A DNA stretch of 64,000 nt. Origin: Curvibacter sp. GWA2_63_95. Lineage in GTDB: Bacteria; Pseudomonadota; Gammaproteobacteria; Burkholderiales; Burkholderiaceae_C. The notes beneath the pieces were generated by a model that saw only the letters and a program-made list of their open reading frames with translations, ran no database searches and was not told where the DNA came from. Position numbers and translations under genes: made by a program. Numbering within the stretch: the stretch's first letter is position 1; every line of letters starts with the position of its first letter. The stretch spans positions 62,001 to 126,000 of the forward strand of contig MGPB01000001.1 of assembly GCA_001795455.1 (NCBI GenBank), written 5' to 3'. Positions 1 to 64,000 of this stretch are shown here, piece after piece.

Positions 1-13
1 CCCACTGAATTAA

Positions 14-86
14 GGCCCCCACGCTCCACCGCTGCGCGGGTCGCTGCCCCCCAGGGGGGCTAATTTGCCTTGGGGCGGCCCGGTGG
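14..86 (-). repeat. Dispersed repeat family B, copy 1
   Basis: A stretch of about 73 bp just downstream of the ketoacyl synthase gene. Its reverse complement matches positions 48899-48972 over nearly its whole length, with differences concentrated in the middle. It is G+C rich with runs of G and C and contains a small internal palindrome (CCCCCCAGGGGGG-like). No gene is visible in positions 1-120 apart from this repeat. It may help terminate transcription of the upstream minus-strand gene, but no T-tract hairpin is obvious. Confidence 0.7.
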
Positions 87-120
87 CAAATTGCCTTTCA
101 TCCTCCTGAGCCTCGGTCTG

Positions 121-1242
121 CTACTGCAGGCGTTTGACGACCACGCTGCCAATCGAATAGCCCGCACCAAACGAGCAAATCACCCCCACTTCACCCGCCG
201 CAATGTCGGCGTGGTGGCGGTGGAAGGCGATGATGGAGCCGGCGGATGCAGTATTGGCAAACTCGTCCAGAATGACCGGCGCGTCATCCAGCGTCGCCTC
301 CCGGCCCAGCAGCTTCTTCGCAATCAACTGGTTCATGCCCAGGTTGGCCTGGTGTAGCCAGAAACGGCGCACGTTCTGCGGCGTCAGCTCCAGGCTCTTC
401 AGGTGTTGTTCCATGTGCTCAGCCGCCATGGGGCATACCTCTTTGAACACCTTGCGGCCTTCCTGGCGGAACAGCTGGTCGCGGTCTTCGGGGTTGCGGT
501 CTTCGGCGCGCCACATAAAACCGTGGTTGTTGCGGATGTTGTTGCTGAAGGTGCTCAGCAGTCTGGTGCCCAGCACCTCAAAGGCACCTGCTGGCGCCAG
601 GTCCAGCCGTTCCACGAGGATGGCGGTGCACACATCGCCAAAGATGAAATGGCAGTCCCGGTCTATCCAGGCCTGGTGGGCCGAGGTGATTTCGGGGTTC
701 ACCACCAGCACGGCGCGGGCGCTTCCGCAGCGCACCGCGTTCACCGCCTGCTCCAGCGCAAAGGTGGCCGACGAGCAGGCCACATTCATGTCAAAACCAT
801 AGCCCTGCACACCCAGCGCGGTTTGTATTTCCACCGCCATGGCGGGGTAGGGGCGCTGCATATTGGCGGCGGCGCAAATCACGCCGTCCACATCGGCCGC
901 GGTCTTGCCAGCTGCTGTCAGCGCGTCCTGGCAGGCCTTCACGGCAATCTCGGCCATCAGCGAAATTTCGGTGTCGGGGCGCGGGGTGAAGTGGGGGCGC
1001 ATGCGCGTGGGGTCCAGCACGCCGGTTTTTTCCATCACGTAGCGGCGCTGAATGCCGGAGGCCTTCTCAATGAATTCCACGCTGGAGTCGGTGAGCGCCG
1101 TGCGAGTGCCGGCTGCAATCGCGTCGGCGTGTTGGGCATTTTGCAGGGCGGCGTAGGCGTTGTAGCTGGCGACCAGCTCGGCATTGGTGATGACGTGGGG
1201 CGGGGTGAACAGGCCTGTACTGCTGATGGCGACACGGTGCAT
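121..1242 (-). CDS. Beta-ketoacyl-ACP synthase III family protein
   Basis: A 373-residue thiolase-fold condensing enzyme of the FabH/KAS III type, which joins an acyl-CoA or acyl-ACP starter to malonyl-ACP. The triad is visible: Cys156 in NVACSSATF, His297 in LHQANLGMNQ and Asn330 in EFANTASAGS. It is longer than housekeeping FabH (about 320 residues) because of an N-terminal insert around residues 30-90. It therefore probably belongs to a secondary KAS III subfamily and not the FabH of the main fatty acid cluster, which is not nearby. I chose the ATG at 1242 because the conserved N-terminus (MHRVAISSTG) starts there; the frame stays open upstream but codes low-complexity sequence. It is divergent from the alcohol dehydrogenase gene. 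Substrate unknown. Confidence 0.85.
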   Translation of the reverse strand: MHRVAISSTGLFTPPHVITNAELVASYNAYAALQNAQHADAIAAGTRTALTDSSVEFIEKASGIQRRYVMEKTGVLDPTRMRPHFTPRPDTEISLMAEIAVKACQDALTAAGKTAADVDGVICAAANMQRPYPAMAVEIQTALGVQGYGFDMNVACSSATFALEQAVNAVRCGSARAVLVVNPEITSAHQAWIDRDCHFIFGDVCTAILVERLDLAPAGAFEVLGTRLLSTFSNNIRNNHGFMWRAEDRNPEDRDQLFRQEGRKVFKEVCPMAAEHMEQHLKSLELTPQNVRRFWLHQANLGMNQLIAKKLLGREATLDDAPVILDEFANTASAGSIIAFHRHHADIAAGEVGVICSFGAGYSIGSVVVKRLQ

Positions 1243-1403
1243 GGTGGTCTTCTCTGGCTGGATGGGGGCGGGCAGCTGCCCGGCGACGGGCGGATTATCG
1301 CTGCCCGCAGGGCAGTCCCGGGCGTTACAGCGGGCCTGTGCAGCACGGCCGCTTCGTTGTACCCTGCCGCCTGCATTTGCCATCCCGTCTGCAGGAGACC
1401 ACC

Positions 1404-2420
1404 ATGACCCCTTTCCGTGGCTGGGCCGCCCCCAGCAAGGCTGCCCCGCTGGAGCGCCTGAACTTTGACCCTGGCCCCCTCGACGCGGAGGACGTGGAGA
1501 TAGCCGTGGAGTATTGCGGCGTCTGCCACTCCGACCTGGCCATGGTGGACAGCGAATGGTTCCCCACCACTTACCCCGTGGTGCCTGGTCATGAGGTGGT
1601 GGGCACCATCGTGGCCGTGGGTCCCAACGCCAAGGGCCGCAGCGTGGGCCAGCGTGTGGGGGTGGGTTGGCACAGCAGGAGCTGCCAGCACTGCCAGTTT
1701 TGCGTGGGGGGTGAACAACACCTCTGCGGCACCCGCCAGCCCACCATCATCGGCCGCCATGGCGGCTTTGCCGACAAGCTGCGTGCGCACTGGAGCTGGG
1801 CCTTGCCCATCCCGGCGGGGCTGGACCCGGCAGCAGCCGGCCCGCTGATGTGTGGTGGCGGCACGGCGTTTCTGCCCTTTGTGATCCACGACATCAAGCC
1901 GACTGACCGGGTCGGCGTGGTGGGCATTGGCGGCCTGGGCCACCTCGCCGTCAAGTTTGCCAAGGCCTGGGGTTGCGAGGTCACGGCATTCACCTCCAGC
2001 CCGTCCAAGCGCGAGGAGGCGCTGCTGCTGGGCGCGCACCGCACGGTGTCGAGTGTGGATGTGAAAGAACTCAAAGCCCATGCGGGCCAATTGGACTTTT
2101 TGCTGGTGACCGTGGGCGCCAGCCTGGAGTGGGACGCGCTGATGGGCACCTTGGCGCCCAAGGGCCGCCTGCACCTGGTGGGCGTGGTGACAGAGGCCAT
2201 GAAGCTCCGCACCAATGGCCTGCTGTCCTGGCAACGCAGCATCTCTGCGTCACCCACACCATCGCCTGTCACGCTGATGAAGATGATGGAGTTCTGCGCC
2301 CGCCACGGCATCGCACCGCAGGTAGAGCACTTTCCCATGTCCCAAGTCAACGAGGCGCTGGAGCATCTGCGCAGCGGCAAGGCACGCTACCGCGTGGTGC
2401 TGGATGCCGACTTCGTGTGA
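1404..2420 (+). CDS. Zinc-dependent NAD(P) alcohol dehydrogenase (YahK/Ahr-like)
   Basis: A 338-residue medium-chain dehydrogenase/reductase that interconverts alcohols and aldehydes. Catalytic zinc ligands are Cys38 (CGVCHSD) and His63-Glu64 (PGHEVVG). A structural zinc site is formed by Cys94, Cys97, Cys100 and Cys108. The Rossmann motif is GIGGLGHLAVKFAKAWG. The sequence style matches the cinnamyl-alcohol-dehydrogenase-like aldehyde reductases (YahK, Ahr). The start is the ATG at 1404, preceded by a GCAGGAGAC ribosome-binding site. The upstream gene is divergent, so it probably has its own promoter. A copy of repeat family A lies just after its stop. Confidence 0.88.
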   Translation: MTPFRGWAAPSKAAPLERLNFDPGPLDAEDVEIAVEYCGVCHSDLAMVDSEWFPTTYPVVPGHEVVGTIVAVGPNAKGRSVGQRVGVGWHSRSCQHCQFCVGGEQHLCGTRQPTIIGRHGGFADKLRAHWSWALPIPAGLDPAAAGPLMCGGGTAFLPFVIHDIKPTDRVGVVGIGGLGHLAVKFAKAWGCEVTAFTSSPSKREEALLLGAHRTVSSVDVKELKAHAGQLDFLLVTVGASLEWDALMGTLAPKGRLHLVGVVTEAMKLRTNGLLSWQRSISASPTPSPVTLMKMMEFCARHGIAPQVEHFPMSQVNEALEHLRSGKARYRVVLDADFV

Positions 2421-2428
2421 TTTTTGCT

Positions 2429-2486
2429 TGAAATAGGCCTTTGAGGCTTATGGATATTGCGCGAGAAGCTATGTATTTGATAGCAA
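2429..2486 (+). repeat. Dispersed repeat family A, copy 1
   Basis: About 58 bp between the convergent ends of the alcohol dehydrogenase and the GGDEF-EAL gene. It carries the family hallmarks: a TGAAAT-like start, GGCCT, a GCGCGAGAAGCTAT core, then a spacer and TAGCAA. The last third is a short imperfect inverted repeat (GCTAT...ATAGC). Confidence 0.75.
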
Positions 2487-2527
2487 AATAATGCACTCCA
2501 GCGGGAAGTGCAAGTGGCGCGAGCAGC

Positions 2528-5149
2528 TCAGGCTGCTCGGGTAGCCCGATCCATGGACAACCACATGTCACCGGCCGGCATGGGGCGTCCAAACAGGTAA
2601 CCCTGTGCGTAGTCGCAGCCGTGTTCGCGCAGCCAGGCCGCTTGTTCCTGCGTCTCTACGCCCTCGGCCACCACGGGCAAGTCCAGGCTGTGGGCCATGG
2701 CGAGAATGGCACGCACCAGCGACTGGTCTTCGTTCTTGTCCACGACGCCGGCGATGAAACTCTTGTCGATCTTGAGTGCGCCCGCACGAAAGTGCTTGAG
2801 GTAGCTTAGCGAGGAGTAGCCCGTTCCAAAGTCATCAATCATCAGCTTGATGCCCAATGCGCGAATACCGTGCAGCCACTCCATCACGGCAGGTGATCGG
2901 TCGAACAGCACGGACTCGGTGATTTCAAGATTCAGCAGCGTTCCTGCCATGTTGTGCCTTGCCAGTGTGGCAGCGACACTTTCCACGGAGAGACCCCGCG
3001 GCACTTGGCGTCCCGATACGTTGATGGCAATTCCGATGGACGCGTCCAGCCCTTGGGCGTGCCAGGCCGCCAGCTGTCGGCAGCCTTCGTCCAGGACCCA
3101 AATCCCGATGTCGACGATGAGGCCTGTCTCCTCCGCCAAGGGAATAAAGGCGTCAGGGCTGATCAACCCGCGCTCAGGATCGCGCCACCGCACGAGTGCC
3201 TCCATGTGCGACATGCGTTCTGTTTTCAAGTCCAAAATGGGCTGGTAGTGCAGCAGCAGCTGTTGTTGCACCAAGGCTTGGCGCAGATTGACTTCCAGGG
3301 AACGGTAGGCCTGAATGTGTTCGGCCATCGCCTGTTCATAAAACTGGTAGCTGTTGCGCCCCTCGTGTTTGGCTTTGTACATCGCCATCTCGGCGTGGCG
3401 GAGCAAATCGGCGGAAGTCTCACCATCGCCAGGATAGAAGGCAATGCCGAGACTGCCGCCCGCCCATACGGAATGGCCCAGGAGGTCGAAGCCGTGGCTG
3501 AGTTCTGCCAGCAGTGTCTTGGCCATTTGCTTGGCCGATTGCGTATCGCTGACATTCGGAAAAATCAGAACAAACTCGTCACCACCCAGCCGGGCCACGG
3601 TGTCCACCGTGCCCACGCACTTGCGCAATCGATCGTAGGCCTGCTGCAGGAGCAAGTCACCGGCTTCGTGGCCCATGGAGTCATTGACTTTTTTGAAACG
3701 GTCAATATCGATCAGCATCACCGCACCGGAGCGACCACTTTGTCGGGCGAGCGCGATCTCTTTGGCCAAACGGTCGCTCAGCAGGTTGCGGTTGGGGGCC
3801 CCCGTGAGTGCGTCGAAGTTGGCGCGGTGGTGAATTTGATCCTCGATGGATTTGCGTTCGGTGATGTCCCGAAACACGACCACCGCACCGTCGATCACGT
3901 GGTTGTGCCGGACCATCGTGATGGACAGCTCTGCGGGAAACATCCGGCCTGCGCTGTCGCACAACATTTCAGATGCACTGCTCCAGGACTCGCCGTTCGC
4001 GAGCGCGGACTGCAAGACATCGGCCGTTTGGGGCAAAAGGACCTGGTGCAAATCCAGGCCGAACAGCGCGGACTCCGGTTGCCGAAGAATTTGCATCGCG
4101 GCGGGGTTGACGAAAATGATGCGGCGCTGTCTGTCGATGCCGATGATGCCGTCATCCGCTGCGTCCAGGATGGAGCGGTTGCGCACGGCGAGCATTTGTC
4201 GCAGTCGTGACTCGGCCAGGATCTCGCGGGTGAGGCGCTGTGTACGCAAGGCCGCATAAACGACGGCGGCCAGCACCAGTAAAAAAAGTCCCCCCATCCA
4301 GGGAAGCACAGAAACCACCATCTTCCGCCCAGGGGTTGGGGATGGCCATGTCACCGCACCGGCGGGCTCACCATCTGCCAACTCCAGACGGACCGCCACC
4401 TGCTCTGGTGTGGAATCCTGCCCCAGTTGCAGATCACGCACCCCCATCACTTCTGCGGTGATCGGCAGCACGGAATCTGGCACGGACCGCCCGAACAGCA
4501 GCAAGGCCTCCGGGTCAGGGTTGCGTTTGGAGGCGGGTGTCTCAGTGCGGAAGCGAACTGCGGCAACCGAATAGACCTGTCCTTGAACGTTCACCAGCCC
4601 GGTCGCCGCAACCAACGCTGCGTTTCCCAACAATGGCCGATTGCGGGCCGAGCGAAGCAATGCCTGCAATGACGGGGCTGCCGTGATCTCGGGCACGGTC
4701 AGGGGCAGGTCTTTTGTCAGGGCGACAAAGGTTGCTTTGTCGCGGCCATCGATCACCAGGCTGAAGGAGAGGCCAAACGTGGTCACTGCGTAGTCCCCCG
4801 CATTGGCTGCCCACCACTTGGTGTCTCTCTTTACCAGCAGAGCCTCGATCGCTTCATCCCAGTTGGAGTAGTCCAGGGCTTGCGTGGCGAGTTGCCGGGA
4901 TTGCAGCTCCAGCAAACTGCTGAACTGCCGCTGTGCATCTGCAGCCGCCAACTCGTCATGGCTATCGCCCATGTGCAGCAGCAGGAGCAGCATGGCAGCG
5001 AGGCTGAGAAAGATCACCCCTCCCAGCGCCGCAGACACTTTCTTCAGAGTGGCAACCGCAACGGAATGGACACCTTCAAACGGGCCCACTGGTGCGCTGA
5101 TTGCAACAACCGGAACACTTTGCGTGTCAGCGGGTTCGTGTGCCTTCAT
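2528..5149 (-). CDS. CHASE4-PAS-GGDEF-EAL c-di-GMP protein
   Basis: An 873-residue membrane protein that could both make and degrade cyclic di-GMP. Order: cytoplasmic N-terminus, a transmembrane helix near residues 35-60, a periplasmic CHASE4-like sensor (about 75-270), a second transmembrane helix (about 280-300), a PAS domain (about 325-440), GGDEF (motif GGDEF at 522-526, intact) and EAL (motif EAL at 650-652, with [15 protein letters not shown]). The RxxD inhibitory site five residues before GGDEF is missing its arginine (GTVD), so product inhibition may be absent. The start at 5149 is the only methionine before the first membrane segment. It is divergent from the binding protein at 5457, which might be functionally linked, but that is inference. 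Confidence 0.9.
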
Positions 5150-5456
5150 TCTTCCTTGTCCGATTCAGACATCCAAGTGTTTTTTTGTTTGATATTGCAC
5201 GTTATCACGTTGTGGGAGTGCCGAAAAGTGCTGCGCTGCCTTTTTTGGGGACGTGCTGTCTGCGCAAGTTGCGTGTCTCCACGTGTCAGCTGGAAGGCAC
5301 TCCGGTGCATGGCGCCCATTGACCGGTGCTGCTGGGTCTACCAAAATGGCCTGTTTTGCGTAGTTTGCGATATGCCAGAGGTGTCCGCCGGTGCTGTTGG
5401 GATGGCTGAAGCGGTTTCAGAATTCATGGCGGTCCGAGCAGAAAACGAGTCTTCCC
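5150..5456. other. Divergent intergenic region
   Basis: About 307 bp between two divergent starts. It is less G+C rich than the genes near its left end (a run of T residues around 5179-5187). It must hold promoters for both genes, but I could not pick a convincing -35/-10 pair. No repeat, hairpin or small gene is visible here. Confidence 0.4.
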
Positions 5457-6230
5457 ATGCCCCCCAACCCGATCCGTAGCGACAGAAGAACTACCCTGCT
5501 TGGACTGACCCTCCTGCTTGGTGGGGCATCTCCGTCTGCATTGTGGGCCGAGGAGAAGAAGTTGAGCGTGATCACAGAGGACTGGGCCCCGTACAACTAT
5601 CTGGAAGATGGCGTTCTGAAGGGATTTTCAGTGGAGGTGGTGCAGCACATCATTGACCGACTGAATTTGAAAATATCGATCGAGGTCTATCCCAGCATGC
5701 GCACGACCCTGATGCTTGGCAGTGTGCCCGGGACCATGATGATCACCATGTTGAGGACACCTGAACGAGAGACGAAGTACAAATGGATAGGGCCCTTGGG
5801 CGATGGCCACATTTACTTCTACAAGAAGGGCGATAGTCCACTGGAGATCGCCAGTTTGGACGATGCCAGAAAGGTCAAGCTGATCGGATGCCGACATGCC
5901 GGCCTGGTGCTGAATACCTTGAAATCAGCGGGGTTTGCGAACCTTGACCCCACTTCCACTGACGGTGAGTCTGTCTACAAGAAGCTGTTGCTGGGCCGGT
6001 GTGACTTGGCCATCAGTGACACGCCGTTGGGCGTGAAGCACATTCTGAAGAAGTTGAATATGCCGGCCAGCGCATTGGTTCAGACACCGGTCAAACTGGT
6101 GGGTGCCCCTTTGTACATCGCATGCAGCACAGACATTGCCGATCAAGACATTGCGCTGTGGCAGAAGACGCTGGACGGATTAAAGGCGTCTGGCGTATTT
6201 GCGGCCTTGCAAAAGAAGTACAGCGAATAA
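5457..6230 (+). CDS. Periplasmic solute-binding protein, family 3
   Basis: A 257-residue extracellular binding protein of the amino-acid (SBP_bac_3) type. It begins with a positively charged stretch (RSDRR) and a hydrophobic signal peptide ending ALWA before EEKK, so the mature protein should be periplasmic. The family opening is present (VITEDWAPYNYLEDGVLKGF). There is no permease or ATPase gene beside it, so it may serve a distant ABC transporter or act as a sensor ligand-binder. The start at 5457 is chosen because it places the signal peptide correctly; the frame continues 22 codons upstream without a signal-like sequence. Its relatives at 35429 and 41825 in this window are also orphans. 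Confidence 0.8.
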   Translation: MPPNPIRSDRRTTLLGLTLLLGGASPSALWAEEKKLSVITEDWAPYNYLEDGVLKGFSVEVVQHIIDRLNLKISIEVYPSMRTTLMLGSVPGTMMITMLRTPERETKYKWIGPLGDGHIYFYKKGDSPLEIASLDDARKVKLIGCRHAGLVLNTLKSAGFANLDPTSTDGESVYKKLLLGRCDLAISDTPLGVKHILKKLNMPASALVQTPVKLVGAPLYIACSTDIADQDIALWQKTLDGLKASGVFAALQKKYSE

Positions 6231-6261
6231 ACCAGCGCGCACGCTGCTGCCTCAATGCCCA

Positions 6262-6319
6262 ATAAAAAGAGCCGCCAGCCCCCATCAACAGGGTGCCAGT
6301 AGCTCCTTATTCCATAGCG
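6262..6319 (+). repeat. Dispersed repeat family A, diverged copy
   Basis: About 58 bp between the convergent binding protein gene and the SRPBCC gene. It is more diverged than other copies but keeps AGTAGCTCC...CATAGCG at the 3' end and a GCCGCCAGCCC segment in place of the usual GGCCTCTAGCC. Confidence 0.5.
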
Positions 6320-6337
6320 TATTTTTGTGCGCCGGTC

Positions 6338-6808
6338 TTACGCTTCTCCGCCAAAGCGCTGGGTCAGGTTCTCGATGTATTGCTCCACCATCTTCTCAAA
6401 CTCGGCTTCGGCCACGGGGCCGGCCACCATCTTCATGAGGCCGGGCAGGGGCAGGGTCAGTTCGCCCTGAATTTCCAGTTCCAGCTTGGTGGACTTTTTG
6501 TTGTCGGTGATCTTCCAGCTGCCCGACACCAGTGCGTTGCCTTCGCCTTTCACGGGTGTCCAGACAATGGTGCCCTTGGATTTGTTGGACACGTACTTGG
6601 AGGCGTACACCGTTTGCAGGCTGATGGACGCGATGCCGATCTTTTCCATCTCCCAGCGGTAGGCGCCGCCGCCCAGGTCTACCAACTGGTCAACCTTGGG
6701 GAAGTGGCTGGCTGAGGTGGGCACGTCAGACAGGACTTCAAAAACCTCGGCCGCCTTGGCCTTGACTTCAAATTCGTAACCCAGGTTGATCTCTACGGTA
6801 ACGGCCAT
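6338..6808 (-). CDS. SRPBCC family protein (CoxG-like fold)
   Basis: A 156-residue START-like (SRPBCC) protein with a predicted hydrophobic ligand cavity. Family signs are the N-terminal strand with VFEVLSDV, the central HFPKVDQLVDLGGGAYRWEM segment and the C-terminal helix AEAEFEKMVEQYIENL. Best matches by eye are CoxG/polyketide cyclase-like proteins of unknown role; there are no CO dehydrogenase genes nearby, so the CoxG name would be misleading. No signal peptide. The start ATG at 6808 follows a GGAGA-like site (AAGGAGACAGACACC on the coding strand). Ligand unknown. Confidence 0.75.
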   Translation of the reverse strand: MAVTVEINLGYEFEVKAKAAEVFEVLSDVPTSASHFPKVDQLVDLGGGAYRWEMEKIGIASISLQTVYASKYVSNKSKGTIVWTPVKGEGNALVSGSWKITDNKKSTKLELEIQGELTLPLPGLMKMVAGPVAEAEFEKMVEQYIENLTQRFGGEA

Positions 6809-6901
6809 GGTGTCTGTCTCCTTGTTGTGAATGCTGTGGGCGCATGTTACTGCGCGCAGTGGTGGCCGGGGCTGGAGCTGGCTGCCTAAAACGCGCCGAG
6901 C

Positions 6902-7432
6902 TCAGTGCGGCCCGCGCAGTCGCTGCAGCGTGAGCTGCAGCAGGCGCGCATCGGAGCTGGCACGGTGGCGCTGCGTGCCGCGTTCGCTGGCAATTTGCGC
7001 CTTCACGTCGTGCCACTGGTCGGCTTCTGCTTCGGTCAGCAGGCTGCGCAGGTTGTCCAGTTTGAAGCGGGGTGTCATCTCGGCCGCCTCAAACAGGGCC
7101 GACAGCCAGGTGTAGTCATTGGCCCAGCCGTCGGAGTACACGGTTTGGCCGGCCAGCTGTTCGTTCAGGCGGCGGGCTACGTCTTTGGCGGGCAGGCCGC
7201 GGGCTTGCAGCAGGTCGCGGGTGATGCGGTGCAGGGAAGCGGCACCTTCGTCCCAGTGGGTCCAGTCGTCCTCGGGTTGCACCAGGGTGCAGTAGGCGTG
7301 GCCGTCGGGAAGTACGTAGCCCACTTCGATCGGGTAACTGCTGCGGCCCAGGCCGGAGGCTTCAATGTCGAGCACCGTGGGCACGGCGGGTGAGAGGGAT
7401 GGCTTGGGGTGGGTCAAAGGGGAGGAATGCAT
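6902..7432 (-). CDS. DEDDh-type 3'-5' exonuclease
   Basis: A 176-residue small exonuclease domain protein (RNase T/DnaQ superfamily). The first acidic motif is VLDIEASGLG (Asp-x-Glu), the second lies in SDGWANDYTWLSALFE, and the last is HRASSDARLL (His and Asp of the DEDDh signature). No other domain is present, so it is a stand-alone nuclease rather than a polymerase proofreading subunit. The start at 7432 (MHSSPLTHPK) is chosen over an earlier in-frame codon because the upstream residues are low complexity and run into the divergent promoter region. Its substrate (DNA or RNA) cannot be told from sequence. Confidence 0.8.
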   Translation of the reverse strand: MHSSPLTHPKPSLSPAVPTVLDIEASGLGRSSYPIEVGYVLPDGHAYCTLVQPEDDWTHWDEGAASLHRITRDLLQARGLPAKDVARRLNEQLAGQTVYSDGWANDYTWLSALFEAAEMTPRFKLDNLRSLLTEAEADQWHDVKAQIASERGTQRHRASSDARLLQLTLQRLRGPH

Positions 7433-7561
7433 GGGGAAGGCGGCGCCTGCTGTTTGCCATTCTCCAGCAAGGCCCGGGCCAGGCCTGTACGGGTAAGCAC
7501 TAAGGCGCCTACGCCAAACGGGTGACAATGGGCGCCTCTTTCACTTTCGCCCCAACACGCC

Positions 7562-8443
<882 letters not shown>

Positions 8444-8452
8444 AAATAACAA

Positions 8453-8510
8453 TGAAAAGTGCCTCTATCCCTCATGAATAGTGCGCAGATAGCTCCTAAA
8501 TCAATAGCAA
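8453..8510 (+). repeat. Dispersed repeat family A overlapping a gene start
   Basis: About 58 bp that begins 10 bp after the DUF808 gene and runs through the first 12 codons of the next gene. GTGCGCAGATAGCTCC and ATAGCAA mark the family core. The ATG of the exporter (8474) lies inside the repeat, so the repeat supplies both its leader and its N-terminal residues. Confidence 0.75.
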
Positions 8511-9418
8511 CTGGTTTGTTTTTGGCGATCGCAGGCGCGATTGCCTTCAGTGGCAAGGCCATCATCGTCAAGCTGGCCTACCGCTATGGGGTGGACGCGG
8601 TCACCCTCATCATGCTGCGCATGCTGATGGCGCTGCCTTTCTTTCTGGTCATCGTGTGGTGGACCGGGCGCAAGGCGCGCCTCTCGGGTGTGGCCCTGCC
8701 GCGCCTGACTGCCCACGACAAGTGGGGCATTCTGGGCCTGGGCGTCACCGGCTATTACCTGGCCAGCTTTCTGGACTTTGCCGGGCTGGCCTACATCTCG
8801 GCCTCGCTGGAACGGCTGATCCTGTATCTGAACCCCACGCTGGTGGTGCTGCTGGGTGTGGCGCTGTACGGCAGGCGTGTGACGGCGCCTCAGGCGCTGG
8901 GCATGGCGATCAGTTACGGCGGCGTGCTGCTGGTGTTTGGCCACGAGGTCACATTGGCTGGCGGTGATGTGGCGCTGGGCGCGCTCTTGGTGCTGGGCAG
9001 CGCCATCAGCTACGCGCTGTACCTGTCGTACAGCGGTGAGCTGGTCAAGCGCCTGGGCTCGCTGCGCCTGGTGGGTCTGGCCACCAGTGTGGCCTGCGTG
9101 CTGTGCATCGCGCAGTTCGTGGTGCTGCGCCCGCTGAACACCGCTTTTGCCGTGGCGCCCGAGGTGCTGTGGCTGTCCCTGCTCAACGCCACCGCCTGCA
9201 CCGTGGTGCCGGTGCTGATGGTCATGATGGCGATCGAGCGCATTGGCGCCGGCCTGGCCGCACAGGTGGGCATGGTGGGTCCCATGTCCACCATCGCCAT
9301 GGGTGTGCTGCTGCTGGACGAGCCCATGAACGGCTGGGTGGTGGGCGGCACGGTGCTGGTGCTGTTGGGCGTGTACGTGGTGAGCCGCCAGCGCGCGGCG
9401 GCACCGGTGGCCGACTGA
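8474..9418 (+). CDS. EamA-family (DMT) transporter
   Basis: A 314-residue drug/metabolite transporter with ten predicted transmembrane helices in two EamA halves (about residues 15-145 and 160-295). Substrate unknown; family members export amino acids or metabolites. I chose the ATG at 8474; an in-frame GTG at 8459 would add five residues. No good Shine-Dalgarno site is visible because the 5' region is a copy of repeat family A. The first dozen residues (MNSAQIAPKSIA) are repeat-encoded and precede the first helix. It may be translated by coupling from the DUF808 gene upstream. Confidence 0.82.
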   Translation: MNSAQIAPKSIATGLFLAIAGAIAFSGKAIIVKLAYRYGVDAVTLIMLRMLMALPFFLVIVWWTGRKARLSGVALPRLTAHDKWGILGLGVTGYYLASFLDFAGLAYISASLERLILYLNPTLVVLLGVALYGRRVTAPQALGMAISYGGVLLVFGHEVTLAGGDVALGALLVLGSAISYALYLSYSGELVKRLGSLRLVGLATSVACVLCIAQFVVLRPLNTAFAVAPEVLWLSLLNATACTVVPVLMVMMAIERIGAGLAAQVGMVGPMSTIAMGVLLLDEPMNGWVVGGTVLVLLGVYVVSRQRAAAPVAD

Positions 9419-9440
9419 ATTATTTTCTGGAGACAACACA

Positions 9441-10235
9441 ATGGACTTGGGAATCAAGGGCAAATGGGCGCTGGTGTGCGGCGCCAGCAAGGGGCTGGGC
9501 CTGGGCTGTGCGCAGGCACTGGTGGCCGAGGGCGTGAATGTGCTGATGGTGGCGCGTGGGCACGAGGCGCTGCAGCAAAGTGCTATGAATTTGGAAGCTG
9601 CTTACGCAGTATCCACGGGCGCTGAGGTGCTGTTTTGTGCCCAAGACATCACCACCGAGGCCGGCCGCGCCGCGGTGTTCGCCATGCGCAGCCAGTTCGA
9701 CATCGTGGTCACCAACGCGGGCGGCCCACCCACGGGCGACTTCCGCGACTGGGACCGCGAGGCCTGGATCAAAGCGGTGGACGCCAACATGCTCACGCCC
9801 ATCGAGCTCATCAAGGCCACGGTGGACGGCATGGCCGCTCGCGGCTTTGGGCGCATCGTCAACATCACCTCCAGCTCGGTCAAATCACCCATCGACATCC
9901 TGGGCCTGTCCAACGGCGCACGCAGCGGCCTCACCGGTTTTGTCGCCGGCGTGGCACGCAGCAGCCTGGCCGCCAAGGGGGTGACGATCAACAATCTCTT
10001 GCCTGGCAAGTTCGACACCGACCGCATTGCCACGACGGTGAAGGCCGCGGCGGCCAAGACGGGCAAGAGTGTGGACGAGGTGCGCGCCGCGCAGCAGGCG
10101 CAGATTCCCATGGGGCGTTATGGCACGCCCCAGGAGTTTGGGCAGGTCTGTGCTTTCTTGTGCAGCCAGCAGGCTAGCTATATGACGGGACAAAACGTGT
10201 TGCTGGATGGTGGGGCTTATCCGGGGACCTACTAG
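9441..10235 (+). CDS. SDR-family oxidoreductase lacking the Tyr-Lys pair
   Basis: A 264-residue short-chain dehydrogenase/reductase fold protein. The cofactor motif is GASKGLGLG (residues 14-22) and the NAG motif is TNAGG (91-95). The SSS stretch at 144-146 holds the usual catalytic serine. The YxxxK motif is replaced: alignment on GLTGF puts Ser157 and Arg161 where Tyr and Lys normally sit. It may be inactive as a classical SDR or use another mechanism; related proteins with SNGAR at this site exist to my knowledge. Residues about 46-65 are encoded by an inverted copy of repeat family A. A GGAGA site precedes the ATG. The gene follows the DMT exporter by 22 bp. Confidence 0.82.
   Translation: MDLGIKGKWALVCGASKGLGLGCAQALVAEGVNVLMVARGHEALQQSAMNLEAAYAVSTGAEVLFCAQDITTEAGRAAVFAMRSQFDIVVTNAGGPPTGDFRDWDREAWIKAVDANMLTPIELIKATVDGMAARGFGRIVNITSSSVKSPIDILGLSNGARSGLTGFVAGVARSSLAAKGVTINNLLPGKFDTDRIATTVKAAAAKTGKSVDEVRAAQQAQIPMGRYGTPQEFGQVCAFLCSQQASYMTGQNVLLDGGAYPGTY
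9580..9636 (-). repeat. Repeat family A inside the SDR reading frame
   Basis: An inverted copy within codons of the SDR gene. Read on the minus strand it has CAGCGCCCGTGG, TGCGTAAGCAGCTTC and ATAGCA in family order. It is read as SAMNLEAAYAVSTGAEVLF in the protein and keeps the frame open. Confidence 0.75.
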
Positions 10236-10280
10236 TTATTTTGGGGGAGATTTTTTGTTCGCCTAAACCGCTTTTTTGGA

Positions 10281-10635
10281 CACCCACTCCCCCAGCCCCT
10301 CGCCCCGTCGGCGAGGGGAGCCTTTGAACAGCCGATTTGGGGGCTGCGCTCCGGCTACGGTGCTACACAAGTACCACTGCCAATAGATGGGTACGCCACG
10401 GCCAGCGCCAACGGTTGTGGTGAATAGAAAAAAGCTGGTGCGGAGCCACTGGCGGGCGCAGCCGCCAGCGTTGGCAAACACATTCCTCCGAAGTCCCACA
10501 ACCGCAGTCACAGGCCGTGGAGCGAACTGACGGTGGCCACCTCACTCCAGTCGCCACGCAGTCGGCGCGCAACCACCAAATATGGCTGTTAAAGGCTCCC
10601 CTCGCCGACGGGGCGAGGGGCTGGGGGAGTGGGTG
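10281..10635. mobile_element. 355-bp inverted-repeat element (MITE-like), copy 1
   Basis: The left end (10281-10333, starting CACCCACTCCCCCAGCCCC) and right end (10584-10635) are inverted repeats of about 53 bp with one indel; the outer 41 bp are perfect. The T- and A-rich flanks just outside (10271-10277 and about 10636-10644) extend the pairing to GC on each side. The ~250-bp core has no reading frame resembling a transposase. A second copy in the same orientation lies at 51143-51498 with clear core similarity. It fills the 452-bp gap between the convergent SDR and AraC genes, and its ends would form strong hairpins followed by T runs in RNA, so it may also act as a terminator. Confidence 0.8.
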
Positions 10636-10687
10636 TTAAAAAAAAGCAGTGCAGCCGTGCAAAGAAATCCACAGCAAGCCCAAAAAC

Positions 10688-11653
10688 TCAAGACACCCCC
10701 GCCTGCGCCTGCGCCCGAAATACCTTGGGCGTCAGCCCAAACTGCTGCTTGAAACTGCGAATGAAATAACTCGCGCTGGCAAAGCCGCAGCACCAGGCAA
10801 TCTCTTTGATCGCCGAACCATCCTCCGCCAACAGCCGGGCCGCGCGCGCCAAACGCTGGCGCAGCACCACTTGCCATAGATGTTCCCCTGTGCTGCGGCT
10901 GTAGAGGTGCGACAGGTAGTCCGCGGTGCAGCCCAGTTCCTCGGCCAGACTGGCCACTGTCAGGTCCACTTCGCCCAAGCGGTTTTGCACCAGCACACGC
11001 AGTTGGCCCAGCATAGCCGGTTCGCTGGCCACGGATTTTTGCGGTGCATCCAGCAAGCGTGCCACCGCCGTCAGTGCCGCCAGCACCAGCGCGCGCTGCT
11101 GCAGCCCCCACAGGTCCTGTGCGTCGTGTGCGGGCGGCTTGCTGGCGTCGCCCAACCAGCCTTCAATGCGCGCGGCCTCCACATGCGGGTAGACCTCCAG
11201 GTACAGGTTGGCGGGGTGGCCAGGGCGGTCTTCGTGCGCCAGATGGCACGACAGGGCCTGGTGGTCGGCATAGATCACCAGGTTGGAAAACGCCTGCGCT
11301 CCGTCCCCGGCCACCCACTCGTCGTGCAGCAGCTTGGGGGGCATCAGCAGGGCCTCGCCGGCGCGCAGGGTCACTTCGCCCTCGGGGAAGCGGAACGTGG
11401 TGTGGCCCTGCACCTGCAAAAACAGCTCGGGGTTCAGGTGCAAGTGCCCCGCGCCGCGCGTGGTCCAGCCGCTTTGCGCCGGGGGCGACAGCACGCGCAG
11501 GCTGCCTTGGGCCGCGCGCGCAATGAAGTCGCCCAGCACCACACGCATCTGCCGTGCGTGGGCGGGCGCGGACGGATCGTCGGGCGAGATGGCGGCCACG
11601 CAGCTGCAATCGGGCAGTGTCGGTGTTTCAAAGAATTTTGCTACTTTTGACAT
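10688..11653 (-). CDS. AraC-family transcriptional regulator
   Basis: A 321-residue regulator with an N-terminal cupin-like ligand domain (about residues 50-150) and a C-terminal AraC double helix-turn-helix (about 215-318). In the latter, DLTVASLAEELGCTADYLSHL is the first helix-turn-helix region (cut here to motif only: LAEELGCTADYL), and IAWCCGFASASYFIRSFKQ is the second. It is divergent from the MFS transporter with 172 bp between starts, so the transporter is its likely target. The effector is unknown. Confidence 0.88.
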   Translation of the reverse strand: MSKVAKFFETPTLPDCSCVAAISPDDPSAPAHARQMRVVLGDFIARAAQGSLRVLSPPAQSGWTTRGAGHLHLNPELFLQVQGHTTFRFPEGEVTLRAGEALLMPPKLLHDEWVAGDGAQAFSNLVIYADHQALSCHLAHEDRPGHPANLYLEVYPHVEAARIEGWLGDASKPPAHDAQDLWGLQQRALVLAALTAVARLLDAPQKSVASEPAMLGQLRVLVQNRLGEVDLTVASLAEELGCTADYLSHLYSRSTGEHLWQVVLRQRLARAARLLAEDGSAIKEIAWCCGFASASYFIRSFKQQFGLTPKVFRAQAQAGVS

Positions 11654-11825
11654 GTTGCTGGTATGAATTGGCGTTGCCCGCGGTATGGCAAACCCGTACG
11701 CTAGCGCACGAGTGATGGTTTTATTTTCCTGTGTTTCCAGAATCCCTGTTATTTCTCATGCCAACCAAGATTCCTCGTATTGATTCCCGGTTTTTTGCTA
11801 GCGCTTGCCTGCCCGGGAGTGCCGC

Positions 11826-12995
11826 ATGAGCGCCGCTGCCGTGCACGGCACACCCGCGCAAATCCGCCAGGCCACCTGGGCCACGCGCGCGTTGTTTGCC
11901 GCCTTGGGTGTGCTCAGCGCGGCCTGGGGGGTGCACATTCCTTCTGTCAAGGCGCATTACGGGCTGGGCGAGGGCGCGCTCTCCTTGGTGCTGGTGGCGG
12001 CGGCCAGTGGTGCCGTGCTGGCATTGTTTTTTGCGGGCCGCGTGATTGGCCGGCTGGGGGCGCGCAATGCGGCGGCGCTGTGTGCATTGGTCATGGCGTT
12101 TTCTTTGGGCATGGCGCTGCAGTGGCCCAGCTTTGCGCTCCTGCTGCTGTCCATGGTGGTATTCGGCTCCTCGCTCAGCGTGTACGACGTGGCCATCAAC
12201 ACCGAAGGTTCGGCGCTGGAGACTGCGGGGGGCAAGCCCATCATGGGTGGTTTGCACGGCATGTTCAGCGTGGGTGGCATGGCTGGGGCCGCGCTGGCGG
12301 CGGGGCTCTTGCGCGCGGGCGTGCCTGCGCCCTGGCAGCTGAGCGCGGTGGGGCTGGGCATGGCGGCCTGGGTGCTGGTGGGCTCGCGCTGGATGTTGCC
12401 CACCGCGCCAGACACCGAAGCCAGCGCCCAGAAGCCGCACTTTGCCTGGCCGCGCGGCCCGCTGCTGGTGATTGGCCTGCTGATTTTTGCTGGCATGAGC
12501 GCCGAAGGCGTGATGTACGACTGGTGTGTGCTCTACCTGCAGCAGGAGGTGGGCATGCCCCAGGCGCAGGCGGCCCTGGGTTATGCCGCGTTTTCCGGCG
12601 CCATGGCCACCATGCGTTTTGTGGCCGACGGCCTGCGCGCCCGGTTCAGCGAGCAGCGACTGCTGCGCGCCAGCGGCAGCACCACGGCACTGGCCATGGC
12701 GGTGCTGCTGCTGAGCGGCAACCCCTGGGTGTCCTTGCTGGGCTATGCCTTCATTGGTGCCGGCCTGGCCATGGTGGTGCCCATCTTGTATGGCGCGGCC
12801 AGCCGTGTGCCGGGCACCACCCCCGCTGCAGCCATTGCAGCGGTGTCGTCCATTGGGTACAGCGGCTTCATGATCGGGCCACCGCTGATTGGCGGCATTG
12901 CCCAGCACGCCTCACTCACCCTAGCCATGGGCGTGGTGGTGCTGGCTTCCACCATCCTGGCGCTCAGTGTCCGCCACGTACCCGAGAAGGCCTAG
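11826..12995 (+). CDS. MFS transporter
   Basis: A 389-residue major facilitator with twelve predicted membrane helices. The N-terminal half includes WGVHIPSVKAHYGLGEGALS and the loop motif AGRVIGRLGARN (the family's loop 2-3 signature in a relaxed form). It resembles YbjJ-like sugar/multidrug facilitators, but the substrate cannot be assigned. The start is the ATG at 11826 with GGGAG seven bases upstream; a TTG 21 bp earlier is in frame but less likely. It is divergent from the AraC-type regulator, which probably controls it. Confidence 0.85.
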   Translation: MSAAAVHGTPAQIRQATWATRALFAALGVLSAAWGVHIPSVKAHYGLGEGALSLVLVAAASGAVLALFFAGRVIGRLGARNAAALCALVMAFSLGMALQWPSFALLLLSMVVFGSSLSVYDVAINTEGSALETAGGKPIMGGLHGMFSVGGMAGAALAAGLLRAGVPAPWQLSAVGLGMAAWVLVGSRWMLPTAPDTEASAQKPHFAWPRGPLLVIGLLIFAGMSAEGVMYDWCVLYLQQEVGMPQAQAALGYAAFSGAMATMRFVADGLRARFSEQRLLRASGSTTALAMAVLLLSGNPWVSLLGYAFIGAGLAMVVPILYGAASRVPGTTPAAAIAAVSSIGYSGFMIGPPLIGGIAQHASLTLAMGVVVLASTILALSVRHVPEKA

Positions 12996-13013
12996 GCAGC
13001 AGCCTGGGGTGGG

Positions 13014-13916
13014 CTATTTGCGGGAAGACAGCACGATGCCCGAGACGATGAGCACAAACGCTACGCCATGGTAGACGCGCGGTGGCTCCCCCAAAAACAG
13101 GGAAGAGAGCAGTGCCGTGAACAGGGGCGTGAGGTTGATGAAAAAGCCCGCCACCGCGGGCCCGGCGCGCGACACGCCTGCGCCCCAGGACCCATAGGCA
13201 ATCACCGCGGGGCCTACCGCAATAAAAGCCAAGGCAGCCACCAGCTGCCAGCTCCAGTCGATGTGCGCCGGTGTCAGTGCCCACTCGCCCGCGGTGAACA
13301 GCGCCGACCAGCCCAGGCCAAACACCATCTGCCCCAGCAGAAACTGCGCCCAGTCGGCCCGGATGTGGGCGGACTCGGGTGTGGGATGGGCCAGCAGCCA
13401 GCTGTAGAAGGCCCAGGCCATGGAGGCCAGCAGCACATACAGGTCGCCCGGTACCAGGCGCAGATGGGTGATGACTTCCCAGTCGCCCCGGCCCAGCACC
13501 AGCACCACACCGGCCATGGACAAGGCCGCCCCCAGCAGCTGGCGGCGGGTCACCGCCATCTTGAAAAACAGCCGCCCAATCAGCAGCATCCACACCGGCG
13601 TGCTGGCGCCCACCAGGGTGACGTTGATGGCGGTGGAGGTGTTGAGGGCCAGGTAGAGCAGCGCGTTGTAGCCGCCGATGCTGAACAGGCTGAGCCAGGC
13701 AAAGCGCCGCCACTGGGGCCACAGGCCGCTGCCCGGGCGCAGCACGGCACCGGCCAGCGGCAGCAGCAACAAAAAGGCAATGCCCCAGCGCAGCAGGTTC
13801 AGCGTCATGGGGGAAACCATGGGTGCTACCAGTCGCCCCACCACGGCATTGCCCGACCACATGAGGGGCGGAATGACGAGCAACGCAATTGCGGTGGGAG
13901 TGAGGCCTTTGTGCAT
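13014..13916 (-). CDS. EamA-family (DMT) transporter
   Basis: A 300-residue ten-helix drug/metabolite exporter. The first EamA unit begins PPLMWSGNAVVGRLVAP and the second near residue 155 (LLASMAWAFYSWLL). The start is the ATG at 13916 (MHKGLTPTAIALL); a GTG 51 bp upstream would add a basic, poorly conserved leader. It is convergent with the MFS gene (18 bp gap) and divergent from the quinone oxidoreductase (105 bp). It is one of three DMT exporters in the window, at most distantly alike, so not a recent duplication. Confidence 0.82.
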   Translation of the reverse strand: MHKGLTPTAIALLVIPPLMWSGNAVVGRLVAPMVSPMTLNLLRWGIAFLLLLPLAGAVLRPGSGLWPQWRRFAWLSLFSIGGYNALLYLALNTSTAINVTLVGASTPVWMLLIGRLFFKMAVTRRQLLGAALSMAGVVLVLGRGDWEVITHLRLVPGDLYVLLASMAWAFYSWLLAHPTPESAHIRADWAQFLLGQMVFGLGWSALFTAGEWALTPAHIDWSWQLVAALAFIAVGPAVIAYGSWGAGVSRAGPAVAGFFINLTPLFTALLSSLFLGEPPRVYHGVAFVLIVSGIVLSSRK

Positions 13917-14021
13917 GCGGGCGACTGTAGCAAGCCGGGCATGACCTCGCTTGCGAGCGGCTGACACGGCTTTCTGGCACCATCAGCGCCCACAGTTCAC
14001 CACTACTTTGGAGATCACCCC

Positions 14022-15017
14022 ATGACTGCCATTCCCTCCCGTGCCATCCACATCGCCCAGCACGGCGGCCCCGAACAATTGCAGCTGGTGCACGTGACCG
14101 TGGGCGAGCCGGGCCCCGGCGAGGTGCGCATGCGCCACCACGCGGTGGGCCTGAACTTCATCGATGTGTACCAGCGCACCGGCCTGTACCCGCAGCAATT
14201 GCCCGTGCAGCTGGGCATGGAAGCCGCCGGTGTGGTGGAGGCGGTGGGTGCGGGCGTGACCCACCTGAAGGCGGGCGACCGCGCCGCTTACGCCAGCAAC
14301 CCGCCCGGCGCCTACTGCGAGGTGCGGGTGCTGCCCGCCAAGTGCGTGTGCAAGCTGCCGGATGCCATCAGCTTCGAGACCGGTGCGGCCATGATGCTCA
14401 AGGGCCTGACCGCACAGTACCTGCTCAAGCGCACCTTGCCCCAGGGCGGACTGAACCCTGGCGACTTTGTGCTCTTCCACGCGGCGGCTGGCGGTGTGGG
14501 CCTGATTGCCTGCCAATGGGCCAAGGCCTTGGGTCTGCGCCTCATCGGCACTGCAGGGTCTGATGCCAAATGTGCCCTGGCGCTTGCCAATGGTGCGGAG
14601 TTTGCTATCAATTACGCAGCAGATGACTTTGCGACGAGGGTCAAAGAGATCACCGGTGGCAAGGGTGTGAAGGTGGTCTACGACTCGGTGGGCAAAGACA
14701 CCTGGGACCAATCACTCGATTGCCTGGCCCCGTTTGGCCTGATGGCCAGCTTCGGCAATGCCTCGGGCCCAGTGGCGCCGTTTGCACCCGGCATGCTGGG
14801 GGCCAAGGGCTCCATCTACGTGACGCGCCAGACCTTGTTCACCCACATCGCCACGCGTGAGGCCACGCAGGCCATGGCGGACGACCTGTTTGCCGTGGTG
14901 CAAAGCGGTGCCGTGAAGATCCACATCGCCCAACGCTACACGCTGGAAAACGTGCAGCAGGCCCACAAAGACCTTGAGGCACGTCAAACAACCGGTTGCA
15001 CCATCCTGACCCTGTAA
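14022..15017 (+). CDS. qorA: NADPH:quinone oxidoreductase, zinc-independent MDR
   Basis: A 331-residue zeta-crystallin-type quinone reductase that uses NADPH for one-electron reduction of quinones or detoxifies enones. Family motifs are VGLNFIDVYQRTGLYP near residue 45, GMEAAGVVEAVGAGV near 70, the dinucleotide motif HAAAGGVGLIACQWAK near 155 and SVGKDTWDQSLDCL. No zinc-ligand cysteines are present. A GGAGA site lies upstream of the ATG. It is followed 22 bp later by an outer membrane protein gene on the same strand, so the two may share a transcript ending at the 15956 terminator. Confidence 0.88.
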   Translation: MTAIPSRAIHIAQHGGPEQLQLVHVTVGEPGPGEVRMRHHAVGLNFIDVYQRTGLYPQQLPVQLGMEAAGVVEAVGAGVTHLKAGDRAAYASNPPGAYCEVRVLPAKCVCKLPDAISFETGAAMMLKGLTAQYLLKRTLPQGGLNPGDFVLFHAAAGGVGLIACQWAKALGLRLIGTAGSDAKCALALANGAEFAINYAADDFATRVKEITGGKGVKVVYDSVGKDTWDQSLDCLAPFGLMASFGNASGPVAPFAPGMLGAKGSIYVTRQTLFTHIATREATQAMADDLFAVVQSGAVKIHIAQRYTLENVQQAHKDLEARQTTGCTILTL

Positions 15018-15039
15018 GTCAGGGGGATAAAATCGCAAG

Positions 15040-15936
15040 ATGACTTTGACTTCCTCCGCGCTCCTGCGCAAATCCCTTGTTTGCGCAGCGGGCCTGGTGG
15101 CTGCTGCTGCGTCCTACGCGCAGACCTCTTCGGTGGTGTTGGCCCAGGCCCAGCCTGCCGCCACACCAGCACCTGCCGTCGCCGTCGACAAGACCGCGGC
15201 CCAGATTGATGCGGAGAACAGCAGGCGTTGGTCGATCTACTGGGGCTGGAACCGTTCCACCTACTCCAACAGCACCATTCACTTCAAGGGCTCGGACCAC
15301 GACTTCACCCTGCACGATGTCAAGGCCACCGACATGCAGACCAACACCGGTCTGGCGGACATCTTCAAGTACTACCTGAACCCAGCCGAGATCACCATCC
15401 CGCAAACCAACCTGCGTGTGGCCTACCAGCTCGATGGCGACACCGCCATTGCCCTGAACCTGGACCACATGAAATACGTGGTGGTGCAGGACCAGTCCGT
15501 TGCCATTGACGGCCAGATCAAGGGTGTGACGCAAAGCGGCCAGCAGGTGATTGCCGACAATTGGCTCAACTTCGAGCACACCGATGGCCTGAACATCGTG
15601 AGCCTGGAATACGAAAAGCAAAAGAAGGTGGACTGGTTTGGTGGCGACCGCACCAAGGTGTTTGCGCTGGTGGGCCTGGGCATCGTGATTCCCAAGACCA
15701 ACGCCACCATGCACATGGTGAACCAGACCCGCAACGACGAGTTCCATTTGGCCGGTTGGAGCGTGGGCGCCGGTGTGGGCATGGACGTGGACGTGACCAA
15801 GACCGTGTTTGTGCGCACGGCCTACAAGATGGGGTATGTGGACCTGCCCGATGTGCTGACCAGTGCGCGCGGCGACAAGGCCTCGCACCATTTCACCTAC
15901 AACGAGTTGCTGGTGGCGGTGGGTTACCGCTTCTAA
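15040..15936 (+). CDS. Outer membrane beta-barrel protein, unknown
   Basis: A 298-residue exported protein. It has a signal peptide (LLRKSLVCAAGLVAAAASYA before QTSS) and a mature part of alternating polar/hydrophobic strands rich in aromatic residues. It ends in GYRF with a terminal Phe, typical of outer membrane barrels inserted by BamA. The Ala/Pro-rich linker at residues 35-55 precedes the barrel. WSIYWGWNRSTY, TDMQTNTGLADI and LVGLGIVIPKTN may be strand hairpins. I do not recognise a named family; a small lipid- or solute-related barrel is possible, but this is inference. A clear terminator follows. Confidence 0.7.
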   Translation: MTLTSSALLRKSLVCAAGLVAAAASYAQTSSVVLAQAQPAATPAPAVAVDKTAAQIDAENSRRWSIYWGWNRSTYSNSTIHFKGSDHDFTLHDVKATDMQTNTGLADIFKYYLNPAEITIPQTNLRVAYQLDGDTAIALNLDHMKYVVVQDQSVAIDGQIKGVTQSGQQVIADNWLNFEHTDGLNIVSLEYEKQKKVDWFGGDRTKVFALVGLGIVIPKTNATMHMVNQTRNDEFHLAGWSVGAGVGMDVDVTKTVFVRTAYKMGYVDLPDVLTSARGDKASHHFTYNELLVAVGYRF

Positions 15937-15955
15937 GCGCTTGGGTTTCCAAGCC

Positions 15956-15990
15956 AAAAGGCCGGTGCATGCGCCGGCCTTTTTTATTTG
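15956..15990. terminator. Bidirectional rho-independent terminator
   Basis: A hairpin AAAAGGCCGG-loop-CCGGCCTTTT with a GCATGC centre and a T run following on the plus strand and, by symmetry, on the minus strand. It lies 20 bp after the outer membrane protein gene and touches the stop codon of the convergent Na/Pi gene, so it probably serves both. Confidence 0.85.
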
Positions 15991-17642
15991 CCGCTGGACT
16001 CCACATGCATGCGCAGGCGGTTGGGCGCCAGTTCGCCCGCGGAGTCGAGGATGGGGTAGGCAATCGAGCAGATGTGTGAGTTGATGCGCTTCAAGTCGCT
16101 GATCAGGTCCAGGTGCAGAGAGCTGGTCTCGATGCTGGAGAGTGTGTTGTCTGACAGGCGCGCGATGTGGGTGGCGGCGTACTGGCGCTCCAGGTCGCGG
16201 AAGCGGGTTTTTTCTTCGAGCAGGCGGCGCGCATCGCGCACATTGCCATTTAAAAACACGCTCATGCCCAGGCGCAGGTTGTCCACCAGGCGGCTGTGCA
16301 GCTCGCAGATCTCGGCCATGCCCGCGTCGGAAAACTCGCGCCCCTTGTTGATCTTCTTGTCTTCCACATCCAGGATCACGCGCTCGATGATGTCACCGAT
16401 CTGCTCCATGTTGATGGTGAAGCTGATGATGTCAGTCCAGCGCTTGGCCTCGTTCTCGCCCAGCGCCTCGCGCGAGATTTTGGTCAGGTAGTACTTGATG
16501 TCGCTGTAGAGCTCGTCCACCGTGTCGTCCATGGTGCGCAGCTGTTTGGCCAGGGCCTGGTCGTTGTCGCGCATCACCGCCAGGGTGCCCAGCAGCATGG
16601 ACTCCACCACATCGGCCTGGTGCATGGCCTCGCGCACGGCACATGAAATCGCCAAGGAGGGCGTGGCCAGAGCCGAGGGGTCCAGGTGGCGCTGGCGGCC
16701 CGCCACGGTGGTCTTTTGGGGTTTGGGCAGCCAGTGTTCCACCCAGCGTGCCACCACCTGTGTGAAGCCGATCAGGGCAATGCCTACGCCCACGTTGAAG
16801 GCGAGGTGAAAACCCACCACCAGCGTGGCCTCGTCGGTGAGGTAGGGGCTGGCATATCGCATCCAGACGCCCGAAAACGGCAGCACCGCCGCCACCCCCA
16901 GTACCTTGAACACCAGGTTGCCCAGCGGCACTTGGCGCGTCTCCACATTGGCGTTCATGGTCGTCAGCACCGCCAGCGCACCGCTGCCCAGGTTGGCGCC
17001 CAGCACCAGACCCAATGCCACATCCACCGGGATCACTCCCGAGGTGGCCAGCGTGGCGGTCAGGAGCACGATGGCCAGGCTGGAGTAGGACACCAGGGCC
17101 AGTGCGGCCCCCACCACAATCTCCAGCAGCAAGTCGCTGGTCAGCGTGCCCAGCAGGGCTTTGACCGCTGCTGACTGGGTCAGTACGGTGGCCGATTGTG
17201 TGACCAGGCGCAGCGCCAGCAGCATCAGGCCCAGCCCGATGAGTACGCGCCCCACGCGCCCCACGGTGGTGGAGGGGCGCGCAATGAAGAGCACCACGCC
17301 GATAAAAATGAACAGAGGGGAGAGCCAGGACAGATCCCGCGAGAACGCCACGGCCATCAGGCTGGTGCCAATGTCCGCGCCCAGCATCACGGCCAGGGCC
17401 GAGGGCAGACTCATGAGCCCCTGGCCCACAAAGGCCGAGACGATGAGTGCGGTGGCGGTGCTGGACTGCACCACGGCCGTGACACCAATGCCCGACACCA
17501 CGGCGGCAAAGCGGTTGCCGGTGCTGTGCGCCAGGATGCTGCGCAGGTTGGCGCCAAACACGCGCAGGATACCGGTACGGACCAGGTGCGTGCCCCACAC
17601 CAGCAGGGCAATCGCGGCAAACAGATTCAGCAAATGCGTCAC
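15984..17642 (-). CDS. Na/Pi cotransporter family protein with PhoU-like domain
   Basis: A 552-residue inner membrane protein. The N-terminal part (about 1-310) carries the two inverted Na/Pi-cotransporter repeats with the QSSTATALIVSAFVGQG signature near residue 60 and a second QSxx-like region near 160-215. The C-terminal part (about 340-540) is helical and PhoU-like (AVMRDNDQALAKQLRTMDD). The family (NptA/YjbB-like) moves phosphate, usually outward or in exchange with sodium. It sits 39 bp downstream of lspA on the same strand, but lspA is part of an older conserved cluster, so the link is probably positional only. Confidence 0.88.
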   Translation of the reverse strand: MTHLLNLFAAIALLVWGTHLVRTGILRVFGANLRSILAHSTGNRFAAVVSGIGVTAVVQSSTATALIVSAFVGQGLMSLPSALAVMLGADIGTSLMAVAFSRDLSWLSPLFIFIGVVLFIARPSTTVGRVGRVLIGLGLMLLALRLVTQSATVLTQSAAVKALLGTLTSDLLLEIVVGAALALVSYSSLAIVLLTATLATSGVIPVDVALGLVLGANLGSGALAVLTTMNANVETRQVPLGNLVFKVLGVAAVLPFSGVWMRYASPYLTDEATLVVGFHLAFNVGVGIALIGFTQVVARWVEHWLPKPQKTTVAGRQRHLDPSALATPSLAISCAVREAMHQADVVESMLLGTLAVMRDNDQALAKQLRTMDDTVDELYSDIKYYLTKISREALGENEAKRWTDIISFTINMEQIGDIIERVILDVEDKKINKGREFSDAGMAEICELHSRLVDNLRLGMSVFLNGNVRDARRLLEEKTRFRDLERQYAATHIARLSDNTLSSIETSSLHLDLISDLKRINSHICSIAYPILDSAGELAPNRLRMHVESSGK

Positions 17643-17681
17643 AAACTCTTCCTTGTGTGCCGCGCGGTGTGCCGTCCCTGT

Positions 17682-18185
17682 TTAGCGGGTTTTGCGCACG
17701 CGCAGCAGTTCGTCCAGTATCAGGCAAACCGCGCCGATGGAAATCGCGCTGTCCGCCACATTAAAGGCGGGGAAATGCATGCCCCGCCAGTGGAAATCCA
17801 AAAAGTCCACCACGTAACCATAGGCCAGGCGGTCAATCACGTTGCCAATGGCGCCGCCCAGAATGCAGGCCATGGCAAAGCTGAACAGCTTTTGCCCCGG
17901 ATGGGACTTGAGCATCCAGATGATGACCCCGGCTGCCACCAGGCCCAACACCGTGAAGAACCAGCGCTGCCAGCCCGAGGCGCCCGCCAGAAACGAGAAC
18001 GCAGCCCCCGTGTTGTGGACCCGCACCACATTGAAGAAGCTGGTCACGTAGGTGCTGTCGCCCAATTGGTAGTAGCCCAGGATCAGGATTTTGGTGAACT
18101 GGTCTGCCAGTAGCAAGATAAAGGCCAGACCCAGCCACTGCCACAGGCCGGTGTTGCCACCGGCCGCTTTGCCGCCGCGGGCCAT
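17682..18185 (-). CDS. lspA: Lipoprotein signal peptidase (signal peptidase II)
   Basis: A 167-residue inner membrane aspartyl protease that cleaves signal peptides of diacylglyceryl-prolipoproteins. Four transmembrane helices are visible. Conserved family stretches are [23 protein letters not shown] and VVDFLDFHW, followed by [11 protein letters not shown]; the catalytic aspartates are those in NVIDR/VVDF and NVADS. Its ATG shares one base with the ileS stop (TGATG), giving translational coupling in the usual ileS-lspA order. Confidence 0.95.
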
Positions 18186-21073
18186 CAGGCAAACACGCGG
18201 TTTTCACCGGCGCCATACAGGTTGCTGGTGCAGCGGCCGCATAGCGTGGGGTGGGCTGCATCTACGCCGATGTCTTGCCGATAGTGCCAGCAGCGCTCAC
18301 ATTTTGTGCCATTTGAGGCTGCAACGCTGATGGATTGTGCGTCACCAGCTATTAAATTGATAGCGGAAGTGATGAACACAAACTTCAGGTCATCGCCCAG
18401 GCTGCTCAAGAGTGCAAACTCTTCTGCGGGCACGGTCAGTGTCACTTCGGCCTGCAAGGACGCGCCCACCTGGCCGGCAGTCCGCAGGGTTTCGATGTCC
18501 TTGTTGACGGCTTCGCGTACGGCGCGGATACGGTCCCACTTGGCCAGCAAGGCCTCATCCGCCGCGGCCAGCGCCACATAGCCGTCCATGAAGATGGACA
18601 GCTTGGTGGCGGCAGGCGTCTTGCCTTCGGCACCCAGCACGGCCCACGCCTCTTCGGCGGTGAAGCTCAGGAACGGTGCCATCCAGCGCAGCATGGCCTG
18701 GGTGATCGTCCACAGCGCGGTTTGTGCGGAGCGGCGTGCCAGGCTGTTGGCGCCGGTGGTGTAGAGGCGGTCTTTCAGGATGTCGAGGTAGAACGCGCCC
18801 AGGTCTTCGCTGCAATAGACCTGCAGTTTCGACACAACAGGATGGAACTCGTACACCTTGTAGTGCGCCAGGATGTCCGCCTGCAGCTGCGCGGCGCGGC
18901 TCAGGGCGTAGCGGTCGATCTCCAGCAGCTGGTCTGCTGGCACGGCGTCCTTGGCCGGGTCAAAGTCGCTGACGTTGGCCAGCAAGAACTTGAGCGTGTT
19001 GCGCACGCGGCGGTAGGTGTCCACCACGCGGGCCAGGATCTTGTCGTCGATGTTCAGGTCACCCGAATAGTCGGTGCTGGCCACCCACAGGCGGGCAATT
19101 TCGGCGCCCAGCTTGCTGGTCACGGTTTGTGGGTCCACCGTGTTGCCCAGGCTCTTGCTCATCTTGCGGCCCTGGCCGTCGGTGGCAAAGCCGTGGGTCA
19201 GCAGACCACGGTAGGGGGCGCGGTCGTACAGCGCGCAGCCCAGCAGCAGCGAGCTGTGGAACCAGCCGCGGTGCTGGTCGTGGCCTTCGAGGTACAGGTC
19301 GGCCTCGGGCCCTTCGGTGTGGAAGGGCACGCGGTCGTAGGCGTCCTTGTGGCTGCCGCGCAGCACGTGCTGGAAGGTGGAGCCCGAGTCGAACCAGACT
19401 TCCAGAATGTCGGTGCTCTTGGTGTAGCTGGGGGCGTCAGCTGCGCCCAGGATGTCTTCCACCGACACACGGCTCCAGGCCTCGATGCCGCCCTTTTCGA
19501 CGATGTCTGCAGCCTGGTCCAGGATCTCCATGGTGCGCGGGTGGAGCTCGCCGCTGTCCTTGTGCAAAAAGAAGGGCACGGGCACGCCCCAGCTGCGCTG
19601 GCGCGAGATGCACCAGTCGGGCCGGTTGGCGATCATGTCGCGCAGGCGGGTCTTGCCGTTCTCGGGGTAGAACTGGGTGTCTTCGATCGCGTCCAGCGCC
19701 AGTTGGCGCAGGGTCTTGGGCGCCTTGTCCTTGGTGAACACGCCAACGCCTTCGTCCATGCGCACAAACCATTGGGCGGCGGCGCGGTAGATCACTGGTG
19801 TCTTGTGGCGCCAGCAGTGTGGGTAGCTGTGGGTGATGCCCACGGTGGCCATCAGGCGGCCGTGTTCGCGCAGCGTGTTAATGACGTTGGCACAGGCCTT
19901 CCAGATGTGCTGGCCACCGAACAGGGGCAGCTCTTCGGCATACACACCATTACCCAGCACTGGGTTCAAGATCTGGTCGTACTTGAGGCCGTTGGCGATG
20001 CAGCTGTTGAAGTCGTCCACGCCGTAGGCGGGCGAGGAGTGCACGATGCCGGTGCCGTCTCCGTCGCTCACATAGTCAGCCAGGTACAGCGGCGACAGGC
20101 GTTTGTAGCTGTATTCGTTACCGCTCTCAGGCAGGTCATACAGCGGGTGGCGGAACACCTGGCCGCGCAAGGCCTCGCCCTTGGCGGTCGCTAGCACCGT
20201 GCCAGTCAGGCCGAAGCGCTCCAGGCACTTCTCGACCAGATTGGCACCCAGCAGCAGCACGCCCTTGGGCGTATCCACCAACGCGTACTCCAGCTCGGGG
20301 TGGGCATTGAGTGCCTGGTTGGCCGGGATGGTCCACGCGGTGGTGGTCCAGATCACGGCAAAGGCTGGCTTGCCCGCGGGCAGGGCGCTCAGGCCAAAGG
20401 CCTTGGCCAGACCTGCGGCATCGTTGGACTCGAAGGCTACGTCCAGCGTGTCGCTCTTTTTGTCGGCGTACTCGATTTCAAACTCGGCCAGGGACGAGCC
20501 GCAGTCAAAACACCAGTACACGGGTTTCAAGCCGCGGTACACAAAGCCGCGTTCGATCACGCGCTTGAAGGCGCGGATTTCGCCCGCCTCGTTGGCCGGG
20601 TTCATGGTTTTGTAGGGGCGCTCCCAGTCGCCCAATACACCCAGGCGCTTGAAGTCTTCGCGCTGCTGGTCGATCTGCTCGGTGGCAAACGCGCGGCTCT
20701 TGGCCTGCATGTCGTCGCGGCTCAGGTTGCGGCCGTGCAGTTTTTCGATCGCGTTTTCGATCGGCAGACCGTGGCAGTCCCAGCCGGGGATGTACTGCGC
20801 ATCAAAGCCGGCGAGCTGCTTGCTCTTGACGATCATGTCCTTGAGCACCTTGTTCAGCGCGTGGCCGATGTGCAGCTTGCCGTTGGCATAGGGCGGGCCA
20901 TCGTGCAGCACAAACAAGGGGGCGCCATGGCGCGCATCGCGCAGCTTCTTGTACAGGCCTTCTTCGTTCCATTCTTTCACCCAGGCCGGTTCGCGCTTGG
21001 GCAGGTCGCCGCGCATGGGGAAGGGGCTGTCGGGCAGGTTCAGGGTGCTGCGGTAATCAACTTTGTCAGTCAT
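18185..21073 (-). CDS. ileS: Isoleucyl-tRNA synthetase
   Basis: A 962-residue class I aminoacyl-tRNA synthetase charging tRNA-Ile. HIGH motif HIGH at 68-71, KMSKS at 637-641, an editing domain between them, and a C-terminal zinc finger ([12 protein letters not shown] and CGRC pairs near residues 925-950). The start is the ATG at 21073; an upstream in-frame codon adds four residues only. A copy of repeat family A is read in frame just before the zinc finger (about residues 903-920, [15 protein letters not shown]). The gene lies between ribF and lspA in the standard order. Confidence 0.96.
18311..18365 (+). repeat. Repeat family A inside ileS
   Basis: A plus-strand copy within the minus-strand ileS gene: TGTGCGTCACCAGCTATT then ATTGATAGC. 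It is read antisense and in frame as [17 protein letters not shown], immediately before the zinc-finger cysteines. The core AGCTATTAAATTGATAGC is a near-perfect inverted repeat. Confidence 0.65.
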
Positions 21074-21164
21074 GGCTAATCTCAAAGGGAGTTGGACGGC
21101 CTGCGGTGGTCGTCACGGCAAGCAATGGGGCAAGACGCGGGGCAAAGTGCGTCGGGGAGCCCCG

Positions 21165-22151
21165 TCAAATTCGGGTGCTGACGTTGGACTGGAGCCAGAC
21201 ACGCGCGTCGTCGCGGTCTTTTTGTATGCCCTGGGTGAGGGCATCCAGACCGTCGTATTTCAGTTCGTCGTGCAGTTTGTGTAGCAGTTCCACGCGGATG
21301 ATTTTACCGTAGGCCCCCTCGGGGCCCAGCTCGGCAGGCCAGTCCAGGCAATGGGTCTCCAGCAGCACACGCCCGCCGTTCACATCGTTGGGATCCAGCG
21401 AGGGGCGCACGCCCAGGTTGGCCACGCCTTGCAGCGGCTTGCTGGCCAGGCCATGCACCAGCACCACAAAGATGCCGCTGGCAGCCGGTTTCCAGTGCGC
21501 AAAGCGCAAATTCAGGGTCTTGAAGCCCAGCGTGCGGCCCAGCTTGCGTCCGTGCACCACGTGGCCACTGATGCAATAGGGGCGGCCCAGCAGGCGGGCG
21601 GCGGCGGCCATGTCGCCCCGGCCCAGCGCGTCGCGCACGGCGGAGCTGGAGACACGCAGGCCATGCACTTCGTACGAATTCATGCGGGCCACGTCAAAGC
21701 CCTGGGCCTCGCCTGCGGCGTCCAAGAGGGCGTAATCGCCCGCGCGGGCCTTGCCAAAGCGGAAATCGTCGCCCACCAGCACATAGCGGGCGCCCAGGCC
21801 TTGCAGCAGCACCTGGTCGATGAACGCCTGCGGGCTCTGGTTCGCCAGCCGGGCGTCAAAGGGCAGCACCACGGTCTGGTCCACGCCGGCTTGGGCCAGG
21901 TCTTCCAATTTGTCGCGCAGGGTGCCCACGCGGGCCGGGGCCAGCTCGGGCTTCTTGTGCAGCTCGGCAAAGTAGTCGCGTGGGTGGGGCTCAAAGGTCA
22001 GCACCACGCTGGCCACGCCGCGCTGCTGGGCTTCGGCACGCAGCAGGGCCAGCATGGCCTGGTGCCCCCGGTGGACACCGTCAAAGTTGCCAATCGTGAC
22101 CGCACTCGCGCTGGCAATGCCAGGGTGCTTGAAACCGCGGAAAACCTTCAT
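21165..22151 (-). CDS. ribF: Bifunctional riboflavin kinase/FAD synthetase
   Basis: A 328-residue enzyme making FMN from riboflavin and FAD from FMN. The N-terminal nucleotidyltransferase domain has VTIGNFDGVHRGHQAML (HxGH-type motif, residues about 20-36) and the C-terminal flavokinase domain begins near residue 185, with GRPYCISGHVVHGRKLGR. It is the first gene of the ribF-ileS-lspA run, 91 bp upstream of ileS. A partial repeat family A core (GATAGC) is in its leader. A promoter in 22152-22327 is expected but I could not place it. Confidence 0.95.
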   Translation of the reverse strand: MKVFRGFKHPGIASASAVTIGNFDGVHRGHQAMLALLRAEAQQRGVASVVLTFEPHPRDYFAELHKKPELAPARVGTLRDKLEDLAQAGVDQTVVLPFDARLANQSPQAFIDQVLLQGLGARYVLVGDDFRFGKARAGDYALLDAAGEAQGFDVARMNSYEVHGLRVSSSAVRDALGRGDMAAAARLLGRPYCISGHVVHGRKLGRTLGFKTLNLRFAHWKPAASGIFVVLVHGLASKPLQGVANLGVRPSLDPNDVNGGRVLLETHCLDWPAELGPEGAYGKIIRVELLHKLHDELKYDGLDALTQGIQKDRDDARVWLQSNVSTRI

Positions 22152-22327
22152 GTTTTGTTATCTTTTTGATAGCAGGCCGCGCAAACGCTGCCGGGGCTGG
22201 ACGCCAATTTGTCATGGAAACACGGTATATTGTGACTTAGCAGGGCCCGGACACACGTCTGGCGCGCACTTGCAGACATTTGGCAGTCCGTGTTGGTGGT
22301 AGGTTTTACCGTTGATGGAGGCGTTGC

Positions 22328-22885
22328 GTGAAAGTCTTGAAGTTGTCGGCCCAAGGGCTTCCCCAGTCCTGGATCTCGCTGGAGCAAGCGGTGATCCATT
22401 ACGCTGCGGGCGAGGTGCGCTGGGAGTCGGGGGGCGAGGTCGCCGTGTTCCACGGCGGGCACAACGCCATGACCGGCCAGCAGTCGATCATCAAGGTCAA
22501 CAGCATCATTGGCACGCGCGGCGTACCCAGTATCAACCCCTTCAACCTGCGCCCTGGCCTGACCAACGCCAAGCTCTTTATCCGCGACCGCAATGTGTGC
22601 GCCTACTGCGGCGGCCATTTCCACGAGAGCGAGCTCACGCGCGAGCACATCATCCCCTTTGCCCAGCACGGCATCGACACCTGGATGAACGTGGTCACCG
22701 CGTGCAAGCCCTGCAACCACCGCAAGAGCCACCGCACGCCCGAGCAGGCCCACATGCCCTTGCTCTACACGCCCTACGTGCCCAGCCTGTGGGAGGACTT
22801 CATCCTGCGCAACCGCCGCATCCTGGCGGACCAGATGGAGTTTTTGATGGCGCACGTGCCCAAGTCCTCGCGCCTGCTGGATTAG
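22328..22885 (+). CDS. HNH endonuclease
   Basis: A 185-residue HNH nuclease. The zinc-binding and catalytic core is CAYCGGHF (about 96-103), [13 protein letters not shown] (His of the HNH) and [16 protein letters not shown]. The N-terminal ~80 residues form a conserved extension seen in this chromosomal family, which is not linked to restriction or phage genes. It is divergent from ribF and followed 10 bp later by mgsA. Similar HNH genes are common single chromosomal genes in Betaproteobacteria; their biological role is not known to me. GGAGGC precedes the start (GTTGATGGAGGCGTTGC). Confidence 0.85.
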
Positions 22886-22895
22886 CATAGTGGGC

Positions 22896-23306
22896 ATGTA
22901 CAACGCCCCTGCCACCCCCACCCCGTCAGACCGCCCGCGCATCGCACTCATTGCGCACGATCGCAAGAAAGACACCATGGTCGCACTGGCCAAAGAGTTC
23001 GCGCCCTACCTGCAGCGCTGCACACTGATGGCCACCGGAACCACGGGCGGACGTCTGGTGGATGAAGCGGGCCTGGATGTGGAGCGCATGCTCAGCGGCC
23101 CCTGGGGCGGCGACTTGCAGATTGGCGCGCGGCTGGCGCAGGGCGAGGTGGACGCGGTGATCTTCTTGCGCGACCCCATGACCCCACAGCCGCACGAACC
23201 CGACATCAACGCCCTGGTGCGCGCCTGCGATGTGCACGACGTGCCCTGCGCCACCAACCTGTCCAGCGCGCGCCTGGTGTTGGCGCAAATGCTCCTGAAA
23301 CTATAG
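22896..23306 (+). CDS. mgsA: Methylglyoxal synthase
   Basis: A 136-residue enzyme converting dihydroxyacetone phosphate to methylglyoxal and phosphate, a bypass that relieves sugar-phosphate stress. Family motifs are [13 protein letters not shown] at the N-terminus, ATGTTGGRL (phosphate binding), [12 protein letters not shown] with the catalytic Asp, and [15 protein letters not shown]. Length is slightly under E. coli MgsA (152). The ATG at 22896 is chosen; a GTG 6 bp upstream is in frame. Its last codons and stop lie in an inverted copy of repeat family A. Confidence 0.92.
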
Positions 23307-23343
23307 CTGCTGGCGCAACGGCGGCGCGGGCTGGCGGTCAAAA
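23291..23343 (-). repeat. Repeat family A covering the mgsA stop
   Basis: An inverted copy whose 3' part includes the last five codons and the TAG of mgsA (CTGAAACTATAG) and whose remainder fills the gap to the convergent alkylation repair gene. The core on the minus strand is TTGCGCCAGCAGCTATAG. Confidence 0.65.
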
Positions 23344-23350
23344 GTGTGCT

Positions 23351-24466
23351 TTAACTGGTTGTTAAATCAAAGGCCCCCAGCGCCTGCGCGCGGCCGTTGA
23401 GGATGGCGTCTACCCGGTGGTGGCCGGGGTAGTGTTTGCGGGTGGTCATGTCGGCCAGTGAGATCTTTTTGCCCACGCGTTGGGTCTCGTGCGCGGCCAG
23501 GTCCAGCGTCTTGAGCTTGAACACCTTGGCCCGCGCCTGGCCATTGGCCTTGACGTAGTGCACCGCAAAGTCGACCAGCACCTGCTGGGGCTGCGCCGTG
23601 GTGTTGGTCACGTCAAAGGCCACGTTCAGCGAGCCACCCACCACGGCGCGTGGTGGCGTGATGGCAGGCTGGCCAACCACCACGTTGGCAGTCTCTCCAA
23701 AGCCCAGTGCCGCCAGCGCACCGGCCTCGCCGCGTTTCACCGCGCTGCGCAGCGCGTGCTGCACGATCCAGCGCCGCTCGGGCGTGGCGCCTTGCAGCCA
23801 AGTCTGGGCCGTGTGGGCCAGCAGGGTGGGGTGGTCTTTGCCAATGTCGTTGAGGTTGTTGGCCACTGAGCGGCGCACGTACAAGGCCGGGTCGTCCTTC
23901 AGGCGCTCCAGCAGCGCTAGCACCGGCGCCGGGTCGCGCTGGAAGGCGGGCAGGCGCGAGGCCCAGGGCAGCCGCGGCCGTGTGCCCTCGGACACCAGGC
24001 GGCGTACATGTTCGCTTGCATCCTGCGTCCATTCCGCCAGCCGCTCCAGCGTGGCCTCTGGGTGCTGCTGCAGAAAGGGGCGAATGCTGAACTCTGCCGT
24101 GAAGCGCTGCGTGAGCGCGTGCTGCGCCTGCATCGACAGATCAAAATGCCCCAGCCCAAACTCCGCCACAAACGCCGTGTGTGGCAGGTACAAGAACGAC
24201 CCGAGCGACAAACCCGGATCACGCCCATGCGGCTGCTCGGCCGACGCCAGCACGATGGGCAGCGCCTGGGCATAGTCTTGCGGCAAATGCCGCTGCAGCG
24301 CCCGCGCCATGTGTTTGCCACGCGGCATCAGCGCCAGCGCTTCGTAGCCGCTTAGCGCGTCGTGCAAAAAGGCATCGGTGTCAAACCGCCGGTGCACCGC
24401 GGCCACCATGCGCGCAATGGCGCGGGGCACATCGGGGCCGTATTGGGCAACCAGGGGCTCGGCCAT
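23351..24466 (-). CDS. DNA alkylation repair protein (AlkD-like HEAT repeats)
   Basis: A 371-residue HEAT-repeat protein of the DNA alkylation repair enzyme family, whose AlkC/AlkD members excise N3- and N7-alkylpurines. Helical repeats occupy about residues 10-260 (e.g. LFYVRRSVANNLNDIGKDHP in part: YVRRSVANNLNDIG). The last ~100 residues form a beta-rich domain (VDFAVHYVKANGQARAKVFK), seen in the long subfamily. I cannot confirm the catalytic Trp/Asp of AlkD by eye, so activity is inferred from family only. It is transcribed in the same direction as udk, 9 bp downstream of it. Confidence 0.8.
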   Translation of the reverse strand: MAEPLVAQYGPDVPRAIARMVAAVHRRFDTDAFLHDALSGYEALALMPRGKHMARALQRHLPQDYAQALPIVLASAEQPHGRDPGLSLGSFLYLPHTAFVAEFGLGHFDLSMQAQHALTQRFTAEFSIRPFLQQHPEATLERLAEWTQDASEHVRRLVSEGTRPRLPWASRLPAFQRDPAPVLALLERLKDDPALYVRRSVANNLNDIGKDHPTLLAHTAQTWLQGATPERRWIVQHALRSAVKRGEAGALAALGFGETANVVVGQPAITPPRAVVGGSLNVAFDVTNTTAQPQQVLVDFAVHYVKANGQARAKVFKLKTLDLAAHETQRVGKKISLADMTTRKHYPGHHRVDAILNGRAQALGAFDLTTS

Positions 24467-24475
24467 GGCGTGGCT

Positions 24476-25117
24476 TTAGCTGCGTTCCAGGTCGCGGATC
24501 AGCGTCTTCACCTTGGTGGTGATGATGTCCACCGCCGGGTCATTGGCGCCGTGCGGCAGGATGACGTGCGCGTGCCGCTTGGTGGGCTCGATGAACTGCT
24601 TGTGCATGGGGCGCACGGTTTCCAGGTACTGGGCAATCACGCTCTCGGCGCTGCGCCCGCGCTCGGAAATGTCACGCTGCAGGCGGCGGATAAAGCGCAC
24701 GTCGGCCGCCGTATCCACAAAAATCTTCAGCGACATCATCTTGCGCAGCTCGGGGTCGAACAGCGCAAACAAGCCCTCCACCACAATCACCGGCGCCGGG
24801 TTCACCACCACCGTGGTGGGCGCGCGGTTGTGCTTCACAAAGTCGTAGGTCGGCATGTCGATAGCCTCGCCACGGCGCAAGGCTTGCACCTGCTTCACCA
24901 TCAGCGGCCAGTCAAAGGCATCGGGGTGGTCGTAATTGGTCTTGACGCGCTCTTCAATCGAGAGGTGGGTCTGGTCCAGGTAATAGTCGTCCTGGTAGAC
25001 CACCGAAGCCATCTCCGGCCCAATGGAGGCCAGTACCTCACGGGTGACCGTGGACTTGCCGCTGCCACTGCCGCCTGCGACACCGATCACGAAAGGTTTG
25101 TTGTTGGTTTTGGGCAT
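24476..25117 (-). CDS. udk: Uridine kinase
   Basis: A 213-residue pyrimidine salvage kinase that phosphorylates uridine and cytidine with ATP or GTP. The P-loop is GVAGGSGSGKST (residues about 11-22), followed by YQDDYYLDQTHLS with the catalytic aspartate, and DHPDAFDWPL. Length matches the family (about 213). The start is the ATG at 25117; an upstream in-frame codon would add 20 residues not seen in the family. It is followed by the alkylation repair gene on the same strand. Confidence 0.92.
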   Translation of the reverse strand: MPKTNNKPFVIGVAGGSGSGKSTVTREVLASIGPEMASVVYQDDYYLDQTHLSIEERVKTNYDHPDAFDWPLMVKQVQALRRGEAIDMPTYDFVKHNRAPTTVVVNPAPVIVVEGLFALFDPELRKMMSLKIFVDTAADVRFIRRLQRDISERGRSAESVIAQYLETVRPMHKQFIEPTKRHAHVILPHGANDPAVDIITTKVKTLIRDLERS

Positions 25118-25210
25118 GCTTGTTTCCGGTTCCAGGCGGGCAAAAGGGCGTGATCTTACAAGGCCGCGGGGCGGCACCGGGATACAGTTTACCGGCCCGC
25201 TCTATTTTCA

Positions 25211-25269
25211 TGTCAAATAGGCCGCTAGACCCCATGGATATTGCGCGAGCAGCTACGAAAACCATAGCA
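25211..25269 (+). repeat. Dispersed repeat family A
   Basis: A well-preserved copy (GTCAAATAGGCC, TTGCGCGAGCAGCTACG, CATAGCA) in the gap between udk and the small reading frame at 25314. It marks the left edge of the accessory pocket. Confidence 0.8.
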
Positions 25270-25313
25270 GTTTTGTCGCGCGGTACGATATGGCAAATCA
25301 CAGGGGGAACGCC

Positions 25314-25481
25314 ATGGCCGCCATCAAGCGCGCCGATGGCGACTGGACCACGCTATTTGCCCTGGGCAGCCAGATCAACCGCAGCCACCCCTCGTTTGAC
25401 CCGCGCAACTACGGCGAGGGCAATGCGGTGCAAACGCATCTGCATGTGCGGCGCAAAGCCGCTGGTGGGGCCAAGACCTAA
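25314..25481 (+). pseudogene. Fragment of an OST-HTH/LOTUS-like domain protein
   Basis: A 55-residue reading frame with a good AGGGGGAACGCC leader before the ATG. WTTLFALGSQINRSHPSFDP then RNYG looks like the helix-turn-helix of OST-HTH/LOTUS domains, which usually follow an NYN ribonuclease domain in bacterial proteins of about 250 residues. The end (HLHVRRKAAGG) resembles the end of such proteins, but the middle of the domain is missing. So it may be an internally deleted remnant or a small free-standing protein. No NYN domain lies upstream; only a family A repeat is there. It converges with hepT and overlaps its stop by 4 bp. Confidence 0.45.
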
Positions 25482-25822
25482 CCGAGCTCGTCCAGCAGCA
25501 CTTGCACGGAGTCAAGCAGAGCGGGCAGGGCGCTCCGGGTGATGTTCCAGACCGTGCCCACGCTCACCGTGGCGTATCCATGGATCAGTTGATTGCGGAA
25601 CGCCACGATTTGCGGCAGGTCTGGAATACGTGCGGCAATCGCGGCATCCAGTTTGGATAGCTGGTTGAGTGCTTCGCCGATGATTTCAAACTTGCGCTCT
25701 ACCGCAGCCTGGGCCATCGCGTTGCCTTCATACGCCGTCACATCCATACCACCGGTAAACGACTGAATCGCCAAAGCCGAATCGCGCACATCCCACAAAA
25801 AGGCACGTGGGTCACGCTGCAT
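25478..25822 (-). CDS. hepT: HepT-family RNase toxin (DUF86)
   Basis: A 114-residue HEPN toxin. The active-site motif Rx4HxY is intact: Arg76, His81 and Tyr83 in RNQLIHGY. The all-helical fold is otherwise typical (VERKFEIIGEALNQLSK). HepT and MntA form a type VII toxin-antitoxin pair in which MntA adenylylates the Tyr of the HEPN motif. The gene overlaps the 3' end of mntA by 11 bp, so the two are translated together. Whether it guards against phage or is a stabilisation module is unknown. Confidence 0.88.
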   Translation of the reverse strand: MQRDPRAFLWDVRDSALAIQSFTGGMDVTAYEGNAMAQAAVERKFEIIGEALNQLSKLDAAIAARIPDLPQIVAFRNQLIHGYATVSVGTVWNITRSALPALLDSVQVLLDELG

Positions 25823-26120
25823 AAACAGCTTCGCGGTTGCTATTGATGCTGGCCAGCACGTAGGGGTTACGGACTGCGCCAGGCTCTACCAAGTCCACTC
25901 CACGGCCCAGCAGGGCTTCCAGGTCTGCTTTGGCACCAAACAAGGCGTTGAGCCCAGGCTGGACGCCCGGCGCAAACTCCACCAGAAAGTCAGCGTCACT
26001 GTTGGCAGGGTCAAAGTCATCGGCCCGTGCCGCCGAGCCAAACACTTCCAGCCGCTGAATGCGGTAGCGCTGGCAGATGGCAGAAATGCCTGTGCGGTGT
26101 TGGGCGATGGCTGGGTGCAT
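25812..26120 (-). CDS. mntA: MntA-family nucleotidyltransferase antitoxin
   Basis: A 102-residue minimal nucleotidyltransferase. The core motif is FGSAARADDFDPANSDADFL, with the GS pair and the DAD metal-binding pair; the common subfamily form has GT after the Arg and here it is AD. It should AMPylate and neutralise HepT. The start is the ATG at 26120 (MHPAIAQH); the longer open frame upstream runs through a family A repeat and is not coding. It is the first gene of the two-gene operon. Confidence 0.87.
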   Translation of the reverse strand: MHPAIAQHRTGISAICQRYRIQRLEVFGSAARADDFDPANSDADFLVEFAPGVQPGLNALFGAKADLEALLGRGVDLVEPGAVRNPYVLASINSNREAVYAA

Positions 26121-26152
26121 GACTTGGAGTTTACTGGAGCGCCCCGTTGATG

Positions 26153-26210
26153 TGTCAAATCGGCCTCTAGCCCACGTGGAGTATGCGCAAGCAGCTACCA
26201 AAACAATAGT
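26153..26210 (+). repeat. Dispersed repeat family A
   Basis: A near-consensus copy (CGGCCTCTAGCCC, GTATGCGCAAGCAGCTACC, AATAG) between the divergent mntA and RNB genes. It is the closest to consensus in the window together with the one at 29444. Confidence 0.82.
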
Positions 26211-26267
26211 GAATCCGCCCAGTCAGCCGTTCAGCGCAGCGGGCCCACGCAGGCGTATATTGGCTTG

Positions 26268-27743
26268 ATGCGTACCAAGCCACCATCTCACCACCGCAGC
26301 GACCTTGTTCGCATTGCCATCCACGCCATGTCGGAGCGCGGGCTGGAGCCCGAGTTCTCGTCCGCGGTGGAGCGCCAGCTGGCTGGCATTACCGCCACGG
26401 GCACCAGCGCAGACCCTGCCATCCACGACCTCAGCACCTTGCTGTGGTGCTCCATCGACAACGACGACTCGATGGACCTGGACCAGCTCACCGTGTCTGA
26501 AGCCTTGCCCAACGGCAGCGTGCGCCTGTGGGTGGCCATTGCCGATGTGGACGCGCTGGTGCCGCGCGACACACCCATCGACCAGCACGCCAGCACCAAC
26601 ACCACCTCGGTCTACACGTCTGCACGCATCTTCCCCATGCTGCCCGAGCGCCTGTCTACCGACCTCACCTCGCTCAACCCCCACCAAGACCGCCTGGCCA
26701 TGGTCACCGAGATGGTGTTCAACCCCGATGGCTCGCTGGCCGGCTCCACCGTCTACCGCGCCCGGGTGCGCAACCAGGCCAAGCTGGCGTATGACGCGGT
26801 GAGCGCCTGGCTGGACGGGCAGGGCGACTTGCCCGCCGCTGCGGCCGCCGTGCCCGGCTTGGACGCACAGCTGCGCACACAAGACGCGCTGGCCCAGCAG
26901 CTGCGCGCACGCCGCCGCAGCGCGGGTGCGCTGGAGTTTGAGAGCTTTCAGCCGCGCGTTACGTTTGACGGTGAACGCGTGGCCGACATCGCGCTGCAAG
27001 AACACAACCGCGCCCGCCAGCTCATTGAAGAAGTGATGATTGCCACCAACACCTGCACCGCGCGCTACTTGGCCGCGCAGGGCGTGGCCTCATTGCGCCG
27101 CGTGGTGCGCTCGCCCGAGCGCTGGCTGCGCATCGTGGCGGTGGCCAAAGAATATGGCGACGTGCTGCCGCCCGACCCGGATTCGAAAGCGCTGGAAGAC
27201 TTCTTGGCCAAGCGCCGCCGGGCCGACCCGCTGCGCTTTGCCGATCTGTCGCTGGTCATCGTCAAGCTCATGGGGCGAGGCGAATACGTGCTGGAGGCCC
27301 CCGGCGGCCCGCCCGTAGGCCACTTTGGCCTGGCCGTAACCGACTACACCCACTCCACCGCGCCCAACCGCCGCTTCCCCGACCTCATCACCGCGCGCCT
27401 GCTCAAGGCCACGCTGGCGAAGGAGCCGCCGCCCTATAGCAACGCCGAGCTGGCCGCACTGGCCACCCACTGCACCCGCCAGGAAGACGCGGCGCAAAAG
27501 GTGGAGCGGCAAATGCGCAAGTCCGAAGCCGCGCTGCTGCTCGAATCCCGCATTGGCGAACGCTTTGACGCCATCGTCACCGGCAACGCCGCCGATGGCC
27601 AGTGGGTGCGCCTGCTGAACCCGCCCGCCGAAGGCAAGCTGCTGCGCGGCGCCAGCGCGCTGAAGGTGGGGGACAAAGTGCGCGTGAAGCTGCTGGCCAC
27701 CAATGTGGAGCGCGGCTTTATTGACTTTGAGAGCGTGCAGTAA
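26268..27743 (+). CDS. RNB-domain ribonuclease
   Basis: A 491-residue protein dominated by the RNase II/R catalytic (RNB) domain. The metal-binding aspartates are in SIDNDDSMDLDQL (near residue 65). The nucleic-acid tunnel region follows, with FPMLPERLSTDLTSLNP and HSTAPNRRFPDLITARLL. Cold-shock domains at the N-terminus of RNase R/II are missing and only a short C-terminal S1-like strand region remains (GDKVRVKLLATNVERGFIDF). It is a stand-alone, short exoribonuclease found in many Proteobacteria. The ATG at 26268 is chosen over a TTG one codon earlier. Confidence 0.85.
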   Translation: MRTKPPSHHRSDLVRIAIHAMSERGLEPEFSSAVERQLAGITATGTSADPAIHDLSTLLWCSIDNDDSMDLDQLTVSEALPNGSVRLWVAIADVDALVPRDTPIDQHASTNTTSVYTSARIFPMLPERLSTDLTSLNPHQDRLAMVTEMVFNPDGSLAGSTVYRARVRNQAKLAYDAVSAWLDGQGDLPAAAAAVPGLDAQLRTQDALAQQLRARRRSAGALEFESFQPRVTFDGERVADIALQEHNRARQLIEEVMIATNTCTARYLAAQGVASLRRVVRSPERWLRIVAVAKEYGDVLPPDPDSKALEDFLAKRRRADPLRFADLSLVIVKLMGRGEYVLEAPGGPPVGHFGLAVTDYTHSTAPNRRFPDLITARLLKATLAKEPPPYSNAELAALATHCTRQEDAAQKVERQMRKSEAALLLESRIGERFDAIVTGNAADGQWVRLLNPPAEGKLLRGASALKVGDKVRVKLLATNVERGFIDFESVQ

Positions 27744-27746
27744 ACG

Positions 27747-28217
27747 TTAGGCCAAGCCGGCCGCCTGCTTGGCGTGAAGCTTGGCGGCAATGTATTCACC
27801 GTGGGTGACGTGCAGCAAGCCCGCCACCTTGCTGATGACGTGGTTCTCGTGGGCGTCCAGGTCGCCGTCTGCATACGCCACCTGCCACATCAGTTCCACC
27901 ACCATGATCTTTTGCGCCTGCGTGAAGTGCTCGTTCATGGCGCTGGTGTAGCGAAAGTAATCGTTGCTGTGCTTGGCGGCGCTATCTGCCTGGCTTAGCA
28001 ACTGCTGCGTTTCATCGTCGGTCAGCGCAAACTTGCTGCGCAGTGCTTGTACCGCCGATGCACGCTCCTGGTCGCCAACACCCGCGTCAGCCCGCATGAC
28101 CTCGATCAACAGCACCGCCGTTGCCAACTGCAAGCTATGGCTGTCACTCACAGACGATGCGCTCTCATCGCTCAGGTTAAAAAACTGGACCAACAGGTTT
28201 TTGAGTGGATGCAACAT
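27747..28217 (-). CDS. TerB-family (tellurite resistance TerB-like) protein
   Basis: A 156-residue all-helical TerB-domain protein. Family traits are LATAVLLIEVMRADAGVGDQE and MVVELMWQVAYADGDLDAHE, two acidic loops that resemble metal-binding sites in TerB. No other ter genes are near, so tellurite resistance is not implied; single TerB proteins are widespread and of unknown role. The start is the ATG at 28217 (MLHPLKN). It is tail-to-tail with the RNB gene, with only 3 bp between stops and no room for a separate terminator. Confidence 0.8.
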   Translation of the reverse strand: MLHPLKNLLVQFFNLSDESASSVSDSHSLQLATAVLLIEVMRADAGVGDQERASAVQALRSKFALTDDETQQLLSQADSAAKHSNDYFRYTSAMNEHFTQAQKIMVVELMWQVAYADGDLDAHENHVISKVAGLLHVTHGEYIAAKLHAKQAAGLA

Positions 28218-28536
28218 GCGCAAGATTGTGCCCGGCAGATATGCTCCTTGCCCGATAGGTCCGAAACACCGCATCAAAACGCAGGTTTGCCAAAAGAGAG
28301 TGGGTGAAAATTTGATTGAAATTGACCGCTATCCCTCGTGGAATATGCGCAAACAGCTACCAAAAGCGTAGCAATCTTAGCCTTGCAAACTAGAGCAAAG
28401 CCCCGGTGGCTTGCACCTTTGCCGCTTGGCGGCGAGTATTTCCTGCCACCCATGGCGGCCCCATTCATCCAGCCGGTGCTCACGGGCTCGGCGGTATGGG
28501 CCATGGTGGCGAGGGCGGCCAGCAGCAACGCAGCGC
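28218..28536. other. Intergenic region with a repeat and a gene remnant
   Basis: About 319 bp between the TerB gene start and the DMT gene end, both on the minus strand. It holds the TerB leader, one family A repeat (28317-28373) and sequence resembling the start of a YHS-domain protein (28410-28540). Nothing else is visible. Confidence 0.5.
28317..28373 (+). repeat. Dispersed repeat family A
   Basis: A well-kept copy (TGAAATTGACCGCTATCCC, ATGCGCAAACAGCTACC, GTAGCAA) in the TerB-DMT gap. Confidence 0.8.
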
Positions 28537-28540
28537 TTAA
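28410..28540 (-). pseudogene. Possible remnant of a YHS-domain exported protein
   Basis: On the minus strand the sequence reads like a signal peptide followed by a mature start (ALLLAALATMAHT then AEPVSTGWMNGAAMGG), close to the N-terminus of the small exported YHS-domain proteins (typically ...ADPVNTG...GYDPVAYF). After GG the similarity stops and the frame runs into a family A repeat. There is no evident start codon of its own. It looks like a truncated gene remnant, but the match is short and could be chance. Confidence 0.3.
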
Positions 28541-29409
28541 GCCTTCTTCCAAATCACCAAGCCAATGCCGCCCAAAATGGCGCAGCCCGACAGCGCCATC
28601 GGCCAGGTAGCGGCCTCGCCCAGTAGCACCACGCTGCCCACAGCCGCAATCACCGGCACGCTGAGCTGCACCGTGGCCGCGTGGGTCGCTTGCAGCGTGG
28701 GCAACACCCGGTACCACACGGCATAGCCCACACCCGATGTCAGCGCGCCCGAGGCCAAGGCAAACACCAAGCCGCTGCTGGTGATATGGAGCTGCGGCAG
28801 CGCCACCGCACTGAGCACCAGCGCCATGGGCACAGTGCGAATGAAGTTGCCCGCCGTTACCGCCGTGGGGTCAGCGCCACCTTGGGCGGGCTGGCGCCGG
28901 CCCAGCAGCGAGTAAGCGCCCCAGGCCACCCCGGCACCCAGCATGGCCGCAGAACCTGCTAAGCCCGGCGTTGCTACGCCCGGCAACATCAGCACCACAA
29001 GCCCGGCAACCGCCAGCGCAAAGCCGCCAAGCTGCTGCGCACTCAAGCGCTCGCCCCGGTACAGGCCCCAGGCAATCATGGTGGCCTGCACCGCACCAAA
29101 CAGAAGCAGCGCGCCCGTGGCCGCCGACATGCTGAGGTAGGCAAACGAAAACCCGGCCGCATACACAAACAGCGCCAGCGCCGACCAGCCATCACCCGGC
29201 AGCGCTGCGGTGCGTGCCCCCTGCGCGCTTGGTTTGCGCTGTAGCCACACCAAGGCCGCCAGGGTGATTGCGCCAGACACCAAACGCACGGTGGTGAAAC
29301 TGGCCGCATCCATGGCGCCGCCCTTGAGCGCGACGCGGCACAACAGCGAGTTGCCCGCAAAGGCCAGCATGGCCAGCGTCAGCAGAGATAGATTGAACAG
29401 AGAGCCCAT
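28537..29409 (-). CDS. EamA-family (DMT) transporter
   Basis: A 290-residue ten-helix drug/metabolite exporter with two EamA units. It opens FNLSLLTLAMLAFAGNSLLCRVALKGGAMDA and ends with the charged tail IWKKA. The second unit starts near residue 150. Substrate unknown. It is flanked by family A repeats on both sides (28317 and 29444), so it may have arrived as a unit, but its base composition is like the neighbours. Transcribed in the same direction as the TerB gene downstream. Confidence 0.82.
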   Translation of the reverse strand: MGSLFNLSLLTLAMLAFAGNSLLCRVALKGGAMDAASFTTVRLVSGAITLAALVWLQRKPSAQGARTAALPGDGWSALALFVYAAGFSFAYLSMSAATGALLLFGAVQATMIAWGLYRGERLSAQQLGGFALAVAGLVVLMLPGVATPGLAGSAAMLGAGVAWGAYSLLGRRQPAQGGADPTAVTAGNFIRTVPMALVLSAVALPQLHITSSGLVFALASGALTSGVGYAVWYRVLPTLQATHAATVQLSVPVIAAVGSVVLLGEAATWPMALSGCAILGGIGLVIWKKA

Positions 29410-29443
29410 GGCGGAGCAGTGTACGCGTGGGGTGCTATTTACT

Positions 29444-29502
29444 ATGAAATTGGCCTCTAGCGCCCGTGGAGTATGCGCAAGCAGCTACTAAAAGCGTAGC
29501 AA
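29444..29502 (+). repeat. Dispersed repeat family A, near-consensus
   Basis: TGAAATTGGCCTCTAGCGCC, GTATGCGCAAGCAGCTACT and GTAGCAAA. It lies between the DMT gene start and the stop of the DUF924 gene upstream on the same strand. Confidence 0.82.
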
Positions 29503-29516
29503 ATGCCAAGCAAAAC

Positions 29517-30056
29517 CTAGAACGACGACCCCGGCTCACTCAGGAAGGCCAGCTCCTCCGCGCTGGAGCTGCGGCCCAGGATGGTGTTGCGGTGGGGGTA
29601 GCGGCCGAAACGGTCGATGATGGCTTTGTGGCGTAGCTCGAAGTTCAGATTGTCTTGTATGCCCAACTGCGTAAACAGCGCTACCGCTTGCGTATGCACC
29701 AGCGCGGACTCGCTGTGCATGTAGGGCATGTAGGCAAACACCCGCTGCTCTTCAGGCAGGCTGCGGTCTTGCCCGCTGGCCACCAGCTCTTGCGCCAACA
29801 CCAGCGCCAGCGCGTCCTGCGCAAAGGCTTGCTTTGTTGCGCGGTAGACGTTGCGCGAGAGCTGGTCCAACACGATGATCTCCGCCAGCCGCCCCTCAGC
29901 CGTGGCGCGCCACGCAAACAGCTCACACTGCGCCGCCGTCTTCAGCGTGTCGCCAAAGCGCGCGCGGATGGTTTCGTCCAGCACGGCGTCTTTGATGAAG
30001 TGCTGCTTGGGGGTTAGCTCATCGAACCAGAAGTGGAGGATGGATTGGGGTTGCAT
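29517..30056 (-). CDS. DUF924 family protein
   Basis: A 179-residue helical protein of the DUF924 family (TPR-like fold; function not established). Family hallmarks are ILHFWFDELTPKQHF at the start, IIVLDQLSRNVYR in the centre, YMPYMHSESALVH and DRFGRYPHRNTILGR. The start is the ATG at 30056 (MQPQSI); the longer frame upstream enters AT-rich sequence next to the defence operon. It sits at the composition border, with ordinary G+C inside the gene and AT-rich DNA immediately beyond it. Confidence 0.87.
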   Translation of the reverse strand: MQPQSILHFWFDELTPKQHFIKDAVLDETIRARFGDTLKTAAQCELFAWRATAEGRLAEIIVLDQLSRNVYRATKQAFAQDALALVLAQELVASGQDRSLPEEQRVFAYMPYMHSESALVHTQAVALFTQLGIQDNLNFELRHKAIIDRFGRYPHRNTILGRSSSAEELAFLSEPGSSF

Positions 30057-30155
30057 GGGGCAAATATAGAGTTCAATGCGATGTCTGTAAGACAAGTGAA
30101 CGCACGTCTAATCTATCGACAAGTATGTCTGTCAAAGCAAAAAATAACAGGAATA

Positions 30156-31106
30156 CTAACTTTGTATCCAGGCAATTGCGTCGTCGAGTGGTTGTCGTTC
30201 GCCAACTGGGACAACGCAAAGATGATTTGCCGCGTGCTTGAGCTTTCCCTCCCGCGAGCCCTTTGCAATTGCGTTGGCAACATCTGCAGTCACGTTGTGC
30301 TCTTCTGCCAAATTGCCTATACAGGCCCAGATCGCCTGTTCGCCAAGGTGTCCATGGCAAAGCCAACGGCCAGGCTCTGCAGTTTGAAACGCGGCTAGGT
30401 AAGTGTCGGCGCCGGAATTTACCGAAGGTACAAAGTTGACTGGCAGTTGCAGTCCACGGTGAGAAAGTACCTGTACCAAACTCTGGTCTAGCTGGTAGCG
30501 ATTGCCAGACCAACTTACACGCTTCTCGCAAATCGCACCATCAGATCTTCCAAGTGCGCTGGCAGCCTTTAACTCTAAAGAATATGCAGTCGCCAAAGCA
30601 ACCATTTTGTGAAAACGACTTCCGAGATCTCTTAAAAACTCTGCCGATATTTCATCTGGATAGGATTGCTTGAGATATGCCGCGGCGCTCGATATGCTGA
30701 AGAAATAGTTTTCAATCGAGTGTCCAATCGTAGTGAAACTCCCTGGCCCCTGTGTTGGGGGGGTCCACTGATTTGGTACGCCGTTGTTCAGAGGAATGCC
30801 GTCCCATTCCCTGTCAGTGAGAGAACCGAATTTTGCTAAAACTAGCTCTTTGGTCGGAGAGGTTAGTGCTTCAATGGCAGACCTTATTGCACCGATGCGC
30901 GCCTTGTTTCCAAGCCCATGGAGTTCCGTTCCGGTAATGATTTGCACGCAATCGACTACTCCCTTTGAAGAAATCTGTCTTTCTTCCTCTTTGTCAAGCT
31001 TCAGTCGATTGATGATTGTTCTATCTGAAACTCCCTCTGTTAAAAGTGTTTTCCCGGAGCGACGGAGGACTGTATTTATGTAGCCAGAAAGTGAGTATCC
31101 CTGCAT
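30156..31106 (-). CDS. DUF4435/Toprim-like nuclease, PARIS AriB-like effector
   Basis: A 316-residue protein with traits of the DUF4435 Toprim-related family. Glu24 lies in LLTEGVSDRTI (the Toprim acidic residue). An acidic DxExD-type motif is at Asp98-Glu100-Asp102 (TDREWD), and the hallmark IENYFF is at 131-136. In PARIS systems the DUF4435 partner AriB is held by the ATPase AriA and, when a phage anti-restriction protein is sensed, is released to cleave tRNA. Gene order (ATPase first, 2-bp gap) and sizes fit that pair. The DNA is markedly AT-rich compared with flanking genes, indicating acquisition. Assignment is by motif and context, not by alignment; another AAA/Toprim pair is possible. 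Confidence 0.68.
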   Translation of the reverse strand: MQGYSLSGYINTVLRRSGKTLLTEGVSDRTIINRLKLDKEEERQISSKGVVDCVQIITGTELHGLGNKARIGAIRSAIEALTSPTKELVLAKFGSLTDREWDGIPLNNGVPNQWTPPTQGPGSFTTIGHSIENYFFSISSAAAYLKQSYPDEISAEFLRDLGSRFHKMVALATAYSLELKAASALGRSDGAICEKRVSWSGNRYQLDQSLVQVLSHRGLQLPVNFVPSVNSGADTYLAAFQTAEPGRWLCHGHLGEQAIWACIGNLAEEHNVTADVANAIAKGSREGKLKHAANHLCVVPVGERQPLDDAIAWIQS

Positions 31107-31108
31107 AG

Positions 31109-32533
31109 CTACTCCGCGCTGTCGTCCTCAAACAAACCCTCTTGCAAACTTCGCGTCAAAGTTGGTTCGAAATCTTGTGTTTCTTCCAAGTGATCGCCGC
31201 CGACTTCCGGTGAGTGTGTGCAGGCGATGATTTGTCTGTGTGCCGATTGCTGCATTAGCTCCCTCAAGATTTGTCTTTGCCAGTCAACATGCAATGACAA
31301 TTCTGGTTCGTCTATAAGAAAGGTCCCGCTTTTAAATCTTGAGCGGCTAGCCGAATAGAGCATGGTCAAAATCTGTTTCTCACCTGACGATAATGATGAA
31401 AGACCATAACTCCTCCCGCCCTCAGTTCCGACTGATACGGAAGATCTAGTACGCGTTCTTGAATCCACAGAGCCAATTTGCAAAGTTTTTTTATCGAGAA
31501 ACTTGTTTATTGAAGACTCGAAATCGCGACTCTTTTGAAATGCTTGCTTGCGCTCCTCTTTTCGCGCAACTAATGTGTCTAAGTAGAGATTTAAAACTGC
31601 ATTTTCGATGCCTTTGGTGTCGCGACCTCCGTAACGCTTTAAATGATCAGTAGCTTCACTCAAATTTTGATAAATACGGAAAGATTCGCGATTCCCTAGC
31701 TGATAGTCGGTGCTGTTTAGAGAATCTGCAATGGATGCCAAGAGTTGATCGGTTCCGACTGTTGAATCCGGGGTGTCAAGACCAACAATTGTCCGAAATA
31801 CTTTAACAAACACATCCGCAAACATATTCTGTTCCCGTTGTGCTGTTTCTAGTTGGGCAGTACGCCACTCCGAGGAGAGGCCGTCATCAACCTCTAGTAT
31901 TGATGGATAACGAACGATTGGAACGAATTGACCAAACCATTGGCGGCATTGAAGCGTTTTGCGGGCGGTCGTCGCAGCTTCTTCTCGGATAGCACGTGTT
32001 TCTATTGCCTCTCGAGGTAATCGAGATAGTAAACGCCCTGTGGCTTCACGAAGATTCAAAACCTCCTTAACTTCTATTTCCTCCAGCTCTGTCTCTTTTG
32101 CTGAATCTCGATAGTAAGTGGCGGCACCACCTTGGATGCGCTCTAGAACCGAGCGAAATGCGGGTAAATATGTCGCTCGATCTCCAATGGCCGCTCTAAT
32201 CGCGTCAGATTCCGCTTCACTGAGCGTGCCTGACTCTCCTTCAAAGGAAGTTGTGTTGCCATTCAAAGAAACTGAGCAATTCCCATCAGGCCCCCCCCGA
32301 TGTATTTCCAAGACGTCATCAGAAAACGTTGAAATTCGAATGCGTCGGAAATTTAGGTAATTGAATCTTTTGAAGTCAAGTTCAAGCGCATTTGCCAATA
32401 TGTGCAGCGCTGTTGTCTTTCCTCTACCGTTCTTACCGTAGATGATGTTTAGGCCAGGTTTGAACTCCATTTGCAGATCGAACTGATCATGAAGTCCCTC
32501 TACGGATAAGCGGCTTATTCCATTTGTTTTCAT
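31109..32533 (-). CDS. AAA/ABC-type ATPase, PARIS AriA-like sensor
   Basis: A 474-residue OLD/AAA_21-type ATPase. Walker A is GKNGRGKTT (33-41). The ABC-like signature is LSSLSSGEKQIL (about 379-390), Walker B is FLIDEPELSLH (about 405-415) and the switch histidine is in ACTHSPEV (about 437-444). The middle 100-370 is a helical insertion. With the DUF4435 gene directly downstream it matches the two-gene PARIS (AriA-AriB) arrangement, in which AriA senses phage anti-restriction proteins. GAGGGGGGCAAG precedes the ATG. A 60-base sample (31561-31620) has 23 G+C, against 40 in glnS (33841-33900). It starts 44 bp after the glnS stop, so it may be read from glnS or from its own weak promoter. Confidence 0.7.
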   Translation of the reverse strand: MKTNGISRLSVEGLHDQFDLQMEFKPGLNIIYGKNGRGKTTALHILANALELDFKRFNYLNFRRIRISTFSDDVLEIHRGGPDGNCSVSLNGNTTSFEGESGTLSEAESDAIRAAIGDRATYLPAFRSVLERIQGGAATYYRDSAKETELEEIEVKEVLNLREATGRLLSRLPREAIETRAIREEAATTARKTLQCRQWFGQFVPIVRYPSILEVDDGLSSEWRTAQLETAQREQNMFADVFVKVFRTIVGLDTPDSTVGTDQLLASIADSLNSTDYQLGNRESFRIYQNLSEATDHLKRYGGRDTKGIENAVLNLYLDTLVARKEERKQAFQKSRDFESSINKFLDKKTLQIGSVDSRTRTRSSVSVGTEGGRSYGLSSLSSGEKQILTMLYSASRSRFKSGTFLIDEPELSLHVDWQRQILRELMQQSAHRQIIACTHSPEVGGDHLEETQDFEPTLTRSLQEGLFEDDSAE

Positions 32534-32577
32534 CTTGCCCCCCTCAGCTTAATTTTAAATTTCTTGGGTGAAGTGAA

Positions 32578-34398
<1,821 letters not shown>

Positions 34399-34492
34399 GC
34401 GTTGGATTTTAGACGCCGCTTGGAAATGCGAAGCACCCCCCGTACACTGGCGCGCAACAGTTTCGCCACTTTCTTTTCAAAAGCACCAGCCC

Positions 34493-35419
34493 ATGGCCGC
34501 GCCCCCCGACGTGCCCAACGCCACCGCCCTTCACATGGCGCGCTTGTACGAGCAGTCGCCGCTGTTTGTGTCGCTGTTTGATGCCTCCGACACCATGCGT
34601 TATGCCAACCCGGCGTTTCGCAAAGCGTTTGACGTGTCCCCGGGTGCCGAGCCCACCTGGACCGACCTGATGCGCTGCAGCCACACCTCGGGCGTGGGGG
34701 CGGCCATCAAGACCGACAACTTTGAGGCCTGGCTCACGTCCACCCGCTCGCGCCGGGGCAAGCTGCCGTTTCGCACCTTTGAGGCGGACCTGACCGACGG
34801 CCGCTGGATCTACATGACCGAAACGGTGGATGCGCAGGGCTGGATGCTGTGTGTGGCGTTTGATATTTCGTCCATGCGGGTGGGGGAGCGCTCACTGCGC
34901 CTGGCACGCGACGGCGCGTTGCGTGCCGCGCAGGTGGATGGGCTTACCGGCATCAGCAACCGCGCGCATGTGATGCAGCAACTGGAGAAGCGCTTGGACC
35001 AACTGCGCGAGCGCCAGCAGCCCTGTGGCCTGGTGATGCTGGATCTGGACCACTTCAAGCGGGTGAACGACACCTATGGCCACCATGCGGGCGATGGAGT
35101 GCTGGTGCACTTTGCGCGGCTGGTAGAGGCCACGCTGCGCCGCGAAGACGGCTTTGGTCGCCTGGGGGGCGAGGAGTTCATGCTCCTGCTGCCCAACATC
35201 AGCCACGCGGCGCTGGAGCAAACCGTGGGCCGGGTGCTGGAGAAGGTGCGCACTGCACGCCCCCTCCCCGAGGTGCCCGGCTTTGCCTACACCTGCTCGG
35301 CCGGGCTCACCATGCTGGACCCCAGCCAAGACGCGGCGCACAACATGCGCCGTGCCGACCACGCGCTGTACGTTGCCAAGGCGCAGGGGCGCGACTGCCT
35401 GGTGTGGGCCGAGGGCTGA
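34493..35419 (+). CDS. PAS-GGDEF diguanylate cyclase
   Basis: A 308-residue cytoplasmic protein. A PAS-like sensor occupies residues about 15-130 (LFDASDTMRYANPAF) and the GGDEF domain about 145-305. The catalytic motif GGEEF is at 225-229 and is intact. An RxxD inhibitory site (RRED) lies five residues before it, so product feedback is expected. No membrane segments. Start chosen at the ATG 34493. It is divergent from glnS with 94 bp between starts. Confidence 0.88.
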   Translation: MAAPPDVPNATALHMARLYEQSPLFVSLFDASDTMRYANPAFRKAFDVSPGAEPTWTDLMRCSHTSGVGAAIKTDNFEAWLTSTRSRRGKLPFRTFEADLTDGRWIYMTETVDAQGWMLCVAFDISSMRVGERSLRLARDGALRAAQVDGLTGISNRAHVMQQLEKRLDQLRERQQPCGLVMLDLDHFKRVNDTYGHHAGDGVLVHFARLVEATLRREDGFGRLGGEEFMLLLPNISHAALEQTVGRVLEKVRTARPLPEVPGFAYTCSAGLTMLDPSQDAAHNMRRADHALYVAKAQGRDCLVWAEG

Positions 35420-35421
35420 AC

Positions 35422-35443
35422 GCCCTGCCTACTTGGGCAGGGC
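35422..35443. terminator. Hairpin between convergent genes (weak terminator)
   Basis: GCCCTGCC-6 nt-GGCAGGGC, an 8-bp stem at the shared 3' end of the diguanylate cyclase and binding-protein genes. No T run follows on either strand, so termination is uncertain. Confidence 0.35.
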
Positions 35444-36307
35444 GGCGAGGTCCAGCCACAGGGCCTTGCGCGACAAGGGTGTCGCAGCGGGCAGCAGCGG
35501 GTTGTTCAGCGCAATGGCGACACGCCCGCGCAAATTGGCACGTTTGATGATCCCGCCAAAGCGCTCGTAAAACAGGGCATCAAAGCTGCCATCGGCCATG
35601 GCCTTGTGAAGGCCGGTTTCGATGGCTTTGGCCAGCACTGTGTCTTTCTTGTTCACAAAAAAGTAGATGGCTGTGGGGTAGTGCAGCAGCACTTTGTCCT
35701 CCACCACCAGTTGCTGATTGCGGGCCTGTGCAGCCTCGTCCCATATCTCCAGAATGGAGCGCGGAAAGTAATCAAACCGCCCGGCCTGCAGCATGGCAAA
35801 CAGGCCTTCATAGGTGGTGCTGGTGGTGACTCGCAGGCCGTTGCCCTGCAAGATGTCGGTGTCGGGCCAGTCGTGGCCCTGGCCGGCAGAAAAGGCGCGC
35901 AAGTCTTCCAGCCCTTTGACGCCGGAGATGATGCCCTTGTGTTGCTCGCGCACAAAGGCGATGCGGTAACCAAACAGGCCCTTGTCGATAGGAATGCGGA
36001 GGGGGAGCAGCTGGTCTTCGCGGTCTTTGGAGGTCATGCTCCACACCACATTGATGCCGGTGCCACTGGCCAACCGGTTCAGGGCGGCACCCTGGGGCAT
36101 GGGGCGTGGGTAGGCCCGGACGTCATAGTCCGAGCCTGATTTCTTCAGGGCCAGCTCCAGCAGCCGGACCGGGTATTCGAGCCGGCTGTCTGCTTCGGGG
36201 ATTTCCCGGGAATACACCACAGAAAACTTGGCGGCCTGCACGGACCCGGCGGTGAGTAGCAGCAGGCACGCCAGGCTGGCGTGTAATCTTTTGAGCCAAA
36301 TGGGCAT
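35429..36307 (-). CDS. Periplasmic solute-binding-like protein
   Basis: A 292-residue exported protein with a signal peptide (LHASLACLLLLTAGSVQA before AKFS). The mature part resembles type 2 periplasmic binding proteins (SBP_bac_3-like), e.g. YEGLFAMLQAGRFDYFPRSI as the hinge-side lobe and YPTAIYFFVNKKD. It has no transporter genes beside it. It is divergent in sequence from the other binding proteins here. Ligand unknown; the presence of a diguanylate cyclase next door is suggestive only. It is followed upstream by glutaminase with 39 bp between. Confidence 0.72.
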   Translation of the reverse strand: MPIWLKRLHASLACLLLLTAGSVQAAKFSVVYSREIPEADSRLEYPVRLLELALKKSGSDYDVRAYPRPMPQGAALNRLASGTGINVVWSMTSKDREDQLLPLRIPIDKGLFGYRIAFVREQHKGIISGVKGLEDLRAFSAGQGHDWPDTDILQGNGLRVTTSTTYEGLFAMLQAGRFDYFPRSILEIWDEAAQARNQQLVVEDKVLLHYPTAIYFFVNKKDTVLAKAIETGLHKAMADGSFDALFYERFGGIIKRANLRGRVAIALNNPLLPAATPLSRKALWLDLAALPK

Positions 36308-36346
36308 GGTGCCCTTTCCAACAACGACTCCGGCCCCCTGTTTTTT

Positions 36347-37306
36347 TTATGGTGTGTGGTTCCAGGCTGTCAGTTGCACCAAGCGTTCCAGGGCAAAGGC
36401 GCCTAGCACCGAGTTGCCTTTGGCGTCCAGCTCGGGTGCCCACACGGCTATGGTACCCACGCCCGGCGCAATTGCAACAATGCCGCCGCCCACGCCCGTC
36501 TTGACTGGCAGGCCAATGCGGTAGGCAAAGTCGCCCGCGGCATCGTAGGCACCGCAGGTGAGCATGAGGGCATTCACGCGACGCGCATCATCGGCCGCCA
36601 AGAACTGTTCGTCCTGCTGGCCGTCACGGCCCAAGTCGCGCCCGCCGTTGGCCAGAAACATGGTGGCCTGGGCGAGCTGGGTGCAGCTCATCTCGGTGGC
36701 GCACTGGCGGCAGTAGTTGTCCAGCACCAGTTCGGGCTCGTTCACAAAGTTGCCGTAACTCTTCATGAAATACGCCAGGGCCATATTGCGATGGGCGGTC
36801 TCGCGTTCAGACCGGGCAATGCGTGCGTTCCAGCTCAGGTCGGGGTCGTCGGTCAGGCGGCGCAGGGCGCCCAAGAGCGCGTAGTCCAGATGGGCGTAGC
36901 GGGTGGTCAATATGTCGGTGATGACCAGCGCACCAGCGTTGATGAAGGGGTTGCGCGGAATGCCTTTTTCGGTTTCCAGCTGCACCATGGAGTTGAAGGC
37001 TGCGCCCGATGGCTCGCGGCCCACGCGCTGCCACAGGTTGTCGCCCACGGTCTTGAGCGCCAGCACAAAGGTAAACAGCTTGGTGATGCTTTGCAGCGAG
37101 AACGGGGTGTGCGCATGGCCCACGCTGTAGGTGCTGCCATCCACCAGCGCCACGGCCATACCGAATTGGCGTGGCGCCACCTCGGCCAGTGCCGGGATGT
37201 AGCTGGCTACGCGGCCCTGGCCAAACAGGGCCTGGGCTTCGGTGTGGATCTGCTCCAGGATGGTGGACAGGTCTGTGGCCTGGGCCGAGGGCGTAAGGGT
37301 TTGCAT
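36347..37306 (-). CDS. glsA: Glutaminase
   Basis: A 319-residue serine-dependent beta-lactamase-fold glutaminase hydrolysing glutamine to glutamate and ammonia. Catalytic SxxK is Ser73-Lys76 in FSLQSITK. Other conserved elements are NPFINAGALV, GGRDLG and GLPVKTGVGGGIVA near residue 270. Length is typical (about 310). It is divergent from the membrane protein gene at 37368. Roles in acid resistance or nitrogen use are known for the family; none is specific here. Confidence 0.93.
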   Translation of the reverse strand: MQTLTPSAQATDLSTILEQIHTEAQALFGQGRVASYIPALAEVAPRQFGMAVALVDGSTYSVGHAHTPFSLQSITKLFTFVLALKTVGDNLWQRVGREPSGAAFNSMVQLETEKGIPRNPFINAGALVITDILTTRYAHLDYALLGALRRLTDDPDLSWNARIARSERETAHRNMALAYFMKSYGNFVNEPELVLDNYCRQCATEMSCTQLAQATMFLANGGRDLGRDGQQDEQFLAADDARRVNALMLTCGAYDAAGDFAYRIGLPVKTGVGGGIVAIAPGVGTIAVWAPELDAKGNSVLGAFALERLVQLTAWNHTP

Positions 37307-37367
37307 GGGCGAATTCTAGGAGCCCGCCTGTGGTACATATGCGGCAAAACCACAGCAGGTATGCACC

Positions 37368-38486
37368 ATGCACATCAAAGACTTTACGGACACCGCCAAT
37401 CTGGTGGTGGAACTGCGCTTGCAGGATTTGAAGGATGCCGCGCGGGAGGGTTTGCTTACCGAGACGCAGGCGCAGACGCTGTGGCAGCGCTGGAGCCACA
37501 GCACCCCCGCGCACCCCCAGCCGCCGCTGCCCACTGCGCCCACCGCGGGGCCTTCGTTTGGCTTTGTGAATGTGCTGTATTACTTTGGCGGGTTGGTGGC
37601 CATTGGTGCCATGAGCCTCTTTATGACGCTGGGTTTTCAGTCGCTGGGTGCGGGCGCTTTGCTGGCCATTGCGCTGGCCTACATGGTGGCTTGCTTCAAG
37701 GTGGCGGACCACTTCAAGGTGCGTGGTCTGGCTGTGCCAGCCGGGCTACTGGCCACGCTGGCGGTGTTCCTGGTGCCATTGGCCGTGTGGAGCGCACAGA
37801 GCCTGGCCGGACTGTGGCCGCCAGGCGGTTCCGACGCGTTCTCCAGCTACCACACGCGTATCGACTGGCGCTGGCTCACCCTTGAATTTGCCACGCTGGC
37901 GGCAGGTGTGGTGATGCTGTGGCGCTACCGCCTGCCGTTCATGGTGATGCCACTGGCGCTAACGCTCTGGTACATGAGTATGGATGTAGCCAATGCCCTG
38001 CTCGACGACCACAGTTGGGAGTGGACGTTCATGCGCGATATGTCGCTGGTGTTTGGTATTGGCACGGTGGCCGTGGCCTTGTGGGTGGATGTGCGCAGCC
38101 GCCTGTCCAGGACCGCGGAGTGGCGACAGGACTTTGCGTTTTGGCTCTACATGTTTGGCACCGTGATGTTCTGGTGCGGCCTGAGCCTGCGCGACTCTGA
38201 TTCGGAACTGGGCAAGTTTGTCTACGCCTTGATCAACCTGGCCATGGTGTTGGCGGGCGCAGCCATTGGGCGGCGTGTGTTCACGGTGTTTGGTGCACTG
38301 GGTGTGGCGCTGTACCTGGGCCATTTGTCGCACGAGGTGTTTCAGGACAGCCTGCTGTTCCCGCTCGCACTCACGCTGCTGGGTCTGGGGGTGGTGGCGC
38401 TGGGCGTCTGGTGGCAGCGGCACGAAGTGGCCATTGCGGCGCGGCTGGCGCGCTATGTGCCGGTGGGGCTGCAGCCGCGTAGCTGA
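37368..38486 (+). CDS. Large polytopic membrane protein (DUF2157-like)
   Basis: A 372-residue protein with a short N-terminal helical region (residues 1-55) and then about ten transmembrane helices. The N-terminal part (ELRLQDLKDAAREGLLTETQAQTLW) followed by a Pro/Ala-rich linker and membrane helices resembles DUF2157 proteins, whose function is unknown. The start is the ATG at 37368. A strong terminator follows the stop by 16 bp. Confidence 0.6.
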   Translation: MHIKDFTDTANLVVELRLQDLKDAAREGLLTETQAQTLWQRWSHSTPAHPQPPLPTAPTAGPSFGFVNVLYYFGGLVAIGAMSLFMTLGFQSLGAGALLAIALAYMVACFKVADHFKVRGLAVPAGLLATLAVFLVPLAVWSAQSLAGLWPPGGSDAFSSYHTRIDWRWLTLEFATLAAGVVMLWRYRLPFMVMPLALTLWYMSMDVANALLDDHSWEWTFMRDMSLVFGIGTVAVALWVDVRSRLSRTAEWRQDFAFWLYMFGTVMFWCGLSLRDSDSELGKFVYALINLAMVLAGAAIGRRVFTVFGALGVALYLGHLSHEVFQDSLLFPLALTLLGLGVVALGVWWQRHEVAIAARLARYVPVGLQPRS

Positions 38487-38502
38487 CGCGGAACGCGAGC
38501 AT

Positions 38503-38535
38503 AAAAAAAGCGCACTGCAAGCAGTGCGCTTTTTT
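38503..38535. terminator. Bidirectional rho-independent terminator
   Basis: A 10-bp stem AGCGCACTGC-AA-GCAGTGCGCT flanked by A residues on the left and T residues on the right. It separates the convergent membrane protein and LivK-type genes and can serve both strands. Confidence 0.9.
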
Positions 38536-38577
38536 GCTGGCAGGGCCACGTGTGTGGCCCATGGACAGCGGTGTGAC

Positions 38578-39726
38578 TTAGCGGATCACGGAAACTTTTT
38601 CCAGCTTGCCGCCCTTGACAGTCTTCAAGGTCAAAGCGCCGTTCAGGATGTCGCCCTTGTTGTCAAAGGAGATGTTGCCTGTCACGCCCTTGAAGTCTTT
38701 GGTAGCGGCCAGCACGGGCAGGTACTTGGCGGGGTCAGAAGAACCAGCCTTGACCATGGCAGCGACCATGACCTTCACGCCGTCGTAAACGTAGGGTGCG
38801 TACACTTGCACGTCAGCGTTGAACTTGGCCTTGAACTTCTTGTCGAAGTCAGCACGTGCTTTTTCGAACGGGCTACCAGCTTCGATACCACCGGCTTCTG
38901 CGCAGAACACTTGGTTGTCAGCCACTGCGTCACCAGCCAGCTTCACCAGTTCGGTGGAGCAGATGCCGTCGCCACCCAAGAACTTGGCGTTGATACCCAA
39001 GGACTTCATCTGGCGCAGCATGGGGCCGGCCACAGCGTCCATACCGCCGAAGAACACGACGTCAGCCTTCTTGCCCTTGATGGTGGTCAGGATGGCGTTG
39101 AAGTCAGTGGCTTTGTCGGTGGTGAATTCAGTAGCGACCACGTTGCCACCAGCGGCCTTGACAGCCTTGGTGAATTCTTGCGCCACACCTTGGCCGTACG
39201 CAGTACGGTCGTCGATCACGGCGATGGCCTTGCCCTTCAGGGTAGACACAGCGTATTTGCCCAGGGTGCCGCCCAATTGAGCGTCGTCAGCCACCAGACG
39301 GAAGGCGGTCTTGAAGCCTTGGCGTGTGTACTTGGGGTTGGTGGCGGAAGGAGAAACTTGGGGGATGCCGGCTTCGGAGTAGATGCTGGAAGCGGGGATG
39401 GTGGTGCCGGAGTTCAGGTGACCAATAACGCCAGCCACTTTTGCGTCAGCCAGCTTCTGGGCAACTGCAGTGCCTTGCTTGGGGTCTGCAGCGTCGTCTT
39501 CGGTCATCAGCTTCAGGGTGACCTTCTTGCCGCCGATGGTCACGCCAGCAGCGTTGAGTTCTTCCACGGCCAGGATAGCGCCGTTTTCGTTGTCTTTACC
39601 CAGGTGGGCGATCGCGCCGCTGGTGGGGCCAACGTGAGCGATGGTGACAACAGCGTTTTGCGCAAATGCCATGCCGGTAGACAGAGCGATAGCTGCTGCT
39701 GCGACGGTTTTCAACTTCATCAACAT
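38578..39726 (-). CDS. LivK-type branched-chain amino acid binding protein
   Basis: A 382-residue periplasmic binding protein of the Leu/Ile/Val type. Signal peptide VAAAAIALSTGMAFA before QNAVV. Mature signatures are HVGPTSGAIAHLGKDNENGA, ADAKVAGVIGHLNSG and KGKKADVVFFGGMD. GGAG sits five bases before the ATG at 39726; an ATG 6 bp further in is the alternative. No liv permease or ATPase genes are near. Its codon choice looks more biased than that of most neighbours, suggesting high expression; this is an impression, not a measurement. It is paralogous to the gene at 40561. Confidence 0.88.
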   Translation of the reverse strand: MLMKLKTVAAAAIALSTGMAFAQNAVVTIAHVGPTSGAIAHLGKDNENGAILAVEELNAAGVTIGGKKVTLKLMTEDDAADPKQGTAVAQKLADAKVAGVIGHLNSGTTIPASSIYSEAGIPQVSPSATNPKYTRQGFKTAFRLVADDAQLGGTLGKYAVSTLKGKAIAVIDDRTAYGQGVAQEFTKAVKAAGGNVVATEFTTDKATDFNAILTTIKGKKADVVFFGGMDAVAGPMLRQMKSLGINAKFLGGDGICSTELVKLAGDAVADNQVFCAEAGGIEAGSPFEKARADFDKKFKAKFNADVQVYAPYVYDGVKVMVAAMVKAGSSDPAKYLPVLAATKDFKGVTGNISFDNKGDILNGALTLKTVKGGKLEKVSVIR

Positions 39727-39942
39727 AAGAACTCCAGGTAAAAAAAATCGTGAATTAATTTCCACAACGCGGACGTTAGCGCAAGTCACAGGCACTGGAC
39801 ATGAGGCTTGTACTTAGGTCCTTGTTGTATTCAAAGATCTAATGATGCATGAATTTCATTACTCCCAAAACCGGGAATCGTAGGTGAAAACCCGTATTCA
39901 TTTGGTGCTTGTGCGGGGAGTGCGCACCGCACCAGTGCATGG

Positions 39943-40533
39943 TTAGCCCAGCAGTGTTTTTGCAAAAGCGTTGATGGATTCCAGATCGGGCTTGAGCGCG
40001 GTGTAGTGCAGGCCTTCGCGGACCAGTGTGGCGCGCAGGCCGCGGTCCACGCCGCGGGCCTGGTCTTCATCCTGAAAGCGGCCGGTGTGCACGTATTTCT
40101 TGTCGCCACGCTCCACAAATACATTGATGTTGTCGTGTTGCCGGTACCACTCCAGAATTTGCGCGCGGGTCTTGGCCACGTCGCAAATGTTCTCGGGGTA
40201 GTTTTCGTTGTAGTACAGCACCTGGGGCAGGGAGCACTCGGTGATGAGGAACTGCACCTGCCCGTCGAGCAGGTTAAGCATTTCATACTGTCGTTGGGCG
40301 ATGAAGTACTGGTTTTTGAGCACTTCAAAGTTTTGCTGCCAGACCAGTGACTTGGCGTAGTCGGGGATGGTCTCTACCGTCTTGGTGTGCAGGTGCAGGT
40401 AAAGAATGATGGCCGAGGAGATGAGCGACTTGTCACACCCCGGCCCGCCGATGACGTTGATGACCTTGGTGGGGTACAGGCGCATCTTGGTTTCGGGCAA
40501 GGTGTTGGGCACTGTGGTGTAACGCAAGGTCAT
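39943..40533 (-). CDS. P-loop-like protein of unknown function
   Basis: A 196-residue protein that looks like a small AAA-type ATP-binding protein (AAA_28/NadR-kinase-like). The loop is VIGGPGCDKSLISSA: it keeps G-x4-Lys-Ser geometry but has Asp in place of Gly before the Lys. Later parts (FLITECSLPQVLYY and NINVFVERGDKKYVHTGRFQ) fit the Walker B/lid regions. T4-like and other phage genomes carry related proteins, to my knowledge. The start is the ATG at 40533 with AGGAG six bases upstream. It lies between two LivK-type genes on the same strand, 27 bp after one. Function not known. Confidence 0.6.
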   Translation of the reverse strand: MTLRYTTVPNTLPETKMRLYPTKVINVIGGPGCDKSLISSAIILYLHLHTKTVETIPDYAKSLVWQQNFEVLKNQYFIAQRQYEMLNLLDGQVQFLITECSLPQVLYYNENYPENICDVAKTRAQILEWYRQHDNINVFVERGDKKYVHTGRFQDEDQARGVDRGLRATLVREGLHYTALKPDLESINAFAKTLLG

Positions 40534-40560
40534 AGGCATCTCCTGCTGACGGGGGGGGGC

Positions 40561-41721
40561 TTACCAGTTGTCGGAGCGCATCTGCGATTCCCACAGACCG
40601 CCGTTGGCACTGTACACCCCAATCACGCCGTAGCGCTGCTCGCCCTTTTCGTCCCATTTCATGGAGCCGGTGACGGGTGCGTAGCCGTCGATCTTTTTGA
40701 GTGTGGTGGTGATGTCCTGGGGTTTGGCCGATTCGGCGCGGCGGATGGCTGCCGCCAGCACGTACATGGCGTCGTAGGTGTAGTGACCGGCGTAGGCGGG
40801 CTCGATCTTGTACTTGGCGCGGTACTTGTCCAGGAAGGCGCCACCCGCGGTGAATTCACGCGCCTCCAGGATGGGAGAGGTGGCAAACAGGCCGCTGGCC
40901 ACACCGGCACCTTTCAGCATGAGCGTGGTCTTGATGGTGTCGCCGCCCAGCACTTTGATGTTGGTGTAGCTGATGGCCTTGAGCGCGTCGAGCAGGGCCA
41001 CGATCTGGAAGTCGTTGAGGGTGGAAACCACCACTTCCACGCCGGTCTCCTTGATCTTGGCGGCCACTTCTTCAAATTTGGTGGTCTTGTCGTCGAACGA
41101 CTGTTGCAGCACCACCTCTTTCTTGGCCGCCTTGAGCTGTGTGCCGGCTCCGGCAGCCAGGTCTTTGCCATAGGGGGTGCCATCGTCCAGCAGGGCGAAC
41201 TTGGTGCCCGAGAACTGTGATGCCGAGTAGCTGCCAATGGCCTTGGCTTGCAGCTTGTCGTTGGCCACCAGGCGGAAGGTGGTGTCCAGACCCAGCTCGG
41301 TGTACTTGGGGTTGGTGGAGATGGCCAGCTGCGGGATGCCCTTGGCGGCATAAATGGGGGCGGCGGCAATGCTCACGCCGGAGTTCAGGTGGCCAATGAC
41401 AGCCACCACGCCGGCGTCCACCAGTTGCTGGGCCACCTCTTTGCCGGTTTCCGCGTTGGCGCGGTCATCCACCGCCACCACTTCAAAGGTCACGGTCTTG
41501 CCCTTGACCTTGTAGCCTTCCTTGTTGAGTTCTTCCACTGCCATGTTCACGCCATTGAGCAAGTCCTGGCCCAGGGCCGAGAGGTTGCCGGTGAGCGGCT
41601 GGGCCACGCCGATTTTGATGACCGAAGGGACGGAATCGCAACCCTGGAGCAGGGCGCTGGAGAGAACAGCGGACAGGGCCAACAGGCGCACAGCGCCGCG
41701 GCGCGAGAGATTCAGTTGCAT
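40561..41721 (-). CDS. LivK-type binding lipoprotein
   Basis: A 386-residue branched-chain amino acid-type binding protein. It has a lipoprotein signal (LSAVLSSALLQG then Cys27), so it should be anchored to a membrane rather than free. The mature start is SVIKIGVAQPLTGNLSALGQDLLNG, and the second half has VGGDT-like AFEVVAVDDR and GYAPVTGSMKWDEKGE. It is related to the gene at 38578, sharing the VIGHLNSG stretch. No transporter partners nearby. The start (ATG 41721) is set by the signal peptide; the frame is open further upstream but unstructured. Confidence 0.85.
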   Translation of the reverse strand: MQLNLSRRGAVRLLALSAVLSSALLQGCDSVPSVIKIGVAQPLTGNLSALGQDLLNGVNMAVEELNKEGYKVKGKTVTFEVVAVDDRANAETGKEVAQQLVDAGVVAVIGHLNSGVSIAAAPIYAAKGIPQLAISTNPKYTELGLDTTFRLVANDKLQAKAIGSYSASQFSGTKFALLDDGTPYGKDLAAGAGTQLKAAKKEVVLQQSFDDKTTKFEEVAAKIKETGVEVVVSTLNDFQIVALLDALKAISYTNIKVLGGDTIKTTLMLKGAGVASGLFATSPILEAREFTAGGAFLDKYRAKYKIEPAYAGHYTYDAMYVLAAAIRRAESAKPQDITTTLKKIDGYAPVTGSMKWDEKGEQRYGVIGVYSANGGLWESQMRSDNW

Positions 41722-41824
41722 CGTGGGGTTCCTGGTAGGAGAAGGGGCACATTGTAGGGAGGGAGCCTGTTCACGCAACCACCGTGCCACGCTGTCGGGC
41801 CTGTGGTTAACCCCTAGGAAACAC

Positions 41825-42685
41825 TCAATCACACTGCGACCGGTACTCCTTGAGTGCCTGGGCCTGTACTTTCTTGATGGTGCCATCCGCGGCCATGCGC
41901 CGCAGCACCGCGGTGACCCGTGGAACCAGGGCCGCATGACGCATGTGCAGGAAGTGAAAGCCCGGCGCGGTTTCCAGGGAGGGGTGCAGCAGCTGCACCT
42001 TGCGCAGGCCCAGTGTCTTGATCAGGCAGCTGTTGAAGCGCGAGTCCACCACGACATCGGTGCGGCCCATCTCCAGCTTGCGAAACAGGCTTTCCACATT
42101 GGTCGCGGTATCGGTGCGCATGCCTTGCAGCCGGGTCTCCAGATACCCGATACCGGCAATGTGGCCGATCACATAAGGCTGTAGCGAGGCATAACCGTTG
42201 GGGACAATGTCGGTGCGGGTGGCGTAGACCGCGGCCTCTTCGTAGGACACCGGCACCTCGATGCGCACCTGCGTCAGGGCGATATCCAGCGTGACGCCCA
42301 GGCCGACACCGTCGATCTCGTCGGCCAGCGCGTAGCCGCGCCGCACCGGGAGCTTGGTGTATTGCACTTCGACGCCCAGTTCTTGGTAGGCCAGCGCCAG
42401 CACACGCTGGGCCATGGTCACACTCAAGCGGTCTTCGGGCGGGATGGCAAATACAAGCGGTGTTGCGGCCTGGCCCCCCAGAGCCGCACCGGCCAGCGTG
42501 ACCAGCGCCCCGCACCGGCGCAGTGTGCGGCCGAGCACCTTGCGCAGTCCTGCTTGTTTGGGCCAGCTGCGGCTGGTGACTGCAAAGTTCGGCGTGCGGG
42601 CCTGGGGTTGGGCATGGGAGGTGGACATACCGCTCAGCGCGGCCCGCGCGCATACGCACATCCGTGCTCCACGGAGCAATGCCAT
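41825..42685 (-). CDS. Exported solute-binding-like protein
   Basis: A 286-residue protein of the type 2 periplasmic binding fold. AGGAGGAG lies four bases before the ATG at 42685, so that start is favoured although the signal-like hydrophobic stretch (LVTLAGAALGGQA) then comes late, near residues 60-75; an internal ATG at 42628 is possible. The binding-protein part begins LVFAIPPEDRLSVTMAQRVLALAY and includes SLFRKLEMGRTDVVVDSRF. It resembles the orphan binding proteins at 5457 and 35429 only in fold. Ligand unknown. It follows a LytTR regulator gene (25 bp away), on the same strand. Confidence 0.65.
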   Translation of the reverse strand: MALLRGARMCVCARAALSGMSTSHAQPQARTPNFAVTSRSWPKQAGLRKVLGRTLRRCGALVTLAGAALGGQAATPLVFAIPPEDRLSVTMAQRVLALAYQELGVEVQYTKLPVRRGYALADEIDGVGLGVTLDIALTQVRIEVPVSYEEAAVYATRTDIVPNGYASLQPYVIGHIAGIGYLETRLQGMRTDTATNVESLFRKLEMGRTDVVVDSRFNSCLIKTLGLRKVQLLHPSLETAPGFHFLHMRHAALVPRVTAVLRRMAADGTIKKVQAQALKEYRSQCD

Positions 42686-42710
42686 GGGACTCCTCCTTTT
42701 GCGTCAGCGC

Positions 42711-43535
42711 CTACATCGCCTTGAAGCGATGGGCATACAGCCGACTGACCGGGAGTCTTTCACTTCTGTGGTGCAAGGTCAAGCAGAGGCGCCCGGCCTC
42801 GTCGCGGTTGACGCTGCGGATGGCCTGCACCCGCACCACGGTACCGCGGTGGATTTGCCAGAACAGCTGGGCGTCGAGCTGGGGCAGCAGTTCCTTGAGC
42901 GGGGTGCGCAGCAGGTACTCCTGGGTGGTGGTGAGCACGCGCAGGTATTTGTCGGCGGCCTCCAGGTACAGCACGTCGCCTACCGGAATGATGTGGATGC
43001 TGTTGCCGATGCTGGCTTGCAGCACCTGCAGCGGCGGGGCAGCACTGGCTGCAGGGGCCAGCAGGCTGCGCAGTTGGGCCAAGGTGGCCTCCAGCAAGGT
43101 GTCATCTGCTCCTGTTTTAGGAGCTGCTTGCGCAGTATTGGCGAGGGTTGAATGCAGTTTTGACACTGTTTTCTGCAGACGTGCCGCCTGCACCGGCTTG
43201 AGCAGGTAGTCCACCGCTTGGGCCTCAAAGGCCTGCACGGCATACTGGTCGTACGCGGTCACAAATACCAGCGCGGGGAAGGGCTTCGCCCCCGGCCCGT
43301 CCAGGGGCCAGGTGTCTGCCAACTCGGCGGCAGCCTCCAGCCCGCTTTGGCCTGGCATGCGGATGTCAAAAAACAGCACATCGGGTTGTAGTGCCAGCGC
43401 GGCCTCTACGGCCGATACGCCGTCGCCCACCGTGCGCAGCACCTGCAGTGCGGGCCAGGCCTGGCCCAGTTCGGCCAGCAGGGCCTGGGCCAGCAGCGGT
43501 TCGTCTTCGGCAATCAGGGCGGTGGGAGGGTTCAT
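42711..43535 (-). CDS. LytTR-type response regulator
   Basis: A 274-residue regulator. The receiver domain (1-125) has the phospho-acceptor Asp57 in LFFDIRMPG and the Lys near KPVQ. A linker near 127-165 contains a repeat family A copy read as HSTLANTAQAAPKTGA. The C-terminal LytTR DNA-binding domain (about 170-270) includes VLYLEAADKYLRVLTT and LLPQLDAQLFWQIHRGTVV. It is paired with the histidine kinase upstream: stop and start overlap by 4 bp (ATGA). The target genes are not known; the downstream binding protein could be one. Confidence 0.9.
   Translation of the reverse strand: MNPPTALIAEDEPLLAQALLAELGQAWPALQVLRTVGDGVSAVEAALALQPDVLFFDIRMPGQSGLEAAAELADTWPLDGPGAKPFPALVFVTAYDQYAVQAFEAQAVDYLLKPVQAARLQKTVSKLHSTLANTAQAAPKTGADDTLLEATLAQLRSLLAPAASAAPPLQVLQASIGNSIHIIPVGDVLYLEAADKYLRVLTTTQEYLLRTPLKELLPQLDAQLFWQIHRGTVVRVQAIRSVNRDEAGRLCLTLHHRSERLPVSRLYAHRFKAM
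43107..43163 (-). repeat. Repeat family A inside the LytTR regulator linker
   Basis: A copy in the sense direction of the gene: CAACCCTCGCC, ATACTGCGCAAGCAGCTCC and AGGAGC. It encodes the interdomain linker between receiver and LytTR domains, where insertions are easy to tolerate. Confidence 0.7.
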
Positions 43536-44599
43536 GATTTTAAGGGAAAAGTGATGCTAACCCGCGTACCACCTGCGCGAGCAGCTTCTATTTTGATAGC
43601 GCCCATGGCGCCGAACGTGGTGCGCAGCCGGTCTTGCACCTGCTGCAGGCCAAAGCCCGCGCGCCGGGTGTCGGGCGGCGGCATGCCCAGTCCGCTGTCC
43701 TCGACCTCCAGGCACAGCAGCTCGCCTTGGCGGGTGGCGCTGATGCGTACGCTGCCACCTTCCACCTTGGGCTCCAGCCCGTGCTGGATGCTGTTTTCTA
43801 CCAAGGGCTGCAGCAGCAGGGGCGGCACGCAGCACTGGCGCAGGGCGTCAGGCAGCTCCAGCGTGAAGCGCAGGCGCGGCCCCATGCGGATGGCCATGAG
43901 CTCCAGGTAGTCTTCCAGGCGGGCAAATTCGCTGTCCAGTGTGTGCGGGCGGCTGGCGTCGGCGCGTGAGGCGTTGAGGGTGGCGCGCAGGTAGTCAATC
44001 ATGTGGTCCAGCATGGTCTGGGCGCGCACTGGGTCCAGGGCGATGAGGGCGCGCAGGTTGGCCAGCGTGTTGAACAGCATGTGGGGCTCCAGCTGCGTTT
44101 CGAGCAGGCGCAACTGGGCTTCGCTGGCCTGGCGGCGTGCGGCTTCGGCTTTTTCGCGTTCGATCGCCAGCACCTCGCGGCTGACGAACTCGTGCGTGAG
44201 CACGGTGCCTGCCACCAGGCTCAAAAACAGCATGCCCCAGGCTTTGTGGGGCGAGGTCATCCAGTAGTGAAACGCGCTGCCGCCCAGAATCAGGTCGGCC
44301 ACAAAATTGCCGAAGAAAAAACCCAGCACCACCCCGATGGGGACGATCGCCAGCAGGCGACGCATCTGGGTGGACCAGTCGTGCAGGAAAAAGAAACGTC
44401 CCACATCGATGACCGCACCAATGCTCAGGCCGATGCACTGGGAATAGACCAGGTTGTCCCACAGACCATGGTCGCCAAACAGGGTGATGCCAATGGCAAT
44501 CACGGTGTTGAGCGTGAGGGTCTTCCACAGGCCCTGGCCCAGGGTGGTGAAGTGTCTGCGTGTCATGCTGGCAAGTATGCCGTCAGCCATTGGCTCCAC
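43532..44599 (-). CDS. LytS-family sensor histidine kinase
   Basis: A 355-residue membrane kinase. Four or so transmembrane helices occupy residues 25-135. The His-kinase box is LETQLEPHMLFNTLANLRA with His173, and the HATPase region runs from about 250 to 350 (ENSIQHGLEP, DSGLGMPPP, GFGLQQVQDRL). It lacks a periplasmic sensor domain of size. It phosphorylates the LytTR regulator that overlaps its stop by 4 bp. The C-terminal end (AIKIEAARAGG) is similar to the antisense reading of repeat family A. Starts at 44599 or 44590 are both possible. Confidence 0.88.
   Translation of the reverse strand: MEPMADGILASMTRRHFTTLGQGLWKTLTLNTVIAIGITLFGDHGLWDNLVYSQCIGLSIGAVIDVGRFFFLHDWSTQMRRLLAIVPIGVVLGFFFGNFVADLILGGSAFHYWMTSPHKAWGMLFLSLVAGTVLTHEFVSREVLAIEREKAEAARRQASEAQLRLLETQLEPHMLFNTLANLRALIALDPVRAQTMLDHMIDYLRATLNASRADASRPHTLDSEFARLEDYLELMAIRMGPRLRFTLELPDALRQCCVPPLLLQPLVENSIQHGLEPKVEGGSVRISATRQGELLCLEVEDSGLGMPPPDTRRAGFGLQQVQDRLRTTFGAMGAIKIEAARAGGTRVSITFPLKS
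43566..43600 (+). repeat. Partial repeat family A in the kinase C-terminus
   Basis: The 3' half of the family (CTGCGCGAGCAGCTTCTATTT then GATAGC, given here as two parts CTGCGCGAGCAGCTTC and GATAGCG) lies within the last codons of the histidine kinase gene and is read antisense as AIKIEAARAGG. The 5' half is not visible. Confidence 0.45.
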
Positions 44600-44645
44600 G
44601 CCTGTTGGCCCAGGTCGCGCTGTTGCATGGGATGTCCTGCACCGG

Positions 44646-45284
44646 TCAGGCTGGGGGGATGCGGTGCAGGCGGCGGATCAGCCATTCGGCCACCAGCAGG
44701 TTGGGTACCCAACTTAGCCAGGCAATGGCGCGGTACGCATCCTCAAATGGGAGGCCGGCCATCAGGCTGGCGGGAATGTAGAGCCGCAGCGTGATGGCCG
44801 CCATGGTGAGCGCGTAGCTGCGCAGCATCCAGTCCCGGTGAGCCGTTCGATCACCCCGGCGCATGGCCAAGAAGCCCGCACCCGTACTGCACAGCCACAG
44901 CATGGCCGCCAGCCCGAAGCCCCACGCGGAGACCGGTCCGCCCTGGGCCTCCAGGGCCATGGACAAGCCGCTGGTGCCGCCCAGCACAACCGCCAGCACA
45001 TACAGGCGCCCCAACCAGCGGTGCAACAGGAGGTGGCGGGTGCGAATGGCGCGGTTGACCTGCAGGGCACCGACCACCAGCGCCACCGGGCTGCACACCA
45101 TGTGCAGCAGTGCGCCCACCGGGTGGCGGGCAAACAGGCTGGCGGCAAAGTCCGGCCGGGTGCTGGTCAATACCAGCCAGAAGGCATAGCCAGCCACGCC
45201 CAGTGCCAGCAGCATCAGGGTGGACCACCTAGCCCATTGCGCAAGGCCATAGGGTGCTGGAAAGAGAGAGTTTGTTGTCGACAT
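44646..45284 (-). CDS. DUF2306 membrane protein
   Basis: A 212-residue inner membrane protein with about six hydrophobic segments. The DUF2306 features are HPVGALLHMVCSPVALVVGALQ and RHLLLHRWLGRLYVLAV in the middle, and AHRDWMLRSYALTMAAITLR near residue 150. Histidines in these segments could bind haem or metal, but the function is not established. It is downstream of the MipA/OmpV gene on the same strand (24 bp apart). Confidence 0.75.
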   Translation of the reverse strand: MSTTNSLFPAPYGLAQWARWSTLMLLALGVAGYAFWLVLTSTRPDFAASLFARHPVGALLHMVCSPVALVVGALQVNRAIRTRHLLLHRWLGRLYVLAVVLGGTSGLSMALEAQGGPVSAWGFGLAAMLWLCSTGAGFLAMRRGDRTAHRDWMLRSYALTMAAITLRLYIPASLMAGLPFEDAYRAIAWLSWVPNLLVAEWLIRRLHRIPPA

Positions 45285-45308
45285 GGTGTGGGCCTTCGTG
45301 GATCGGGG

Positions 45309-46112
45309 TCAGAAGGCGTATGTCAGTGCCAGCACCGCAGCATTGGCATTGCTGCTGCGTGCGACCGGGCTGTTTTTGGCAGCATCGCCCAGCACACTGC
45401 CCGACACGATGGTGGTGACAAAGGTGCGCGGGTTGAGGGCGTAGGTGAGGGATACGCCCAGCCGGGTGTCGCGCAGGCCTGCGTCGGGGGTGTAGAGGGC
45501 GTAGCCACTGCGGGCGGCTTGTGGGGCGTCGACCCCAAAGTAGCTTTGCATGTGCTGGCGGTCGGCCAGGGTCGCGCTGAGTTGGGTGCCCAGGCGCCAC
45601 TGGGGTGCCAGCGCCACCGAGTAGCCCACGCCCAGGTTCACCACCGTGCCATTGCTGCTTGGGCCCGAGCCCCAGCGCACCGAGCCGGTGAGCGCCAGGC
45701 CTTCAGCCGGGGCGTAGGTGACAAAGCCACCGACTTCGGGCTTGGCATCCACATCGCCCATGCCGCGCAGGGCCGCGTTGTCGCCGCTCGGGCGGCCCAG
45801 GTCCGCTGTCAGGCGCAGGCCGTAGTGCAGGGCCGGGTTTTTGGAGAAGTTGTAGCCCACGCCATTGTCCAGCCCGGCGAACCAACCGTTGGCCCACTGG
45901 TAGCCCAAGGCGGGAAACCCCAGCGTCTTGCGCTGGTCACTGCCCAGGTATTCCGGGGTCGACACGATGGCCAAGCCTATCGTGCCGCCATCGGCGCCGG
46001 GTGCGGCGTTATGCAGTTGCACCGAATCAAAGGTTTGGGCAGCGGTTGGAAGCACCACACCCAGCAGGGCGGACCAGAGGGCGAGGCGCGTGGTGGAGGT
46101 GGAAGCTGGCAT
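45309..46112 (-). CDS. MipA/OmpV family outer membrane protein
   Basis: A 267-residue outer membrane protein. The signal peptide (LALWSALLGVVLPTAA before QTFD) is followed by repeated amphipathic strands. The C-terminal residue is Phe (LTYAF). Hallmarks of the family are STPEYLGSDQRKTLGFPALGYQ and NGVGYNFSKNP. The family includes MltA-interacting MipA and OmpV; the role here is uncertain. GAGGAG precedes the ATG at 46112. It is followed by the DUF2306 gene. Confidence 0.85.
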   Translation of the reverse strand: MPASTSTTRLALWSALLGVVLPTAAQTFDSVQLHNAAPGADGGTIGLAIVSTPEYLGSDQRKTLGFPALGYQWANGWFAGLDNGVGYNFSKNPALHYGLRLTADLGRPSGDNAALRGMGDVDAKPEVGGFVTYAPAEGLALTGSVRWGSGPSSNGTVVNLGVGYSVALAPQWRLGTQLSATLADRQHMQSYFGVDAPQAARSGYALYTPDAGLRDTRLGVSLTYALNPRTFVTTIVSGSVLGDAAKNSPVARSSNANAAVLALTYAF

Positions 46113-46122
46113 GGGGTGCTCC

Positions 46123-46659
46123 TCAGGCATTGACTCGGGACGTCGGCGTGTGGTGGTGCCATTGGGCATCCGTGTGTGCGGCCAGCTTCCAGAGCCGCAG
46201 GCTGCGGCCCAGCAGCACACCGCTGCACAGTCCATACATGCCAGCTATGGCCGTGGCGGCTAGGGGAGATTGCAGCAGGGCGGGGGCGAGCGCCTGGGTG
46301 GCACCCACGGCGTATTTGGTGAAGAAGATGCCCATCATCAGCGCCAGCGGAACGGCGCTGCCCGGTACGGTGAAGCGCTGGCGGGCCAGGTCGTAGTGGG
46401 CGCCGGCGGGCAGGGGATGGCGCAGCACCAGGGCGGCAGCACTGAGGGCCACCACAGCCCACAGCAGCAGGGCGGTCGGGTAGGCAAGCGCTACGGTCAG
46501 CGTGCCGTAGAGCGAAAGCCCCACCAGCGCCAGCGGCAATGCAGTGACGCGCATCCAGCCCATCTGCTGGGTCAGGGTTTGGCGCAGGCCCAGTACCAGC
46601 AGGCCCAGCAACAGGGGCCACACCCAGACCGGGGTGTTGGAAACAAACATAGAGAACAT
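46123..46659 (-). CDS. DUF6622-like inner membrane protein
   Basis: A 178-residue protein with about five transmembrane segments (PLLLGLLVLGLRQ, ALPLALVGLSLYG, ALLLWAVVALSAAAL, ...). It is followed by the MipA gene 10 bp downstream on the same strand. The start is the ATG at 46659, with GGGAG upstream; the frame is open far further upstream, but that part is antisense to macA. Function unknown. Together with the MipA/OmpV and DUF2306 genes it may form a small membrane operon. Confidence 0.7.
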   Translation of the reverse strand: MFSMFVSNTPVWVWPLLLGLLVLGLRQTLTQQMGWMRVTALPLALVGLSLYGTLTVALAYPTALLLWAVVALSAAALVLRHPLPAGAHYDLARQRFTVPGSAVPLALMMGIFFTKYAVGATQALAPALLQSPLAATAIAGMYGLCSGVLLGRSLRLWKLAAHTDAQWHHHTPTSRVNA

Positions 46660-46830
46660 GGCAAGACTCCCATGAGAAGGTTCAACAGTGATGGGCCGAC
46701 TGTGCCGCCCGCATGCCATGGGCGCGAGGGGGCTGCGACGAAATGCCGCTTGGGCGCCGCGAAATGCCAAAAAGCGGGGGCTTTCGGGGGCTGCCACCGC
46801 ACTGCCATGGGGGCTTTCTAGAATCGGTGC

Positions 46831-48177
46831 ATGAACAGAACATGGATAGGTGGCGCCGCGGTGTTGGTCGCCGTGCTTGGCGGTGGTGCGTGGTGGTGGA
46901 CGCAGGCGGGTGCCGGCGACAAGGTGGAGTACCGCACGGCGGCCATCGTCCGCGGCCATCTGCAGGCCACTGTGGCGGCCAGTGGTGCGGTCAGCCCGGT
47001 GGCCCAGGTGAGTGTGGGCACGCAGGTGAGCGGGCAGATCCGCGAGGTGCTGGTGGACTTCAACAGCGAGGTGAAGGCCGGCCAGCTGATTGCCCAGATT
47101 GATCCCGAGACCTTTGAATACCGCGTGCGCTCGGCCCAGGCCGATGTGGACGCTGCGCGCGCTGCCGTGTTGACCGCGCAGGCCAATGTGGCCGCTGTGC
47201 AGACCCAGGTCTCGCGTGCGCAGGTGGACCTGAACGAGGCGCAGCGCGACTTGGAGCGCAAACAAAGCCTGGTGGAAAAACAGTTCATTACCCAGAGCGA
47301 GGCCGACAAGGCGCGCGCACTGGTGAACACCAGCACCGAAGCCCTGAAGGCGGTGCAGGCCCAGGTGGGTGTGGCGCAGGCACAGGTGAAAACGGCGCAG
47401 GCCAATGTGGCGCAGCGTGAGGCCGCGCTGGCCCAGGCGCGGGTGGATTTGGCGCGCACACGCATCACCTCGCCGGTGAACGGCATTGTGATCAAGCGCA
47501 CCATTGAGCGTGGCCAGACCGTGGCCAGCAGCCTGCAGTCGCCCGAGCTGTTTGTGATTGCGCAAAACCTCTCCGACATGCAGGTGGAGGCCGCCATTGA
47601 CGAGAGTGACGTGGGCCGCCTGCAGCCGGGACAAAAAGCCAGCTTTAACGTGGACGCCTTCCCGGGCCAGACCTTTGAAGGTGAGATTCGCCAGGTGCGC
47701 AAAGCCGCCACCAATGTGGCGAATGTGGTGACCTATGTGGCCATCGTGCGTTTTGCCAATGTGCAAGGCAAGCTGCTGCCGGGCATGACGGCCAATGTGC
47801 GGGTGGTGACCGAGCAGCGCGAGAACGTGCTCAAGGTACCCAACGCGGCGCTGCGTTTACGCATCGAGGGTGTGGAACCCGTGGCACCTGCGTTGGCTGC
47901 GTCGGCACCCGGTGCACGTGCGCAGGGGCCGCGCCCCGAGGGCGGCGCGGCGCGTGGCGCAAACCGCAGCCGGGTGTATGTGATGGGCAGCGATGGAAAA
48001 CCGTTGGCCTATGCCGTGCGGGTGGGGGTGTCGGATGGCAGCAGCACCGAGCTGATCTTGCCGCCGGACTCACCTGCAGCGACGGCACTGCGTGAGGGTG
48101 TGGAGGTGTTGGTGGGCACCAAGCCGCAAGGCGGCGCCACTGCACCGCGCAGCAATGGCCCGCGGCCTCCGTTCTGA
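46831..48177 (+). CDS. macA: MacA-like periplasmic adaptor of an efflux system
   Basis: A 448-residue membrane-fusion protein linking an inner membrane ABC transporter to an outer membrane channel. There is an N-terminal signal anchor ([18 protein letters not shown]) and a lipoyl half ([17 protein letters not shown]). A long coiled-coil hairpin (about residues 100-200, rich in Ala/Gln/Val with [20 protein letters not shown] in part) and beta-barrel/MP domains after 230 follow. The C-terminal region has a Gly/Ala/Pro insertion (about 350-380). The ATPase and permease genes follow directly. Substrates could be macrolides or a secreted peptide; not resolvable. Confidence 0.88.
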
Positions 48178-48187
48178 GGCGGGCACC

Positions 48188-48976
48188 GTGCCATCGACCA
48201 CCCCGGCGCGCGCCCTGATCCAAGCGCGTGACCTGACCAAAACCTATGCCATGGGCGACCAGACGGTGCACGCGCTGCGCGGGGTGTCGCTGGACATTGC
48301 CGAGGGCGAGATGGTGGCCATCATGGGCGCCTCGGGCTCGGGCAAGTCCACGCTCATGAACATACTGGGCTGCCTGGACCAGCCCAGCGCCGGCAGTTAT
48401 GTGCTGGCCGGTGAGCCGGTACAAGACATGGCGTCGGATGCGCTGGCCAGCATTCGCAACCGGCGCATTGGTTTTGTGTTCCAGCAGTTCAACCTGCTGC
48501 CGCGCACCAGCGCGCTGGAGAACGTGGAGCTGCCCATGGTCTACGCCGGTGTGCCCGCCGCCCAGCGCCACCAGCGTGCACGCGCTGCCTTGGAGCGGGT
48601 GGGCTTGGGCCAGCGCACCGGCCATACACCGGCCGAGCTGTCGGGTGGGCAGCAGCAACGCGTGGCGATTGCGCGCGCACTGGTCAACAACCCCCAACTC
48701 ATATTGGCCGATGAACCCACCGGCGCCCTTGATTCGCAGACCAGCGAAGACATCATGCAGCTGCTGACCGAGCTCAACCGCCAGGGCATGACCGTGGTGC
48801 TGGTGACGCACGAGGCCGACATTGCCGCTTGGGCACGGCGCACCTTGGTGTTCAAGGACGGGCACATCGTGGAGGACACAGTACGCGAAGAAGCGAGCGC
48901 CGCCGGGCCGCCCCAAGGCGCGAGGGCCCCCTTGGGGGGCAGCGACCCGCAAAGCGGTGGAGCGTGGGGGCCATGA
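48188..48976 (+). CDS. MacB-like ABC ATPase (separate subunit)
   Basis: A 262-residue ABC ATPase of the LolD/MacB type. Walker [10 protein letters not shown] near residue 45, Q-loop [11 protein letters not shown], signature [15 protein letters not shown], Walker [13 protein letters not shown] and the His switch VLVTHEAD. In E. coli MacB, ATPase and permease are one protein; here they are two genes. The last ~26 residues (starting [16 protein letters not shown]) are read through repeat family B. I favour GTG 48188 with GAGGCGGG seven bases upstream; an ATG at 48155 inside the end of macA is the alternative. Its stop overlaps the permease start (ATGA). Confidence 0.87.
48899..48972 (+). repeat. 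Dispersed repeat family B, copy 2 (coding)
   Basis: About 73 bp matching the reverse complement of 14-86. Here it is read as the C-terminal tail of the efflux ATPase, and the ATG of the permease follows directly after its last base. It thus forms both the ATPase tail and the permease's immediate leader, including a GGAGCG segment that could act as its ribosome-binding site. Confidence 0.75.
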
Positions 48977-50208
48977 ATACCTTTGCGGCACTGCGCAGTG
49001 CGCTGCGGTCCTTGGCGGCGAACACGCTGCGCAGCATCTTGACCATGCTGGGCATCATCATTGGCGTGGCCGCTGTCATCACCATGGTGGCGGTGGGGCA
49101 AGGCGCCACCAACCGGGTGCAAGAGCAAATGAAGGGGCTGGGCTCCAACATCATGCTGGTGCTGCCCGGTGGTGTGTCGCAGGCCGGTGTGCGCTTGGGC
49201 GCACAAACCCGCCAGCGCCTGACCGAAGAGGACGCCACCGCCATAGCGCTGGAAATTCCCGAAGTGCAGGTGGCGGCCCCCACGTCGCGCACCAGCGGGC
49301 AGCTGGTGTTTGGCAACACCAACTGGGGCAGCAGCATCATTGGCGTGAACAACGACTACCTGGAGGCGCGCGACTGGCCGTTGGCCAGTGGCCGTGTGTT
49401 TGATGTGGCCGAATTGTCGGGCTCGGCCAAGGTGGCCTGGATTGGCAGCACGGTGGCGCGCGAGCTGTTTGGCGAGCAGGACCCGGTGGACCAGGTGATC
49501 CGTGTGCGCAACATCCCCATCACCGTCATTGGTGTGCTGGCACCCAAGGGGCAAAACTCCATGGGCCAGGACCAGGACGATGTGGTGATGATCCCGCTGG
49601 GCACGCTGCGCAACCGCATCTGGGGCGGTGACGCCACCAGCCGCTTGAAGCGTGTAGGGGCCATCAGCGTGAAGGTGCGCGACGGCCAGGACATGAAGGC
49701 GGTGGAGGCAAGTATCAAGGACCTGCTGCGCCAACGCTTCAAGGTGCAGGAGGGGGGCGATGATCCCTTTGTCGTGCGCAACCTGACTGAAATTTTGCAG
49801 GCGCAGGAAGAGTCCAGCCATGTGATGACATTGCTGCTGGCCGCGGTGGCGGGCATCAGCCTGGTGATAGGCGGTATTGGCATCATGAACATCATGCTGG
49901 TGAGCGTGACCGAGCGCACGCGCGAGATTGGCCTGCGCATGGCGGTGGGCGCGCGCGGGCGTGACATCCTGGCGCAGTTCCTGATCGAGGCGGTGACGCT
50001 GAGTGTGCTGGGCGGCGCCATGGGCGTGGCGCTGGGCGCGCTGGCCACCTGGGGCGTGGGCCACTTTGCCGGGTGGCAGGTGTCCTTAAGTGTGGGGTCG
50101 GTGCTGCTGGCGGTGGGCTTTTCGGGCGTGGTAGGCGTGTTTTTTGGCTACTACCCGGCCCGGCGTGCTTCCAAACTGTTACCGATTCAAGCACTTCGCT
50201 ATGAATAA
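48973..50208 (+). CDS. MacB-like ABC permease (FtsX/MacB fold)
   Basis: A 411-residue permease. TM1 ([21 protein letters not shown]) is followed by a periplasmic MacB_PCD domain (about 55-280), then three C-terminal helices (FtsX domain) with [20 protein letters not shown], the family's coupling helix. It pairs with the ATPase whose stop overlaps its ATG, and with MacA upstream. Its stop codon lies in an inverted repeat family A copy. The system resembles MacAB-TolC, but no TolC gene is beside it. Confidence 0.88.
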
Positions 50209-50255
50209 GTGAGCTGCTCGCGCAGATAATACGGGCGTTCTGGCTATTTTTTGCT
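50198..50255 (-). repeat. Repeat family A over the permease stop and uppP leader
   Basis: An inverted copy: on the minus strand CCAGAACGCCCGTATTA, CTGCGCGAGCAGCTCAC and ATAGCG. It includes the last permease codons and stop, and ends about 19 bp before uppP. Confidence 0.75.
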
Positions 50256-50273
50256 TATAAAAGGGAGTGTGTT

Positions 50274-51110
50274 TTGGACATGATATTGCTGATCAAGGCG
50301 GCCCTCATGGGTGTGGTGGAGGGGTTGACGGAGTTTCTGCCCATCTCCAGCACCGGCCATTTGATTCTGGCGGGCGCGCTGCTGGACTTTCTGGACCACG
50401 ACAAGCGCCAGGTGTTTGAAATCGCCATCCAGACCGGCGCCATCTTTGCCGTCATCCTGGTTTACTGGCAAAAAATCCGCGACACGCTGGTGGCCTTGCC
50501 CACCGAGAAACAGGCGCAGCGTTTTGCCCTGAATGTCGCGATTGGCTTTGTGCCTGCGGTGGTGCTGGGCTTGTTGTTTGGCAAGTTCATCAAGGCCCAC
50601 CTGTTCACCCCGACCATCGTCGCCACCACCTTCATCGTGGGTGGCTTCATCATCCTCTGGGCCGAGCGCCGCCAGACCCACAACCCCAAGACCGTGCGTG
50701 TGGCCGAGGTGGACGCCATGACGCCGCTGGACGCACTGAAGGTGGGCCTGGTGCAGTGCCTGGCCATGGTGCCCGGCACCAGCCGCAGCGGCGCCACCAT
50801 CATCGGCGGCATGCTCTTGGGCCTGTCGCGCAAGGCGGCCACGGATTTCTCTTTCTTCCTGGCCATTCCCACCCTGATTGGAGCGGGGGTGTACAGCCTG
50901 TACAAGGAGCGGGCGCTGTTGTCGGTGGCGGATGTGCCGCTGTTTGGCGTGGGGCTGGTGTTTTCGTTTGTCAGCGCGTGGTTGTGTGTGCGCTGGTTGT
51001 TGCGGTTTATTTCTACCCACAGCTTTGTGGGGTTTGCCTACTACCGCATCGTGTTTGGCATCGTGGTGTTGGTGACGGCTTGGACTGGGGTGGTGACTTG
51101 GGCGGCTTGA
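50274..51110 (+). CDS. uppP: Undecaprenyl-diphosphatase
   Basis: A 278-residue membrane enzyme that recycles undecaprenyl pyrophosphate to the monophosphate for peptidoglycan synthesis and gives bacitracin tolerance. Catalytic motifs are [15 protein letters not shown] (residues 16-30) and [15 protein letters not shown] (about 160-174). Start: TTG at 50274 gives [13 protein letters not shown], the usual family N-terminus, with GGGAG seven bases upstream; the ATG at 50280 is the alternative. It follows the efflux genes by 65 bp. Confidence 0.92.
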
Positions 51111-51142
51111 TTTTGTTTTTGTAGCGACGCTTTTTCTTTTAA

Positions 51143-51498
51143 CACCCACTCCCCCAGCCCCTCGCCCCGTCGGCGAGGGGAGCCTTTCAACAGCCGATTT
51201 GGGGGCTGCGCTCCGGCTACGGTGCTACACAAGTACCGCTGCCAACAGATGGGTACGCCACGGCCAGCGCCAACGGTTGTGGTGAATAGAAAGAAGCTGG
51301 TGCGGAGCCACTGGCGGGCGCAGCCGCCAGCGTTGGCACACAAATCTCTCCGAGGTCGCCACAACCGCAGGCACTGGCCGTGGTGACAACGCACGCTGGC
51401 AACTTCACCCCAGTAGCCACGCTGTCGGCGCGCAACCACCAAATACGGCTGTTAAGAGCTCCCCTCGCCGACGGGGCGAGGGGCTGGGGGAGTGGGTG
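51143..51498. mobile_element. 355-bp inverted-repeat element (MITE-like), copy 2
   Basis: Same element as 10281-10635 and in the same orientation. Its ends are inverted repeats starting CACCCACTCCCCCAGCCCC, and the pairing extends outward through TTTTAA/TTAAAA (51137-51504). The core is similar to copy 1 with substitutions clustered in the right third (around 51345-51420). It lies between convergent uppP and the response regulator gene and fills their 425-bp gap. No transposase gene. Target-site duplications are not clear because the flanks are A/T runs. Confidence 0.8.
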
Positions 51499-51535
51499 TT
51501 AAAAAAAAGCCGTGCAGGCGATGGAAAAAAAATAG

Positions 51536-53242
51536 TCAGCCCCGATACCCCGCAAAACACAACACCGCTTCCTCCGCCGGAACCGGTTTGCTAAACAGAT
51601 AGCCCTGAAACTCCTCACACTGCAGCTCGCGCAGAAATGCCAGCTGCTCGGCTGTCTCCACCCCTTCGGCTACCACCGTCAGGCCAAAGCTGTGCGCCAT
51701 CGCCACAATCGCCTTGGTGATCGCGGCATCCCCCGTGTCCTGCGTGATGTTGCGGGTGAAGGCCTGGTCGATCTTCAGCGCGTCCAGCGGGTACTGCTTG
51801 AGGTAGGCCAGGCTGGAATAGCCGGTGCCGAAGTCGTCCATGGCCAGCTTCACACCCAGCGCCTTGCACGCATGCAGTGTGGCCAGCGTGGAGGCCACAC
51901 TTTGCAGGGCCATGCTCTCGGTCACTTCCAGCTCCAGCATGGACGGGGGCAGGCCGGTGCTCTGCAGTACCTGGGCGACCAGAGTCGGCAGCTCCTTGCC
52001 GACAAACTGGCGCACCGATAAATTCACCGCCATGCGGAAGTTGCGGTGGCCCTGGGCCAGCCAGGTCGCCGCCTGGGCGGCCGCGGTGTGCATGACCCAC
52101 TGGCCCAGCTGCACGATGACGCCGCTTTGCTCGGCAATCGGGATGAACTCGGAGGGCGGAATCCAGCCCAGCGTGGCGTGGTGCCAGCGCAGCAGCGCCT
52201 CAAAGCCGACCACGGCACCGCTTTCGATGTTGACCTGCGGCTGGTAGTAAACCTGCAGGTCGCCCTGGGCCACGGCGCGGTGCAGCTCGTTGTGGATTTG
52301 CAGCGAACGGGCCACCTGGCGGTTCATGGCAGCGTCGAAGTACACATAGGTGCCGGGGCCGGTCGGCTTGGCGTGGTGCAGGGCCGACTCCGCATTGAGC
52401 AGCAGCGCGTGTGCGCTGTCCGCCTGCATGGGGTACAAGCTGGCACCCGCGCTTGCGGTGAGGAAGAGCGTGTGGCCGCTCACCTGGTAGGGCTGGGCCA
52501 GGCGGCGCAGCATTTCGGTGGCGCGCTCGTTCAGCTGCATTTCAAGGCCCAGCCCGGCCATGCACACGGCAAACTGGTCGCCACCGATCCGGCCCACTAC
52601 ATCATGGGCGCTTGGTTGTTCCCATTGCGCGGAGTAGAGGTTCAGGCGCTTGCCGACTTCACGCAGCACCAGGTCACCCACGCCGGTGCCCAGCGATTCG
52701 TTGATCTTGGCAAAGCCGTCCAGGCCCAGGCAGAGCAGGGCGACACCTTGGTGGTGTGCCAGGGCCGATTCCAGCTGCTGCTCAAACAGGTCACGTCCCG
52801 GCAGGGCCGTGAGCGTGTCGATTTGCATGGCGTAGCGGGTTTCATTCTGTAGCCGTTGGGCTGCCTGGTCGAGGCTGCTGCTGCGCTGCAGGCGGGCCTG
52901 CACGGCTTCGAGCAGTTCGTCGCGGCGGCAAGGCTTGGTCAGGTAGTCGTCGGCACCCAGGTTCATGCCGGCGCGCACATCGGCCCGGTCGGCCTTGGCA
53001 GTCAGCATGATGATGGGCACCGTGGCGGTGCGGGCGTCCTCGCGCAGCTTGCGGATCAGGCCGTAGCCGTCCAGCACGGGCATCATCACATCGGTCAGCA
53101 CCAGGTCGGGCCGCAGGGCCTGCGCCTGGGCGTAGGCGTCGGCACCGTCGCAGGCGACCATCACCTCGTAGCCCTCCAGTTCCAGCATCCACTGCAGGTT
53201 CTCGCGCAGCGAGGGTTCGTCTTCGGCAATCAGGATGCGCAT
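51536..53242 (-). CDS. Response regulator with degenerate GGDEF and an EAL domain
   Basis: A 568-residue cytoplasmic protein: receiver (1-120, phospho-acceptor Asp51 in LVLTDVMMP, Lys in YLTKPC), GGDEF-like (about 130-300) and EAL (about 320-560). The GGDEF motif reads GGDQF (220-224), so cyclase activity is doubtful. EAL (348-350) and [15 protein letters not shown] are intact, so it is probably a c-di-GMP phosphodiesterase regulated by phosphorylation, perhaps with the GGDEF as a GTP sensor. The kinase gene upstream (4 bp away) is its likely partner. Confidence 0.9.
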   Translation of the reverse strand: MRILIAEDEPSLRENLQWMLELEGYEVMVACDGADAYAQAQALRPDLVLTDVMMPVLDGYGLIRKLREDARTATVPIIMLTAKADRADVRAGMNLGADDYLTKPCRRDELLEAVQARLQRSSSLDQAAQRLQNETRYAMQIDTLTALPGRDLFEQQLESALAHHQGVALLCLGLDGFAKINESLGTGVGDLVLREVGKRLNLYSAQWEQPSAHDVVGRIGGDQFAVCMAGLGLEMQLNERATEMLRRLAQPYQVSGHTLFLTASAGASLYPMQADSAHALLLNAESALHHAKPTGPGTYVYFDAAMNRQVARSLQIHNELHRAVAQGDLQVYYQPQVNIESGAVVGFEALLRWHHATLGWIPPSEFIPIAEQSGVIVQLGQWVMHTAAAQAATWLAQGHRNFRMAVNLSVRQFVGKELPTLVAQVLQSTGLPPSMLELEVTESMALQSVASTLATLHACKALGVKLAMDDFGTGYSSLAYLKQYPLDALKIDQAFTRNITQDTGDAAITKAIVAMAHSFGLTVVAEGVETAEQLAFLRELQCEEFQGYLFSKPVPAEEAVLCFAGYRG

Positions 53243-53246
53243 GGCC

Positions 53247-55037
53247 TCAGTCCTCAGGTGTGCATTGGTGGGCGGGCAGGGTCACGGTGAAGGTGCTGCC
53301 CTTGCCTACGGTGCTCGTGACCCGGATCTCGCCCTGGTGGCAGGTCACGGCCTCTTTCACGATCGACAGGCCCAGGCCGGTGCCGGCAATCGGGCCCACA
53401 TTGCTGGCGCGATGGAAGCTCACAAACAGCTGGGCCTGGTCGGCCTCGGGAATGCCAATGCCCTGGTCGGACACGGTGAATACCAGGGCCTGGCCCTGGT
53501 CCTGCACCGCAAAGCGCACCAGCCCGCCCTGGGGCGAATACTTGATGGCGTTGGACAGCAGGTTGCCCACGATGTTGCGAATCAGGGTGTCGTCGAGCCA
53601 GAAGCGCTGCTCGGCCGGGGGGAGTTCCAGCTGGAGTTGCACGCCCACCAATTGGCGTGCCATGGCGCTACGCACCTCGTCCACCAGGCCGTTACAAAAG
53701 GTGGTGATGCTCAGGGCACGGGGTTTGAACTCCAGCCGTCCGGCATCGGTGCGGCCAATCACCAGCACGTTCTCTAGCATGTGTGTCATGCGCTCCACGG
53801 CATCGTCAATCTTTTGCAGCGTCTGCTGTTTTTTGTCGGCCGGCATGCGGTCTTCGTAGTGCTGCAGCAGTTCCACTGAGCCGTGGATGGTGGCCAGTGG
53901 CGTGCGGAACTCGTGGGACGCCATGGTGATGAAGCGGGCCTTCATGTCGTTCAGCGCAATTTGCTGTTGCAGCGCCAGGCGCTGGCTCTCTTCGGCTTGC
54001 ATGCGGGCGGTGGCGTCCACCACAAACAGCAGCGTTGCGTTGCGTTGGCTCCACTCAATCAGCACGGCAGACACTTCCAGCGTGCGCACGTCGCCAGTGC
54101 CGGTGATCATGCGAAAACTGTACGACGGCTCCATCGCCTCGCCGCGCATGCGGCGCTGGTTGCGCTCCAGCAGGGCGGGCACATCGTCGGGGTGTGCGGT
54201 GGCGGTAAAGGGGTGGGACAGCAGGTACGCGTGCGAATGCCCGGCGATGCGCACCATGCTCGGGTTGGCAAACACCGTGCGCCCCTCCTGCACCACCATC
54301 ACACCCACGCCCACGTTCTCGATGACCGAGCGGTAGCGTGCCTCAGAGTTGCGCATCTCTTCAATGGCCTGCTGCCGTTCCAGCGCGGCCCCCACATGGT
54401 TGGCGACAAAGCCCAGGATGTCGGCGTCGTCCTCGGAGTAGTGCACATTGGGTTCGTAGCCCTGCACCACCAGCACGCCGCGCACGCGGCCCTGGATCTG
54501 CATGGGCACGCCCAGCCAACTGGTGAAGGTCAGGTCCCCGGTGGCATGGGTGATCTCGCCGCTGTTCTGCAGCGCCTGAAAACGCTCGGCACTGATGAGT
54601 TGGGGTTGTGCGCTGCGCAGCACAAATTCGGTCATGCTAGGCAAGCGGGGCACGCCAAAGCGCTGCATGGTGTCGCCGTCTTTTTCGTCTTCGTAGTAGG
54701 GGAAGTCCACCGTGTTTTGGGATGGGTGGCTCAGGCACACATAGAAGTTTTTGGCATACAGCAACTCGCCCAGCAGCTGGTGCACGGTCTTCAGAAAGTC
54801 GTAGAGCGTGAGTCCGGCCGTGGCGCGCTCGGCTATCCGGTAGAAGACCCTTTGCAGGGTTTCCGCCTTCTTTTGCACCTGGGCCTTGGTGTGCAGTTCG
54901 CGGGTGCGCTGTTCCATCCACTGGCTGGCCAGGGTCTGCTGTTCGTCCAGGGCGGCTTGCAGTTGCCGGTTTTTGGACTGCAGGGCCTGAACCTGTTCTT
55001 GCAGTCGGTCCACTTGCGCTTGCAGGCCGGTGTCCAT
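53247..55037 (-). CDS. GAF-PAS hybrid sensor histidine kinase
   Basis: A 596-residue soluble kinase. A coiled coil (residues 1-60), GAF domain (about 70-215), PAS domain (about 235-345), HisKA with His375 in MASHEFRTPLATI, and HATPase (about 475-590; LLSNAIKYSPQGG and DQGIGIPEAD). No transmembrane segment, so the signal is internal. It is 4 bp upstream of the REC-GGDEF-EAL gene and should phosphorylate it, tying the signal to c-di-GMP turnover. An alpha/beta hydrolase gene is upstream by 6 bp. Confidence 0.9.
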   Translation of the reverse strand: MDTGLQAQVDRLQEQVQALQSKNRQLQAALDEQQTLASQWMEQRTRELHTKAQVQKKAETLQRVFYRIAERATAGLTLYDFLKTVHQLLGELLYAKNFYVCLSHPSQNTVDFPYYEDEKDGDTMQRFGVPRLPSMTEFVLRSAQPQLISAERFQALQNSGEITHATGDLTFTSWLGVPMQIQGRVRGVLVVQGYEPNVHYSEDDADILGFVANHVGAALERQQAIEEMRNSEARYRSVIENVGVGVMVVQEGRTVFANPSMVRIAGHSHAYLLSHPFTATAHPDDVPALLERNQRRMRGEAMEPSYSFRMITGTGDVRTLEVSAVLIEWSQRNATLLFVVDATARMQAEESQRLALQQQIALNDMKARFITMASHEFRTPLATIHGSVELLQHYEDRMPADKKQQTLQKIDDAVERMTHMLENVLVIGRTDAGRLEFKPRALSITTFCNGLVDEVRSAMARQLVGVQLQLELPPAEQRFWLDDTLIRNIVGNLLSNAIKYSPQGGLVRFAVQDQGQALVFTVSDQGIGIPEADQAQLFVSFHRASNVGPIAGTGLGLSIVKEAVTCHQGEIRVTSTVGKGSTFTVTLPAHQCTPED

Positions 55038-55043
55038 GGGGCG

Positions 55044-55847
55044 TCAGCGCTCCATGTTCCGTAGCGCCGCTTCCAGGGCTGCGGCGGTGGCCAACGGCTT
55101 TTCCATGGGGAAGAGGTGGCTGCCGTCCAGCATCATGATGCGGCCCTTGGTCACCTTCACGGTCATGGCCATGCCGACCTGTTTCATCTCTTCGGACTGG
55201 TCGCCGCCAATGAAGGTCACCGGGCATTTCACCGGGTGGCGCGCCAGCAGGCGGTCCAGGTTGTCGGGCAGGGTGTTGTAGAAGGCGGTTTCAATCGCGC
55301 GGTCAAAGGCCAGCACGCGTTTGCCCTCTTCGTCCGCGTCAAAGGCGTCTACGTAGTCTTGCAGTACCTGCGCATCCCACTTGGCAAACGCCTTCTTGTG
55401 CTGGAAATGCTCGAAGGCGGCTTGTGCACTGGGCCAGCTGTTGCGGCGCTGGCGGCTCACGGCGCCGGGCGAGATGGCGCCCACCAGCTGGGTCGTCTTG
55501 GCCAAGCCCACCATGCGCGAACGCCAGCCGCCCACCAGCGGGGAGTCCACCAGTACCACGCCCTTGGTCAGCTCGGGGTGCAGCGCAGCTGCCATCAGGC
55601 TCAGAAAACCGCCCAGCGAGTGGCCCACCAGCCAGACCGGCTCTTCTGCCTTTTCCACCACCTTGGTGGCGTAGTCCACCAGTTGCTGCACCACGTGGGG
55701 CCAGTTGTCGGTAACGGGATAGCGCGGGTCGTGGCCGTATTTGTCAACCGCCTTGACGGCATAACCGCGGGCGCGCAGGCTTTTGAAGAGCACCTTGTAG
55801 GTACTGGCAGGAAAGCTGTTGGCGTGAGAGAAAACGATGGTCGACAT
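55044..55847 (-). CDS. Alpha/beta hydrolase
   Basis: A 267-residue alpha/beta-hydrolase-fold protein. The nucleophile elbow is GHSLGGFL (Ser at about residue 97). The fold opens IVFSHANSFPASTYKVLF with the oxyanion HAN. The His at the C-terminal catalytic site is probably in LDGSHLFPMEKP. Esterase/lipase-like, substrate unknown. It is the first gene of a run with the sensor kinase and response regulator. Confidence 0.82.
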   Translation of the reverse strand: MSTIVFSHANSFPASTYKVLFKSLRARGYAVKAVDKYGHDPRYPVTDNWPHVVQQLVDYATKVVEKAEEPVWLVGHSLGGFLSLMAAALHPELTKGVVLVDSPLVGGWRSRMVGLAKTTQLVGAISPGAVSRQRRNSWPSAQAAFEHFQHKKAFAKWDAQVLQDYVDAFDADEEGKRVLAFDRAIETAFYNTLPDNLDRLLARHPVKCPVTFIGGDQSEEMKQVGMAMTVKVTKGRIMMLDGSHLFPMEKPLATAAALEAALRNMER

Positions 55848-55908
55848 CAGATGAACACCGCAGAGCCGCCCGCGGGCCGCAAGAACACAAACAGGGATGC
55901 GTGCATGC

Positions 55909-56736
55909 TTAGATGAGCTTCTCGTCGGGGGTGGTGATTTTCTTCAGCGGCAGGCTGCGTGCCGATGGCACCAGCAAGGGCACTGCGGTCTGACCGCCAT
56001 TCCACATCGGGTCTTCAATGCTGTCAAACACCTCGCGCAGCTTCTGGCCCCAGCTGTTGTGCAGCATGGCGAAGTAGGGGTTGTTCTCGTCGATGCAGAC
56101 CACCTTGTCGGTGGCAAAACTGTTGGCTTCATACACCACCATGTCCAGCGGCAGGCCCACCGACAGGTTGGACTTGAGGGTGGAGTCCATGGACACCAGC
56201 GCGCATTTGGCGGCCTCGTCCAGCGGGGTGTGGGGGGTGATCACGCGGTCCAGCACGGGTTTGCCGTACTTGGATTCGCCGACCTGGAAGTAGGGCGTCT
56301 CGGGTGTGGCTTCGATGAAGTTGCCAGCCGAATAGACCTGGAACAGGCGCATGCCTTCGCCCTGGATCTGGCCGCCAAAAATCAGCGACACGTTGAAATC
56401 CACGCCAGCGTTCTTGAGCGCCGCGCCATCGCGCTCCTGCACCTTGCGGATGGCCGACCCCAGCACGCGGGCCGCATCAAACATGCTCTTGGCGTTCCAG
56501 ATGGTGATGCCTTCATCGTCCTCATGGTCCTTCAGCCGTTCGATTTGCAAAATCTCGCGTACCGACTGCGAAATGCTGAGGTTGCCCGCCGAGAGCAGCA
56601 CCATGAAACGATCGTTGGGCTTCTCGTACACGATCATCTTGCGGAAAGTGCTGATCTGGTCGAGCCCGGCATTGGTGCGCGAGTCGGAGAGGAACACCAG
56701 TCCGGCGTTGAGTTTGATGGCGACGCAGTAGGTCAT
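55909..56736 (-). CDS. Proteasome-like peptidase (Anbu family)
   Basis: A 275-residue N-terminal-nucleophile hydrolase resembling Anbu, the ancestral beta-subunit type bacterial proteasome homologue. The start MTYCVAI puts Thr at position 1 after methionine removal. SDSRTNAG holds the Asp and FRKMI the Lys of the proteasome triad. The family is often clustered with an ATP-grasp, an alpha-helical partner and a transglutaminase-like gene; none is here, so this is a solitary copy. Substrate unknown. Confidence 0.82.
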   Translation of the reverse strand: MTYCVAIKLNAGLVFLSDSRTNAGLDQISTFRKMIVYEKPNDRFMVLLSAGNLSISQSVREILQIERLKDHEDDEGITIWNAKSMFDAARVLGSAIRKVQERDGAALKNAGVDFNVSLIFGGQIQGEGMRLFQVYSAGNFIEATPETPYFQVGESKYGKPVLDRVITPHTPLDEAAKCALVSMDSTLKSNLSVGLPLDMVVYEANSFATDKVVCIDENNPYFAMLHNSWGQKLREVFDSIEDPMWNGGQTAVPLLVPSARSLPLKKITTPDEKLI

Positions 56737-56782
56737 TTTGTTGTTCTGGAAGGCGTAAAGCTAGAGTGTATCGGGGGGAGGC

Positions 56783-59380
56783 CTAGGCCTTGGAGGCCAA
56801 GGCCTTCAACTGGTACAGCGCTTCCATCGCCTCCCGCGGGCTCAAGGCGTCGGGGTTGATGCCCGCCAGCGCCGTCTCTACGGCGCTGCCAGCTTCCATG
56901 TCTTTGGCAGGTGGTGCCGCAAACAGGTCCACCTGGGCCTGCGATGCCGTGGCTTGGGTCTCCAGCGCCTCCAGCGTGTGGCGCGCGTGGTTGAGCACGG
57001 CGGCGGGCATGCCGGCTAGGCGGGCCACTTGCACGCCGTAGCTTTTGCTGGCGGGGCCGGGTTCGATGGCGTGCAGGAAGACGATGTCACGCCCAGCTTC
57101 GGCCGCACTTACGTGCACATTCATGGCGGCGTGGTGCGTGGCGGGGAACTCGGTCAGCTCGAAGTAGTGGGTGGCAAACAGCGTGAAGGCCTGGGTCTTG
57201 TCGTGCAGTTGGGTGGCAATCGCGCTGGCCAGGGCCAGGCCGTCGAACGTGGATGTGCCGCGGCCAATTTCGTCCATGAGCACCAGGCTGTGCGGCGTGG
57301 CGCTGTGCAAAATCTGCGCAGCCTCGGTCATCTCCAGCATGAAGGTGGACTGGGCGTTGGCCAAATCATCGGCAGCGCCGATGCGGGTGTGGATGGCGTC
57401 AATCGGCCCCAGGCGGCAGGCGCGCGCGGGCACGTAGCTGCCCATGCTGGCCAGCAGCACGATGAGGGCGACCTGGCGCATGTAGGTGGATTTACCGCCC
57501 ATGTTGGGGCCGGTGATGATCTGCATGCGCTGGCGGGCACCCAGGCGCGCGTCGTTGGCGATGAAGTTGCCACTGGAGAGCTCTGCCAACCGCGCCTGTA
57601 CCACCGGGTGGCGGCCGGCCTCGATGTCGATGCAGGGCTCCGCCACAAACTGCGGGGCGTTCCAGTCCAGCGTGAGTGCGCGCTCGGTCAGCGCACACAG
57701 CGCGTCCAGCGCGGCCAGGGCACGGGCCACACGGGTGAGTTGCGGAATATGGCCCTGCAACTGGTCCAGCACTTGCTCGAACAAATACTTTTCTCGCGCC
57801 AGCGCACGCTCCTGCGCACTCAGGGCCTTGTCTTCAAAGGCCTTGAGCTCGGGGGTGATGAATCGCTCAGCATTCTTCAGGGTCTGGCGGCGGCGGTAGT
57901 CATCGGGCACCTTGTCGACCTGGCCGGTGGTGACCTCGATGTAGAAGCCGTGCACCTTGTTGAACTGCACGCGCAAATTGGCAATGCCGGTGCGGGCCTT
58001 CTCGCGTACTTCCAGGTCCAGCAAAAAGGCATCGCAGTTGGTCTGGATGGCGCGCAGCTCGTCCAGGTCGGCGTCAAAGCCGCCGGCAATCACTCCACCA
58101 TCGCGCACCAGGGCGGCGGGCTCGGGGTCTATGGCGCGGGCCAGCAGGGCGGTAGCCTCGCCAGGCGGCTGCAATTGCTCTGAAATATGGGCCAAATAGC
58201 CCTCTAGCCCGCGTAGATGTTGCGCGAGTAGCTCTGTTTTTTGTAGCGTCACCACCAGCGCCACCAGCTCGCGCGGGCGCACCTGGCGAAGCGCCGTGCG
58301 CGCGGTGATGCGCTCCACGTCGGCACAGCCTTTGAGCTGGCCGCGCAGGGTTTGCCAGAGGTTGTTACGGAGCACGCCAATTGCCTGTAGGCGGTGTTGG
58401 GCCTCGGTGCGGTCGCGCTGGGGTTCCAGCAGCCAGCTTTTGAGCATGCGGCTGCCCATGCCGGTCATGCAGGTGTCCAGCAGGCTGAACAGTGTGGGGC
58501 TGTCCTCGCCGCGCAGGGTCTGCACCAGCTCCAGGTTGCGGCGTGTGGTGGCAGGCAGGTCGATCAGCGCGTCGTTGCGCTGCACCTGCACGCGGTGGAT
58601 GTGGGTGAGCGCGCGGCCCTGCGTGTGCTCGGCATAGCCCAAGAGGGCAGCGCTGGCAGCATGGGCCAGTGGCAGGTCTTGCGCGTTCCAGCTGCTCAGG
58701 CTGGCGGCCTGCAGCGCGTCCAGCAGCTTGGCGCTACCCAGCGCGCTGTCAAACTGCCATTCGGGCCGGGCCGTCAGGTACAGCGCCTGGCTGGTGGAGC
58801 GCAGGCGCTTGAGGCGGTCTTCAAACGTGGTGGTGCAAGCGGCGCTGTAGGCCAGCTCGCTGGGGGCCACGCGGGTGATCCAGCCGTTCACCTCGTCGGG
58901 TGCACACTCGGCCAGAAACACCACGCCCTGCGTGACCGACAGCCAGGCCAGGCCGCAGCGGTTGCGCGGGCCCTGGTGCACAGCCATCAGGATGGACTCG
59001 GATTTTTCGTTCAGCAGCTCGGCATCGGTCAGCGTGCCGGGGGTGACCACACGCACCACCTTGCGTTCCACCGGGCCCTTGTTGGCGCCCACCTCACCGG
59101 TCTGCTCGCAGATGGCGACCGACTCGCCATGGCGGATCAGTTTGGCCAGGTAGCCCTCCATGGCGTGGAAGGGTACGCCGGCCATCACCACCGGTTGGCC
59201 GGCCGACTGGCCGCGCTGCGTCAGTGTGATGTCCAGCAGCCGCGCAGCCTTCTCGGCGTCGGCATAAAACATCTCGTAAAAATCCCCCATGCGGTAGAAC
59301 AGCAGGGTGCCGGGGTACTGGGCCTTGAGGCCCAGGTACTGCTGCATCATGGGGGTGTGGGGAGGGGCCTGTTCTGTCAT
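56783..59380 (-). CDS. mutS: DNA mismatch repair protein MutS
   Basis: An 865-residue mismatch-recognition ATPase. The mismatch wedge is Phe34-Tyr-Glu36 in MGDFYEMF, Walker A is GPNMGGKST at 624-632, and Walker B is [16 protein letters not shown] (about 700). Between, the lever/clamp region carries a family A repeat read in frame (about residues 378-400, [19 protein letters not shown]). I chose the ATG at 59380 ([10 protein letters not shown]); the frame is open upstream, but that stretch belongs to the divergent gene's leader. It is divergent from the PAS-GGDEF-EAL gene with 82 bp between. Confidence 0.95.
58181..58247 (+). repeat. Repeat family A inside mutS
   Basis: A plus-strand copy in the minus-strand mutS gene: TGAAATATGGGCC, CCTCTAGCCC, ATGTTGCGCGAGTAGCTC and TTGTAGCG. 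It is read antisense as a Leu-rich helix within the lever region, where MutS sequences vary in length. Confidence 0.8.
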
Positions 59381-59462
59381 CCAAAGAAGTCTATCAACTT
59401 CGCCAGCACGAACGGCCTTCACTAGGGGTTCCCCAGCGTGGCGGGTACCCCTTTGAGGCTCT

Positions 59463-62432
59463 ATGATGGGACTATTCACCACTCTGGCCAGCCCTCCTTT
59501 GCCCGTGTTGCACCAACCCGAACAGCCCCAGCCGGCCCTGACCGGCGCGCAGCCTGCGGTACCCGTGGTGGCTTGGGGTGTGGCCGGGGGCATGTTCAAG
59601 ACCATTTTTGACCACAGCCCGGAGGCCATCGTCCTGACCCGGGTGCGCGATGAAGTGCTGGTGGAAGTCAACGCCGAATGGGTGCACCTCACCGGTTATT
59701 CCCGCGAGGAAGCCCTGGGCCGCACCGCCGTGGACATGGGCCACTGGCTGGACCCCGAGGAGCGCAAGCAGGTGTTCGCACCGCTCTACCAGGGCGGGCG
59801 CGTGGTGGATGCCGATGTCACCTTGGTCATGAAGGACGGCAACCCCCGGGTGGTGCGCATGAACGCAACACGGGTGCACGAGCAGGGCGAGGCCTACATC
59901 CTGCTGTACCTGCGCGATGTGACCGCCGATCGCCTGGCGCACGAGGCACTGCGGGCCGGCGAGCAGGCGCTGGAGCAGACCAATGACAAACTCAACCGCC
60001 AGATCAAGCTCTATGAGCTGACCGAGTCTCTGGCCAAGGTCGGGCACTGGGTGGCCTACCCGGATACGACCGATTTGATGATCTCGCGCGGTGCCGCCCG
60101 CATTGGTGGCATGGGAGAGCAGACCCGCTTGCCGCGTGGCCAGCTCATGGCGGATCTGGTGCCCGAGGATCGGCCCCAGGTGGAGCAGGCCCTGAAGCGC
60201 ATGGACGGCGAAGTGGTGGAGTACCGCTGGCGCCGCTCCGACGGGCAGATGATCTGGGTGCGTGCCCGTTTTTACCGCCAAATAAAGGAGGGTGTGATCC
60301 AGGCCGAGATGGGTGTGATCCAGGAGTTCACCGACGAGTACCAGGTGCGACAAAGCCTGGAAAACCAGTTGGCCTTCATCCACAAGATCACCAGCCGCGC
60401 ACCGGGGCTGGTGTACGAATACCAGATGTGGCCCGACGGGAAATATGTGTTCCCGTTTGTCAGCGCCGGGGTGCAGCAGATTTACGGCGTCTCGCCGGAG
60501 CAGGCCTATGCCGACCCGGTCTCCGTGTTCCAGCGCATCCACCCCGACGACACGGGCCTGGTGATCAAGAGCACCTGGGCGGCCATGGGGGCGGTGCAGC
60601 CCTGGCGCTGTGAATTCCGCGTCGGCAGGCTCGGTGAGCCCGATCGCTGGATGCTGGGCAACTCCCTGCCGGAGCTGCAGCCCGACGGATCGGTACTGTT
60701 CTGCGGCTCTATCACCGACATTACTGCCCAGAAAGAAGCGTTGGCCCGTCTGCAAGCCAGCGAGGAACGCTTCCGCAGCCTGTCAGCCCTGTCTTCCGAC
60801 TGGTACTGGGAGCAGGATGCGGAGTTCCGCTTTGTGCGCATCGATGGCAACGGCCTGAGCAGTGCCAAGCTGGCCTCGGAGGCAGCCATCGGCAAGACGC
60901 GCTGGGAGTCCGGCGCCCTGGGCGTGGGGCCGGCGCAGTGGGCGGCGCACAAGGCGCAGCTGCTGGCGCACGAGACCTTCCATGACTTCGAGATGCAGCG
61001 CGTCCTCAAGGACGGTACCTATATGTGGGCCTCCATCAGCGGGGCTCCCATCTTTGATGCGGACGGGGTGTTTTGCGGCTACCGCGGCACCGGACGCGAC
61101 ATATCTGCACGCAAGCAGGCCGAGGCGGAGATCGAACGCCTGGCCTTTTTTGACTCGCTGACCGGCCTGCCCAACCGGCGCATGCTGATTGACAGGCTGG
61201 AGCACGCGGTGGCTGCCAGTGCGCGCCATGGTCACCATGGGGCCTTGTTGTTCATTGACCTGGACAACTTCAAGATATTGAACGACACCCTGGGCCACCA
61301 CATGGGCGATCTGTTGCTCGAGCAGGTGGCCAGCCGCCTGCAGGCCTGTGTGCGCGATGTGGACACCGTGGCCCGGCTGGGCGGGGACGAGTTTGTGGTC
61401 ATGCTCGAAGAACTGGGCGCGGTCGCCGCCGAGGCGGCCAGCCAGGCCGAAATGGTGTCCAAGAAAATCCTGCAAGCGCTTAACCAGCAGTTCACCTTGG
61501 GTAGCCACCAGCTGCACAGTTCGCCCAGCATCGGTGTCACGCTGTTCCACCAGCACACCCATTCGGTGGACGAGTTGCTCAAGCGCGCCGACCTGGCCAT
61601 GTACCAGGCCAAGGCGGCCGGGCGCAACACGCTGCGATTTTTTGACCCCGAGATGCAGGCCGCGGCCTCGGCCCGCGCGGCCATGGAAGCTGATTTGCGC
61701 CAGGGCCTGCTGCGCAACGAGTTCATGCTGTACTACCAGCGTGTGGTGGACGACCAGGGCCACACCACCGGGGTGGAGGCCCTGCTGCGCTGGAGGCACC
61801 CCGAACGCGGCTTGGTGCCTCCGGGCGAATTCATCCCCGTGGCCGAGCAGACCGGGCTGATCCTCCCGCTGGGCCAGTGGGTGCTGGAGGCGGCCTGCGC
61901 CCAACTGGTGGCCTGGAGCGCCAAGCCCCACACGCAGAAGCTGACCATGGCCGTGAACGTGAGCGCGCGCCAGTTCAAACACCCGGATTTCTCCCACCAC
62001 ATCCTGAGCCTGCTGCGCCTCTCGGGGGCCAACCCCTACCGGCTCAAGCTGGAGCTGACCGAGAGCCTGCTGCTGTCCGACTTTGACGAGGTGATCGTCA
62101 AGATGAGCGAGCTGCGTTCCATCGGCGTGGGCTTCTCGCTGGACGACTTTGGTACCGGGTATTCGTCCTTGGCCTACCTCAAGCGCCTGCCGCTGGACCA
62201 GCTCAAGATCGACCAGTCCTTTGTGCGCGATGTGCTGACCGACCCCAACGATGCGGCCATCGCCCGTACCATCCTCAACCTGGCGCGCAGCCTGGACCTG
62301 GGCGTGGTGGCCGAGGGGGTGGAGACTGCGGGTCAGCGGGACTTCCTGCTGCACAACGGTTGCAAGGCCTTCCAGGGGTATTTCTTTGGCCGTCCGGTAC
62401 CGGTGGAGCAGCTGGAGTTGCCAGCACCATGA
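59463..62432 (+). CDS. Multi-PAS GGDEF-EAL c-di-GMP protein
   Basis: A 989-residue cytoplasmic protein. PAS-type sensors lie at about 45-165, 180-295, 305-420 and 430-560, then GGDEF (motif at 640-644, intact, RDVD inhibitory site five residues before) and EAL (772-774, intact, [15 protein letters not shown]). So it may both synthesise and hydrolyse c-di-GMP. No membrane helices. It is followed with a 4-bp overlap (ATGA) by a paralogous gene with the same PAS order. The two probably arose by tandem duplication. Confidence 0.92.
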
Positions 62433-64000
62433 GTGGCCGGGACTGGGCGCAACGCTCGCCCGCCGAGTGTGCGCAAGAGATTGCGCGGCTGGAGGGGGCG
62501 CTGGCTTCGGTAGAGTCCGGAGCCCGTCGGCAATACGACATGCTGGACGCCCTGTTTGTGCGCAGCCCAGCCGCCATTTCCCTCTCACGCTTCAGTGACG
62601 GTTGCTTCGTCGATGTGAACGCCCACTGGGAAGCCGTGACTGGGTATCGCTGGGCTGACGCCGTGGGCAAGACCGCGCTGGAGTTGGGCTTCTGGCCCGA
62701 TGTGGTCGCCCGGGACGCTGCCTTTGCCCGCGCGGCAGGGCAGGACGGGAACCACCAGATCGAGATTCCCTTCACCACACGCGATGGCCGCGAGGTGCTG
62801 TTCCGCATGGAAGGCACGCGCCTGGAATTGGCCGGGGAGCTGCATATGGTGGTGTACCTGCACGACATCACCCTGCAGCGCCAGGCCGAGGACGCGGTAC
62901 AGGTGAGCGAGCAGGCCTTGCAGCAGGCGAACCAGGAGTTGCGCGCGCAGCTGGAACTGTTTGAGCTGACCGAAGGTCTGGCCCGGGTTGGCCACTGGAC
63001 GGTGCCGCAGGGGGCGGGGCGCTCGGTCTGGTCCAAAGGCCTGTATGCGTTGAGCGGGATGCCGTGGCAGCCCGATGTGAGTTTTGAGACCGCGCGTCAA
63101 CACATCCACCCCGATGACCGGCGCGCCTTTTTGCAGGCCCGCGAGCGCATGGACGGCAGTGAGCTGGAGTACCGCTGGCTGGACCAAACCGGCCGTGTGC
63201 AGTGGTTGCGAACCCGCATGCGCCGCCAGCAGCGTGATGACGGCTCCTATGTGGACTACGGCGTGGTGCAGGATTTTTCGGAAGAGAAACGCGCCAAAGA
63301 GGCCTTGCAGGAGCGCCTGGAGATGATCCAGCGCCTGACCAGCCGCTTGCCTGAAATGGTGTTTCAGTTTGTGCGCCACAGCCCGACGCGGGGCGAATTC
63401 ATTTTTGTGAGTGATGCCTGCGAGGCCCTGTTTGGTGTCAGTGCCCAGGCAGCCCGGACCGACCCCAACACGGTGTTCCGTTCTGTGCACCCCGATGATT
63501 TGGCCGCCATGGTGGCGTCCATGAATGACACGGCCGAGCATGGTTCCACATGGGCCCACGAGTTTCGCGTGCGCCGTGCGGATGGTGCGGTGCGCTCCCT
63601 GTTTGGCAAGGCCATCACCATCTGGGAGCCATCGGGCCACCACATCGCCTACGGCTCGGTGACCGACATCACCGCCATCAAGGCCTCGCAGGCCACGCTG
63701 ATGGAAAGCGAGGCACGCTTTCGTGCGCTTACGGAGCTGTCTTCCGACTGGTACTGGGAGCAGGATGCCGAGTTTCGTTTTGTCCGGTTTGCGGGAAATC
63801 TGGCTGGGAAATCGCAACTCCACCGCATGGGCAAAACACGCTGGGAGCTGGGCGCGCTGAACCTGCATGCCGCGGACTGGGAGGTGCATCGCCAGATGCT
63901 GCTGGCCCGCCAGGTTTTCCGCGAGTTGGAGCTGTGTGATACCGACGACCATGGGCAGCCCTACTGGGTGTCGGTCAGTGGCGCCCCTTTCTTTGACGCC
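62429..64000 (+). CDS. Multi-PAS signalling protein, 3' end outside window
   Basis: A frame open from the ATG at 62429 (overlapping the preceding stop by 4 bp) to the window end, 524 codons so far. It has PAS domains in the same order as the upstream gene; the regions [16 protein letters not shown] and GKTRWELGAL in it match [16 protein letters not shown] and [10 protein letters not shown] upstream. The C-terminal output domain (probably GGDEF-EAL) is not in the window. It is a tandem paralogue that may sense a different signal. Confidence 0.85.
   Translation, partial: MSGRDWAQRSPAECAQEIARLEGALASVESGARRQYDMLDALFVRSPAAISLSRFSDGCFVDVNAHWEAVTGYRWADAVGKTALELGFWPDVVARDAAFARAAGQDGNHQIEIPFTTRDGREVLFRMEGTRLELAGELHMVVYLHDITLQRQAEDAVQVSEQALQQANQELRAQLELFELTEGLARVGHWTVPQGAGRSVWSKGLYALSGMPWQPDVSFETARQHIHPDDRRAFLQARERMDGSELEYRWLDQTGRVQWLRTRMRRQQRDDGSYVDYGVVQDFSEEKRAKEALQERLEMIQRLTSRLPEMVFQFVRHSPTRGEFIFVSDACEALFGVSAQAARTDPNTVFRSVHPDDLAAMVASMNDTAEHGSTWAHEFRVRRADGAVRSLFGKAITIWEPSGHHIAYGSVTDITAIKASQATLMESEARFRALTELSSDWYWEQDAEFRFVRFAGNLAGKSQLHRMGKTRWELGALNLHAADWEVHRQMLLARQVFRELELCDTDDHGQPYWVSVSGAPFFDA

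Follow-up and report, generated by a model that had tools for sequence, protein, structure and literature searches.

The closest described relative of the locus reported here is the PARIS system of Escherichia coli, in which the effector AriB is paired with the ATPase AriA and which responds to DNA mimics with anti-restriction activity, for example Ocr or Arn. Its mechanism is covered by two articles, consulted as partial texts (PMC12409363, PMC9122126), and by a commentary (PMC11455837). According to the accessible part of PMC9122126, PARIS occurs in 5.2% of genomes, and its detection rule requires a match to the Pfam model DUF4435 at 27 bits. Defence hotspots beside core genes are already known as well, e.g., cDHS1 and cDHS2 of Pseudomonas aeruginosa (PMC10250203, partial text).

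The window analyzed in this study is a stretch of 64,000 nucleotides from Curvibacter sp. GWA2_63_95 (contig MGPB01000001.1, positions 62,001 to 126,000). It very probably carries a complete, horizontally acquired and divergent PARIS abortive-infection cassette, ariA-ariB, which has no evident promoter of its own and lies in a defence hotspot between glnS and a DUF924 gene. This reading is based on the homology and fold of the proteins, the conservation of their catalytic residues, the order of the genes, a patchy occurrence among relatives and the position in a variable slot. The locus is composed of the following features:

29517..30056, minus strand: DUF924 gene behind ariB, right border of the proposed hotspot (Pfam DUF924, 1.1e-61; the start at 30056 was chosen by us)
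30156..31106, minus strand: ariB, Toprim/DUF4435-like effector of 316 amino acids (open reading frame, profile and fold match)
31109..32533, minus strand: ariA, ABC/OLD-type AAA_21 ATPase of 474 amino acids (open reading frame and homology)
32534..32577, minus strand: spacer of 44 bp between the glnS stop and the ariA start, without a terminator-like site
32578..34398, minus strand: glnS, left border of the proposed hotspot (match to solved glutaminyl-tRNA synthetases, 2e-179)

Thus the two minus-strand genes, ariA first, have the positions and lengths given in the original prediction, which had also rightly placed them 2 bp apart and directly downstream of glnS. The predicted fall in G+C content was found too: counted in windows of 500 bases it drops from about 0.63 to 0.42-0.51 at the pair, with 46% and 49% over the ORFs of ariA and ariB and about 63% in the surroundings. 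Neither a tRNA or tmRNA gene (ARAGORN) nor an Rfam match was detected in the window.

The ATPase matches E. coli AriA (8ux9, chain B) with an E-value of 6.9e-55 over residues 5-449 of 474, whereas its best non-AriA match in the PDB, the ATPase of retron Ec78, reaches 4.3e-7. It is also recognized by the PADLOC model for AriA (1.4e-26) and by Pfam AAA_21 (1e-21). For the 316-residue partner, no PADLOC, Pfam or NCBIfam model gave a match at E ≤ 1, so that the profile search proposed for the pair succeeded for AriA and was silent for AriB. The DUF4435 hallmark named in the original prediction is visible by eye (GHSIENYFF), but Pfam DUF4435 does not match the protein; at E ≤ 0.001 it matches nothing in the whole genome, while it does match in 2 of 14 control genomes.

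The family of the partner was settled by a structure prediction made from 26 sequences (mean pLDDT 95.3, pTM 0.92), since the only two PDB matches found by Foldseek at E ≤ 0.001 are both AriB (7.4e-12 and 1.7e-10, TM-scores 0.75-0.82, about 20% identity). In a phmmer search of the PDB with the single sequence, only AriB was found below 0.01 (best 3.4e-4), and a profile of 12 related sequences reached AriB of the PDB at 1.5e-25, the match spanning residues 3-202 of the 313 in the profile. Fold and homology outweigh the missing DUF4435 match, and the pair is PARIS, with an ATPase that matches AriA over nearly its full length and a partner whose profile and fold point to AriB only. A lack of any DUF4435 match had been named beforehand as a ground for giving up the assignment; the match is indeed lacking, but this does not overturn PARIS since the fold is that of AriB. 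Judged by the modelled fold, it is the profile that has a blind spot here, the 27 bits being a detection threshold and not a feature of the system. The window AriB lacks the match demanded by the published rule, as given in the partial text, and the locus would be missed by it for this reason.

Relatives were collected by several searches. With a four-sequence alignment, 30 loci in genome contigs and 3 in viral contigs were found, while a single-sequence pattern yielded none in genome contigs and 1 in a viral contig; a search of plasmids with AriA added 2 loci, in both of which an annotated DUF4435 gene follows. In all 35 related loci AriB is preceded by an AriA match; this match is partial near a contig end in L028 and L039, AriB is cut by a contig end in L035, and AriB of L037 was placed by the search without a called ORF. 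The AriB alignment comprises the window and 27 of these loci (28 sequences); L020, L022, L024, L030, L032, L033, L035 and L037 were excluded as near-duplicates or because of cut or poorly bounded ORFs. The window AriB is 14-49% identical to the others. The PADLOC model for AriB recognizes 25 of these 28 sequences (E ≤ 0.01), but not that of the window.

In a FastTree tree of AriB the window is grouped with 11 others (support 0.999); the same 12 are grouped in the AriA tree of 27 sequences with a support of only 0.496, both trees being midpoint-rooted. Besides two viral contigs, the group includes members from Polaromonas, Massilia, Janthinobacterium, Hydrogenophaga, Variovorax, Rhizobiaceae, Agrobacterium, Ensifer and Ectothiorhodospiraceae. 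Pfam DUF4435 recognizes just 2 of these 12 proteins (E ≤ 0.01); since the published rule largely misses this group, the figure of 5.2% taken from the partial text is probably a lower bound.

The closest system found is the PARIS of Polaromonas sp. MAG b69 (L010), with AriA 77% and AriB 49% identical to the window. It is likewise located downstream of glnS, by 1.25 kb, but differs in that a 325-aa hydrolase-like gene sits between glnS and ariA and that no DUF924 match was found in the 11.6 kb downstream. Apart from this, gene pairs whose first protein has partial AriA similarity, covering 12-15% of the query, were seen in the Escherichia phage vB_EcoM-813R9 (L008, 2975-5078) and the Sinorhizobium phage Aussie (L009, 566-2775); the first protein is annotated as ATPase or hypothetical, the partner as hypothetical.

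The functional residues of both proteins were located in the window as follows:

32411..32437, minus strand: Walker A motif GKNGRGKTT of AriA, residues 33-41 (G36, G38 and K39 invariant in 27 of 27 sequences)
31373..31393, minus strand: ABC signature LSSGEKQ of AriA, residues 381-387 (S382-E385 invariant in 27 of 27)
31307..31312, minus strand: Walker B residues D408-E409 of AriA (invariant in 27 of 27)
31214..31216, minus strand: codon of the switch histidine His440 of AriA (invariant in 27 of 27)
31035..31037, minus strand: codon of Glu24 of AriB, aligned with E26 in the E. coli protein (the same residue in all 28 sequences)
30807..30815, minus strand: codons of D98-R99-E100 of AriB with the Toprim acidic pair, aligned with E. 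coli D88/E90 (E. coli numbering counted by us along the alignment)

All ATPase motifs named in the original prediction are present; the protein carries LIDEPE and CTHSP, the latter with the histidine. Across the 27 aligned AriA sequences N35, G36, G38, K39, S382-E385, D408-E411 and T439-S441 are invariant. The AriB motifs LLTEGVSD, TDREWD and IENYFF are found as well; E24, G25, D28, D52, D98, R99, G128-S130, E132-Y134 and G252-H253 are invariant in all 28 sequences. Of the three catalytic residues predicted beforehand, Glu24 and Asp98 hold, but Asp102 is replaced by Glu100. Asp102 was rejected because it is variable outside the group (Asp in 10 of 12 group members but in 2 of 16 other AriB) and Glu100 aligns with Glu90 of E. 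coli, a position occupied by Ala in 8v46. Position 100 is Glu in 26 and Asp in 2 of the 28 sequences. The E. coli catalytic acids E26, D88 and E90 all have counterparts in the window, and from this alignment Glu24, Asp98 and Glu100 are the predicted catalytic residues. In the available part of PMC12409363, E26A of E. coli AriB serves as the inactive control.

By analogy with E. coli PARIS, AriA would form an ATPase ring which keeps AriB inactive until it is set free by an anti-restriction protein of a phage, in most cases an acidic mimic of DNA. The freed AriB would dimerise and cut host tRNA with its Toprim site (Glu24, Asp98, Glu100), and this cleavage would stop translation and phage growth. 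A first-line type I restriction system was not found, as no HsdR N-terminal domain was detected in the genome at E ≤ 0.001 by a model which matches in 9 of 14 controls; PARIS functions in cells without EcoKI, according to the accessible part of PMC9122126.

The same machine could be directed at a different tRNA. A model of E. coli AriB places Lys60 and Lys64 on the anticodon loop, and defence is lost in the K60A, K64A mutant (PMC12409363, partial text). None of the 12 group members has lysine at the Lys64 column, where the residues are L, L, Y, L, L, S, L, M, L, L, V and I, and at the Lys60 column lysine or arginine is found in 3 of 12. Furthermore, the C-terminal third of AriB is unlike E. 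coli in sequence, because the profile match stops at residue 202 of 313. The 16 AriB outside the group weaken the absence of Lys64 as a special mark, since 13 of them lack lysine there too (Lys 3, Arg 1, gap 3); in addition, the loop is gapped in the alignment, and K68 and R70 nearby could substitute. From these sequence comparisons a different tRNA target is possible for the AriB of the group, and an effector directed not at the tRNAs Lys(UUU), Thr(UGU) and Asn(GUU) but at a different tRNA or another RNA is considered a minority option. The AriB of this group is a natural variant for testing how AriB picks its tRNA.

The divergent PARIS is rare among the relatives of its host. Of 100 genomes sampled from the genus, a search with the group profile recovered the system in 1, that of the window itself; for 49 of the 100, completeness is 90% or more and contamination 5% or less. 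With the single AriB protein 1 of 61 relatives was found, again the own genome, and in 399 genomes of the order the own protein plus two partial matches of about 50 residues (E 0.002). AriA was detected at E ≤ 1e-20 in the window genome alone among 398 genomes of the phylum, and AriB had no match in plasmids or phages at E ≤ 1e-5. Horizontal transfer of the pair is supported by base composition and by the presence in 1 of 100 genus genomes, in line with the recent transfer that had been predicted.

The site behind glnS was compared in 40 stretches from 39 genomes of the genus, which together with the window make 41 loci; glnS itself was matched in 52 of 61 searched genus genomes. A full-length DUF924 match follows glnS in 21 of the 41 loci, window included, at 26-7235 bp from the stop codon. 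In L087, L088, L100, L108 and L109 the distance is at most 300 bp, and these are empty or near-empty sites. Low-G+C ORFs (at least 100 aa, G+C ≤ 50%) occupy the slot in 16 of the 41 loci, and in 14 of these 16 the first one starts within 165 bp of the glnS stop. The slot was taken from glnS to DUF924, or as 3 kb where no full-length DUF924 is present; only ORFs of at least 100 aa were counted and L010 was excluded. So defined, 27 of 86 slot ORFs have a G+C content of at most 50%, vs 8 of 284 beyond the slot in the same stretches (Fisher p 1.1e-12, the test treating ORFs as independent, which those of one operon are not). All 27 low-G+C slot ORFs lie on the glnS strand, compared with 68 of all 86.

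In 12 of the 40 other genus loci proteins of the slot were scanned with PADLOC at E ≤ 1e-5. Strong defence matches were obtained in 9 of these 12, a biased rate, as the scanned ORFs were picked mainly for low G+C:

L073: a second, very distant PARIS (AriA 1.4e-27, AriB 7e-19; Pfam DUF4435 5.9e-18)
L074: dCTPase (2e-131) and PDC-S14 (3.5e-109)
L075: HEC-01A (1.2e-130)
L076: PDC-S20 (9.5e-65)
L079: HEC-01A (3.2e-102) and HEC-01B (8.4e-15)
L081: PD-Lambda-5 B (5.2e-114) beside an AAA_15 ATPase (best PADLOC match GajA, 7.5e-18), with no PD-Lambda-5 A among the matches listed
L084 and L092: NsnA (2.6e-72 and 6.5e-75) with HEPN-domain partners
L097: kinase (mad6 2.2e-39, PD-T4-6 4.5e-39) with a PP2C partner

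Of the others, L082 has a weak match (9.6e-7) and L083 and L098 have none at E ≤ 1e-5. Three loci were searched with Pfam only: L078 has a fimbrial protein, L099 part of a kinase, and L085 no match. Two low-G+C slot pairs have no clear defence match, one with HATPase domains and an unknown protein (L082, 8845-12249), the other with pentapeptide repeats and an unknown protein (L083, 10704-12458); both are candidates for undescribed systems. In other genera of the family 20 further stretches were collected and proteins of seven were scanned (8 with PADLOC, 10 with Pfam):

L144: AbiU (7e-32)
L148: C-5 DNA methylase
L150 and L152: first ORF after glnS with zeta-toxin domains
L158: AbiP/putAbiC-like protein
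L147 and L151: no match

These data suggest that the interval between glnS and DUF924 is a recurrent defence hotspot, with base composition as the sole control. In open-licence PMC full texts no description of a defence hotspot at glnS was found, although one may be published outside these. Unknown genes in the slot are good candidates for new defence systems.

Concerning the mode of insertion, likeness between genomes, judged by eye, mostly stops at the glnS stop codon and resumes near the DUF924 start. No shared att-like sequence was noticed by eye at the slot, and no integrase was found among the slot proteins scanned. Nucleotide identity along glnS and DUF924 had no sharp mosaic step in 20 comparisons, so that exchange by flanking homologous recombination is proposed only tentatively. 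Pieces of DUF924 accompany the slot in 10 of 41 loci (L074, L077, L079, L083, L096, L097, L100, L104, L105 and L112), with 5′ pieces upstream of the intact copy in L083 and L096 and 3′ pieces downstream of it in L074, L083 and L100. Seven pieces share a locus with an intact copy; five are closest to that copy and two, both in L083, to the copy of another genome. Insertion of a circle by a single crossover would fit the order of pieces in L074, L083, L096 and L100, but it was rejected, as six loci have no intact copy in the stretch, the ends of the pieces vary and the window has no piece.

The stretch of L074 from about 6400 to 10540, 4.3-8.4 kb past glnS, holds an intact DUF924 gene and, behind it, three pieces of the DUF924 3′ part. 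Each of the four has a repeat of 85 nt 18-27 bp behind it, and small ORFs lie between them; the array looks like serial insertion of units which end in a DUF924 3′ end and the repeat. In the window this intergenic repeat of about 85 nt is located at 29418-29502, 28317-28374, 26157-26203 and 25202-25269. At least 40 copies were scored in the genome (first-look candidates: 226), and the repeat has no Rfam match. Of 42 oriented glnS stretches, 19 contain it as well; in one of these, L010, it is confined to the part upstream of glnS. The listed start of a 129-aa ORF at 25812-26201 (minus strand), by eye an MNT-type nucleotidyltransferase, falls within one copy.

In a consensus scan of the coding strand, the nearest promoter-like match falls within ariA, with none in the spacer or glnS. 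From the layout alone, read-through from glnS is the simple reading for the transcription of ariAB. A wider proposal is that the glnS 3′ end is a read-through slot throughout the genus and family, filled with promoterless defence operons in the same direction without an integrase, and that its PARIS variant cuts another tRNA; as a whole we regard this as unlikely. The missing promoter-like site between glnS and ariA and the restriction of the type to one sampled genus genome would also suit a decayed or silent relic without present function. This is very improbable, as neither frame is interrupted or of unusual length and the residues conserved in PARIS are intact.

Septu consists of PtuA and the HNH nuclease PtuB, and in Gabija the ATPase-Toprim fusion GajA has the UvrD-like partner GajB. 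That the pair is an ATPase-nuclease system of such another family (Septu, Gabija, OLD or a retron ATPase) which resembles PARIS is the least credible reading and can practically be set aside: PtuA models of PADLOC do match the ATPase (2.4e-19), and retron, GajA and PtuA ATPases are weak PDB matches, but AriA is far ahead in the PDB (7e-55 vs 4e-7), the partner has the AriB fold rather than being an HNH nuclease like PtuB, and the Toprim protein is separate from the 474-aa ATPase, with glnS and DUF924 as the other neighbours.

The locus is a divergent PARIS, complete-looking and ordinary in kind, and the newer part is the glnS slot. Like E. coli PARIS (8ux9, 8v46), it has AriA homology over 445 residues, the AriB fold, matched Toprim residues and two proteins of similar size. 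Unlike E. coli PARIS, its AriB falls outside the Pfam DUF4435 and PADLOC AriB models and lacks Lys64. It is placed in a chromosomal glnS slot, whereas the E. coli system is found in P4-like satellites according to the partial text of PMC9122126. Like cDHS1 and cDHS2 of P. aeruginosa, as described in the available part of PMC10250203, the slot holds varied defence systems at a fixed place beside a core gene. In contrast to these, which have medians of 26 and 6 kb in one species, it has compact low-G+C ORFs and spans species of a genus.
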